Of a stretch of 37,900 nt of DNA, positions 1 to 37,900 are shown one piece after another. The notes below the pieces were generated by a model. It was not told where the DNA came from. It searched no databases and saw only the letters and a program-made list of their open reading frames with translations. The stretch is from Bacillota bacterium (GTDB lineage Bacteria; Bacillota; Sulfobacillia; JAJZYS01; JAJZLH01). Numbering within the stretch: the stretch's first letter is position 1; each line of letters begins with the position of its first letter. Location of the stretch: contig JAKAUI010000056.1 of NCBI GenBank assembly GCA_021827745.1, positions 1-37,900 of the forward strand, in the 5' to 3' direction. Made by a program: the position numbers and the translations under genes.

Positions 1-1111
1 CCAGCACCCCGGGCGGCGTGCCCAGCAAGCGTTCCGTGTCGAAGATGGAGTAGACCTCCGGGTCCTTCATCAGGCCGTCGGCGTGGATGCCGGCCGCCGT
101 CAGCGCCATCGATCGGCCGACGAACGGCATGGTAGGCGGAATGACCACGCTCAGTTCCCGCTCGAAGAAGCGGGCGGCATCCGTGATGGCGAGCGTGTCG
201 ACGTCTTGACGCCCCGTGATGCCCATCCAGAGGAAGATCAGCCCCTCGAGCGGCGTGTTGCCGGTCCGCTCGCCAAAGCCGAGCAGCGTTCCGTTGACGG
301 CACCCACCCCGTGCAGCCAGGCGGCCATCGCATTGGCCACGCCCAGGTGGAAGTCGTTGTGGCCGTGCCACTCGAGCAGGCGGCCCGGTGTTCCGGTCTC
401 AGCGACAATGGTGTGGATCAACTGGGGCACGCCCCGCGGCAGGTCGGCCTCAGACCAGGGCAGTCCGAAGCCCATGGTGTCGCAGAGCCGGACCCGGATC
501 TCGACGCCGCTTTCTAACGACAGCTCATGCAGCCGCTCCAGGTAGGGCACCACGAATCCGTCCACGTCGGCGCGGGTGACGTCCTCCAGATGGCAGCGCG
601 GCCGGATGCCAAGCGCCAGGATGTCCTTGACGATGCCGAGATAGCGGTCGAGCGCCTGAGCGCGCGTCAGGCCGAGTTTGGCGAAAATGTGATAGTCCGA
701 GGCGGGGGTCAGCACGCCGGTCTCAGCCACTTGGGCGGCCTTGACCAGCAAGACGTCCGCCTTGGCGGCCCGGATCCAGGCCGTCACCTCGGGGAAGGGG
801 TAGCCACGATCCTGGCACAAGGAGACGGCCTCCCGATCGCGCTCGGCGTAAAGGAAGAACTCGCTTTGCCGGATCAGGCCGGTCGGTCCGGCCAGGCGGT
901 GGAGGAAATCGAACAGCTGGCCGATCTGGCCGACCGTATAGGGCGGCCTGGCCTGCTGGCCGTCGCGAAAGGTGGTGTCGGTCAGGTGGAGGTCCGGGTC
1001 CAGCGTGAGCGGCAGGGTGCCCTGACGCATCGGCGAGAGGGGAGGCGTCTCATAGGGGAAAAGGTCTCGAAACAAGCGAGGGGCCGTCGGCTCGATCAGC
1101 GCTCTGGCCAC
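1..1111 (-). CDS. Homocitrate synthase / Re-citrate synthase-like acyltransferase (partial)
   Basis: The frame runs off the left edge, so only the N-terminal 370 codons are present. I take a GTG start at 1111, nine bases after a GGAG within a purine-rich stretch. The protein shows the HMG-CoA lyase-like TIM-barrel signature LTDTTFRDGQQARPP near residue 40 (metal-binding Asp and catalytic Arg), CHLEDVTRADVDG mid-protein and the metal-binding HGHNDFH motif. The family condenses acetyl-CoA with a 2-oxoacid: oxaloacetate in Re-citrate synthase, 2-oxoglutarate in homocitrate synthase, 2-oxoisovalerate in LeuA. The FRDGQQ form with a long N-terminal lead recalls the Re-citrate/homocitrate branch more than LeuA, but substrate cannot be fixed by eye. 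It is divergent from a LysR gene, a classic regulator-target arrangement. The family call is firm and the substrate open. Confidence 0.8.
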   Translation of the reverse strand, partial: MARALIEPTAPRLFRDLFPYETPPLSPMRQGTLPLTLDPDLHLTDTTFRDGQQARPPYTVGQIGQLFDFLHRLAGPTGLIRQSEFFLYAERDREAVSLCQDRGYPFPEVTAWIRAAKADVLLVKAAQVAETGVLTPASDYHIFAKLGLTRAQALDRYLGIVKDILALGIRPRCHLEDVTRADVDGFVVPYLERLHELSLESGVEIRVRLCDTMGFGLPWSEADLPRGVPQLIHTIVAETGTPGRLLEWHGHNDFHLGVANAMAAWLHGVGAVNGTLLGFGERTGNTPLEGLIFLWMGITGRQDVDTLAITDAARFFERELSVVIPPTMPFVGRSMALTAAGIHADGLMKDPEVYSIFDTERLLGTPPGVL

Positions 1112-1211
1112 AGGTTCACGCTCCTTCCCCTCCTACGGAACACCTCTTCTGATGAAATGGAAAGCGCAACACAAGGATATAGATGATACGTAAAGAGAAT
1201 CACCATCCACC

Positions 1212-2102
1212 ATGGATATCGATCTGCTGGAGACCTTCGTGACGGCGGCCCGCACCGAGAACTTCCGGCGGGCGGCCCTCTTGCTGCACCGGTCGGAGGC
1301 GGCGGTGTCGCGCCAGATGCGCAGCCTCGAGCAGTCGCTTGGCCAAGAGCTGTTCGTCAGAGACGCCAAGCGGATTCGGCTGAGCGAGGTCGGAGTCGAG
1401 TTCCTGCCCCATGCTCGGCAGGTGCTGAACGCCTGGCAGGCGGCTCAGGAGGCGGCGCTGCCCCAGCCGCTGGGCGGCCGCTTGCATCTGGCGGTATCGG
1501 CGATGGTGGCGGAGGTGTACCTGCCCCGACATCTGGGAGCCTGGGCCAGGAGCCACCCAGAGGTCGACCTCGACCTGGAGGTCCTGCCGTCGGCCGACAT
1601 CCCGGCGGCGGTGGCCAAGGGTCGGGTGGCGGTTGGCGTCGGCCGCCACCTGATCTACATCCCCGGCCTGGCCGTCGGCCGGCTGTGGCAGACCCGGCTG
1701 GTGCTGGTGGTCGGCACGCCGAGCGGAGACCACGACCAGCCCCTTCCCACGGCGGCCGATCTCCTAAACGGCGGGGTGCTCTTCACACACAGCCACCCCG
1801 GCTACTGGGACGAGCTCTTGGTCACGCTGCGCCGCCATGGCTACACCCCCAGGCCGGTGGCCGTGCGCCAGGTGGCGGTGACCCGCCGGCTGGTCGAAGA
1901 GGGGCTGGGGGCGTCCTTGTTGCCGCGGGTGGCGGTGGCCCGCGAACTGGCCGAAGGCCGGATGGCGGAAGTGGAGCTGCCGGGGGTGGCCCTGCCGACG
2001 GACAGCGTCTACCTGATGGTGCGCCGGGGATCGCATCCGCCGGCGGTCCAGGACTGGGTGGACACCTTGACCAAGGGACGGCCCCTGCCGCTTGGCGGCT
2101 AG
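1212..2102 (+). CDS. LysR-family transcriptional regulator
   Basis: A 296-residue protein of normal LysR length. Residues 1-60 hold the winged helix-turn-helix (MDIDLLETFVTAARTENF, then AAVSRQMRSLEQSLGQELF). The rest is a periplasmic-binding-protein-like effector domain. The ATG at 1212 is the natural N-terminus for this family, although the ribosome binding site is weak. The gene is divergent from the homocitrate/Re-citrate synthase-like gene across 100 bases (1112-1211), so that gene is its most likely target. LysR proteins such as CitR and CcpC control citrate synthase genes in Bacillus, which is suggestive but not proof. I found no convincing T-N11-A operator in the gap. Confidence 0.92.
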   Translation: MDIDLLETFVTAARTENFRRAALLLHRSEAAVSRQMRSLEQSLGQELFVRDAKRIRLSEVGVEFLPHARQVLNAWQAAQEAALPQPLGGRLHLAVSAMVAEVYLPRHLGAWARSHPEVDLDLEVLPSADIPAAVAKGRVAVGVGRHLIYIPGLAVGRLWQTRLVLVVGTPSGDHDQPLPTAADLLNGGVLFTHSHPGYWDELLVTLRRHGYTPRPVAVRQVAVTRRLVEEGLGASLLPRVAVARELAEGRMAEVELPGVALPTDSVYLMVRRGSHPPAVQDWVDTLTKGRPLPLGG

Positions 2103-2163
2103 GCATGGCGGAGCACTCCGGGCTCCGGTATCCTAAAGAGGAGTAACGGCGGGAGGGGACGGC

Positions 2164-4605
2164 GTGGCCGCTATCGGTCGGGTCGAGTCGGTCGCTATCG
2201 AAGATGAGATGAAGCGCTCGTACATCGATTACGCCATGAGCGTGATCGTGCAGCGGGCGCTGCCAGACGTGCGCGACGGACTGAAGCCAGTGCAGCGGCG
2301 GATTCTCTACGCCATGCATGCGATGGGGCTGACGGCCGAGCGACCCTACCGCAAGTCGGCGGTCGTGGTCGGAGACGTGCTGGGCCATTACCATCCGCAC
2401 GGCGACCTCGCCGTGTACGACGCCCTGGTCCGGATGGCGCAGAGCTTCTCTCTGCGCGAGCCCTTGGTCGACGGCCACGGCAACTTTGGATCCGTGGACG
2501 GCGACTCGGCGGCGGCCATGCGCTACACCGAGGTGCGGATGGCCAAGATCACGGCCGAACTCCTGAAGGACATCGAAAAGGACACCGTCGACTTCATCCC
2601 CAACTTCGACGAAAAAGGAACGGAACCGACCGTGCTCCCGGCCCGCCTGCCCAATCTGCTGATCAACGGGGCATCCGGCATCGCCGTCGGCATGGCTACC
2701 AACATCCCGCCCCACAACCTGGGCGAGGTGGTGGACGGCACCCTGCTTCTGTTGGCCAATCCGGAGGCGTCAGACGCCGAACTCTTGGGCCTGGTCAAGG
2801 GGCCGGACTTTCCGACCGGCGGACAGATCTTAGGCCGCGAGGGCATCCGCCAGGCCTTCTTGACCGGTCGCGGCTCGATCACGATCCGTGGTGTCGCCAC
2901 CGTCGAAGTGGCAGTCGGCGGCAAGCCGAAGATCGTGATCACCGAGCTTCCCTACCAAGTGAACAAGGCCAGGCTGGTCGAGAAGATCGCCGAGCTGGTG
3001 CACGAAAAGCGCCTGGACGGCATCACGGACCTGCGCGACGAGTCAGACCGCTCCGGCATGCGGGTCGTGGTCGAATGCCGACGCGACGTCAACGTTAACG
3101 TGCTCTTGAACAAGCTCTACAAGTACACGGCGCTGCAGCAGGGCTTCGGCGTCATCCTGCTCGCCCTGGTCGGTGGCCGGCCGCGCCAGCTCAGCCTGCG
3201 CGAGGCGCTCTTGGCCTACATCGAGTACCAGAAGCAGATCATCATCCGCCGCACCCGCTACGACCTCAGCCGGGCCGAGGAGCGGGCCCACATTCTCGAG
3301 GGCCTGCTCATCTGCATCGACCAGCTAGACAGCGTGATCGCCCTGATCCGCAAGGCGCCGGATGTGCCCGAAGCCAAGGCCGGCCTGATCGCGGAGTTCG
3401 GGCTGAGCGAGGCCCAGGCCCAGGCGGTGCTCGAGATGCGGCTCTCTCGCCTCACCGCCCTCGAACGGCAGAAGATCGAAGACGAGCACGCCGCCCTCGA
3501 GACCTCGATCGCCTATCTGAGAGCTGTGCTGGCCTCTGACGAGATGGTGCGCGGCATCATCGAGTCCGAGCTGAAGGCGGTGCGAAAGACCTTCGCCACG
3601 CCCAGGCGGACGATGCTGGTGCCCCACCCGGGCGAGCTGAGCGACGAGGATCTGGTGGCCGACGAGAGTGTGGTCGTGACCATGACCCACGCCGGCTACG
3701 TCAAGCGCCAGCCGCTCTCCACCTATCATCTGCAAAAGCGCGGCGGACGCGGCATCACCGGCATGAAGGCACGGCAGGAGGACTTCATCGAGCACCTGTT
3801 TGTGACCACGGCCAGGCGTCCGATCCTGTTCTTTACGAGCCGCGGCCGGGTGTTCAAGCTGAAGGCCTACGAGCTTCCGGAGGCCGGCCGCACCGCCCGG
3901 GGCACCGCCATCGTCAACCTCTTGCCGATGTCGGCGGACGAAGAAGTGACCACCTTCTTCCCGCTGCCGGCCGAGCTGGAAGAGGGCGGCTTCCTGTTCA
4001 TGGCGACGCAGCAGGGAACGGTCAAGAAGACACCGCTCAGCGGCTTCGCCAACATCCGCTCAAGCGGCATCATCGCCATCGGACTGAATGAGGGGGACCG
4101 GCTGCTGCACGCCCGGGCCACCTCCGGGGACCGCCAGGTGATCCTCGTGACCGAGCTTGGACACTCGATCCGCTTCGGCGAGGAAGACGTCCGGCCCACC
4201 GGCCGCGGAGCACACGGCGTGCGCGGCATTCGCCTGCAGGCGGGAGACCGGGTCTGCGGGATCGCCGTCCCGGACAGCGGCCAGGACCTGGTGGTGCTGA
4301 CCAGGCGGGGCTACGCCAAGCGCTCGTCCTTGGCCGGATACCGGGTGCAGGGGCGGGGCGGGCTCGGGATCAAGGCGCTCGGGCTGAAGGACAAGCAGGA
4401 CCGAGTGGCCGAGCTCCGGGCGGTCAACGACAACGACGAACTGATCGTGATCACGGGCGAGGGTATCTTGATCCGCTTTGCGGTCAAGGACCTGCCGCGC
4501 CAGGGACGGACGGCGACCGGCGTCAAGGCGATCCGGCTGGACAGCGGCGACCAGGTGCTGGCCGTGGCCCGATCCACCCCAGAGGACGACCCGATGCTGG
4601 CATGA
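2164..4605 (+). CDS. gyrA: DNA gyrase subunit A
   Basis: The 813-residue breakage-reunion subunit of DNA gyrase, which introduces negative supercoils together with GyrB. The GTG start at 2164 follows a GGGAGGGG site. Catalytic Tyr121 lies in [10 protein letters not shown]. The GyrA box QKRGGRG at residues 524-530 separates it from ParC and heads the DNA-wrapping beta-pinwheel. The quinolone-determining segment reads [10 protein letters not shown]: the position equal to E. coli Ser83 is Leu82 (codon CTC), while the Asp87 equivalent (Asp86) is kept. gyrB is not in the window. The stop overlaps the next gene by four bases (ATGA), so the two are probably translated together. Confidence 0.98.
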
Positions 4606-4964
4606 CCAGACGGGTCCGGCTGCAGCGGCTGCCCGGCAAAGAGGAGATCCTCGGCCAGGTGGCGTTGGCGGACACATTCTGGACCAGATTCCAGGGCTGG
4701 ATGGGGCGGAGTACGATTGGGCCGCAAGACGCCCTGCTGCTGCTCCGGACGCCTGCCATCCACACTTGGTTCATGCGCCGGCCGATCGACGTGGTGATCT
4801 TGTCGAAGAACGGCGAGGTGCTGGCGGTGCGGGCGTCGGTTGTGCCCTGGCGGATGCTGAGCCCCATGGCAGGAGCCGGCCATGCCCTGGAGCTCGGCGC
4901 TGGCGGTGCCGAGCGGCTGTCGATCAGGGTGGGAGACCGCCTGGGCTGGGAGCCAGACCCGTAG
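4602..4964 (+). CDS. DUF192 family protein
   Basis: A 120-residue protein of the DUF192 family (PF02643), whose biochemical role is not established. Family hallmarks are visible: an early FQGWMGR segment, then [15 protein letters not shown], where the family usually has a His/Met-rich strand followed by IDVVFLD, and a late ALELGAG strand. It starts with the ATG of an ATGA overlap with gyrA, so it is probably cotranscribed and translationally coupled. Many family members carry a signal peptide. This one does not, so it should be cytoplasmic. Confidence 0.85.
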
Positions 4965-5056
4965 CCTTCTGGCGGCGCCAGGACAGGGCGGCGGCCGGGT
5001 GCGGATGTGCTAGCATGGGGGCGATGAAAGATCGGTCCCAAGGGGAGATTCACGAC

Positions 5057-5941
5057 GTGAGCGAACAGGGGACGTTTCGAGTCAAGGCTGGGCTGGCCGA
5101 GATGCTCAAGGGCGGCGTGATCATGGACGTCACGACGGCCGAACAGGCCGTCATCGCCGAGCGGGCCGGGGCCTGTGCGGTGATGGCGCTCGAGCGCGTG
5201 CCGGCCGACATCAGGGCCGCCGGCGGAGTGGCCCGGATGGCCGATCCGGTCAAGGTCAAGGAGATCATGGCCGCCGTCACCATACCGGTGATGGCCAAGG
5301 TGCGCATCGGCCACTTCGTGGAGGCCCAGATCCTGCAGGCGCTGGCCGTCGACTATATCGACGAGAGCGAAGTCCTGACTCCGGCCGACGACACCCATCA
5401 CATCGACAAATGGCCGTTCACCATCCCCTTCGTCTGCGGGGCGAGAAACCTGGGCGAGGCCCTGCGCCGGATCGCTGAGGGCGCAGCCATGATCCGGACC
5501 AAGGGCGAGCCGGGAACCGGCAACGTGGTGGAGGCGGTCCGCCACCAGCGCCTGATGCAGCAGGAGATCCGCAAGACGGCCAACACGCCAGAGGACGAGC
5601 TTGCGGTGTGGGCGAAGGAGCTGGGAGCGCCGCTGGACCTGGTCAAGGCGGTTCACGACAGCGGCAAGCTGCCGGTGGTCAACTTTGCGGCCGGCGGCAT
5701 CTCCACCCCCGCTGACGCCGCCCTGATGATGCAGCTTGGTTCGGACGGCATCTTCGTCGGATCCGGCGTGTTCAAGTCGCAGGATCCGGAGGCCACCGCC
5801 CGGGCCGTGGTGCGGGCCACCACCCACTATCAGGATGCGGCCGTGCTGGCCGAGGTTTCGGAGGACCTGGGCGAGCCAATGCGCGGCCTGGAGATCTCAC
5901 AGCTCCTGCCCGCCGACCGGATGCAGGATCGCAGTCGGTGA
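5057..5941 (+). CDS. pdxS: Pyridoxal 5'-phosphate synthase lyase subunit PdxS
   Basis: The synthase subunit of the DXP-independent PLP pathway. It builds PLP from ribose 5-phosphate, glyceraldehyde 3-phosphate and ammonia supplied by PdxT. At 294 residues it has the family's standard length. Asp24, Lys81 and Lys149 fall at the same numbers as the catalytic residues of the B. subtilis enzyme ([23 protein letters not shown]). I chose the GTG at 5057, nine bases after AGGGGAG, because it gives the normal N-terminus ([19 protein letters not shown]). An in-frame ATG at 5024 would add 11 residues. A possible -10 (TAGCAT) lies just before that ATG. The stop overlaps pdxT (GTGA). Confidence 0.98.
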
Positions 5942-6495
5942 GAGTTGGCGTCCTGGCCCTGCAGGGGGCCTTTCGCGAGCACATGGCGACCTTGGCCCGA
6001 CTTGGTGTGGAGGGCCGGGAGGTCCGTCGGGCGGATGACCTGGACGGTGTGCAGGGGCTGATCCTGCCCGGCGGCGAGTCCACCACCATCGGCATGCTGA
6101 TGGCCGAATACGGGCTGGAAGACGCCCTCAAGCAGGGCAGCCTGCCGATGTTCGGTACCTGCGCCGGCATGATCGTCTTGGCCCAGGAGATCGTGGGGTC
6201 CACCCAGCCGCGCCTTGGGCTGATGGACATGACAGTCGATCGCAACCACTACGGCCGCCAGCGCGAGAGCTTCGAGACCGAAGTGGCGGTCAGCGGGCTG
6301 GAGCACCAGGTGCGGGGTGTGTTCATCCGGGCCCCGGTCGTCACCCGCACCGGTCCCGGAGTCGAGATCCTAGCCCGGCATGACGGCGAGATCGTGGTCT
6401 GCTCAGAGGGCCGCTGCCTGGCGTCTGCCTTCCACCCAGAACTGACGGACGACACCCAGCTCCATCGCCTGTTTCTGGACCGCTTCGTCGGCTAG
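5938..6495 (+). CDS. pdxT: Pyridoxal 5'-phosphate synthase glutaminase subunit PdxT
   Basis: Class I glutamine amidotransferase (185 residues) that hydrolyses glutamine and channels ammonia to PdxS. The catalytic triad is visible: Cys75 in FGTCAGMI, and His166 and Glu168 in FHPELTDD. The oxyanion-type GGES segment lies at residues 45-48. The GTG start at 5938 overlaps the pdxS stop by four bases, so the two subunits are translationally coupled. This fits the 12+12 complex they form. No separate promoter is apparent. Confidence 0.98.
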
Positions 6496-6568
6496 CGCCG
6501 AACCGCGGACGAGCTATCGGGACCGGCCAGCGGGACCTTGTGACCGCCAGCCGTCTTCCCCTGGCGCC

Positions 6569-7654
6569 CTAACCATGGGCCAGATGGGTGATCACAACAG
6601 GGGCCAGGATCAGGGCGAGCAGCACGGCCCACGCCAGCCAGTGGCCGAAGTTGAACGTGTAGCCGATGCCAAAGCGCTTAGGCACGATCAGCGCCGGGTC
6701 CTTCGGGTTCCAGTAGACCAACCCCGCCTTCCACAGCCGGTCATCGTCGCGGGCGATCAGCCCGGTGGCCGCCGGCTCTTGAGCCGGGATGCGCACGCCC
6801 TCCTGTCCCATCCGGAAGCTGACCACGACCAGGACCGCGGCGGCCAGTAGCGGGATCGCAAGCAGCATGGCCAAGGTGGCAGGACCGGGAGTCAGGACGT
6901 TCCACGTCAGGAGACCGGCCAAGAGAAGCGTCAGGTCGACTGCAGCGGAAAGCAGCAGCAGCAAGCGGATGAGCCGGCGCCTAAACTGCCAGCTGCGCTG
7001 TAAGGACGTCTCAGGGCGGGCCGGGTCGAGTTGCCTCGGGCTGCGCCAGGTGACGAAGGACAGCACGGTGATCAGGCCGGTGACGAACAGCTGCGTCCAG
7101 ACGGGGAAGAGGACGCTGCCCCAGGACTTTGTGGTGTAGCGGTTGACGGCTCCGGTCAGGGTGAAGTGGGCGGGGATGCGGTCCGGGAGCGCCGGAAAGC
7201 GGATGATGCCGACGATCACGGTGAGCACAATCAGGATCAGGGCAGGGAGCAGATAGGACCACGGGAACGCACCTTGGCCCGAGTCCGGGCTGGTCGCTGC
7301 AGCTGCCCCCTCCGGTGTGCCTGAAAACCAGTGTCCGGCCTCTTTGGCGCGCAGAACCCGGCTCCTGGCGACCAGGAAGTCGACAAGAAAGAGGATGAGG
7401 AAGATGAGGACTGAGGCAGACAGCAGCACCGGCGGCCACTGGATCAGGAACAGCAGCGCCAGGCAGATCAGTGCGCTGACACCAATTCCGAGGCGATAGC
7501 CGCGGGTGGCGGCAAGGACGGCAGCGTCTGTCCGGCGCTCTGGCGGGATGCGGACCCCGAAGGCGATCGACGGGGCAACCGCTAGAGGAAGAAACCACAT
7601 GGCGGCGGCGATGGCGACGAGCAGGACGGCTTGAATGATGAGCACAGCTTGCAT
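6569..7654 (-). CDS. DUF1648 / DUF5808 domain membrane protein
   Basis: A 361-residue polytopic protein with roughly eight hydrophobic segments. The middle carries a DUF1648-type segment (LPDRIPAHFTLTGAVNRY, found in SdpI-like proteins). Near the C-terminus is a DUF5808-like stretch (DRLWKAGLVYWNPKDPALIV, then FGIGYTFNFG). The ATG at 7654 is eight bases after GGAG. An adjacent GTG at 7657 is possible. It follows the GntR regulator by 13 bases and is surely cotranscribed. GntR/YtrA-type regulators paired with DUF1648 proteins are common in Bacillota and are thought to respond to envelope stress or antimicrobial peptides. That role is inference here. Confidence 0.85.
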   Translation of the reverse strand: MQAVLIIQAVLLVAIAAAMWFLPLAVAPSIAFGVRIPPERRTDAAVLAATRGYRLGIGVSALICLALLFLIQWPPVLLSASVLIFLILFLVDFLVARSRVLRAKEAGHWFSGTPEGAAAATSPDSGQGAFPWSYLLPALILIVLTVIVGIIRFPALPDRIPAHFTLTGAVNRYTTKSWGSVLFPVWTQLFVTGLITVLSFVTWRSPRQLDPARPETSLQRSWQFRRRLIRLLLLLSAAVDLTLLLAGLLTWNVLTPGPATLAMLLAIPLLAAAVLVVVSFRMGQEGVRIPAQEPAATGLIARDDDRLWKAGLVYWNPKDPALIVPKRFGIGYTFNFGHWLAWAVLLALILAPVVITHLAHG

Positions 7655-7667
7655 CACGGACACTCCT

Positions 7668-8051
7668 TCACGACTGGGACTGACAGAGGCCAACGACGGC
7701 CTGGCGGCTGAGCGCCGTCATCCGATCCGGGCTGAGGCCGCGGGCCAGCCCCTCGGCGACGAGTTGGCGAAGCTGGGTGCTGAACCAGGCACCCACTTCT
7801 GGGGACGGCGGCAGCGCGGCCAGAACCCGGGCGCCGTTGTGGCGCTCCAGGCTGATCAGGCCTGCACCGGCCAGCATGCCGTAGGCACGGCGGACGGTAT
7901 GCAGGTTGACCGAGAGATCTGCCGCCAGCCGGCGCACCGTCGGCAGCCTCCCGCCGGGCGCCAGCCGTCCGACGGCTACTGCCTCGACCACCTGATCGTA
8001 GATCTGCCGGTAGCGGGGCCGGCTTGAACTCAGATCCATGAGCAGAATCAT
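7668..8051 (-). CDS. GntR-family regulator, YtrA subfamily
   Basis: A 127-residue regulator with an N-terminal GntR winged helix (RPRYRQIYDQVVEAVAVGRL, then LPTVRRLAADLSVNLHTVRR) and only a short helical tail in place of an effector domain. That is the YtrA pattern, whose members usually dimerise through the tail. ATG 8051 lies five bases after GGGAGGTGA. A second ATG at 8039 lacks a site. It is the first gene of a two-gene operon with the DUF1648 protein. Its promoter overlaps an inverted repeat, so autorepression is likely. Confidence 0.92.
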   Translation of the reverse strand: MILLMDLSSSRPRYRQIYDQVVEAVAVGRLAPGGRLPTVRRLAADLSVNLHTVRRAYGMLAGAGLISLERHNGARVLAALPPSPEVGAWFSTQLRQLVAEGLARGLSPDRMTALSRQAVVGLCQSQS

Positions 8052-8070
8052 GGCCCTCACCTCCCGCTTT

Positions 8071-8099
8071 GATATAGCAGAACTATAACAATAGCGCAA
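8071..8099 (-). promoter_or_regulatory. Promoter and probable operator of the GntR operon
   Basis: On the minus strand, TTGCGC (8094-8099) and TATATC (8071-8076) are 17 bases apart. An inverted repeat, GATATAG-N5-CTATAAC on the plus strand (8071-8089), has one mismatch between arms and covers the -10. It is a natural binding site for the YtrA-type regulator encoded just downstream. Confidence 0.6.
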
Positions 8100-8106
8100 G
8101 CGCATG

Positions 8107-8135
8107 TTGACAGGGCTGGCGCGGTTTGTTAGGGT
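8107..8135 (+). promoter_or_regulatory. Sigma-A promoter of serS
   Basis: A perfect TTGACA at 8107-8112, 17 bases, then TAGGGT at 8130-8135, placing the transcript start near 8142. It is back to back with the GntR operon promoter and feeds the T-box leader. Confidence 0.75.
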
Positions 8136-8141
8136 CAGCCC

Positions 8142-8350
8142 CACGATGACGGAGCGCTCCTGAGCCGACCGCGTAGAGACGCCACGGATGGTGCAAGTGG
8201 CGGGGCGGCAGATGGCGATCCACTCCTGAGGTCCTGGCGAAGAGTCAGGCGCAGCCAGCGTTAGCGGTGTCAAGTGGGTCCGTTCGGACCAACTAGGGTG
8301 GTACCACGAGTTCAAGCGGCTCGTCCCTAACCGGGGCGGCCGCTTGTGTG
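8142..8350 (+). promoter_or_regulatory. Serine T-box riboswitch leader
   Basis: The conserved T-box AGGGTGGTACCACG sits at 8295-8308. It can form the antiterminator with CTCGTCCCT at 8320-8328: AGGG pairs with CCCT, ACGAG with CTCGT, and the seven-base bulge stays open for the tRNA acceptor end. The alternative terminator is 8314-8345. Upstream the leader folds into a Stem I-like region with AGAGAC and GGTGCAAGTGG segments. The likely specifier is TCC (Ser) at 8224-8226, though its exact placement needs folding. Uncharged tRNA-Ser should favour read-through into serS and the tRNA-Ser gene behind it. Confidence 0.93.
8314..8345 (+). terminator. T-box terminator hairpin
   Basis: AAGCGGC (8314-8320) pairs with GCCGCTT (8339-8345), with further CCC/GGG pairing inside. 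The 5' arm overlaps the antiterminator's 3' side, so the two structures are mutually exclusive. No strong T run follows (GTGTGATT). Confidence 0.75.
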
Positions 8351-8373
8351 ATTGCTGAGGGAGGCGAGCCATC

Positions 8374-9648
8374 GTGCACGACCTGAAGGAGATCCGCCAG
8401 CAGCCGGAGCGATTCCGGCGAGGGGTGGAGAAAAAGGGTGGGAGCGGAGCCGACGTCGAGCGACTGGTCGCCCTGGACACCAGGCGCCGCGAGGTGCTGA
8501 TCCGGGTGGAGGCGCTGCGCGCCGAGCGGAACCGCTCAAGCGAGGCGATTGCCGCCAGCCGGCGACAGGGTCAGTCGGTGGACGAGGCGATGCAGGCGGC
8601 GGCCCGGGGCCTGGGAGAGCAGATCCGCCAGGTTGAGGCAGAGCTGGCCGAGGTGGAGCCGGAGATCGACCGTATCCTACGCGCTCTGCCGAACATTCCG
8701 AACGACGATGTGCCGGAGGGGGACGAGAGCCAGAACCGAGAGGTGCGCCGCTGGGGCGAGCCTGCTGTGTTCGATGAGCCGGCGAAGCCGCACTGGGAGA
8801 TCGGCGTCGAGCTCGGCATCGTCGACTTCGAGCGGGCCGGCAAGGTGAGCGGGCCGCGGTTTGCCTTTTTGAGGGCAGACGGAGCCCGTCTGGAGCGAGC
8901 GCTGATCGACTTCATGCTCGACCTGCACACCAGGAAGCACGGCTATACGGAGATCTGGCCGCCGCTTCTGGTCAACGCCGACAGCGCCTTTGGCACCGGC
9001 CAGCTGCCGAAGTTCGGCCAGGACATGTTCCAGACCACGGATGGCTACTATCTGATCCCTACCGCCGAGGTGCCGGTCACGAACCTGCACAGCGGCGAGA
9101 TCCTGAGCGCCGCGGACCTGCCGCTGCGCTACTGCGCCTACACGCCGTGCTTTCGCTCTGAGGCTGGGGCGGCCGGTCGGGACACGCGGGGCCTGATTCG
9201 CAACCACCAGTTCAACAAGGTGGAGCTGGTCAAGTTCACGACCGAGGAAGACTCGTACTCGGAGCTAGAGAGCCTGCGTCGCGACGCCGAGTCGGTGCTG
9301 GAGGCGCTTGGGCTGCCGTATCGAACGGTGGTGGTGGCGACCGGAGAGATGACCTTCTCAAACGCCAGGCAGTACGATCTGGAGGTCTGGTTTCCGGCCC
9401 AGAACATGTACCGGGAGATCTCGTCCTGCAGCAACTTCGAGGCCTTCCAGGCACGGCGGGCGAACATCCGATACCGCTCTGAGGCGGGAGACGTCCGCCA
9501 CGTCCATACGCTGAACGGCTCTGCGCTGGCCGTGGGCAGGACGTTCGCCGCCATCTTGGAGAACTATCAGCAGCGTGATGGCTCGGTGATGGTGCCAAAG
9601 GCGCTGCGAGCCTACCTCGGGGGACAGGATCGGATCGCCCGAGGGTAA
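8374..9648 (+). CDS. serS: Seryl-tRNA synthetase
   Basis: A 424-residue class II synthetase that charges tRNA-Ser. The N-terminal coiled-coil arm (about residues 25-105), which grips the long variable arm of tRNA-Ser, is followed by a catalytic core with motif 2 ([20 protein letters not shown]) and motif 3 ([20 protein letters not shown]). The serine-site stretch [20 protein letters not shown] is also present. The GTG start at 8374 follows GAGGGAGGCGAG. Expression should be controlled by the T-box. A tRNA-Ser gene starts five bases after the stop and is probably on the same transcript. Confidence 0.98.
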
Positions 9649-9653
9649 GTTGT

Positions 9654-9741
9654 GGAGGGGTGGCCGAGTGGCCGAAGGCGGCGGTCTTGAAAACCGCTAG
9701 GGTGAAAGCCCTCGTGGGTTCGAATCCCACTCCCTCCGCCA
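9654..9741 (+). tRNA. tRNA-Ser(UGA)
   Basis: A class II tRNA with a long variable arm. The anticodon loop CTTGAAA between GCGGT and ACCGC gives anticodon TGA. The acceptor arm GGAGGGG pairs with TCCCTCC, the discriminator is G, and CCA is encoded. It starts five bases after the serS stop with no visible promoter of its own. Confidence 0.97.
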
Positions 9742-9836
9742 GCCAGTTGAAAACGGAACTCTGATCGTTTGGCGTATCGGCTGCACGGCAACGCATCGCG
9801 CGCTGACAGTACACCACGCACCGATGCGGTCTTGGC

Positions 9837-10214
9837 TTAGCTCGCCCTTGGCGCGCGCATGAGCGGTAGGTCCAGTTGCACATGGTCGTACATGACCTTC
9901 GGCGTGATCCGGCCGCGCGCACCGCGCTCGAGACACACCAAACCGTATCCTTCCATGGTCCTGAGTGTGCGCGACAGGTTCGACTTGGCCTTTCCTGTAA
10001 TGCGTGCCAGCTCATCGAGCGAGCCGGGTGCCCTTGCCGCGATGACGCGTAGCAGATCGCGATTGCCGGCTGAGAGAACCTTGGCAAACGACTCGGTCGA
10101 GGGGAACCAGACCTTCGGTTCGCTGCCTTCGATGCGACGCTCGCCGCGTGCCACGGCCATGGTTCGTGCCTCCATGTCCTCGTGGCTGGCGATGCCAACT
10201 TTCAACGTGGTCAT
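9837..10214 (-). CDS. Antitoxin-type HTH regulator (COG4190 / HVO_A0114-like)
   Basis: A 125-residue protein with a MarR/ArsR-like winged helix in its second half: LDELARITGKAKSNLSRTLR, then TMEGYGLVCLERGARGRI. The N-terminal part (VWFPSTESFAKVLSAGNRDL) matches the COG4190 predicted regulators often annotated as antitoxins. The ATG at 10214 is seven bases after GGAG and overlaps the upstream gene's stop (ATGA). The partner resembles the TumE toxin family, and toxin-first order is usual for this type. Expected role: neutralise the toxin and repress the operon. Confidence 0.85.
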   Translation of the reverse strand: MTTLKVGIASHEDMEARTMAVARGERRIEGSEPKVWFPSTESFAKVLSAGNRDLLRVIAARAPGSLDELARITGKAKSNLSRTLRTMEGYGLVCLERGARGRITPKVMYDHVQLDLPLMRAPRAS

Positions 10215-10561
10215 GGGATCACTCCTCTCTCTCGCAGCACGGCATCCACCATCGTCCAGAAGTCGGAGACCAGGGTGACGGCGTCCAGATAGGTGTAGGG
10301 TCGGACCGGTTGCAATCGGTGACATGGTCCTGCGGGCCGCCCCGCTCCTGTCGAGCAACCAGGATGGGCGTTGTCCAACCCGACTAGTCGACGGCCCCCA
10401 GGCCCGTGCAACGTGAGTGAGGAGTCGATGCCATGCGGCTTCTCATGTGACACTGGCACCTGTGGCATGACGAACCGGACCCAATGGTCACCCTGAGGGT
10501 CCACTACGAGAACCTGCCCGTCGCGGTCGAGAAGGACATAGAGGGTCTGATCGCGCGGCAT
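10211..10561 (-). CDS. TumE-family (DUF6516) toxin-like protein
   Basis: A 116-residue protein. Hallmarks I associate with DUF6516/TumE are RRLVGLDNAHP in the middle, a following His (PCHRLQPVRPY), and a closing DAVTLVSDFWTMVDAVLRERG helix. The toxic activity of the family is not something I can read from the sequence. ATG 10561 has no ribosome site. A TATGAT box lies about 13-18 bases upstream of it, so the transcript may be leaderless or nearly so. It is the first gene of a two-gene operon with the antitoxin. Confidence 0.75.
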   Translation of the reverse strand: MPRDQTLYVLLDRDGQVLVVDPQGDHWVRFVMPQVPVSHEKPHGIDSSLTLHGPGGRRLVGLDNAHPGCSTGAGRPAGPCHRLQPVRPYTYLDAVTLVSDFWTMVDAVLRERGVIP

Positions 10562-10872
10562 TCCGACGGCATCGTGTTATCATACTAAAGCAACAAAGGC
10601 AAACGAGTGGTGCCCATGATTTCAGCGGCATTGACACATACACCGTCGGCCGAGGAAAGCGATCCCTACTGCCTCTCTGACACGGCGGACCAAAAAGTAT
10701 GGACCACAGCATCTGGCGTGCGCCGCACCCTCTTGCACCCGGGTCTGGCGACCTGCCAGTCGCTTTGCGGGCATGGCGCTGTGGGGTAGACGGAAATCGC
10801 GCGATGTCCAAACAGGCGGTGTCAGGTCAATCCTCGAACTAGGGTCTGACCGAGGCGAAAGGGGCGACCGGC
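10562..10872. other. Gene-poor interval between the toxin pair and the acyl-CoA synthetase gene
   Basis: I see no recognisable gene in these 311 bases. Open frames on both strands (a 60-codon plus-strand frame at 10607-10789 and a minus-strand frame reaching 10811) have no start signals or familiar motifs. The composition looks less GC-rich near 10570-10700 than the flanks. It may hold a decayed remnant. The minus-strand TATGAT for the toxin operon lies at its left end. Confidence 0.5.
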
Positions 10873-12441
10873 ATGGAGATGGCGCAGACCCCGATCCGAT
10901 TTCTGACTGAGAGCGAGCGCCTGTTTGCGGATAAGGAAGCGGTCGTCTGCAAGGACGTTCGCCTGACGTATCGCCAGTTTGGACAAAGGGTGCGCAAGAT
11001 GGCCGGGGCGCTTTCGGCTCTGGGCGTGGGGAAAGGCGATCGGGTGGCCTATCTGGGGCTGAACTGCCACCGACTGGTCGAGCTTTACTACGCCGTCCCC
11101 GGACTTGGCGCCATCTTGAGCCCGCTGAACGTCCGCCTCACCCAGCCGGAACTCGAGTTCATCCTGGGCGATCTGGAGGCGAGACTCCTGATCACGGACA
11201 GCACCCTGGCGCCGCTAGCGGCCAAGCTGGAGCCGACGGTCAAGGGCCAGGTGATCTGCCTGGACCACGGCCAGGTGCCGGCCAACTGGCTCGACTATGA
11301 ACGCCTTCTGGCCGAGGCCGAGCCTGTGGCAGAGATCGGTCACAACGTCGACGAATCGGACGTGGCCGAGGTCTTCTACACGTCTGGTACGACCGGGCGG
11401 CCCAAGGGCGTGATGCTCACGCACCGCAACCTGCACCAGCACGCTGTATCTGTCGCCGTCTCGCTTCCGGTGCACGCGACAGAGGTCCAGCTGGTCGGCA
11501 CGGTGCCGTTGTTTCACGTCAACGGCTGGGGGGCGCCGCACTACATCGTGGCCATGGGAGCCACCCAGGTCGTGACATCGCGCTTTGACCCCACGGAGTT
11601 CTTCCGATTGGTCCGCTCCGAGCGGGTGACGTTGGCGATGATGGTTCCCAGTATGCTGGCCGCGCTGCTCAGCCTCGCCCCCGAACACAAGGGGGACACC
11701 GAGTCGCTCGAGCACATCATGATCGGTGGCGCGCCGCCGCCGCCGACCCTGATCCGGGCAGCCAGAAAAGAGCTGGGCGTGCGCTGCACCGTTGGCTACG
11801 GCCTGTCCGAAACGAGCCCCGTGCTGACCATCGCCACCATCAAGCCGGACCTGATGCATCTTCCCGCTGAGGCCCAGGACGCGCTGCGGGCCCGGACCGG
11901 GATTCCGATTTTGGGCGTCTCGGTTCGGGTCATGGATCCAGACGGCCATGAGGTGGCCTGGGACGATCAGTCGATCGGGGAGATCTGGGCCCGAGCCGAC
12001 AGCATCAGCCCCGGCTACTGGCGGCGTCCCGAGGAAACGGCAGAGGTGTTTGTGGACGGCTGGTTTCACACCGGCGACATGGCCGTGGTGAACAAGGAGG
12101 GCTATCTGCAGATCGTCGATCGCAAGAAGGACATCATCATCAGCGGCGGCGAGAACATCAGCTCGGTCGAGGTGGAAAACGCGCTGTACAGTCATCCGGC
12201 AGTGTTTGAGGCAGCGGTGGTGGCCATTCCGGACGAGAAGTGGGGCGAGGTGCCGTACGCATTCGTGGCGCTCAAGCCCCAGATGGCAGCGTCGGCGGAG
12301 GATCTGCTCGCCCACTTGCGCACCCAACTCGCTGGCTTCAAGATTCCAAAGGGCATCGAGTTTCGTGCCGAGCTGCCCAAGACCGGGACCGGCAAGGTGA
12401 TGAAACAGGAGCTGCGCCGGCCGTTCTGGCCGGGGCGCTGA
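10873..12441 (+). CDS. AMP-dependent acyl-CoA synthetase (fatty acid-CoA ligase)
   Basis: A 522-residue member of the ANL superfamily that activates a carboxylic acid as acyl-AMP and then acyl-CoA. Motifs in order: phosphate-binding YTSGTTGRPKG at 169-179, GYGLSETSPV mid-protein, the hinge GWFHTGDMAVVNKEGYLQIV with DRKKDIIISGGENISSVEVE, and PKTGTGK with catalytic Lys508. The length and motifs suit medium/long-chain fatty acyl-CoA synthetases. Substrate length cannot be read. The ATG start at 10873 follows AAAGGGG. The next gene, a membrane protein, is 27 bases downstream and may be in the same operon. Confidence 0.93.
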   Translation: MEMAQTPIRFLTESERLFADKEAVVCKDVRLTYRQFGQRVRKMAGALSALGVGKGDRVAYLGLNCHRLVELYYAVPGLGAILSPLNVRLTQPELEFILGDLEARLLITDSTLAPLAAKLEPTVKGQVICLDHGQVPANWLDYERLLAEAEPVAEIGHNVDESDVAEVFYTSGTTGRPKGVMLTHRNLHQHAVSVAVSLPVHATEVQLVGTVPLFHVNGWGAPHYIVAMGATQVVTSRFDPTEFFRLVRSERVTLAMMVPSMLAALLSLAPEHKGDTESLEHIMIGGAPPPPTLIRAARKELGVRCTVGYGLSETSPVLTIATIKPDLMHLPAEAQDALRARTGIPILGVSVRVMDPDGHEVAWDDQSIGEIWARADSISPGYWRRPEETAEVFVDGWFHTGDMAVVNKEGYLQIVDRKKDIIISGGENISSVEVENALYSHPAVFEAAVVAIPDEKWGEVPYAFVALKPQMAASAEDLLAHLRTQLAGFKIPKGIEFRAELPKTGTGKVMKQELRRPFWPGR

Positions 12442-12468
12442 AGAGGACGGCATCCGAGGAGGCGCGCC

Positions 12469-13275
12469 GTGGGGCAGTTGAGCTTCGGCCAGGTTCTCGA
12501 CGCGACCTGGGCCATCTACCGCAAGGGTTTCGTCAGCTTCGTGGCGGTCGGGCTGCTCAGTCAGGTGCCCTACGCCATCTTGGTGGCGCTCACCGGCGTG
12601 GCCGTGGGCGGACGTTCGGCCGTTGCCGCCCTGGCCCTGGTTGCGGTGTTTGCCTTCCTGGCAGGCGTCCTTCTCCAGGCAGCCTCGATCCGGCTGGCCC
12701 ATTCCTTCTATGAAGGCAAGCCGGTGTCGGCCCTTGACGCCGTGCGCCAGGTCGGGCCGGTCCTCCTGCCGCTTGTCCTCTTGACCGTCCTGCTCGGCCT
12801 CGGGACAAGCCTGCTCACGCTCCTGCTCATCATTCCCGGCTTCATCTTCTACTTCCGCTTCGTGCTCGCCATCCCCGGACTGGTGATCGGCCGCGACACG
12901 GTGTGGAGCTCGTTCGGAGACGCCTGGAGAATGTCGAAGGGTGCCTTCTGGCGCATCCTTGGAGCCAGCGTCATCTTCTCCCTGGCCATCGCCGTTGTCG
13001 ACGGCCTGATCAGCCTGGTCGCCGGCAAGGCCGGGCTGTCCGGAACACAGCAGGCGGCCTACCTACTGGCGCCCACCATCGGACGCTTCTTCGCCGCCCT
13101 CGGCCCCGGCCTCGTCGCCGGGGCTGTGCTCAGCGCGCTGACCGGTTCGGTGATCCCGATCCTGCTCACCGTCCTCTACCATGACCGCCGCGCCGCCCAG
13201 AACCCGGATCTAGAGACGGCTGCCGTCTTGACGGAGCCTTCTGGAGAGTCACACGGTCGGACCGAGACCCGCTGA
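12469..13275 (+). CDS. Polytopic membrane protein, YciC / GDPD-membrane-domain-like
   Basis: A 268-residue protein with about six hydrophobic segments. The layout (GQVLDATWAIYRKGFVSFV at the N-terminus, a central VLLPLVLLTVLLGLG then IIPGFIFYFRFVLAIPGLVI, and SSFGDAWRMSKGAFWRI after it) resembles the membrane domain next to glycerophosphodiester phosphodiesterases and the YciC/DUF975 group. No catalytic residues are visible and the function is unknown. The GTG start at 12469 is six bases after AGGAGG. The hydrophilic C-tail (about 30 residues) should be cytoplasmic. Confidence 0.75.
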   Translation: MGQLSFGQVLDATWAIYRKGFVSFVAVGLLSQVPYAILVALTGVAVGGRSAVAALALVAVFAFLAGVLLQAASIRLAHSFYEGKPVSALDAVRQVGPVLLPLVLLTVLLGLGTSLLTLLLIIPGFIFYFRFVLAIPGLVIGRDTVWSSFGDAWRMSKGAFWRILGASVIFSLAIAVVDGLISLVAGKAGLSGTQQAAYLLAPTIGRFFAALGPGLVAGAVLSALTGSVIPILLTVLYHDRRAAQNPDLETAAVLTEPSGESHGRTETR

Positions 13276-13344
13276 CGCACAAGCAGAGCAGCCTCGTTTG
13301 CGCCTTGGCTGCACTTTTCCTGGCCATCGCCGTCCGACCTTGGG

Positions 13345-13350
13345 TATAAT
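13345..13350 (+). promoter_or_regulatory. -10 element before tRNA-Ser(GCU)
   Basis: A perfect TATAAT, 12 bases before the tRNA, with no good -35. The position suits a tRNA promoter with a very short leader. Confidence 0.6.
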
Positions 13351-13362
13351 GAGACACCCTGC

Positions 13363-13456
13363 GGAGGGATACCCAAGTGGCTGAAGGGGCGGTCCTGCTA
13401 AGACTGTAGGGGGCACAAAATGCCCCGCGAGGGTTCAAATCCCTCTCCCTCCGCCA
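13363..13456 (+). tRNA. tRNA-Ser(GCU)
   Basis: A class II tRNA with a long variable arm. The anticodon loop CTGCTAA gives GCT, reading AGC/AGU. The acceptor GGAGGGA pairs fully with TCCCTCC, and CCA is encoded. Confidence 0.97.
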
Positions 13457-13469
13457 GCCACCACCCCGA

Positions 13470-13491
13470 CCCGCCCCCGCCCAGGGGCGGG
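13470..13491 (+). terminator. GC-rich hairpin after tRNA-Ser(GCU)
   Basis: CCCGCCCC (13470-13477) pairs perfectly with GGGGCGGG (13484-13491). No T run follows. It probably ends the tRNA-Ser transcript before the next promoter. Confidence 0.5.
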
Positions 13492-13513
13492 CCGTGAAAT
13501 CCGAAGGCAATTG

Positions 13514-13522
13514 TGCTATCCT
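13514..13522 (+). promoter_or_regulatory. Extended -10 promoter of the tRNA-Arg/tadA transcript
   Basis: TGcTATCCT, an extended -10, 12 bases before tRNA-Arg(ACG). No clear -35. Confidence 0.5.
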
Positions 13523-13533
13523 TACGGCCGAAA

Positions 13534-13609
13534 GCGCCCATAGCTCAGCGGATAGAGCGCGTGGCTACGGACCACGAGGCCGAGGGTTCAAATCCTTCTG
13601 GGCGCGCCA
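13534..13609 (+). tRNA. tRNA-Arg(ACG)
   Basis: The anticodon loop CTACGGA between CGTGG and CCACG gives ACG. The acceptor GCGCCCA pairs with TGGGCGC, and CCA is encoded. A34 of this tRNA is the normal target of TadA, which makes inosine so that CGU, CGC and CGA are read. tadA lies 88 bases further on. Confidence 0.97.
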
Positions 13610-13615
13610 AGCTTC

Positions 13616-13694
13616 GCCCCTGTAGCTCAGGTGGATAGAGCGGGGGTTTCCTAAACCCTGTCTGCCGGGGGTTCGAGTCCCTCCAGGGGCGCCA
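13616..13694 (+). tRNA. tRNA-Arg(CCU)
   Basis: The anticodon loop TTCCTAA gives CCT, reading AGG. The acceptor GCCCCTG pairs with CAGGGGC, and CCA is encoded. Six bases after tRNA-Arg(ACG) and three before the tadA frame, so all three are likely on one transcript. Confidence 0.95.
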
Positions 13695-13697
13695 ATA

Positions 13698-14162
13698 TTG
13701 GAGGGGGCCGGCACGCACAGTCACTTCCTGCGGCAGGCCCTGGCCGAAGCGGAGGCCGCCCTGGCGATGGGCGAGGTGCCGGTGGGCGCCGTTGTGGTGC
13801 TGGGCGGCGAGGTGATCGCCCGGGCGCACAACCTGAGGGAGACGCTGCATGACCCGACGGCCCACGCCGAGATGCTGGCGCTGCGCCAGGCGGCGGCCAA
13901 TCTCCAGGACTGGCGACTGTCCGAGGCCAGCCTCTACGTCACGCTCGAGCCGTGCCTGATGTGTGCGGCGGCGATCGCAGAGAGCCGTTTGCGGCGGGTG
14001 GTGTTCTCGGCCTACGATCCGGAGAGGGGTGCTCTGGGCTCTCGCCACCATGTGCTCGGCCAAGGCCCAGAAAGCCGGCGGACAGAAGTGCTGGGAGGCC
14101 TGTTGGAGGAGGAAGCGAGCGCTCTCTTGAAGAGGTTTTTCCTGTCGAGGAGGGATGTCTGA
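13698..14162 (+). CDS. tadA: tRNA-specific adenosine deaminase TadA
   Basis: A zinc deaminase that converts A34 of tRNA-Arg(ACG) to inosine. The CDA-fold motif is complete: His56-Ala-Glu58 (proton shuttle) and Pro85-Cys86-x-x-Cys89. The body starts at FLRQALAEAEAALAMGEVPV, as in other TadA proteins. The start is awkward. The only conventional candidate is TTG 13698, three bases after the CCA of tRNA-Arg(CCU), with no site in front. A GGAGGGGG at 13700-13707 would instead fit an unusual ACG codon at 13713. The last 14 bases, including the stop, lie inside tRNA-Ser(CGA). The gene sits where B. subtilis has yaaJ (tadA), just before SRP RNA and dnaX. Confidence 0.93.
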   Translation: MEGAGTHSHFLRQALAEAEAALAMGEVPVGAVVVLGGEVIARAHNLRETLHDPTAHAEMLALRQAAANLQDWRLSEASLYVTLEPCLMCAAAIAESRLRRVVFSAYDPERGALGSRHHVLGQGPESRRTEVLGGLLEEEASALLKRFFLSRRDV

Positions 14163-14242
14163 GCGGTTGAAAGAGCCGCACTCGAAATGCGGTAGGCGGG
14201 CACAAACTCGCCTCGTGGGTTCGAATCCCACTCCCTCCGCCA
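14149..14242 (+). tRNA. tRNA-Ser(CGA)
   Basis: A class II tRNA. The anticodon loop CTCGAAA between CCGCA and TGCGG gives CGA, reading UCG. The acceptor GGAGGGA pairs with TCCCTCC, and CCA is encoded. Its first 14 bases also encode the last four codons and stop of tadA. Confidence 0.96.
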
Positions 14243-14252
14243 TAAGTGTTTC

Positions 14253-14346
14253 GGAGAGGTGTCCGAGTGGTTGAAGGAGGATGTCTGGAAAGCATCCAGG
14301 CGGGCTAAAACCTGCCTCGTGGGTTCGAATCCCACCCTCTCCGCCA
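14253..14346 (+). tRNA. tRNA-Ser(GGA)
   Basis: A class II tRNA with a long variable arm. The anticodon loop CTGGAAA gives GGA, reading UCC/UCU. The acceptor GGAGAGG pairs with CCTCTCC, and CCA is encoded. It completes the set of serine tRNAs in the window. Confidence 0.97.
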
Positions 14347-14354
14347 AGATTTCG

Positions 14355-14625
14355 ATTTGGTCGTGCTAGATGGGGAGGTAGCGGTGCCCTGTCACCCGCA
14401 ATCCGCTACAGCGGGGTTGAACTCCGGTCCCCGGCCCCGGCTCTCAGCGCACACCACCCAACGACCCGTTGACGGCTCGGCCCTGCGCGACGTGGACCTC
14501 TGAACCCCGTCAGGCCCGGAAGGGAGCAGCGGTAAGGAGCATAAGCGAGTGCCGCAGGCACCCCGGACCCGAGGGCAGGCGGGTGGTCCCCCGGTGGGAG
14601 AAGGCGGTCAAAGGCCGGTGCACGG
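14355..14625 (+). ncRNA. ffs: Signal recognition particle RNA, large Bacillus type (scRNA)
   Basis: The Ffh-binding domain is unmistakable: GTCAGGCCCGGAAGGGAGCA at about 14509-14528. Upstream, GCTAGATGGGGAGGTAGCGG followed by TGCCCTGT and CCGCAATCCGCT is the Alu-domain signature of the long B. subtilis scRNA. GGTGCACGG near 14617-14625 matches its 3' end. The length of roughly 270 bases implies the large form with an Alu domain. The ends are estimated by likeness and may be off by several bases. It follows tRNA-Ser(GGA) closely and may be processed from the same transcript. Confidence 0.93.
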
Positions 14626-14635
14626 CCGCCTCATT

Positions 14636-14669
14636 CCGCAAGGGGAAGCCAGGTGGCTTCCCCTTGCGG
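14636..14669 (+). terminator. Long perfect hairpin after SRP RNA
   Basis: A 15-bp perfect stem: CCGCAAGGGGAAGCC (14636-14650), loop AGGT, GGCTTCCCCTTGCGG (14655-14669). No T run follows. Its position between SRP RNA and dnaX suggests a terminator or processing signal for the small-RNA transcript. Confidence 0.6.
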
Positions 14670-14714
14670 ATCGTTACCGACAGGAGTGAGCACGGGTCCG
14701 ACGGGAGGGATGAC

Positions 14715-16025
14715 GTGCACCAGGCACTGAATCGAGCCCACCGACCGCACCGCTTCGATCAGGTGGTGGGCCAGGCGCACGCCGTGACCATCTTTCGCAA
14801 TGCGCTGCGCCGGGATCGGCTAGGCCATGCCTATCTGCTCTCCGGACCGCACGGGGTCGGCAAGACCAGCCTGGCCCGGATCGTGGCCATGGCCGCCAAC
14901 TGCCTCAATCCCCAGGACGGGGAGCCGTGCCTGAGCTGCGAGACGTGCCTGAATGCCTCGCTCTACACTGTCGAGATCGACGCCGCCTCGAACAACGGCG
15001 TCGACGACACGAGGGATCTTAGGGAGCGGGCGCAGTTTGTGCCGCCGATCGGACGTAGGAAGGTCTACATCATCGACGAGGCGCACGCCCTGAGCCCCCA
15101 GTCGTTCAACGTGCTGCTGAAGATTCTGGAGGAACCCCCGGACCACCTGATCTTCCTGTTCGCCACCACGTCGCCTGAGAAGATGCCGATCACCGTGCTC
15201 TCCCGCTGTCAGCGCATCAATCTGCGGCGGTTCGAAGACGACGAGGTCAGCGCCCAGTTGACGGCGGTGGCAGGTCGGGAGGGACTCTCCGTGTCCCCAG
15301 ACGCGGTCGGGTGGATGGCGAAAAAGGCCGAGGGGAGCATGCGCGACGGGCTGGCCATGCTCGAGTTGGCCGCGTCCTATGCCGAGGACGAGGTGACGAC
15401 AGCCGACGCCCGCACCGCTCTCGGCAGCGTTCCGGAAGAGGAGATCGCCGCTCTGCTCTCGGCCGTGCAGGCCCAGAACGGAGAAGCGGTGCTGGACCGC
15501 ACGGCTGCCCTGGAGCGGGAAGGGGCCGACTTCGTGCAGCTCGGCCACGACCTGCTCGACGAGGTGGGCCGCCGGATGACGGCCGCCTACCGCGAGGGTG
15601 ATGGGCAGTCGCCAGCGTTCTGGCTGAACCTGTGCCGGGAGCTCTTGGCCCTGGAAGCGGCCGGTGTTGGCAGTCAGGTTGGGAGGCTTGCCCTGGAGGC
15701 AAGGCTGCTGGCGGCCGCAGCCTTCGGGCCCAAGACAGCCGTGCTGGCACCGGCCCCGGCGGCGACCGCGGTCCCGGCCGCGGCTGAGCCGGTGGCCCTC
15801 GACCCGCTGGCCAAGATGTCAGGCGGAGGAGAGCGCTGGTTTGCCATCTTGCTGCAGGGTGCTCGGGCCCGCCATCAAGACGGCGAGGTCTGGATCGAGT
15901 TCCCGTCTCCCGGCTCCTTGATCCGGGCCGAACAGGAGGACGCCCGCCGCCTGTTCGAGAAGGGCCTCGAACGGATGCTAGGACAGTCGGTGCAGATCCA
16001 CTTCGGCATCAGCAAGGAGCGATAG
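14715..16025 (+). CDS. dnaX: DNA polymerase III subunit gamma/tau
   Basis: A clamp-loader ATPase of 436 residues. Walker A GPHGVGKTS is at 44-52, with zinc ligands Cys63, 72, 75 and 78. IIDEAHALS is Walker B, and LSRCQRINLRRF is the SRC/arginine-finger motif. GTG 14715 follows GGGAGGG at five bases. The frame stays open back through the SRP RNA, but that part is not coding. The protein is short beside B. subtilis DnaX (about 560). After an Ala/Pro linker near residues 345-365 it ends in a compact domain (ERWFAILLQGAR to VQIHFGI) like the C-terminal tau-type domain of other Bacillota. No convincing slippery frameshift site was found. Confidence 0.96.
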   Translation: MHQALNRAHRPHRFDQVVGQAHAVTIFRNALRRDRLGHAYLLSGPHGVGKTSLARIVAMAANCLNPQDGEPCLSCETCLNASLYTVEIDAASNNGVDDTRDLRERAQFVPPIGRRKVYIIDEAHALSPQSFNVLLKILEEPPDHLIFLFATTSPEKMPITVLSRCQRINLRRFEDDEVSAQLTAVAGREGLSVSPDAVGWMAKKAEGSMRDGLAMLELAASYAEDEVTTADARTALGSVPEEEIAALLSAVQAQNGEAVLDRTAALEREGADFVQLGHDLLDEVGRRMTAAYREGDGQSPAFWLNLCRELLALEAAGVGSQVGRLALEARLLAAAAFGPKTAVLAPAPAATAVPAAAEPVALDPLAKMSGGGERWFAILLQGARARHQDGEVWIEFPSPGSLIRAEQEDARRLFEKGLERMLGQSVQIHFGISKER

Positions 16026-16027
16026 AC

Positions 16028-16342
16028 GTGGGCATGGACATGCAGCGGCTGATGAAGCAGGCGCAGAAGATGCAGCAACAGGCGAAAGAGGTGCAAAGGA
16101 GCCTGGCCAAGGAGACGGTGGAGGGCAGCGCCGGCGGCGGTGCTGTGCGCGTGGTCGCCACCGGCAGCCAGGAGATCCGCAGCGTGCACATCGACCCCGA
16201 AGCCGTCTCCGGCGCAGACAGCGAGATGCTGGAGGACTTGGTCCTGGCTGCAGTCAACGACGCCCTGACCAAGTCGAAGGCCCTGGCTCAGGAGGCGCTG
16301 GCCCGGGTCACCGGCCAGCTGCAGATGCCGCCGCTCGGATGA
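16028..16342 (+). CDS. YbaB/EbfC-family nucleoid-associated protein
   Basis: A 104-residue DNA-binding protein of the tweezers-shaped YbaB dimer family. The Gln/Lys-rich N-terminal helix (MQRLMKQAQKMQQQAKEVQ) and the VEGSAGGGAVRVVATGSQEI strand region are typical. The GTG at 16028 is eight bases after AAGGAG and two bases after the dnaX stop. An ATG at 16034 is possible. The dnaX-ybaB-recR order is conserved widely in bacteria. The stop overlaps the recR start (ATGA). Confidence 0.95.
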   Translation: MGMDMQRLMKQAQKMQQQAKEVQRSLAKETVEGSAGGGAVRVVATGSQEIRSVHIDPEAVSGADSEMLEDLVLAAVNDALTKSKALAQEALARVTGQLQMPPLG

Positions 16343-16935
16343 ACACGGAGGGGCCGATCGCCCGCTTGGTCGAGGAACTGGGCCGCCTGCCCGGCGTTGG
16401 CCCGAAGGGCGCCCAGCGCATGGCCTACTGGGTGTTGCGCCAGGACCCGCAGCGGGTCGAGGCGCTGTCCCGAGCCCTCACAGACGCCCGAACTCAGGTC
16501 CAGCGCTGCTCGTCGTGCCAGGACCTGACCGACCGCGACCCCTGCGCCATCTGCGGAGATGTGGGACGCGACCACGCCACCATCCTGGTGGTGGAGGAGC
16601 CGCGCGACGTGCAGGCGGTGGAGCGGATCCAGGAGTACCGAGGCGTCTACCATGTGCTGGGCGGGGCGCTTTCCCCGATGGACGGGATCGGGCCGGAGGA
16701 CCTTCGGATCAGAGAACTGATCGGACGGCTGGGCCAGGACGGAGTGTCGGAACTGATTTTGGCCACCGACCCAGACGTCGAGGGAGACGCCACCGCCCTC
16801 TATCTGGCGAAGATGCTGCGCCGGCCCGACCTCAAGATCTCCAGGATCGCCCGCGGCCTGCCGGCCGGCGCCGACATCGACTTTGCCGACGAGGTCACGC
16901 TCGCCCGCGCTCTGGAGGGGCGCGTCGAGGTCTAG
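16339..16935 (+). CDS. recR: Recombination protein RecR
   Basis: A 198-residue RecFOR-pathway protein that helps load RecA at gaps. The N-terminal helix-hairpin-helix (LGRLPGVGPKGAQRMAYWVL) is followed by a zinc finger (Cys57, 60, 69, 72) and a Toprim domain (ILVVEEPRDVQAVERIQEY, with LILATDPDVEGDATALYL later). The ATG is coupled to ybaB. Confidence 0.97.
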   Translation: MNTEGPIARLVEELGRLPGVGPKGAQRMAYWVLRQDPQRVEALSRALTDARTQVQRCSSCQDLTDRDPCAICGDVGRDHATILVVEEPRDVQAVERIQEYRGVYHVLGGALSPMDGIGPEDLRIRELIGRLGQDGVSELILATDPDVEGDATALYLAKMLRRPDLKISRIARGLPAGADIDFADEVTLARALEGRVEV

Positions 16936-16977
16936 ACGGCCATCTTGATCCCGAAGGTGTCTTGGGCGGCAGAATTT

Positions 16978-16986
16978 TGGTATCGT
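16978..16986 (+). promoter_or_regulatory. Possible extended -10 promoter of hppA
   Basis: TGgTATCGT, about 64 bases before the hppA start, with no matching -35. Confidence 0.3.
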
Positions 16987-17049
16987 TATGCGTCGGACAT
17001 GCTCGCGCCCCGCAATCCAGTCTAAGGGAGGGAGTACACCTCAAATGGT

Positions 17050-19068
<2,019 letters not shown>

Positions 19069-19091
19069 CCGCCCAGCGCTGATCTGAAGGA

Positions 19092-19121
19092 CTGGGGCCG
19101 AGCCGAAGGGCTCGGCCCCAG
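19092..19121 (+). terminator. Terminator-like hairpin after hppA
   Basis: A 13-bp perfect stem CTGGGGCCGAGCC / GGCTCGGCCCCAG with loop GAAG. No T run follows. Confidence 0.65.
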
Positions 19122-19147
19122 CTGCGTCCAGCCGTCCGCCATTCGGT

Positions 19148-19191
19148 TTAACAGATCCTTAACCAACCGCCTCCTGGCACTTCGCTATCCT
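19148..19191 (+). promoter_or_regulatory. Pho-box-like direct repeat and -10 before the phosphate transporter
   Basis: TTAACA (19148-19153), five bases, TTAACC (19159-19164) matches the TT(A/T/C)A(C/T)A direct repeats with 11-base period bound by Bacillus PhoP. A degenerate third repeat (CCTCCT) would fall at 19170-19175, ending ten bases before a -10-like TATCCT (19186-19191), the usual distance for Pho activation. No good -35 exists, as expected of an activated promoter. Confidence 0.55.
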
Positions 19192-19227
19192 GAAGGTGGA
19201 CCAAGCAAGAGGAGGAGGCGGGCCCTG

Positions 19228-19329
19228 ATGGCGGCGAACTGGAGTGGAGCCAAGTACCTCCCGAACGCACCGGTCTCTGCCCACTTCGCGCGGCCATCAG
19301 CGGCGGCGGAGAGGAGAGGGGAGTTATGA
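19228..19329 (+). CDS. Small ORF translationally coupled to the transporter (33 aa)
   Basis: ATG 19228 follows a very strong GAGGAGGAGG. It encodes 33 residues (MAANWSGAKYLPNAPVSAHF, then an Ala/Arg/Glu-rich tail). The TGA overlaps the transporter's ATG as ATGA. An inverted repeat, CTGATGGC (19225-19232) with GCCATCAG (19293-19300), could hide the small ORF's start codon. The product resembles nothing I know. It may be a leader peptide whose translation opens the transporter's start, or a chance frame. Confidence 0.45.
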   Translation: MAANWSGAKYLPNAPVSAHFARPSAAAERRGEL

Positions 19330-20711
19330 GCGTGGCAGGTTCGCACGACCAGGGATCGACGCTGAATGTCCTCAAGTCATTCGATGAGGCCAAGATGCAG
19401 GGATTCCACTGGCGGACGGTGTTCACCGCCGGCATGGGATTTTTCACCGACGCCTACGACCTCTTCATCATCGGTACCGTAACGGCCATCCTGACCCCGA
19501 TCTGGGGGCTGACCACGGGCAATATCGCCATCCTGAACAGCACGTCCCTGGCCGCTGCGGCGCTGGGGGCGCTTTTTTTCGGGAGGCTGATGGACCGCTT
19601 CGGCCGCAAGGCCATGTATGGCGTCGAGATGACAATGCTCACGTTCGGCGCCATTTTGTGTGCATTCGCTCCGTCGTTCGGCTGGCTGGTGGCCTTTAGG
19701 GTGCTGGTCGGATTTGGCGTCGGCGGCGACTATCCCACCAGTTCCGTGCTGATGAGCGAGTACTCGAACCGTACCAACCGCGGGCTGCTCGTCACCATGG
19801 TCTTCGCCATGCAGGGGCTCGGTCTTCTGATCGGACCGTTGGTGGCGGCCGCCCTCTTGTCCACCAGCATGCCGCACGAGATCGTGTGGCGGGTGATGCT
19901 GGGACTGGGCGCCATCCCTGCCGCCTCCGTCATCTATCTGCGCCGCAAGATGGCGGAAACGCCCCGCTACCTGGCCGTGGTCAAAGGCGACATGGCCAAG
20001 GCCGGAGCCGTGGTCAGCTCGCTGACCAACACGGCGGTGGAGCGGGCCAAGGTGACCACCCAGAAGGTCGTTCGTCAGACCTGGAACAAGAGAAACCTGA
20101 TCCGACTGATCGGCACGGCCGGCAGCTGGTTCCTGCTTGACATCGCCTTCTATGGAAACGGCGTCTCCTCGCAGCTGATCCTGAAGGCGCTCTTGCCCGG
20201 CGCCGCGCTCGTCACCACCACGCTGGTGGCGGCGGCCATCTTCCTGATCGCCGCCATTCCCGGCTACCTGGTGGCCGCCAAGTACATGGACAAGCTGGGG
20301 CGAAAGGCCATCCAGCTGGTCGGCTTCGTGATCATGGCCCTGGCCTACGGCGCTCTCTTTTTGGCGCCCGGCATCGCCAAGCTGCCCATCTTGTTCCTGA
20401 TCATCTACGGCGTGAGCTACTTCTTCATCGAGTTCGGGCCGAACACCACCACCTTCATCGTGCCGGCGGAGGTGTTCCCGACCAACCTGCGCGGCAGCGG
20501 CCACGGCATGTCGGCGGCGGCCGGCAAGGTCGGCGCCTTCCTGGGCGCCTTCTTCCTGCCGGTCATCCTGGCGGCGAGCGGCCTGCCCTTCACCATGGGC
20601 CTCCTGGCCGGGGTCGCCCTCCTGGGCGTGCTCTTGACCGCCCTTATCCTTCCCGAGATGCGCGGACACTCGCTGGACGAGACGGAGGAGTTCGCACCCG
20701 CCACCACCTAG
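19326..20711 (+). CDS. MFS transporter, PHS (phosphate:H+ symporter) family
   Basis: A 461-residue, 12-segment major facilitator. The N-terminal GMGFFTDAYDLFIIGTV and the GFGVGGDYPTSSVLMSEYSN loop are characteristic of the PHS family (Pho84-like). GRLMDRFGRKAMYG and YMDKLGRKAIQL are the paired MFS cytoplasmic loops. Late IEFGPNTTTFIVPAEVFPTN also fits. Inorganic phosphate is the likeliest substrate, supported by the Pho-box-like repeat upstream, though PHS relatives also carry organic acids. The ATG follows AGAGGAGAGGGG and overlaps the stop of a 33-codon ORF. Confidence 0.85.
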   Translation: MSVAGSHDQGSTLNVLKSFDEAKMQGFHWRTVFTAGMGFFTDAYDLFIIGTVTAILTPIWGLTTGNIAILNSTSLAAAALGALFFGRLMDRFGRKAMYGVEMTMLTFGAILCAFAPSFGWLVAFRVLVGFGVGGDYPTSSVLMSEYSNRTNRGLLVTMVFAMQGLGLLIGPLVAAALLSTSMPHEIVWRVMLGLGAIPAASVIYLRRKMAETPRYLAVVKGDMAKAGAVVSSLTNTAVERAKVTTQKVVRQTWNKRNLIRLIGTAGSWFLLDIAFYGNGVSSQLILKALLPGAALVTTTLVAAAIFLIAAIPGYLVAAKYMDKLGRKAIQLVGFVIMALAYGALFLAPGIAKLPILFLIIYGVSYFFIEFGPNTTTFIVPAEVFPTNLRGSGHGMSAAAGKVGAFLGAFFLPVILAASGLPFTMGLLAGVALLGVLLTALILPEMRGHSLDETEEFAPATT

Positions 20712-20737
20712 CTATGCGAGCAAGATCTGTCGCAAGG

Positions 20738-20768
20738 GGGCCCCGTCATGGACGGGGCCCTTCTTCTT
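20738..20768 (+). terminator. Rho-independent terminator of the transporter
   Basis: GGGCCCCGTC (20738-20747), loop ATG, GACGGGGCCC (20751-20760), then TTCTTCTT. The best intrinsic terminator in the window. Confidence 0.88.
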
Positions 20769-20771
20769 GGC

Positions 20772-20821
20772 TTGACAGGGCAACGGATGAGAAATACTAT
20801 CGCAGATGAGAATGATTATCA
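20772..20821 (+). promoter_or_regulatory. Promoter and tandem Fur-type boxes of the fur-permease operon
   Basis: TTGACA (20772-20777), 17 bases, TACTAT (20795-20800). Downstream, TGAGAAT-G-ATTATCA (20807-20821) matches the 7-1-7 Fur consensus TGATAATnATTATCA with one mismatch. A weaker copy, TGAGAAA-T-ACTATCG (20788-20802), overlaps the -10, exactly 19 bases earlier. It argues for autoregulation by the Fur-family protein. Confidence 0.8.
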
Positions 20822-20840
20822 GAACGAGGAGACGGCTGTG

Positions 20841-21293
20841 ATGGAAGAGCAGGCGAACATGGCCCTGGCGATGGAGCGGCTCCTGGCGCACGGCCACGCC
20901 GTCACCCCGCAGCGGCGCCTGGTGGTGGAGGCCCTGCGCGATGCTCCCGGACCGATCTCGGCGCAGGAGTTGAGCGCGGCCCTGGAGCCAAGCCGCGGCA
21001 TCGGGCAGATGACCGTCTACCGGACGCTCGCCCTGCTCCTCGATGCCGGCGTCGCCTATCAGGTGGCCACGGCAGACGCCGACCGCCAGGCTCGATACGT
21101 CTTCTGCTCGGGGAGCCACCACCATCACCTGGTCTGCCAGACCTGCCACACAGTGCTGGAGATCGCCGGCTGCGGCATGGAGACGGTCGACCACGAGGTC
21201 GAGCAGCGCACTGGCTTTGCAGCCGTCGGCCACCACCTGGACTTTGTCGGAACCTGCCCAGCCTGCGCCGCTCAAGGCAAAGGCGACCGCTAG
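20841..21293 (+). CDS. Fur-family metal-dependent regulator
   Basis: A 150-residue repressor. The N-terminal winged helix (TPQRRLVVEALRDAPGPISA, then IGQMTVYRTLALLLDAG) is followed by a His-rich sensing segment (GSHHHHLVC) and two structural CxxC pairs (Cys99/102, Cys139/142). ATG 20841 follows GAGGAG. The adjacent GTG 20838 is an alternative. The open frame continues up into the terminator but is not coding there. The operator resembles a Fur rather than a Zur (TCGTAAT) or PerR (TTATAAT) box, which favours iron, but metal choice is unproven. The permease starts three bases after the stop. Confidence 0.93.
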   Translation: MEEQANMALAMERLLAHGHAVTPQRRLVVEALRDAPGPISAQELSAALEPSRGIGQMTVYRTLALLLDAGVAYQVATADADRQARYVFCSGSHHHHLVCQTCHTVLEIAGCGMETVDHEVEQRTGFAAVGHHLDFVGTCPACAAQGKGDR

Positions 21294-21296
21294 GCC

Positions 21297-22202
21297 ATGC
21301 TGAATCTGTGGGATCCGCATCTTGGCCTGGCGCTCGGGGCTGTCCTGGTGACCGCCTTCTTGCTCGGGGTGGTCCACGGCGTCACGCCGGACGAGCACAC
21401 CTGGCCGATCACCTTCAGCTATGCGATCGGCAGCTACTCGACGAGACGGGGCATGATCGCTGGCCTCACCTTCTCCGCAGCCTTCACCCTGCAGCGGGCG
21501 ATCGCCAGCGAGCTCGCCTACCTCACGCTCGACAAGTGGTTCACGGCCAACGCCATGGTCGACTACATCGTCTATGTGGTGGTCGGCGCGGTCATGGTCT
21601 GGGCGGCCTGGCATCTGGCCGGCGGAAGGCACTGGCATCTGGGCCGCACCCACAAGATCAGAAACGATGAGCTCGACCCGCACCTGCAGGACCCCAGGCC
21701 CTGGATGCCGGCCGTGCACGGCTTCATCGCCGGATGGGGATTTGGGGCCTTCGCCGTGATCATCTACACCGTGCTCGCTCCGGCCATGCCGAGCGCCGTC
21801 TGGGGCTGGGTGCCGGGAGCGATGTTCGGGCTGGGCACCATGGCCATGCAGGTGGCCGCCGGCGGACTGTTCGGACTGATCAGCCAGCGCATGAAGCTGA
21901 CCCCTGAGATGATTCGGCAGGTGGCGCTGACGACCGCCGTCCGCACCCTAGGCTGGGGCGGAGCGGTGTTTGTCCTGGGCGGCGGGCTGGGCCTGGCCTT
22001 TCCAACGGTGGGCGCCTTCAAGGTGCCGACTGGGGTGCAGATCCACAACCTGGCCCACATCTCGCTCGGCACCGTGCTGGTGATGGTCTCGGTGCTGCTG
22101 ATCGGCATGGGCACCCTGATTCGAGAGACCCGGCACTGGTCCCGGGTGGCAAAGAGCCGATCAACCGCCACCAGCACGCCCTTTGGTGCCTCCGGCCGCT
22201 GA
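21297..22202 (+). CDS. NicO/UreH-like metal permease (putative)
   Basis: A 301-residue membrane protein with about seven hydrophobic segments. The first carries HGVTPDEH (His27, Asp32, His34), similar to the H-x4-D-H metal motif of NicO/UreH/RcnA transporters. A soluble His-rich loop (RHWHLGRTHKI) lies between segments, as in metal exporters. It is cotranscribed with the Fur-family regulator behind Fur-type boxes, so a role in iron, nickel or manganese handling is likely. I cannot tell importer from exporter, and the family match is by motif only. Confidence 0.65.
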   Translation: MLNLWDPHLGLALGAVLVTAFLLGVVHGVTPDEHTWPITFSYAIGSYSTRRGMIAGLTFSAAFTLQRAIASELAYLTLDKWFTANAMVDYIVYVVVGAVMVWAAWHLAGGRHWHLGRTHKIRNDELDPHLQDPRPWMPAVHGFIAGWGFGAFAVIIYTVLAPAMPSAVWGWVPGAMFGLGTMAMQVAAGGLFGLISQRMKLTPEMIRQVALTTAVRTLGWGGAVFVLGGGLGLAFPTVGAFKVPTGVQIHNLAHISLGTVLVMVSVLLIGMGTLIRETRHWSRVAKSRSTATSTPFGASGR

Positions 22203-22235
22203 GCCGAGGCGGCCAGTCAAGAGCTGGCGAGACCG

Positions 22236-22907
22236 CTAGAAGCCCGGCGGGAAGGGCAGGGCGCTGGAGTAGCTGCCGACCGGCATGCCGCCGCTCGGCG
22301 AGAGCACGACCCGGACCGCGAAGAGATGTCGGAAATTGACGGCACCCTGAGTGGCGGAGGGAATGACCAAGAAGGAGACCACCCAGGCCTTGGTCGCGGG
22401 GCTCACCTGTGACTGCAAAGACTTCGGAAGCGTCGACGCAGAGGTCAGGCCAGCGGTCAGGCCGCAGACGGACTGGATCAGAGCGAGATAGCCCTGATCG
22501 GCGAAGAGGTGGGCAACGGCCGTGCGGGCGGTTGTAGAGGGGATGTATACGTCCAGGGCGGTGGTGGTGATCTTGGCGGCGTTCGGATAAAAGGGCAGCC
22601 GGCTGATCACCTTCGCTCCGGCCGTCTCCAAGAACAGATTGTCGTAGGAGGGCACATTGGCCAAGACCACCGGCTCGATGAAGTTCGCTCCGGATGAGAC
22701 GAGCGGGCGGGTGCTGGCCGGGAGGAACGGACGCAGAGCCGATCCTGAGGCGAGATAAGGCTGCTCTGGAACCGCATTGCCGACCACCCGGGCGGTGGCG
22801 GCGTTCTCCAGATTGCTGATGTTCACGCCGCCTGCGGTCTGGCTTCCGCAGCCGACCAGGACGGTGAGCAAGACAGTGGTCAGGGCGAGGGTGACGAGCC
22901 GTCGCAC
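22236..22907 (-). CDS. Lipoprotein of unknown function
   Basis: A 223-residue lipoprotein precursor. The signal peptide (MRRLVTLALTTVLLTVLVGC) ends in the lipobox LVGC, with Cys20 as the lipidation site. GTG 22907 is six bases after AGGAGG and is preferred to an upstream ATG at 22940 that would bury the signal. The mature part has no motif I recognise. It has a conserved-looking core (FIEPVVLANVPSYDNLFLET, and ALDVYIPSTTARTAVAHLFA) and a Gly/Pro-rich C-terminus. It is divergent from gltX with overlapping promoters. TACAAT on the minus strand at 22960-22965 may be its -10. Confidence 0.8.
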   Translation of the reverse strand: MRRLVTLALTTVLLTVLVGCGSQTAGGVNISNLENAATARVVGNAVPEQPYLASGSALRPFLPASTRPLVSSGANFIEPVVLANVPSYDNLFLETAGAKVISRLPFYPNAAKITTTALDVYIPSTTARTAVAHLFADQGYLALIQSVCGLTAGLTSASTLPKSLQSQVSPATKAWVVSFLVIPSATQGAVNFRHLFAVRVVLSPSGGMPVGSYSSALPFPPGF

Positions 22908-22960
22908 AGATAGCCTCCTAGGGTGCGGACTCCGAGTCATCAGGATGCCCGTGGTGCTTA

Positions 22961-22990
22961 TTGTACCGTTTTTGGCGCCTCTGCTAGACT
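22961..22990 (+). promoter_or_regulatory. Promoter of gltX
   Basis: TTGTAC (22961-22966), 18 bases, extended -10 TGcTAGACT (22982-22990). The -35 overlaps the likely -10 of the divergent lipoprotein gene. Confidence 0.55.
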
Positions 22991-23011
22991 GATCAGCACG
23001 GAAGGGGCGAG

Positions 23012-24472
23012 ATGACCATGGTGCGCGTGCGGTTTGCCCCTAGTCCGACTGGGCAGCCGCACATCGGCTGGGCCAGAACTGCCCTCTTCAACTGGCTGTT
23101 CGCCCGCCATTTCGGGGGAACCTTTGTGCTCAGGATCGAAGACACCGATCAGAAGCGCTCGGTGGAAGGCGCCGCCCAGGTTTTCGACGACGCCTTTTCC
23201 TGGCTCGGCTTCACCTACGACGAGGGACCGAACAAGGATGGCGGCTTTGGCCCCTACCTGCAGAGCGAGCGGCTCGCAAACCACCTCGCGGTGCGCGACC
23301 GGCTGCTGGAGGAAGGAAAGGCCTACCCTTGCTTTTGCTCGCCGGAGACGTTGGACGCCGGGCGGGCGGAAGACCGCCGATTGGGCCGGCCGCCGCGCTA
23401 TCCGGCGACCTGCCGTTCGATCGCAGCGGAGGAGGGGCGGGCGCGGATCGCCGCCGGCGAGGCGCATGTGATCCGGCTGAAGGTGCCGCCAGAGGGCAGA
23501 TTGGTCGTGCATGACCTGATCCGCGGCGACGTCGAGTTCGACCTTGCGGTGCTCGACGACTTCGTCCTGATCAAGGCCGACGGGACCCCGACCTACAACT
23601 TCGCCGCCGTGGTCGACGACGCCCAGATGGCGATCAGCCACGTGCTGAGGGCCGACGAGCACCTGTCGAACACACCGAAGCAGCTGCTCCTCTATCAGGC
23701 AATGGGTCTTCCGGCACCGGCATTTGCCCATGTTCCGATGATCCTGGCCCCTGACCACAGCAAGCTTTCAAAGCGGCACGGCGCCACGCCGATCGCCGAG
23801 TTCGTCGCCCAAGGCTTCTTGCCGGAGGCGGTCGTCAACTATCTGATGATGCTGGGCTGGAACCCAGGCGGAGACCGTGAGTTTTTGACCCTGGACGAGG
23901 CGGCGGAGCTGTTCACGCTGGAGCGCGTGCAGAAGAACCCGGCCGTCTACGACACCCAGAAGATGACCTGGATGAACGCCCACTACCTGCGCGCCCTGAG
24001 CGAAGACGAACTGTGGCGGCGCACCCTTCCCTTCCTCAGCGCTCAAAAGCTCTTGGCCGAGCCGGTCAGCGCCGAGTTGGGCGCCTACGCCAGGTCGGCG
24101 CTCTCTTTGGTGCAGAGCCGGGTCTCGACCCTGGCCGAGGCGGCGGACGCCGTCCGCTTCTTCTTTGAGGAGCCACGCGAGTTCGATCCGGCGGGTGTTG
24201 CCAAACACTTGGCGCGACCGGGCACGGCCGGACATCTGACCGCTTTGGCCGGCCGCCTGGCCCAGACGGACTTCAGCGCGGGCGCGCTCGAGACGGCGCT
24301 CACCGAGCTCGCTGCCGAGCTGGGTGTCTCTAGGGCAGAACTGATTCATCCGGCCCGGCTGGCGGTCAGCGGCAAGACGGTCGGTCCCGGTCTCTTTGAG
24401 ATGCTGGCGGTGCTTGGTGCGAAGGGGACCGTCGACCGGCTCCATGCCGCCGCCAAGATGGCGGCGCCGTAG
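23012..24472 (+). CDS. gltX: Glutamyl-tRNA synthetase
   Basis: A 486-residue class I synthetase. The HIGH motif appears as HIGW (residues 17-20) in FAPSPTGQPHIGWARTALFN. The KMSKS motif is KLSKR at 251-255. RIEDTDQKRSV and the C-terminal alpha-helical anticodon-binding domain are as in bacterial GluRS. ATG 23012 lies close to GGAAGGGG. ATG 23018 is nearly as good. tRNA-Gln and tRNA-Glu follow directly, which suits a non-discriminating enzyme that charges both, the usual case in Bacillota lacking GlnRS, but this cannot be decided from the sequence alone. Confidence 0.97.
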   Translation: MTMVRVRFAPSPTGQPHIGWARTALFNWLFARHFGGTFVLRIEDTDQKRSVEGAAQVFDDAFSWLGFTYDEGPNKDGGFGPYLQSERLANHLAVRDRLLEEGKAYPCFCSPETLDAGRAEDRRLGRPPRYPATCRSIAAEEGRARIAAGEAHVIRLKVPPEGRLVVHDLIRGDVEFDLAVLDDFVLIKADGTPTYNFAAVVDDAQMAISHVLRADEHLSNTPKQLLLYQAMGLPAPAFAHVPMILAPDHSKLSKRHGATPIAEFVAQGFLPEAVVNYLMMLGWNPGGDREFLTLDEAAELFTLERVQKNPAVYDTQKMTWMNAHYLRALSEDELWRRTLPFLSAQKLLAEPVSAELGAYARSALSLVQSRVSTLAEAADAVRFFFEEPREFDPAGVAKHLARPGTAGHLTALAGRLAQTDFSAGALETALTELAAELGVSRAELIHPARLAVSGKTVGPGLFEMLAVLGAKGTVDRLHAAAKMAAP

Positions 24473-24483
24473 CGGGTCGGGGT

Positions 24484-24512
24484 TTGGTCGCAAAGCGGAC
24501 CTGTGCTACAAT
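24484..24512 (+). promoter_or_regulatory. Promoter of the tRNA-Gln/tRNA-Glu pair
   Basis: TTGGTC (24484-24489), 17 bases, extended -10 TGcTACAAT (24504-24512), ten bases before tRNA-Gln. Confidence 0.7.
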
Positions 24513-24522
24513 ACGCGGGCTC

Positions 24523-24596
24523 TGGGGAGTGGTGTAACGGTAGCACACCAGGCTCTGGACCTGTGAGTGAGGGTTCGAATCCTTCCTCCCCAGCCA
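24523..24596 (+). tRNA. tRNA-Gln(CUG)
   Basis: The anticodon loop CTCTGGA gives CTG. The acceptor TGGGGAG pairs with CTCCCCA, and CCA is encoded. The outermost anticodon-stem pair appears to be a C-U mismatch, with the other four intact. Confidence 0.94.
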
Positions 24597-24598
24597 GC

Positions 24599-24674
24599 GG
24601 CCCAATCGTCTAGAGGCCAAGGACGCCGCGCTCTCAATGCGGTAACACGGGTTCGAATCCCGTTTGGGCTACCA
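24599..24674 (+). tRNA. tRNA-Glu(CUC)
   Basis: The anticodon loop CTCTCAA gives CTC. The acceptor GGCCCAA pairs with TTGGGCT, a G-U closing the end. The discriminator is A and CCA is encoded. Two bases after tRNA-Gln. Confidence 0.95.
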
Positions 24675-24686
24675 GATTCCAGAGCC

Positions 24687-24712
24687 AAGAAGCCGCCATC
24701 GGGCGGCTTCTT
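24687..24712 (+). terminator. Terminator of the tRNA-Gln/Glu unit
   Basis: An 11-bp perfect stem AAGAAGCCGCC / GGCGGCTTCTT with loop ATCG. The T residues lie in the 3' arm. Confidence 0.75.
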
Positions 24713-24790
24713 GCGTGTCTGGAGGCTCGGTGCTGGTCCGGGCAGGCAAGAGCAGTCCGGTAGGGAAGAGAGCGCCACTGAAGGAGAGGA

Positions 24791-26164
24791 GTGAGGGCCA
24801 CGGCCGAGCACGAGGACCTGCTGGCCGCCCTGCGGGCCCGCTCCCGAAGTCGACGGCAATGGCTGCACGTGCCGTTTCACGGCGGGATCGAGGAAGATGA
24901 GGAGCTGCGCGACTGGATAGCCCTCGATCAGACCGAGCTCGAGGGGCTGGACGACTGGGCGGCCCCCTCCGGCCTGATCGAGCGGGCGCAGGCGCGGGTG
25001 GCGCGCCACTATCATCTGGATTCGGCCCGCCTGCTCACTGCTGGCTCCAGCCAGGGTGTGGCCACGGCGATCCTGGCGGCCGTCGGTTCGGGCGACTTGC
25101 TGCTCAGCCACCAGGGCGCCCACCGCTCGCTCTTGCACGGGATCGTGCTGACCGGAGCGAGACTGCGGCTTGTGCCCGATATCTGGGACCGCCGCTTTCA
25201 GATCGGCTGGCCGGACGTGCCAGCCTTGTGCCAAGCCGTTTCGAAAATGAGGCCGCAGGCGGTAATCGTGACCAGCCCCACCTATGCTGGCCTGGCGCCC
25301 GATCTGCACCCGCTGCGTCTTGTGTGCCTTGAGACAAACACCATCCTGATCGTGGACGCCGCCCACGGGGCGCACTTCGGCCTCGGACCTCTGCCGCCGA
25401 TGGCGAGCCGCGTCAAGCCTGATCTCGTCATCTTCGGCCTGCACAAGTCGGGGGGAGCCCCCACTCCCGGCGCCGTGCTCGGGCGGATTGGGGACAGGGT
25501 GAAGGAGGCACGCTGGCAGGCAGCCTGCCGCACGGTCGGAAGTTCGTCGCCGTCTTATCCGCTGATGGCCTTGGTCGAGCGAGCGGTGATCCGCCTGGCG
25601 GAAGCCGGTGATCGGTGGATGGCCGAGCTTGCCTCTGTGATGGAACGCCTGCGGGGACCGGCTGTCTTTTCGCCGCCAGAGGGCATGGCGCACGACCCGA
25701 CCCGGGTGGTGGTCGCCGCCACGGCGGCGAGCCGGCAGGAACTGGCGGCCCTAGGTGTGGACCCGGAGTACGTGGCGAGCGGGCATCTGCTCCTGATCGG
25801 CACCCTGGCCACAACCTCTTTGGATCCGCGGCTCGTTGCCTGGGTGGCGAGACAAATGGCACCCGATGCCGGCCCGGACCAGCCGGCGCTGCCCAGGAGG
25901 CGTTGGGAGGTGCGCAGGGCCTTTTTGGCAGAGAGCGAGACGGTGGCCCTGGAGCACGGTCTGGGCCGGGTGCTTGCCACGCCGCTCGTGCCGTCGCCGC
26001 CTGGCATTCCCCTGGCCTGGCCCGGCCAGGTGATCGACTCTCAGCTCGCAGTTGAGGTATCCCGGGCGGTGGCGGTCGGCCAGGCGGTCTTGGGCTTTGA
26101 CGGTGGAGAAGTGGCGGTGGTGAGAGATGGCCGCACGGCAGGGGAAAGGCACCTCCGCGGCTAA
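24791..26164 (+). CDS. Orn/Lys/Arg decarboxylase family PLP enzyme (YaaO-like)
   Basis: A 457-residue fold-type I PLP protein. Asp189 in IVDAAHGAHFG should hold the pyridine nitrogen. Lys219 in GLHKSGGAPTPGAVL is the likely Schiff-base lysine, though the usual Ser before HK is replaced (GLHK for S-x-HK). GSSQGVATAILAAVGSGD binds the phosphate side, and SHQGAHRSLLHG matches the family. The GTG start at 24791 overlaps a GGAG-rich stretch. This is the yaaO position in the B. subtilis yaaO-tmk-darA order, but tmk is missing here. Amino-acid substrate unknown. Confidence 0.88.
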   Translation: MRATAEHEDLLAALRARSRSRRQWLHVPFHGGIEEDEELRDWIALDQTELEGLDDWAAPSGLIERAQARVARHYHLDSARLLTAGSSQGVATAILAAVGSGDLLLSHQGAHRSLLHGIVLTGARLRLVPDIWDRRFQIGWPDVPALCQAVSKMRPQAVIVTSPTYAGLAPDLHPLRLVCLETNTILIVDAAHGAHFGLGPLPPMASRVKPDLVIFGLHKSGGAPTPGAVLGRIGDRVKEARWQAACRTVGSSSPSYPLMALVERAVIRLAEAGDRWMAELASVMERLRGPAVFSPPEGMAHDPTRVVVAATAASRQELAALGVDPEYVASGHLLLIGTLATTSLDPRLVAWVARQMAPDAGPDQPALPRRRWEVRRAFLAESETVALEHGLGRVLATPLVPSPPGIPLAWPGQVIDSQLAVEVSRAVAVGQAVLGFDGGEVAVVRDGRTAGERHLRG

Positions 26165-26207
26165 TCTTCTCCATCGGGGATGGGTGCGAACGTGAGGGGG
26201 TGCACAG

Positions 26208-26537
26208 GTGCGACTCGTCTTTGCAGTGGTGCAGGACAAAGACGCGGTCCGGATCCTCGATGAGTTGGTGAAGCAGAACTTTCGAGCCACCCGGCTGGCC
26301 AGCACCGGCAGCTTTCTGCGCGAGGGCAACACGACGCTGTTTTTGGGCGTGGAGGACGACCAGGTGGAAACGGTGGTGAATCTGATCGGCCGGCTCGGTC
26401 GCAAGCGAGAGAAGGTGGTGACGCCGATGGCCACCGTCGGGGCGCCGATGGACTCCTACGTCCCCTTCCCGGTCGAGGTGCAGATCGGCGGTGCGACGAT
26501 CTTCACCCTGCCGGTGGAGCGCTTTGAGCGATTCTGA
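26208..26537 (+). CDS. darA: Cyclic di-AMP receptor DarA/PstA (DUF970)
   Basis: A 109-residue PII-like trimeric protein that binds c-di-AMP. Family features are LVFAVVQDKDAVRILDELVK at the start, RATRLASTGSFLREGNTTLF, then a T-loop-like VGAPMDSYVPFPVEVQIGGA. The function beyond sensing c-di-AMP is not settled in the family. GTG 26208 is the natural N-terminus. The 3' end overlaps the holB start. Confidence 0.95.
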   Translation: MRLVFAVVQDKDAVRILDELVKQNFRATRLASTGSFLREGNTTLFLGVEDDQVETVVNLIGRLGRKREKVVTPMATVGAPMDSYVPFPVEVQIGGATIFTLPVERFERF

Positions 26538-27411
26538 GCCTTCGATCTGGGATCAGCCGGCGCTGGTCGGTCAGGGGCACCTGAGGCGACCCCTGGACCG
26601 CTGTGTCGGGCACAGCTTCTGGGTGTCGGCAGCCCGGGCTGAAGACGCCTCAGAGGCAGCCTGGCTGCTGGCCTGCCGGTGGGCCGGCCACGAGCACGAG
26701 TCCTGGCCGGCAGATGTGGCCCGCTACCGGCAGCCGTCGATCGAGGTGCTGCGCGATGACGTGGTGGACGGGGCGCGGCTCCTGCCCCTGGCCGGTGCGC
26801 GCAAGGCGATCGTTGTCGAGCTGATGGAGATGGCGCGCAGCGACCATCTGAACACCCTGCTCAAGCTGACCGAGGAGCCGCCGGACTATCTTGGCCTCTT
26901 CATCGCAACGTCCGCCCGCACCGTCTTGCCGAAGACGCTGCGTTCGCGGCTCTTCCCGCTGCGCCTGCGCCCCCTGCCGGAGGACGAGCTGAGCACCTGG
27001 CTGGAGCAGCGCCAGGGCATCTTGCCGCAAGACGCCCAGCGCTTGGCGAGACAGGCGGAGGGCTGGACCACCCAGGCGCTGGCCCTGTCCGCCGCAAAGC
27101 CGCAAAGCCGTTGGCCTGCCCTTCAAGACACGCTGCGCCGCGGTGGGGTGGCCGGCTTGGCCGCCGCCGGTCCCCTGGCCGACGGCATCGGAGAGCTCTT
27201 GGAGGACCTGGAGCGGGAGTTTGCCGGGACAGAAGCTGACGACCGCGGTTTCTCCCGACGGGCGAGGTGGCATCTGGGCCAGGCCCGCCGTCATTTGGCC
27301 CGCAATGCCAATCGCAAGCTGGTGCTGGACAATCTGCTCACCCGTCTGGCCAGCGACCTCGCCAAGCTGGAGCGCGGTCAGCGGCTTTCGGTCGGTTGGC
27401 CCGAGTGGTGA
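26524..27411 (+). CDS. holB: DNA polymerase III subunit delta prime
   Basis: A clamp-loader subunit of about 295 residues. SDHLNTLLKLTEEPPDYLGL and KTLRSRLFPLRLRPL are the conserved delta-prime/DnaX core. The P-loop region has lost its Gly-Lys motif (HSFWVSAARAEDASEAAWLL), and the zinc-finger cysteines are absent, so it should not bind ATP. This is common among delta-prime subunits, though the erosion here looks complete. TTG 26524, four bases after GGTGGAG, gives a normal N-terminus and overlaps darA by 14 bases. ATG 26491 is too far inside darA. It overlaps rsmI at the other end. Confidence 0.9.
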   Translation: MSDSEPSIWDQPALVGQGHLRRPLDRCVGHSFWVSAARAEDASEAAWLLACRWAGHEHESWPADVARYRQPSIEVLRDDVVDGARLLPLAGARKAIVVELMEMARSDHLNTLLKLTEEPPDYLGLFIATSARTVLPKTLRSRLFPLRLRPLPEDELSTWLEQRQGILPQDAQRLARQAEGWTTQALALSAAKPQSRWPALQDTLRRGGVAGLAAAGPLADGIGELLEDLEREFAGTEADDRGFSRRARWHLGQARRHLARNANRKLVLDNLLTRLASDLAKLERGQRLSVGWPEW

Positions 27412-28331
27412 GCGAAGAGCGCACCCCGGAAGCCCCGGGCGCGCCCGCACCCCAGACCTGGACGCTGGCGCACCCGGAGCGGATGGAGGCGGCCCTCTAC
27501 CTCTGCCCGACGCCGATCGGAAATTTGGGCGACATCACATTGCGCACGCTCTGGGTGCTGAGCCAGGCCAAGGTGGTGCTGGCGGAGGACACCCGCCGGG
27601 CCCGGGTGCTGCTTCAGAGCTATGCCCTGAAGCCGCCCGAGCTCCTGTCCTACCACAAGTTCAATGAGGCCAGCCGCTGTGCCGAGGTGGTGGCCCACCT
27701 TAGGGCCGGCCAGAGCGTGGCCCTCTTGTCGGACGCCGGCACCCCGCTTTTGGCTGATCCCGGAGCCAGGCTGGTCGGTGCCGTGCTGGCCGAGGGGCTC
27801 TTAGTGATCCCGCTGCCCGGTGCCCAGGCGGTGTGGCCGGCCGTGACGGCCTCCGGCCTTCCGGCGCTGCCCGTACATGTCGAGGGGTTTCTGCCCAGGC
27901 TGAAACCAGCGCGCCGAAGGCGCCTGGCGGCCCTGGCCACACTGAACGATACCCTGGTCTTTTACGAGGCGCCCGGCCGCACCGTTGCCTGCCTCAAAGA
28001 CATCGAGGCCGTGCTCGGTGATCGAAAGGGCTGTCTCGCTCGGGAGATCACGAAGCGCTACGAGACCTTCTGGCGGGGATCCGTTTCCGAGCTGGTCGGT
28101 CGGATCGGTGCCGAGACGGTGCGAGGAGAGGTGGTGCTGGTGGTGGCGGGCGCCGAGCCGACCGGGGAATCTAAAGAGGACCTAGAGCAAGAGGTGCATG
28201 CCCTCTTGGCCCAGGGGCTGAGCAGCCGGGACATCCGAGCCAAGCTGAAAGAGCAGGGGCAGAGCGCCAACGAGGCGTACCGGGCCGCCGCGCGTGGCCG
28301 CCGGGACGAGACAACGAAAGAACCACGGTGA
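27408..28331 (+). CDS. rsmI: 16S rRNA 2'-O-ribose C1402 methyltransferase RsmI
   Basis: A SAM-dependent tetrapyrrole-methylase-fold enzyme that methylates C1402 of 16S rRNA. LYLCPTPIGNLGDITLRTL, AEDTRRARVLLQSY, SDAGTPLLADPG and ITKRYETFWRGSVSEL are family signatures. I give the GTG at 27408 that overlaps the holB stop (GTGA; 307 residues). ATG 27483 would give 282 residues and trims a Pro/Ala-rich lead, so it is a real alternative. The C-terminal helix-rich tail (SSRDIRAKLKEQG) is as in B. subtilis YabC. Confidence 0.95.
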   Translation: MSEERTPEAPGAPAPQTWTLAHPERMEAALYLCPTPIGNLGDITLRTLWVLSQAKVVLAEDTRRARVLLQSYALKPPELLSYHKFNEASRCAEVVAHLRAGQSVALLSDAGTPLLADPGARLVGAVLAEGLLVIPLPGAQAVWPAVTASGLPALPVHVEGFLPRLKPARRRRLAALATLNDTLVFYEAPGRTVACLKDIEAVLGDRKGCLAREITKRYETFWRGSVSELVGRIGAETVRGEVVLVVAGAEPTGESKEDLEQEVHALLAQGLSSRDIRAKLKEQGQSANEAYRAAARGRRDETTKEPR

Positions 28332-28372
28332 AGTGGGGCAAGGTGGATGCCGGGAAATGCCGCTCAAGTCGT

Positions 28373-28401
28373 TTGACAAGCCCACGGACCGGTGGTACAT
28401 G
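28373..28401 (+). promoter_or_regulatory. Promoter of abrB
   Basis: A perfect TTGACA (28373-28378), 17 bases, then an extended -10 TGgTACATG (28393-28401). Confidence 0.7.
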
Positions 28402-28446
28402 AAGTGGCGAGATGAAGAGCTATGTACGAATGGGAGTTGTGCGGTG

Positions 28447-28704
28447 ATGAAGGCGACCGGGATCGTTCGACGCGTCGATGAACTGGGACGGGTGGTGCTA
28501 CCAGTCGAGCTCCGGCGCACCCTGGACATCAGCGACCGCGATGCCCTCGAGATCTTCACGGACGATGAGTGCATCGTGCTCAGAAAGTACCAGCCTGACT
28601 GCATCTTCTGCGGCAGCATGGAAAACATCCAGCAGCACAAGGGCAAACCTGTCTGCGCCCGCTGCCTGACCGAGATGGGGAGCAAGGCTCAAGTCGCCAG
28701 ATAG
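28447..28704 (+). CDS. abrB: AbrB-type transition-state regulator with zinc-ribbon tail
   Basis: An 85-residue regulator. The swapped-hairpin DNA-binding domain (KATGIVRRVDELGRVVLPVE, then LRRTLDISDRDALEIF) is nearly that of B. subtilis AbrB. The C-terminal half carries Cys52-x2-Cys55 and Cys70-x2-Cys73, a likely zinc ribbon that B. subtilis AbrB lacks. ATG 28447 gives the exact family N-terminus. The open frame continues upstream but has its own promoter at 28373-28401. It closes the conserved holB-rsmI-abrB series. AbrB proteins usually repress post-exponential genes and might bear on the neighbouring pilus operon. Confidence 0.94.
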   Translation: MKATGIVRRVDELGRVVLPVELRRTLDISDRDALEIFTDDECIVLRKYQPDCIFCGSMENIQQHKGKPVCARCLTEMGSKAQVAR

Positions 28705-28731
28705 CAGGTTGTCCCAAGGTGCCCGAGACCT

Positions 28732-28769
28732 CTGCACCCGCCCGGCATCGGGCGGGTGCAGTTGCCTTT
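28732..28769 (+). terminator. Terminator after abrB
   Basis: A 13-bp perfect stem CTGCACCCGCCCG / CGGGCGGGTGCAG (28732-28744, 28749-28761) then TTGCCTTT. It also lies just beyond the 3' end of the convergent pilus operon and could serve both. Confidence 0.8.
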
Positions 28770-28779
28770 AGGCCAGACG

Positions 28780-29394
28780 CTAGGGGCCAGCGGTAACCTG
28801 GCGCAGACTGGGCATGATCTGCAGGGTTCCCTTAACCACCAAGGTGAACGACGCGCTGACCTGACCATCGGTGACCGTGATCTGCCAACTGCCGTCTTGT
28901 GGTTCGTTGCTGGTCCAGGGCACGTACAAGGTGCCCTGTTGCTGAGAGCCGTCGATCGAGAATGGCTTGGCATTGAGCGCGGCGTAGTCGACCGTCTGGC
29001 CCTCGATCGGAACGGCGACTTGAAAGGAGGGCGGAAGAACAAAATGCACGGGCCGGACTGCACCGTCCACCACCACTGAGATCGCCTCGCCGCGAGCTGC
29101 CTGGCGGGCGCCTCCTTGAATGGAGAAGGACGGAGCCGGACGCACCCGGGCGAGGACGACAATGGCGTGGCTTGAAAAGGCCCACAGACCGCGATCGTCC
29201 TCGACCCAGAGCGAGATCAGGTAGACGCCGGGGGCGGAGTAGCTGCCGGCGCGGCCAAACCATATCTGCCGGATCAGGGCGTGCCCGGGGGCCGGATCAT
29301 AGGAGGTGTCGATCACCGGGACCGGCGCCCCCACCCACACGACTGACGGCACCGCAAAGGAAGCCACCGGACCTGGATAGCTAATCGGACCCAT
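28780..29394 (-). CDS. PKD/Ig-like domain protein, last gene of the T4SS/Tad-like operon
   Basis: A 204-residue protein with no signal peptide or membrane segment that I can see. Residues about 25-85 resemble a PKD fold: DTSYDPAPGHALIRQIW, then APGVYLISLWVEDDRGLWAF. A second beta-rich region ends in DGSWQITVTDGQVSASFTLV, like an Ig domain. ATG 29394 follows GGAGGTG. It overlaps the TadE-like gene by 14 bases, so it belongs to the operon. A surface-exposed or tip component is a fair guess, but the export route is unclear. Confidence 0.7.
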   Translation of the reverse strand: MGPISYPGPVASFAVPSVVWVGAPVPVIDTSYDPAPGHALIRQIWFGRAGSYSAPGVYLISLWVEDDRGLWAFSSHAIVVLARVRPAPSFSIQGGARQAARGEAISVVVDGAVRPVHFVLPPSFQVAVPIEGQTVDYAALNAKPFSIDGSQQQGTLYVPWTSNEPQDGSWQITVTDGQVSASFTLVVKGTLQIMPSLRQVTAGP

Positions 29395-29839
29395 GGGGCA
29401 CCTCCACATCCGCGTAGACGATCTGAGCCAGGCTAAGGCCGAAGAAGGCAGTGGAGAACTGCAGGCGGCCGGCGACCCCGGGCCACAAGAAGCGATAGCC
29501 GGTGTTGGGATCGGTCGTGCCAGCGGGACAGACGACGACCGACGGAGCGCCTACTGGGACCAGCGCCGCTGGCAGGTCGGCCAGCAGCACCGATGCGAAG
29601 GTTTGCGTGGCCCGACGGGCATCGAGTTGTGGGCCTGACGGCCCGATCGGGAGCTCTACCTGGGCCCCGGCGGCATGAAGGGCAAGAACCAAGGCCGAAT
29701 AGGCCTGAAACCGAGCCCACAGAGCCCGTTGCAGGACCAGGCCGCCGCCCAGTGACGCCATCAGAAGGAGCTCGACGAACAGGGCCAGGATGTAGATGAC
29801 ATGCCCATGGTCATGGCGCTGCCGGGGCGACCGCTTCAC
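29381..29839 (-). CDS. TadE/TadG-like pseudopilin (second)
   Basis: A 152-residue protein with a short basic lead, one N-terminal hydrophobic segment (VIYILALFVELLLMASLGGG) and a beta-rich outer part, the layout of TadE/TadF pseudopilins. GTG 29839 is nine bases after AGGAGG and is chosen over GTG 29860. It overlaps the upstream TadE-like gene by 29 bases. Only topology and context support the family call. Confidence 0.6.
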   Translation of the reverse strand: MKRSPRQRHDHGHVIYILALFVELLLMASLGGGLVLQRALWARFQAYSALVLALHAAGAQVELPIGPSGPQLDARRATQTFASVLLADLPAALVPVGAPSVVVCPAGTTDPNTGYRFLWPGVAGRLQFSTAFFGLSLAQIVYADVEVPHGSD

Positions 29840-30251
29840 TGTCCACAACCTCCTGCTCACCGAATTGGACAGTCGTGTTGCCGAGGCCGAGCAGCGTGAA
29901 AGGAAAGCCGTGAAGCGGCACCCGGACAGCGACCGTGATGGTCATGGGCTGACCCCAGGGAACGGCCGGAAGGGGTCCGACGACAGTCGGCTGAACGACA
30001 AGACCGGCGTCGGCCAGGGACTGGGCAACACTCTGGGACACGGCTGGGGTCACGCCTCCAGCCAGTGCGGCAGTCTCGGATCCGATCTGGGCGGCGAACG
30101 CGACATCTGTAGACCAGGCGGCGATGTGGAGGGCGGCTAGGCCGCCGAACAGGGTGAGCAGCAAGAGCGGAAGCGCTAAGGCCGTTGCCACATACACGTC
30201 GAGGCTGCCTCGGGCTGTGAAGGGCCTACGGACCGGTCGTGATCGGTACAT
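29811..30251 (-). CDS. TadE-like pseudopilin (first)
   Basis: A 146-residue protein. ARGSLDVYVATALALPLLLL with TLFGGLAALHIA recalls the TadE opening (RGQALVEFALVLPLLLLLLF), with Asp in place of the Glu that normally follows the cleavage site. A secreted region follows. ATG 30251 overlaps the Flp-like gene by 26 bases. No clear ribosome site. Confidence 0.65.
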   Translation of the reverse strand: MYRSRPVRRPFTARGSLDVYVATALALPLLLLTLFGGLAALHIAAWSTDVAFAAQIGSETAALAGGVTPAVSQSVAQSLADAGLVVQPTVVGPLPAVPWGQPMTITVAVRVPLHGFPFTLLGLGNTTVQFGEQEVVDSEAVAPAAP

Positions 30252-30441
30252 TGAGCCAGGCCGTGACGATGTCTTTGATGTGGGTGCCAACCGCCGTGAA
30301 GGCGAACAAAATAACCCCAGTCAGGCTGATCGCCGCCAGCGCCATGATGCCTTGGGCGATATAGGTGGACAGGTCCCCGCGCTGTCCGCGCAGGAGGCGG
30401 GTCGCGAGCTGCCAGCGGGCGAGGAGAGAGGGAACAGACAT
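30226..30441 (-). CDS. Flp-like small pilin candidate
   Basis: A 71-residue protein with a basic N-terminal third and a single hydrophobic helix (STYIAQGIMALAAISLTGVI, residues 25-44, running to about 52). Size and position match Flp/pilin subunits of Tad systems, but the usual Gly-x4-Glu-Tyr processing site is not present (GDLSTY instead). ATG 30441 follows AAGGGG by ten bases and starts one base after the TadC stop. It may be the main subunit or a small anchor. Confidence 0.5.
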   Translation of the reverse strand: MSVPSLLARWQLATRLLRGQRGDLSTYIAQGIMALAAISLTGVILFAFTAVGTHIKDIVTAWLNVPITTGP

Positions 30442-30442
30442 C

Positions 30443-31093
30443 TTACAGAATCCCCTTTCCAGGCAGGAATCCGAATTGGCGGACCAGCGTGACCAGATGT
30501 GGGTACCCAAACAAGATGGCGGCATTGATCATGAACAGGCCGGCCAGAACGGTGAGCAGATAGGGCACGAAGGCGGCCTGACGCCGAATCAAAGCCGTCC
30601 GGGACTGGCGGGCGATCGACTCCTGGGCGGCCATGGTCTGGCGGAGGGGAACGCCCAGGGTTTCACCGGCCCGAATGGCGGAAATCAGGTTGCGGCCGGA
30701 TGGGAATGCAAGATCCCGGGAGAGCCGAGCCAGGGCGGAAGAAAGGTCAGACGAACTGAGCAGCTCCTCACGAAACGACCGCAGCGGGGGGCTGAGCGGT
30801 CCCATGGCGTCAACGGGCAGGTGCAGCATGGTCGTGACCACGCTCAACCCCTCCTCGGCGGAGATGCGCAGAAGGAGCAGCAGGTCCGGAAGCCAGGCAG
30901 CCCGTGCCTGCAGCTCGCGCCTCCAGGCCAGGCGCTGAATGGCCGGACCGACCTGATACGAGATGATCAGCCACAGCGGGGTGAGTGGGGGCCAGATCCA
31001 GCTGAGGCCGACGCCAGCCCAGATGGCGAGGTAAGAGGGCGGTCGTCGCCAGGTCACAGTGGCCACGGCCAGCGACATGGCGGCCACGTGCAT
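30443..31093 (-). CDS. TadC-like inner-membrane platform protein (T2SSF domain)
   Basis: A 216-residue membrane protein with hydrophobic segments at both ends around a soluble T2SSF domain: LPDLLLLLRISAEEGLSVVT, REELLSSSDLSSALARLSRD and SAIRAGETLGVPLRQTMA. The last is the family's E-x-LG-x-PL signature. The C-terminus is a membrane anchor. ATG 31093 touches the upstream stop (TGATG). GTG 31099 is an alternative. Pairs with the TadB-like gene as the platform. Confidence 0.8.
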   Translation of the reverse strand: MHVAAMSLAVATVTWRRPPSYLAIWAGVGLSWIWPPLTPLWLIISYQVGPAIQRLAWRRELQARAAWLPDLLLLLRISAEEGLSVVTTMLHLPVDAMGPLSPPLRSFREELLSSSDLSSALARLSRDLAFPSGRNLISAIRAGETLGVPLRQTMAAQESIARQSRTALIRRQAAFVPYLLTVLAGLFMINAAILFGYPHLVTLVRQFGFLPGKGIL

Positions 31094-31749
31094 CACCACA
31101 GCAGCGACTCAGGCTGGAACCAGGGTGTCGCCAGCATGGACGCCGTCGTGACCAGTACCCAGGCGCTGAGCCACCTGCCGACGCCGGTCTGAAACAGACC
31201 GAGGCTGGTCGGCGATGCGGCGACCATGGCGATCAGCACAACCTCGACGCCAAAGAACAAGGCCGTGGCGGCGCCGATGGCGGCCTGCTCGCTGCGCCAC
31301 TGGGCGGCCAGGGTCGCCCGTTGCTCGACCTCCTGGAGCAGAATCAGCAGCGGCCTCTGATGGCTCAGGCCGGACTGAACAGAGTCGCTGATGAAGAGGT
31401 GGCGAAGCGAGGTCTGCAGCCAGTGGGGGGCGCTGGGGCTGCCCAGGAGAAAGTGCGCCTGCTCTCCTCCCGCCGCCAGAATGTCGTCCGGCTGCAGGCT
31501 GAGAGCGCTCATCTCGAGCATCGACTCCAGGCACCGCTCGGTCGCCGAAAAAGTCTGCCGGAGGGCCCGATTGCGCTGCCATTTGCCTGCAGCCGGCGGA
31601 ATCATGACGCAAAGCAGCATCGCCGGCACGACGGTGATTGCGCCGCCCCACAGCCATCCTGCCACCGCACCAATCGGCACCAGGACGAGCGGGCGGCAGA
31701 GCTGCGCGAAGACCGCAGCCACCAGCATGGCCACCAGCCAGGCGATCAC
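31093..31749 (-). CDS. TadB-like inner-membrane platform protein
   Basis: A 218-residue protein with two N-terminal and two C-terminal hydrophobic segments. The cytoplasmic part (RCLESMLEMSALSLQPDDIL, then LQEVEQRATLAAQWRSEQAA) is a T2SSF-like domain of the TadB type, in a reduced form. The GTG start overlaps the CpaF stop (GTGA). TadB/TadC pairs work with a CpaF-type ATPase to move pilin. Confidence 0.75.
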   Translation of the reverse strand: MIAWLVAMLVAAVFAQLCRPLVLVPIGAVAGWLWGGAITVVPAMLLCVMIPPAAGKWQRNRALRQTFSATERCLESMLEMSALSLQPDDILAAGGEQAHFLLGSPSAPHWLQTSLRHLFISDSVQSGLSHQRPLLILLQEVEQRATLAAQWRSEQAAIGAATALFFGVEVVLIAMVAASPTSLGLFQTGVGRWLSAWVLVTTASMLATPWFQPESLLW

Positions 31750-32747
31750 AGGGCTGCCTCCCGGTCGGCGGGTCGTGACCAGGTGAAGGTGCCATCGTGA
31801 TCCTCGATGGCGGCCACCACCGTCCCGCCTGCCGCCCGCGCCATAACCACGATCAAGCCGAGCTCGCTGCGGAATGATTGCTCCAGAAAACCGGTGGACG
31901 CTGACGGCATCGCCGTTTGGGCCAGCCAGGCCAGACGCTGGTGGACCCGGTCAGCAGAGAGGGCGTGGATGGTGGCAAAGGAGCCGGAGTGGCCGGAAGT
32001 CAGGGCCAGCAGCCACTCGAAGGCCTCACCGCCGCGGAGCTCGCCGATGCCGAGCCGGTCCGGGCGCAGGTGGAGTGCGTGGCGCACCGCATCCCGTGTC
32101 GAGACGGCGAAGCGACCCTCGCGGTTGGCAGGTCTAGTTTCCAGTTCCACGACGTGCGGGTGGCAGTCGGCCAGAAAGAGCTCGCGGACTTCCTCGACGA
32201 CCACAATCCGGTCGTCCGCAGGCATCTGGGACACCATCCAGCGGGTCAGTGTGGTCTTTCCGGCGCCAGTCGGCCCCGCGACCACGAACGACCTGCGGCT
32301 GTGCGCGATGCCAAGGAGGCGGGCTTCCACCTCGGCGTCAAAGGTCCCGGTCTCCCGCAGCAGGTCGGCGGTCCAGCGCCTGGGGCGGTGAATGCGCACG
32401 GAAACGGACGGCTCCAGGGAGTACGGAGGGATGGTCAGTCCGACCCGGCAGTGACCTAGAGTGATGGACTGGAAGGGTTGAGCCAGGGACAGATCCCGTC
32501 CTCCGGCGGTGGCGAGGTGGAGGGCGAGATCGAGGGCGACGACTGTGGACGCCAGGCTGCCCGCTGCCAGGAGACGCCCGTCCCGGCAGATGGTCAGGCT
32601 GGTGCCGCAGACGAAGATGTCCGAGACGTGGGGATCCGCCACAAATGGACCGAGCGGTCCCCAGGGCGGTTCATGCGGAACGTCCGGCAGGCGCGGCGCC
32701 TCTCGATTAAAGATCACCGCCCGGTCGGGCTGGTTCAGCGGCTGCAC
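31746..32747 (-). CDS. CpaF/TadA-type secretion ATPase (VirB11/GspE superfamily)
   Basis: A 333-residue ATPase. Walker A GPTGAGKTT at 158-166, acidic IVVVEEVRELFL, the His box (SGHSGSFATIHALSADRVHQ) and HALHLRPDRLGIGELRGGEA are complete, so it should be active. The GTG start follows GAGGTGA at six bases and overlaps the TadZ-like gene by 41 bases. It is the only hexameric ATPase of this class in the operon and might serve both the Tad-like and the T4SS-like halves, since VirB11 and CpaF are homologous. Confidence 0.9.
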   Translation of the reverse strand: MQPLNQPDRAVIFNREAPRLPDVPHEPPWGPLGPFVADPHVSDIFVCGTSLTICRDGRLLAAGSLASTVVALDLALHLATAGGRDLSLAQPFQSITLGHCRVGLTIPPYSLEPSVSVRIHRPRRWTADLLRETGTFDAEVEARLLGIAHSRRSFVVAGPTGAGKTTLTRWMVSQMPADDRIVVVEEVRELFLADCHPHVVELETRPANREGRFAVSTRDAVRHALHLRPDRLGIGELRGGEAFEWLLALTSGHSGSFATIHALSADRVHQRLAWLAQTAMPSASTGFLEQSFRSELGLIVVMARAAGGTVVAAIEDHDGTFTWSRPADREAAL

Positions 32748-33633
32748 TGGCTGTCACCTCGTGAATGCGAAGCCTGTGGAAGAGGTCGCGAAACGGGGCC
32801 AACACTGGGGCCGGCAGTGGGCGGCCAGCGACCAGGAGGTCCACTGGAGCCAAGCGCAGTCTCGGCAGCGCCAGGGCGCCCGGCGGCATCGGATGGCAGC
32901 GGCCCAGCACCGCATTGGCAACCTGGACATCCCCAGCGATTGTCGTCTGCCGCCGCAGCGTAGGAGCGGCCACCACACCGACGCACACACCGCCGGCCGT
33001 CTCGGTGGGGCCGTCGACGATGGTCAGAGCCGGCCAGGGCAAGATGGGACCGGCGGAATCCAGGACGAATCGGCCGAGTTTGGGCCCAAGGATCGGGTGC
33101 GAGGCCAGGTGAACCCGAAGCAGACCGTCGACCGAGCGATCGAGCAGGTGTGCGGGCGCACCCTGAGAGTGGCTGTAGAGGAAAAGGCCAAGTGCGACCG
33201 TACTCTGGCCGAGACTTCCCGACATACGGCGACAGGCGATCAGGGTCTGGGGCGGAAGGGCCGCCGCCAGCGATTGGAGCAGCATTGAGCCGGTGAACGC
33301 ACCGCGCAACACATGGCGGACGCCTGCCCGGCGCAGTCCGACGGTGACGGAGCGATCGAAGACGGAATCCGGGAGGATATAGATGATCCGGGCCTTAGGA
33401 ATTGGCAGGTTCCGCAGGAAGTCGATCGGATGGGCCGGCATGTCGGGAAGGCGGTGGGCAAGGACTAAAACTGCCGGCCCGTGTGCAGCCAGGGCGTCTG
33501 TCAGAAGCGATGCCGAACGTACCTCTGCAAGCACCTCGACAGTCTCATGCTGCTCCAGGAAGCGGCAGACGGCATCTCCGTCCAAGTGACTGTGGGCGGC
33601 AACGACGATTCCGGGCCGCTTCAGGGCAGCCAC
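32707..33633 (-). CDS. TadZ/CpaE-like protein with degenerate P-loop
   Basis: A 308-residue protein. Residues about 7-125 resemble an atypical receiver domain (VAAHSHLDGDAV, LVLAHRLPDMPAH, RIIYILPDSVFDRSVTVGLR), as at the N-terminus of CpaE/TadZ. Then follows a MinD/ParA-like region in which the P-loop reads GSLGQST with Gln143 where the Lys should be, so ATP hydrolysis is unlikely. GTG 33633 overlaps the CpaB-like stop by 13 bases. TadZ proteins place Tad machines at their site in the cell. Confidence 0.65.
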   Translation of the reverse strand: MAALKRPGIVVAAHSHLDGDAVCRFLEQHETVEVLAEVRSASLLTDALAAHGPAVLVLAHRLPDMPAHPIDFLRNLPIPKARIIYILPDSVFDRSVTVGLRRAGVRHVLRGAFTGSMLLQSLAAALPPQTLIACRRMSGSLGQSTVALGLFLYSHSQGAPAHLLDRSVDGLLRVHLASHPILGPKLGRFVLDSAGPILPWPALTIVDGPTETAGGVCVGVVAAPTLRRQTTIAGDVQVANAVLGRCHPMPPGALALPRLRLAPVDLLVAGRPLPAPVLAPFRDLFHRLRIHEVTASAAAEPARPGGDL

Positions 33634-34196
33634 GGCAGCACGACAACCTTCCCAGAACTGACCGCAAACTCCACCACTTCTGCCTGCGCCTCGCTCAAAC
33701 CGACGGCCACGAAGCTCCCTTGGGCTGTGGATGAGACGCTGCTGACCGTGGCCCTGGGAACCAGGACTTGCGGTGGTGTGCTGTTGAGCAGGAGCATCAC
33801 AGCACCCTTCGCAGCAAGCCCGGCAGGCACCACAGGCACCGGAATGGTGACCACAAGCTGCGTCGGCAATGGTGCCTGCGGCAACGGGAGGCGGGTCACC
33901 GAGTCTGCGCAGATGACCGCATGGGACGGCAGTGCGCGGACGAGATGCCATCCGACCGGAGCGTAGGAAAGCGCGCCCTGGGGAAGCGTTGAACCGGCAA
34001 GCACCAAAACAGGGGTCAGGTCCGAGCTGACCACTCTGGCTCCGGCTGGAAGGGGTCTGGAGGTCAGCCAGAGGGTGACCGACGCAGGCCGAACCGGGAA
34101 GATGGCCAGCGCCAGTGCGAGGCACGACAGCCCCAACGCCGTCATCGACCCTAGTTTGTTCCCTGGACGAAGTGCGCTGAGGCGGGGGAGCTCCAC
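33621..34196 (-). CDS. CpaB/RcpC-like SAF-domain protein
   Basis: A 191-residue protein with one N-terminal membrane segment (GLSCLALALAIFPVRPA) and then a SAF-like domain (TSRPLPAGARVVSSDLTPVL, then HAVICADSVTRL), typical of CpaB/FlgA proteins. The C-terminal half is beta-rich (QVLVPRATVSSVSSTAQGSF). The GTG start is seven bases after GGAGG. In diderms CpaB works beside the secretin. In a monoderm it is probably a wall-side assembly protein. Confidence 0.75.
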   Translation of the reverse strand: MELPRLSALRPGNKLGSMTALGLSCLALALAIFPVRPASVTLWLTSRPLPAGARVVSSDLTPVLVLAGSTLPQGALSYAPVGWHLVRALPSHAVICADSVTRLPLPQAPLPTQLVVTIPVPVVPAGLAAKGAVMLLLNSTPPQVLVPRATVSSVSSTAQGSFVAVGLSEAQAEVVEFAVSSGKVVVLPWLP

Positions 34197-34208
34197 AGTG
34201 AGGCCTCC

Positions 34209-36086
34209 CTAACGAAGCGAGACGGGTGTCGTGTCGGTGAGCGCTGCCTCCAGGCTGCTGAGCGTGAGGGTGACGGGGCGCACACCCACGTCCACGAGCA
34301 GGGCCTCGCCCGGTTGAGCCAAGGACAGCCAGTGCGTCGGCCGTTGCGACAGACGGTATCGCTCGCAGATCAGTCGCAGATCGTCCGGGCTCTGCCGAAA
34401 GAGCACCAGCATTCCGGCATTGGACAGCATCAGCCGCCCATCGTCTGCCAGTAGGAAGTCGCCGACGTTTTGCGTCACACCGGTGAAGCTGACGCCAGCC
34501 TTGCGAGCTCGCTTCAGGAATGAGAGCAGGGCCTGGCGGACCTGGGGATGGTGCAGAAAGAGGTGGACCTCGTCGAGTGTCACCGATAGTGGATATCCCT
34601 GTTGGCGATGGCTGCGCAGCCAGTCGCCGACCAGTTCGAGGAGGAGCGGCACGGCAGCCGCAACGGTCTCCGCATCGGCTTGCGCCAGATTGAAGGCGAT
34701 GATGCGGTGATCCGGGAAGCGACGCAGCGGGCCAGAAAAACCGCGCAGCGGCCCCTCGGCGTATGGCCAGACGGCGGGATACAGTGGATCGCTGCTCGGG
34801 ATGCGCCGCAAGAGATCCCTAAAGGTCGGCGCGGTGGTCTCGCGATAGCACTCGGTCAGCAACAGCCTGAGTCTCAGCACCTGTCCAGAACCCAAGGTGC
34901 CGGCCACAAGCGGCGGGATGCGGAGCAGCTTGCCTTCCACATCACCAGACAGCGGTGCCGCCAGAGGATTGAGCTGGCCGCTCGTAGTGCCGATCGGGAT
35001 GGACATTCCCTGCAGGTGTTGGACCAGAAGCTCGTACTCGCCCTCTGGATCGAAGACGATGGCGCGGGCTGGCGATGCCTCAAGCCGACGAAGCAGCTCC
35101 ACTTTGCTGAAGGTCGACTTGCCGCTGCCGGGAAGGCCGAGCACAAAGGCAGACGGGTTTGCCCTGCGGCGGTCGTGGAAGACCAGAGCGCGGTGGTCGG
35201 AGTCGATGCCGATGAACAAGTCACGGCGTTCACTGACCGGCGGAGACGACCACTCATACAAGCCCAGGTGGATCAGGGTTTCGGCGTCGATCATGCGTGT
35301 GAGCGGAGGTGGCAAAGAGAAGCGATCTCCGAACAGCGTGAGCAGTCTTGCCTGTTGAAAGGGCAGAGGTGCGAAGGCGAAGCCGAGTGCCTGCGCCAGC
35401 TCCCGGAAGGAGCGAGCGGCAGGACCGGACGGCGTGCCGCTGATGGCGGCGACGAGGCTGACCCTAAACAGCCGATTGGTTCGGCCAACCACCTGAGAGA
35501 GCAGGGCCTCCGCATCCCGGGCCGCCCGTTCGAAGCTGGGGTCCTTGGCCCGGTGCGGGCGCAGGACGCGCACGCGGTGGCGGAGCATCCGATTCGCCTC
35601 GCTGGCCCCTAGTGGGCAGAAGCCGAACAGCAGATCCAGGCCCGCCGAGAACCGAAAGAGGGGCGCCAGGAGGTCAGGCGAGACCTCGGCCGGCCACTGG
35701 ACCGCCATCATCATGGTGGTGTCGCCCTTGGCCGAAGAAAGATGGCGAATGTGCTCCCGGAAGTCAGGTCCGCAGGGGGCCGCAAGGACGGGATCCGCCC
35801 GATCGAGCTTCAGGTGGCGGGCGAGCGACCGCACCGACCTGCCGCCAGGGGTCAGCAGGTGGAGCTGCATGTGGAAGAGATCGAGCGGGGGGAGCCGGCG
35901 GAAGTGAGGGAGCTCGCTGAGGTCCGGACCCGCGGTGACGTCGAGTTGGTCCAAAGACCGCGCTTGGTACCAGAAGCGCAGCTCGTGGGGGACGTTCAGG
36001 AGAAAGCGCAGGTCCTGAGAGTGTAGCGACGTCAGATCTTCGTCGCTGAGCCAACGTAGGGCGATCGGTTGCACCAGCTCGACCAC
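34209..36086 (-). CDS. VirB4-like type IV secretion ATPase
   Basis: A 625-residue protein. The C-terminal RecA-like domain has Walker A GLPGSGKS at 317-324, the following VFDPEGEYELL, Walker B SVTLDEVHLF (Asp505, Glu506), and GVTQNVGDFLLADDGRLML, all characteristic of VirB4/TraC/TraE. The N-terminal domain is divergent but similar in length. The GTG start follows GAGG at six bases. It lies in one operon with VirB2-, VirB6- and VirB3-position genes upstream and Tad genes downstream. Confidence 0.92.
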   Translation of the reverse strand: MVELVQPIALRWLSDEDLTSLHSQDLRFLLNVPHELRFWYQARSLDQLDVTAGPDLSELPHFRRLPPLDLFHMQLHLLTPGGRSVRSLARHLKLDRADPVLAAPCGPDFREHIRHLSSAKGDTTMMMAVQWPAEVSPDLLAPLFRFSAGLDLLFGFCPLGASEANRMLRHRVRVLRPHRAKDPSFERAARDAEALLSQVVGRTNRLFRVSLVAAISGTPSGPAARSFRELAQALGFAFAPLPFQQARLLTLFGDRFSLPPPLTRMIDAETLIHLGLYEWSSPPVSERRDLFIGIDSDHRALVFHDRRRANPSAFVLGLPGSGKSTFSKVELLRRLEASPARAIVFDPEGEYELLVQHLQGMSIPIGTTSGQLNPLAAPLSGDVEGKLLRIPPLVAGTLGSGQVLRLRLLLTECYRETTAPTFRDLLRRIPSSDPLYPAVWPYAEGPLRGFSGPLRRFPDHRIIAFNLAQADAETVAAAVPLLLELVGDWLRSHRQQGYPLSVTLDEVHLFLHHPQVRQALLSFLKRARKAGVSFTGVTQNVGDFLLADDGRLMLSNAGMLVLFRQSPDDLRLICERYRLSQRPTHWLSLAQPGEALLVDVGVRPVTLTLSSLEAALTDTTPVSLR

Positions 36087-36094
36087 GCCGGGCC

Positions 36095-36409
36095 TCAGGT
36101 ACGGTGGTCAAGGTGCGTCGCCAGGGCTGTACGGGGACAGGGACGCCGGCGTCGTCTCAGTACCCAGACACCAGCCCAGGCGAGCAGAAGGCGCATCGAG
36201 ATCCCGTCGACTTCGCCGAAGCCGACGGTGAGGAAACAGACCCACAGGCAGACGACCAAGGCGTCGGAGGCAAGGCCGCCCACCATCAGAAGTTGAAAGG
36301 AGGAGACGACCAGGATGACAGCGGCTAGGGCGGTCCAAGCATCGAGACCCCAGAGGACAGGTTCAACGGTCTGCAGCAGATCATGGGGGACGTTGTGGTG
36401 GGAGGGCAT
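36095..36409 (-). CDS. Small membrane protein in the VirB3/PrgI position
   Basis: A 104-residue protein with two or three hydrophobic segments (ALAAVILVVSSFQLLMVGGL, then DALVVCLWVCFLTVGFG) and a strongly basic C-terminus (RRRRRP). No family match by eye. In T4SS operons a short two-segment protein of this kind (VirB3, PrgI) lies just before virB4, as here. ATG 36409 is eight bases after AGAGGTG. Confidence 0.6.
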   Translation of the reverse strand: MPSHHNVPHDLLQTVEPVLWGLDAWTALAAVILVVSSFQLLMVGGLASDALVVCLWVCFLTVGFGEVDGISMRLLLAWAGVWVLRRRRRPCPRTALATHLDHRT

Positions 36410-36433
36410 ACGGGCGACACCTCTGCTTTCGCC

Positions 36434-37210
36434 TCAGAAGTTCAGCCATTGAGTCGCCAGCGCCCATAAGGGGGCGTCGCGGCGGACACCACTGAGCAAG
36501 GTTCGCAACAGGGCGGGGGCACGAATCATCAGGTAAAGTGCGGCCAGACCGACCAAAGCGTTGCCTGGGCCCAGCCCCTCGAGGCCAGACAGGCCTCGAG
36601 ACAAGATCAGCACGAAGGCCTGAACGGCCTGAACCATGGTGATGACCACCAACTCCTGGAGGTACCTTGCCCCGATCGGACGGGCCACCGGCCAGGCCAG
36701 AGTCATCAGCCCGAGCGGCGATATAGCGGCAAGGAACATCAGTTCGATGGCTCGGATCAGATAGACGATGGCCAGGATCAAGACCAGGACCAGGTAGGGA
36801 AGCCAGAAGACGATGTCCGCCAGCACCCGAGTGGGCAGCGAGATGGGGGTGAGGCGAAGGGCCACTTGAGACGCCAGCGAGGCGATCAGGCTGTTGTTCA
36901 GGCGAATGAGAAAGATGCACACACGCATCGACAGCAGTGCCAGCAGCACGGTCAAAGTCAGGGAGATGACCAGCCTCAGCCAGTCGATCATCGCACCGGA
37001 AATCATCTGAGCGGCCGTCAGCAGGATCAGAACGAGGGCGGTCACTCCGACCAGAGACAGCGAGAAATGCCACAGTGTGGCGACGATCGACAGCGACCAG
37101 AGATTGGGCGTGGTCCCGATTAAGGGAGCGAGGATCCCGAACACGCCTTGCAGGATCGGCTCCACCGTGGCGGTGATGACGGTCAAAAGGGAGACCCCTG
37201 ACCCGCCCAC
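36434..37210 (-). CDS. TrbL/VirB6-like polytopic channel protein
   Basis: A 258-residue protein with about six to seven hydrophobic segments. The middle and end (AIELMFLAAISPLGLMTLAW, then LVVITMVQAVQAFVLILSRG and LYLMIRAPALLRTLLSG) follow the TrbL/VirB6 pattern of Gram-positive T4SS. GTG 37210 is given. TTG 37186, eight bases after AGGGG and overlapping the upstream stop, is an equally good start. Confidence 0.82.
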   Translation of the reverse strand: MGGSGVSLLTVITATVEPILQGVFGILAPLIGTTPNLWSLSIVATLWHFSLSLVGVTALVLILLTAAQMISGAMIDWLRLVISLTLTVLLALLSMRVCIFLIRLNNSLIASLASQVALRLTPISLPTRVLADIVFWLPYLVLVLILAIVYLIRAIELMFLAAISPLGLMTLAWPVARPIGARYLQELVVITMVQAVQAFVLILSRGLSGLEGLGPGNALVGLAALYLMIRAPALLRTLLSGVRRDAPLWALATQWLNF

Positions 37211-37422
37211 GAGTAGACGAGCCGCACCAGGTCCTGGGCGAAGACCACCACCACCAGCCCGCCGACAACGGCGGCCAAGTGTCTCCAGGCGTGACTGCGC
37301 TGGCTCGGGTTGTCACCACTGGTCCACAGGAGATAACCGCCCCACAGCAGGAACAGAACACTGGCCGTGCCGAGCCAGGCCTGGACCGCTGAGATGACGT
37401 TGAGAAGGAACTGCTGAACCAT
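37183..37422 (-). CDS. VirB2/TrbC-like pilin
   Basis: A 79-residue protein, first gene of the operon. Two hydrophobic segments flank a short polar loop: VLFLLWGGYLLWTSGDNPSQ, then HLAAVVGGLVVVVFAQDLV. GG-x-(Y/L)-x-x-TSGDP-x-x-(basic) followed by a GLVVV helix is the VirB2/TrbC layout. ATG 37422 is eight bases after AAGGAG. No long signal peptide is present, unlike many VirB2 proteins. The interval to the right (37423-37666) holds no other gene, and I could not find a good promoter in it. Confidence 0.78.
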   Translation of the reverse strand: MVQQFLLNVISAVQAWLGTASVLFLLWGGYLLWTSGDNPSQRSHAWRHLAAVVGGLVVVVFAQDLVRLVYSWAGQGSPF

Positions 37423-37586
37423 ACCCGACGCTCCTTTGGTCTCCACGGCGTCGACGGAGGACGCGACGACGGCGCGTCCCGTTTGCCATCCGGGCATGGC
37501 GAGCGCGGCCAATCCATCACAGAGCCCATCGTTGACGTCACCGCGCTGTCCCTCCCGCGCTGCTGAGCAGGACAGGAGTTCTTAGA

Positions 37587-37605
37587 GGCGGGCAAAACGC
37601 CTGCC
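37587..37605 (-). terminator. Hairpin after the peroxiredoxin-like gene
   Basis: On the minus strand GGCAGGC-GTTTT-GCCCGCC, one G-U pair, then TCTAAG. It separates the redoxin gene from the T4SS/Tad-like operon. Confidence 0.4.
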
Positions 37606-37666
37606 CACGAAGAGGTAGAATTACCAGATAGTGGTTGTCCCCAAAGGGACGGACTTCGTTCCCGAG

Positions 37667-37900
37667 CTAAGGAAGCTGGGCCAGTGCAGCCTCAAGCTCG
37701 GCCATATCCAGGGATCGCTGGGGGTTGGCCTGGCTCCTCAAATAGCGGACAGTCCCCTGGTGGTCGACGATGGCCGTTCCACTGGTCTGAAGCGTCCCGG
37801 CGAGCACCCTGTGCATTGCCAAGGCGCTGTACAGACGGCGATCCGGGTCAGCCAGCAGCGGGATGGTGAGCGACATCGAGACGGCGTGGCGGTCGCAACT
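37667..37900 (-). CDS. Peroxiredoxin-like (AhpC/TSA) protein, C-terminal part
   Basis: The last 77 residues of a gene that continues past the right edge. The reading begins SCDRHAVSMSLTIPLLADPD and goes on RRLYSALAMHRVLAGTLQTS, GTAIVDHQGTVRYLRSQANP. The PLLADPD, TSGTAIVD and G-x-VRY pattern is the second half of the thioredoxin fold in AhpC/TSA-type redoxins. The peroxidatic Cys would lie outside the window, so activity cannot be judged. ATG 37876 is internal, not the start. Confidence 0.75.
   Translation of the reverse strand, partial: SCDRHAVSMSLTIPLLADPDRRLYSALAMHRVLAGTLQTSGTAIVDHQGTVRYLRSQANPQRSLDMAELEAALAQLP

Follow-up and report, generated by a model that had tools for sequence, protein, structure and literature searches.

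A tadA gene placed among tRNA genes, with its stop codon inside the adjoining tRNA-Ser gene, in a member of the Bacillota

In the 37,900-nt stretch of DNA analysed here (the window), a gene read as tadA is wedged between tRNA genes, one of which it overlaps. This arrangement raises the question of whether maturation of the tRNAs and synthesis of the enzyme are linked, and of whether the overlap was selected or is a by-product of compaction. A sequence-only reading had described tRNA-Arg(ACG), tRNA-Arg(CCU), tadA and tRNA-Ser(CGA) as contiguous, with the tadA frame opening 3 nt past the CCA of tRNA-Arg(CCU) (13694, then TTG at 13698) and with the final 14 nt of tadA being the first 14 of tRNA-Ser(CGA) (14149-14162). 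All of these coordinates were confirmed by ARAGORN, Rfam and the ORF list. The features of the locus are as follows.

13321..13350, + strand: promoter-like site before tRNA-Ser(GCU), TGGCCA-18-TATAAT (promoter scan, 10/12)
13363..13456, + strand: tRNA-Ser(GCU) (ARAGORN and Rfam)
13494..13522, + strand: GTGAAA-17 nt-TATCCT, a promoter-like element whose second hexamer is preceded by TG (comparison with the same-genus relative G002)
13534..13609, + strand: tRNA-Arg(ACG), the TadA substrate (ARAGORN and Rfam)
13616..13694, + strand: tRNA-Arg(CCU), with its CCA encoded at 13692-13694 (ARAGORN and Rfam)
13698..14162, + strand: tadA, 154 codons, probable TTG start, TGA stop within the next tRNA (ORF list)
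13713..13715, + strand: alternative ACG start of tadA, preceded by GGAGGGGG (-10.8 kcal/mol to the anti-SD)
14149..14162, + strand: overlap of 14 nt, in which tadA ends (..R D V stop) and tRNA-Ser(CGA) begins
14149..14242, + strand: tRNA-Ser(CGA) (ARAGORN and Rfam)
14253..14346, + strand: tRNA-Ser(GGA) (ARAGORN and Rfam)
14361..14625, + strand: large bacterial SRP RNA (Rfam RF01854, 132.4 bits)
14636..14669, + strand: 15-bp hairpin after the SRP RNA, without a T run, probable transcript end (conservation in relatives)
14715..16025, + strand: dnaX (TIGR02397, above cut-off)

From tRNA-Arg(ACG) through the SRP RNA, the intergenic distances are 6, 3, -14, 10 and 14 nt. The 14-nt overlap is identical in both same-genus MAGs (G001 and G002), all three genus members being alike, and it is therefore not an assembly slip. 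The source genome, available as a draft, has 64 contigs totalling 1.62 Mb and is 97% complete; no second copy of either tRNA-Arg(ACG) or tRNA-Ser(CGA) was seen in it. It also carries a tRNA-Sec gene (L387, G000:C49:68873-68968) and may use selenocysteine.

Regarding the identity of the gene product, the window protein matched Pfam deaminase profiles, and its closest matches were to TadA, ahead of RibD, cytidine and dCMP deaminases. In NCBIfam, TadA was the best match with 148.8 bits, just below the cut-off of 150 (RibD, 52.8), and PDB structures of TadA were matched with E=3e-40. The zinc deaminase motifs HAE and PCxxC are present as PTAHAEM and EPCLMCA, aligned with TadA 2b3j, and the substrate tRNA-Arg(ACG) lies in the window at 13534-13609. 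Altogether these matches identify the predicted product as TadA, the tRNA adenosine-34 deaminase. As the remaining deaminase matches in the source genome were weak, this is the one clear tadA of the genome.

The neighbourhood was then compared among relatives. Genomes were drawn evenly per phylum, and those read were the ones matching the window protein, at most the best 30 per search; genomes whose TadA is more divergent fall outside these samples. In the class, tRNA-Ser lay closely downstream of tadA in 47 of 50 loci and tRNA-Arg(CCU) upstream of it in 47/50, and in the phylum sample (n=109, within 500 nt) tRNA-Ser was found downstream in 92 loci, tRNA-Arg(CCU) upstream in 60 and tRNA-Arg(ACG) upstream in 49, all of these counts being lower bounds because contigs end nearby or flanks are short at some loci. 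Outside the phylum, tRNA-Arg(ACG) preceded tadA in 12 of 27 Omnitrophota and 6 of 30 Planctomycetota (best 30 matches at most per search). A sample centred on KSB1 (L328-L357, again the best 30 matches at most) had it upstream of tadA in 30/30, behind tRNA-Glu(CUC) in 29. In the Proteobacteria sample, any tRNA was located within about 1.5 kb of tadA in only 1/29.

Because the flanking tRNAs are conserved across class and phylum, the arrangement is more than chance, and because the gene neighbourhood recurs, substrate tRNA included, in the class, the phylum and other phyla, it is old. These comparisons indicate that the tRNA-tadA cluster is ancient and common to several phyla, and was lost or never present in some. 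The claim that tadA adjoins its own substrate tRNA was thus borne out, the adjacency being conserved across phyla. Genomes whose tadA is neither in contact with tRNA genes nor close to them, a case to which the sequence-only reading had drawn attention, were absent from the order and almost absent from the class, but do occur in Proteobacteria. This adjacency of tadA and substrate tRNA across phyla is the more interesting part of the locus. No title or abstract on tadA-tRNA adjacency was found in the open-access literature searched, and the paper on TadA evolution that was checked does not discuss gene neighbourhood.

In Bacillus subtilis, the chromosomal order is serS - tRNA-Ser - tadA - scr/SRP RNA - dnaX - recR, which is of the Bacillota type. 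The window likewise has serS, tRNA-Ser, tadA, SRP RNA, dnaX and recR in sequence, whereas its tadA is directly flanked by tRNA-Arg(ACG), tRNA-Arg(CCU), tRNA-Ser(CGA) and tRNA-Ser(GGA), one of them overlapping. At serS itself (window 8374-9741), tRNA-Ser(UGA) begins 5 nt past the stop codon, so that the synthetase also adjoins its own tRNA.

Concerning transcription, a scan of 13200-14800 gave a single promoter-like site, which lies ahead of the whole gene set, and no terminator-like sites. In the 13321-13350 site, TATAAT is kept in G002 and the -35 is not conserved. The element at 13494-13522 stops 11 nt short of tRNA-Arg(ACG); its hexamers and 17-nt spacing are conserved in G002 and its spacer has diverged, a pattern that is not by itself evidence of function. 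Between tRNA-Ser(GCU) and this element lies a GC-rich inverted repeat without a T run (13472-13492), which possibly terminates an upstream transcript. At the other end, the hairpin at 14636-14669 is retained in G001 and G002 despite sequence changes. Neither promoter nor terminator was found between the genes, and the 3-nt gap upstream together with the 14-nt overlap downstream leaves tadA no space for a promoter or terminator of its own outside the tRNAs. This supports the earlier proposal that tadA is co-transcribed with the flanking tRNAs, which the anatomy of the locus makes near-forced. The promoter-like element and the hairpin after the SRP RNA suggest one transcript with tadA as its sole protein gene, the predicted unit containing four tRNAs, the SRP RNA and one protein. 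Whether the substrate tRNA-Arg(ACG) heads this transcript, as had been claimed, depends on the 13494-13522 element: the claim holds only if that element is used, since tRNA-Ser(GCU) (13363-13456) sits upstream.

RNase P cleaves at the 5' end of tRNAs, and RNase Z is usually blocked by an encoded CCA. The sequence-only reading proposed that tRNA processing would cut the tadA mRNA at both ends. On the 3' side this agrees with the expected RNase P cut for tRNA-Ser(CGA), between 14148 and 14149, which falls within the tadA frame; on the 5' side, a cut by RNase Z is doubtful because the CCA of tRNA-Arg(CCU) is encoded. We propose that tRNA-Arg(ACG), tRNA-Arg(CCU), tadA, tRNA-Ser(CGA), tRNA-Ser(GGA) and the SRP RNA would form a single RNA, from which RNase P and 3' nucleases would excise the tRNAs, with TadA translated before or between the cuts. 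If the cut at 14148/14149 came before translation ended, the tadA stop would be removed and, as this stop sits inside tRNA-Ser(CGA), the cut molecule would be a non-stop message; a ribosome at its end would presumably stall and need rescue by tmRNA. A ribosome terminating at 14162 would in turn cover the 5' strand of tRNA-Ser(CGA). Because the cut removes the stop and the terminating ribosome covers the tRNA 5' strand, RNase P cleavage and complete TadA synthesis should compete on each molecule, a competition that would follow logically from the layout, each transcript giving either full TadA followed by the tRNA, or else the tRNA together with a ribosome that has stalled. No sign of selection on this competition was found in the overlap comparison or in the shuffle tests described below.

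Mixed tRNA-mRNA transcripts are known from bacteria, for example thrU-tyrU-glyT-thrT-tufB and metY-nusA of E. coli. The predicted window transcript would likewise hold tRNAs and mRNA in one RNA split by RNase P and other RNases, but the coding frames of those transcripts lie outside the tRNA, whereas the tadA stop lies inside one. In animal mitochondria, tRNA excision likewise sets mRNA ends and genes may overlap tRNAs; stops there are completed by polyadenylation, whereas the tRNA sequence in the window already contains the tadA stop, which would be lost on cleavage.

The overlap was not conserved among relatives: it is 14 nt in the three genus members, is replaced by a gap of 4-5 nt in family f4 of the same order, is 24 nt in families f2 and f3 of that order, and varies elsewhere. 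Among loci with a downstream tRNA, 35 of 225 overlap, in many lineages and in all three frames, with lengths of 10, 14, 22-24, 47-48 or 56 nt. As the first in-frame stops within tRNA-Ser(CGA) mainly end at 14, 22, 24, 47 and 48, the overlap sizes are set by the tRNA. In a quick TadA tree of loci with tRNA-Ser (158), the overlap is present at 29 tips and requires a minimum of 17 state changes, which may be an overcount because the tree is based on a short protein (about 140 columns) and weakly resolved. Since the overlap is absent in f4 and spans 10-56 nt elsewhere, repeated loss of the native stop fits better than a conserved regulatory device. Most likely, the overlap arose repeatedly, a lost native stop being replaced by a ready-made one in the adjacent tRNA, and it is probably a neutral, tolerated by-product of compaction. 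Counting against compaction, the identical overlap in all three genus members could likewise reflect selection acting in the genus. Among 30 tRNA loci of the source genome and the window, no other convincing CDS-tRNA overlap was found; one open frame extends over 23 nt of tRNA-Pro(CGG) but was unconvincing as a gene. Bacterial CDS-tRNA overlap was not the subject of any title or abstract in the open-access literature searched.

Taken as a whole, the explanation that we favour, with a probability of roughly 0.7, is that the locus would be an ancient compact unit in which tadA is the sole protein gene among translation RNAs, cleavage and translation would compete, and the overlap came about by compaction. 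One departure from it concerns the promoter. Internal promoters in tRNA (or tadA) sequence are possible, and tadA could then have an mRNA of its own that starts within the tRNA-Arg genes, its translation being unaffected by tRNA processing; given the 3-nt gap, the scan's single site, which precedes the whole gene set, and a downstream overlap that would still force read-through into tRNA-Ser, we regard this as highly improbable. More weight attaches to the start codon. TTG 13698 is the most likely start of tadA, with real doubt: it is the sole ATG, GTG or TTG ahead of the conserved first helix, but the anti-SD match 8 nt before it (AGGGG, -5.7 kcal/mol) is weak and lies within the 3' acceptor strand of tRNA-Arg(CCU). 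G001 and G002 have a TTG 3 and 1 nt past the CCA, respectively. The anti-SD tail behind all these energies was assumed, not read from the source genome. The stronger match, GGAGGGGG (-10.8 against -5.7 kcal/mol), falls between TTG 13698 and ACG 13713, and translation might instead begin at this non-standard ACG, which would make the 5' end ordinary, with an 18-nt spacer after the tRNA. In the sister family f4 (L005-L013), an in-frame CTG occupies the same position in 9/9 genomes, about 25-29 nt past the tRNA-Arg CCA and with a strong anti-SD match upstream (-11 to -12); two of these genomes have no ATG, GTG or TTG between tRNA and CTG, and the codon is a candidate conserved CUG start. Caution about TTG starts at +3 also comes from a polA-like frame after tRNA-Leu(CAA) in the source genome (L140), where a chance TTG stands at +3 after the CCA though a GTG further on, which has an SD, looks to be the start. 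In both G001 and G002, however, the codon at the ACG position is GCG, which is no start codon and rules out ACG 13713 as a conserved start. Initiation at the ACG is thus possible but doubtful; it would alter nothing beyond the 5' end and can stand alongside the favoured explanation.

It could also be that selection favoured both the overlap and a start codon at the 3' end of a tRNA, letting maturation of tRNA-Arg and tRNA-Ser and synthesis of TadA regulate each other. The adjacency of tadA and substrate tRNA across phyla, the position of the stop codon past the RNase P cut, in the tRNA, and the anti-SD match within the tRNA-Arg acceptor stem are in line with such coupling. So is the folding prediction for 14100-14246: in the unconstrained structure, each strand of the acceptor stem of tRNA-Ser is paired with tadA sequence, at an energy 11.5 kcal/mol more favourable than when the stem is imposed. 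The overlap, however, varies and is absent in sister family f4, and across loci the anti-acceptor fold is not significantly beyond synonymous shuffles: the fraction was 0.04 for the window (marginal, as one of 58 loci tested), 0.16 and 0.21 for the genus relatives, and 0.57 on average for overlaps of other sizes. Selected coupling therefore appears unlikely to us. The anti-acceptor hairpin, though strongly predicted, was also set aside, as overall it did not exceed dinucleotide or synonymous shuffles. It is distinctly unlikely that the placement of tadA between tRNA-Arg(ACG) and tRNA-Ser is a functional device in several phyla, by which the rate of RNase P would set TadA output and transcripts with the stop in the tRNA would choose between TadA and tRNA.

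The locus shows that the stop codon of a protein gene can be part of a tRNA, recurrently and in sizes dictated by that tRNA. Annotation rules forbidding overlap between CDS and tRNA would truncate or drop such genes. Finally, several phyla keep an editing enzyme next to the tRNA that it modifies, so that whether the two are expressed in a coupled way is directly testable.

Follow-up and report, generated by a model that had tools for sequence, protein, structure and literature searches.

We find in the window (the whole 37,900-nucleotide stretch of DNA analysed here) a well-conserved operon of two genes, the first encoding a Fur-family metalloregulator and the second a polytopic membrane permease. 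Its interest lies in the unnamed family to which the permease belongs, in an apparent exchange between that permease and ABC-3 importers, and in a switch of operator type. In the reading we prefer, to which we give a probability of roughly 0.5, the two genes would form a self-regulated metal importer operon in which the permease stands in for an importer of the ABC-3/ZnuA type, and the metal would most likely be zinc or manganese.

Regulator, operator boxes and permease

The features of the locus are collected in Table 1. Both genes, both boxes and the motifs HGVTPDEH and RHWHLGRTHKI lie where the initial annotation had placed them. Its description of tandem 7-1-7 boxes, one nearly perfect, that overlap or follow the promoter is borne out, as is its pairing of a Fur-family gene, with putative operators of its own, with a metal-type permease. 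The two genes share an orientation and are separated by 3 bp, from which we infer cotranscription. Upstream, the inverted repeat and the tract that follows it are probably the terminator of the MFS gene, which would set the operon apart.

Table 1. Features of the operon and its upstream flank (window coordinates)
Feature	Position	Strand	Remarks
MFS gene	19326-20711		Upstream of the operon; phosphate symporter-like, score under that model's cut-off
GC-rich inverted repeat GGGCCCCGTCATGGACGGGGCCC, then pyrimidine-rich tract	20738-20760	+	From sequence and coordinates
Predicted sigma-70-like promoter	20772-20800		TTGACA-17-TACTAT
-35-like TTGACA	20772-20777	+	From sequence; predicted
Upstream tandem box, TGAGAAATACTATCG	20788-20802	+	Overlaps -10; 10/14 matches to TGATAATNATTATCA
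-10-like TACTAT	20795-20800	+	17-bp spacer after -35; predicted
Downstream 7-1-7 box, TGAGAATGATTATCA	20807-20821	+	13/14 matches; near expected transcription start
Fur-family metalloregulator, 150 aa	20841-21293	+	PF01475, 1.2e-19; Zur-like sensor residues
Polytopic membrane permease, 301 aa	21297-22202	+	PF13386; signature HGxTPDEHTWPITFSY; HG at 141-142

The window belongs to a genome (G000) of 1.62 Mb in 64 contigs that is 96.8% complete; this genome and its two congeners (G001 and G002) are each about 97% complete. A gene for a membrane H+-pyrophosphatase (PF03030, 5.8e-265), at 17050-19068, precedes the Fur gene by two genes. The window also contains eight tRNA genes in two stretches (9654-14346 and 24523-24674), four of them tRNA-Ser and two tRNA-Arg.

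The two boxes are spaced 19 bp. On the + strand of the window just four 15-mers match TGATAATNATTATCA at 10 or more of 14 positions, and the operator pair is the sole 19-bp pair with a summed score of at least 21. When the 34-bp segment was shuffled 5,000 times, 0.36% of the shuffles reached the score of its weaker, upstream box. At one mismatch or fewer, the pattern TGANAATNATTNTCA occurs a single time in the 1.62 Mb genome, at the operon, while a control pattern gave no occurrence. The placement of the boxes over the -10 element and the start site suggests a repressor. All six loci that combine the permease with a Fur of the window's group, the window included, have a tandem pair spaced at exactly 19 bp, although in two of them (G002 and one of the two G008 loci) no single box meets the one-mismatch pattern. 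L010, a locus chosen for its box and with no Fur within its 2.4 kb, also has a 19-bp tandem pair. For these seven related permease loci and the five ABC-importer loci described below, the tandem pair was in each case reached by none of 300 shuffles. Among the 21 genomes searched, boxes with at most one mismatch stand directly upstream of the permease in G010, G011 and G008 (at one of its two loci); in G001 such a box precedes fur, and a second match is present. Some such box is found in 14 of the 21, many of them elsewhere in the genome, and the pattern is not unique outside G000.

The regulator scores 71.1 bits against PF01475, where the curated cut-off is 23.1, which places it in the Fur superfamily. 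It is the sole Fur detected in its genome, and in each of the two congeners likewise only one was detected. Its best relatives of known structure are 3mwm, which we take to be the Zur of Streptomyces coelicolor, 7vo0 and 2o03 (labelled a zinc uptake regulator in the search result). The group of six to which the regulator belongs is closer to 3mwm (2.4e-26) than to Nur, 3eyy (1.7e-18). Invariant in this group are Cys89, His93-96, Glu107, Cys111, His131 and four Cys of the structural site. With the Zur proteins 3mwm and 2o03 it shares the Fur fold, the four-Cys structural site, the HHHH run, the Glu and His of the second site and a 7-1-7 type of operator, and its Cys89 aligns to C79 of S. coelicolor Zur. 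Unlike them, it has Tyr at the position of Asp65, which is not conserved; C79 and D65 are presumably metal-site (regulatory) residues of that Zur. It further differs in the extra invariant Cys111 and His19 of its group, in having a PF13386 permease as partner, and in the one operator pair found in its genome. No NCBIfam Fur-family model reached its cut-off (PRK11639, Zur, gave 42.8 bits against 167), so we call the regulator Zur-like rather than Zur. A scan of viral contigs found no relative of it.

A Fur of the same group occurs in G014 (L188, G014:C6:15500-25500, at about 4675-6052) after a gene that we take to be aldolase-like, without the permease and without a tandem box. At L181 in G008 a similar aldolase-like gene is followed by permease and Fur; set beside L188, this points to a permease lost or gained at a single locus.

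The permease had been described as NicO/UreH-like. The UreH half of that label holds, in that the permease scores 37.7 bits against PF13386 (DsbD_2, presumably the former UreH_2 model; curated cut-off 24.9), and 27 of 60 family members match the same model at E up to 0.01. The NicO half does not: PF03824 gave no match to the window's permease at E up to 1, and none to the 60 members at E up to 0.01. The motif form HX4DEH resembles the HX4DH of NiCoT proteins. The permease differs from the UreH/HupE/NiCoT proteins in its missing PF03824 match, in lacking a solved relative by sequence and in its linkage to Fur genes.

Conservation was read from an alignment of 84 sequences, 60 of which were used in structure alignment A1. 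Six loci with in-frame stops (L013, L026, L029, L079, L089 and L094) were left out; they may be pseudogenes, frame breaks or assembly errors. His27, Asp32, Glu33 and His34, of the HGVTPDEH motif, are present in 83 of the 84 permeases, and this near-invariant His/Asp/Glu motif lies where the first predicted helix ends. His141 is found in all 84, Glu72 in 83 and His250 in 76. The RHWHLGRTHKI motif is less conserved (His112 in 76, His114 in 62 and His119 in 55 of 84). The window's permease has no Cys. Sequence searches found no relative of known structure for it, and its AlphaFold model, a confident one (pLDDT 86.9), had no clear match among PDB folds, with a best Foldseek E of 0.026 and a best VIA-align Z of 7.6. 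No relative was found among plasmids at E 1e-5.

Recurrence of the pairing and exchange with ABC-3 importers

The initial annotation held that Fur proteins seldom share an operon with a permease of this kind, which our survey contradicts. Relatives were retrieved by exact query peptides and the best 80 of 92 matches were kept, so that close relatives are over-represented; removal of the duplicates L001, L003, L004 and L005 left 90 distinct loci. Named relatives that carry this permease include, among the best 80 of 92 matches, Bacillota entries such as MAS3.bin149 as the nearest and Sulfobacillus benefaciens as a more distant one. In this set, which includes those 80 matches, 52 of the 90 loci, spread over five phylum-level groups, have a Fur gene no more than 300 bp from the permease. 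It is upstream on the same strand in 31 cases, downstream on the same strand in 11 and divergent in 10. Three further loci have a Fur gene beyond 300 bp, and where at least 700 bp is available on both sides, 47 of 75 loci have one within 300 bp.

By eye, the alignment of the linked Fur proteins divides into clearly distinct sequence groups: the Zur-like group of the window, a Sulfobacillus type, a Saccharibacteria type, and a type from Actinobacteria, Dormibacteria and Proteobacteria without the usual N-terminal part. Those of L032, L036, L039, L065, L078 and others start with MGR(R/K) and lack the TPQR helix region; in this MGR(R/K) group a Cys after the second metal site is invariant (17/17 aligned). 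Ten ORFs beside the permease in nine of the 35 Fur-less loci have no common family: they comprise a pirin, an ABC ATPase, an acetyltransferase, a DUF308 protein, one with a pilin-type signal, one weakly Ig-like and four without matches. Among the papers listed by our literature searches we saw no description of this pair, which is not proof of absence. Judged by gene neighbourhood, the pair is a conserved module that recurs across phyla.

Genomes of the window's order that lack the permease offer a comparison. In five of them (G005, G006, G007, G009 and G013) a Fur gene heads an operon of a binding protein, an ATPase and an ABC-3 permease, and in all five there are tandem boxes 18-19 bp apart. 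The binding protein is of the ZnuA family (PF01297, by profile scan in G005 and by tblastn in the others), and the ATPase was scanned with models in G009 only. As in a znuABC or mntABC operon of the ABC-3 type behind a Fur-type regulator, the regulator comes first and the importer stands behind; in the window, a single permease takes the place of binding protein, ATPase and ABC permease. The Fur of the sister operon in G009 is 32% identical to the window's regulator. Of the remaining two genomes, G012 has ABC-3 genes with no Fur detected, and G014 has neither ABC-3 genes nor the permease.

Clear ABC-3 matches (E<1e-30) were found in none of the 8 permease-bearing genomes of the order against 6 of the 7 that lack the permease (Fisher p=0.0014), and in the class in 1 of 12 against 13 of 29 (p=0.025). 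We set aside weak matches (E 1e-3 to 1e-6) as probable ABC permeases of other families, although most exceed Pfam's cut-off; when they are kept, the contrast becomes 3/8 against 6/7 in the order (p=0.08) and 5/12 against 16/29 in the class (p=0.33). Fifty permease genomes from elsewhere, for which there are no matched controls, include 4 with clear ABC-3 matches. Pooling gives 5/62 against 13/29 for clear matches (p=1e-4) and 14/62 against 16/29 with the weak ones (p=0.002), a comparison that mixes phyla and has no matched controls. All of these statistics treat genomes as independent, which they are not. The counts are modest and the class-level contrast is weak, and they suggest that the permease displaced the ABC-3 importer in the window's order. 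The simplest reading is that the permease would import the same metal as that importer.

Distribution of two operator types in the permease family

Leaders of many related permease loci contain a different box. The palindrome TGCAA-N5-TTGCA is present in 37 of 88 permease-locus leaders at one mismatch or fewer and in 53 at two or fewer, in a set that includes the best 80 of 92 matches and has near-identical loci among the 37 (L084, too short, and L049, which contains N, were dropped). The corresponding backgrounds are 1.45% and 7.2% in random windows of the same loci, and 1.0% and 12.2% in Markov shuffles. Spacers other than 5 were found in 0 to 4 of the 88 leaders at one mismatch. The box also occurs in eight leaders without a linked Fur. 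In the window itself no such palindrome is found at one mismatch or fewer, and thus no Nur-type operator; the window and its congener at L015 have TGAxAAT boxes instead, and L016 has a weaker pair. The window's operator is the less common type in the permease family.

In the permease tree, the window, L015 and L016 form a group (support 100) that is nested with L017, L021 and L028, all with TGCAA boxes (support 85, below the tool's star). The other TGAxAAT permeases (L010-L014) stand apart, on a long branch whose placement is unsure. The tree, a quick one with a midpoint root and a long-branch warning at L007 and L010-L014, requires three changes of label to place the TGAxAAT type, one of which depends on a weak site in L046. 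Since the window's group is nested among TGCAA permeases, an exchange of operator and regulator around a retained permease is probable and may have happened more than once; its direction hinges on the midpoint root.

Metal and direction of transport

Gene order, the boxes and their uniqueness in the genome, the conserved pairing and the two operator types are computational results; the counts suggest that the ABC importer was displaced and that operator and regulator changed hands, and we infer repression, the direction of transport and the metal. In the model we favour, a cell with enough metal would have the Fur-family protein bound to both boxes over the -10 element and the start site, and the bound regulator would silence both its own gene and that of the permease. 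As the metal becomes scarce, the regulator would release and the permease would bring metal in. Counter-evidence is the Fur of the window's group in G014, which has no adjoining permease or box. The low identity (32%) between the window's regulator and that of the sister operon and the unconserved Asp65 position also speak against it.

The cues to the metal conflict. The Zur-like regulator points to zinc, as does the best solved relative of the sister operons' binding protein, the zinc-uptake protein 2ov1. Manganese is favoured by the model scan of that binding protein, in which MntC ranks first (3.7e-16), closely followed by zinc AztC (3.5e-14), both short of their cut-offs, and by a Glu at the third ligand position in all five genomes, a feature of the manganese type. 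The sister ATPase is uninformative, as zinc AztA ties with unrelated ATPase models. The Nur-like box in many relatives points to nickel. With modest confidence we consider zinc or manganese import most likely: zinc would be slightly ahead, at somewhat under even odds, with manganese a possible choice, nickel unlikely and iron or cobalt more unlikely still.

A nickel permease family under Nur control, whose permease persisted in the window's lineage with a change of regulator alone, would account for the high frequency of the TGCAA box and for its spacer of exactly 5. We think this unlikely for the window. The TGCAA core may also resemble alphaproteobacterial Mur boxes. The window has neither a TGCAA box at one mismatch or fewer nor a regulator closest to Nur, which sets it apart from the Streptomyces Nur system, whose operator core many related permease loci share. 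The passages of PMC3919588 that describe the published Nur box give it as tTGCaa-N5-ttGCAA, with a core equal to TGCAA-N5-TTGCA, while those of PMC6956336 on the Mur box name it without giving its letters. Passages of two further sources fit the nickel reading, in that Nur represses nickel transport genes (PMC7055735) and UreH-type proteins are nickel transporters or candidates for that role (PMC2667541). The recurring neighbour of the permease, unlike that of UreH nickel transporters, is Fur, and none of the three nickel enzymes searched for (Ni-SOD, NiFe hydrogenase and urease) has a match in G000, G001 or G002.

Elsewhere nickel enzymes do accompany the permease. Ni-SOD is present in 20 and urease, over its cut-off, in 10 of 62 permease-bearing genomes (the window's genome, 11 class relatives and those of 50 of the best 80 loci). 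NiFe hydrogenase, searched in the window's genome and 40 relatives, has strong matches in G029 and G030, 2 of the 12 permease-bearing class members. We rejected Ni-SOD as proof of nickel: it occurs in 9 of 11 Saccharibacteria-like permease genomes, but within one family in 14 of 17 permease genomes against 53 of 76 others (p=0.23), and the association is a lineage effect. Taken as a whole, the 93 very small genomes of that Saccharibacteria-like family, the family of G083, include 67 with Ni-SOD (PF09055) and 17 with the permease. At the 16 Ni-SOD or urease loci examined, no TGCAA box was found at one mismatch or fewer.

A Fur-family protein could also control an exporter, and some Fur-family proteins activate exporters. 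Detoxification of this kind would suit metal-rich acid habitats, and the named hosts include Sulfobacillus benefaciens, Acidimicrobiales and Mizugakiibacter, groups of acidic or metal-rich sites. We nevertheless hold an exporter to be rather improbable, as boxes over the -10 element and the start site fit a metal-loaded repressor, which would turn the operon off in metal excess, and as the permease in the window's order tends to alternate with an ABC importer behind Fur and tandem boxes. Still less probable is an iron importer under a master iron regulator, for which the single Fur of the genome and a box close to the classical Fur box would speak: such a regulator should have several boxes, where the genome has one site at one mismatch or fewer, and the sensor site is Zur-like. 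A non-metal role, for instance as a thiol or redox membrane protein with incidental Fur adjacency, takes its cue from the name DsbD_2 of the sole Pfam match and is very improbable for a Cys-free permease with a near-invariant His/Asp/Glu motif at its first helix end and an adjoining Fur gene in 52 of 90 loci.

Returning to metal import, we put forward a wider proposal tentatively, at rather less than even odds. The HGxTPDEHTWPITFSY permeases would be a new class of single-protein divalent-metal importers. In bacteria from acidic sites they would have taken the place of ABC-3 importers, and they would have spread among phyla either together with several Fur subfamilies or by coming under their control. 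The window's lineage would have swapped a Nur-type for a Fur/Zur-type operator and regulator and kept the permease.

If the importer reading is right, a widespread, unnamed permease gains a testable function, the import of a scarce essential metal, and there is a possible explanation of how some bacteria live without a clear ABC importer for zinc or manganese. Two types of operator within a single permease family would offer a clean case in which to study how the DNA and metal specificity of Fur proteins changes, and regulator swaps on one transporter, if true, would provide a natural series.
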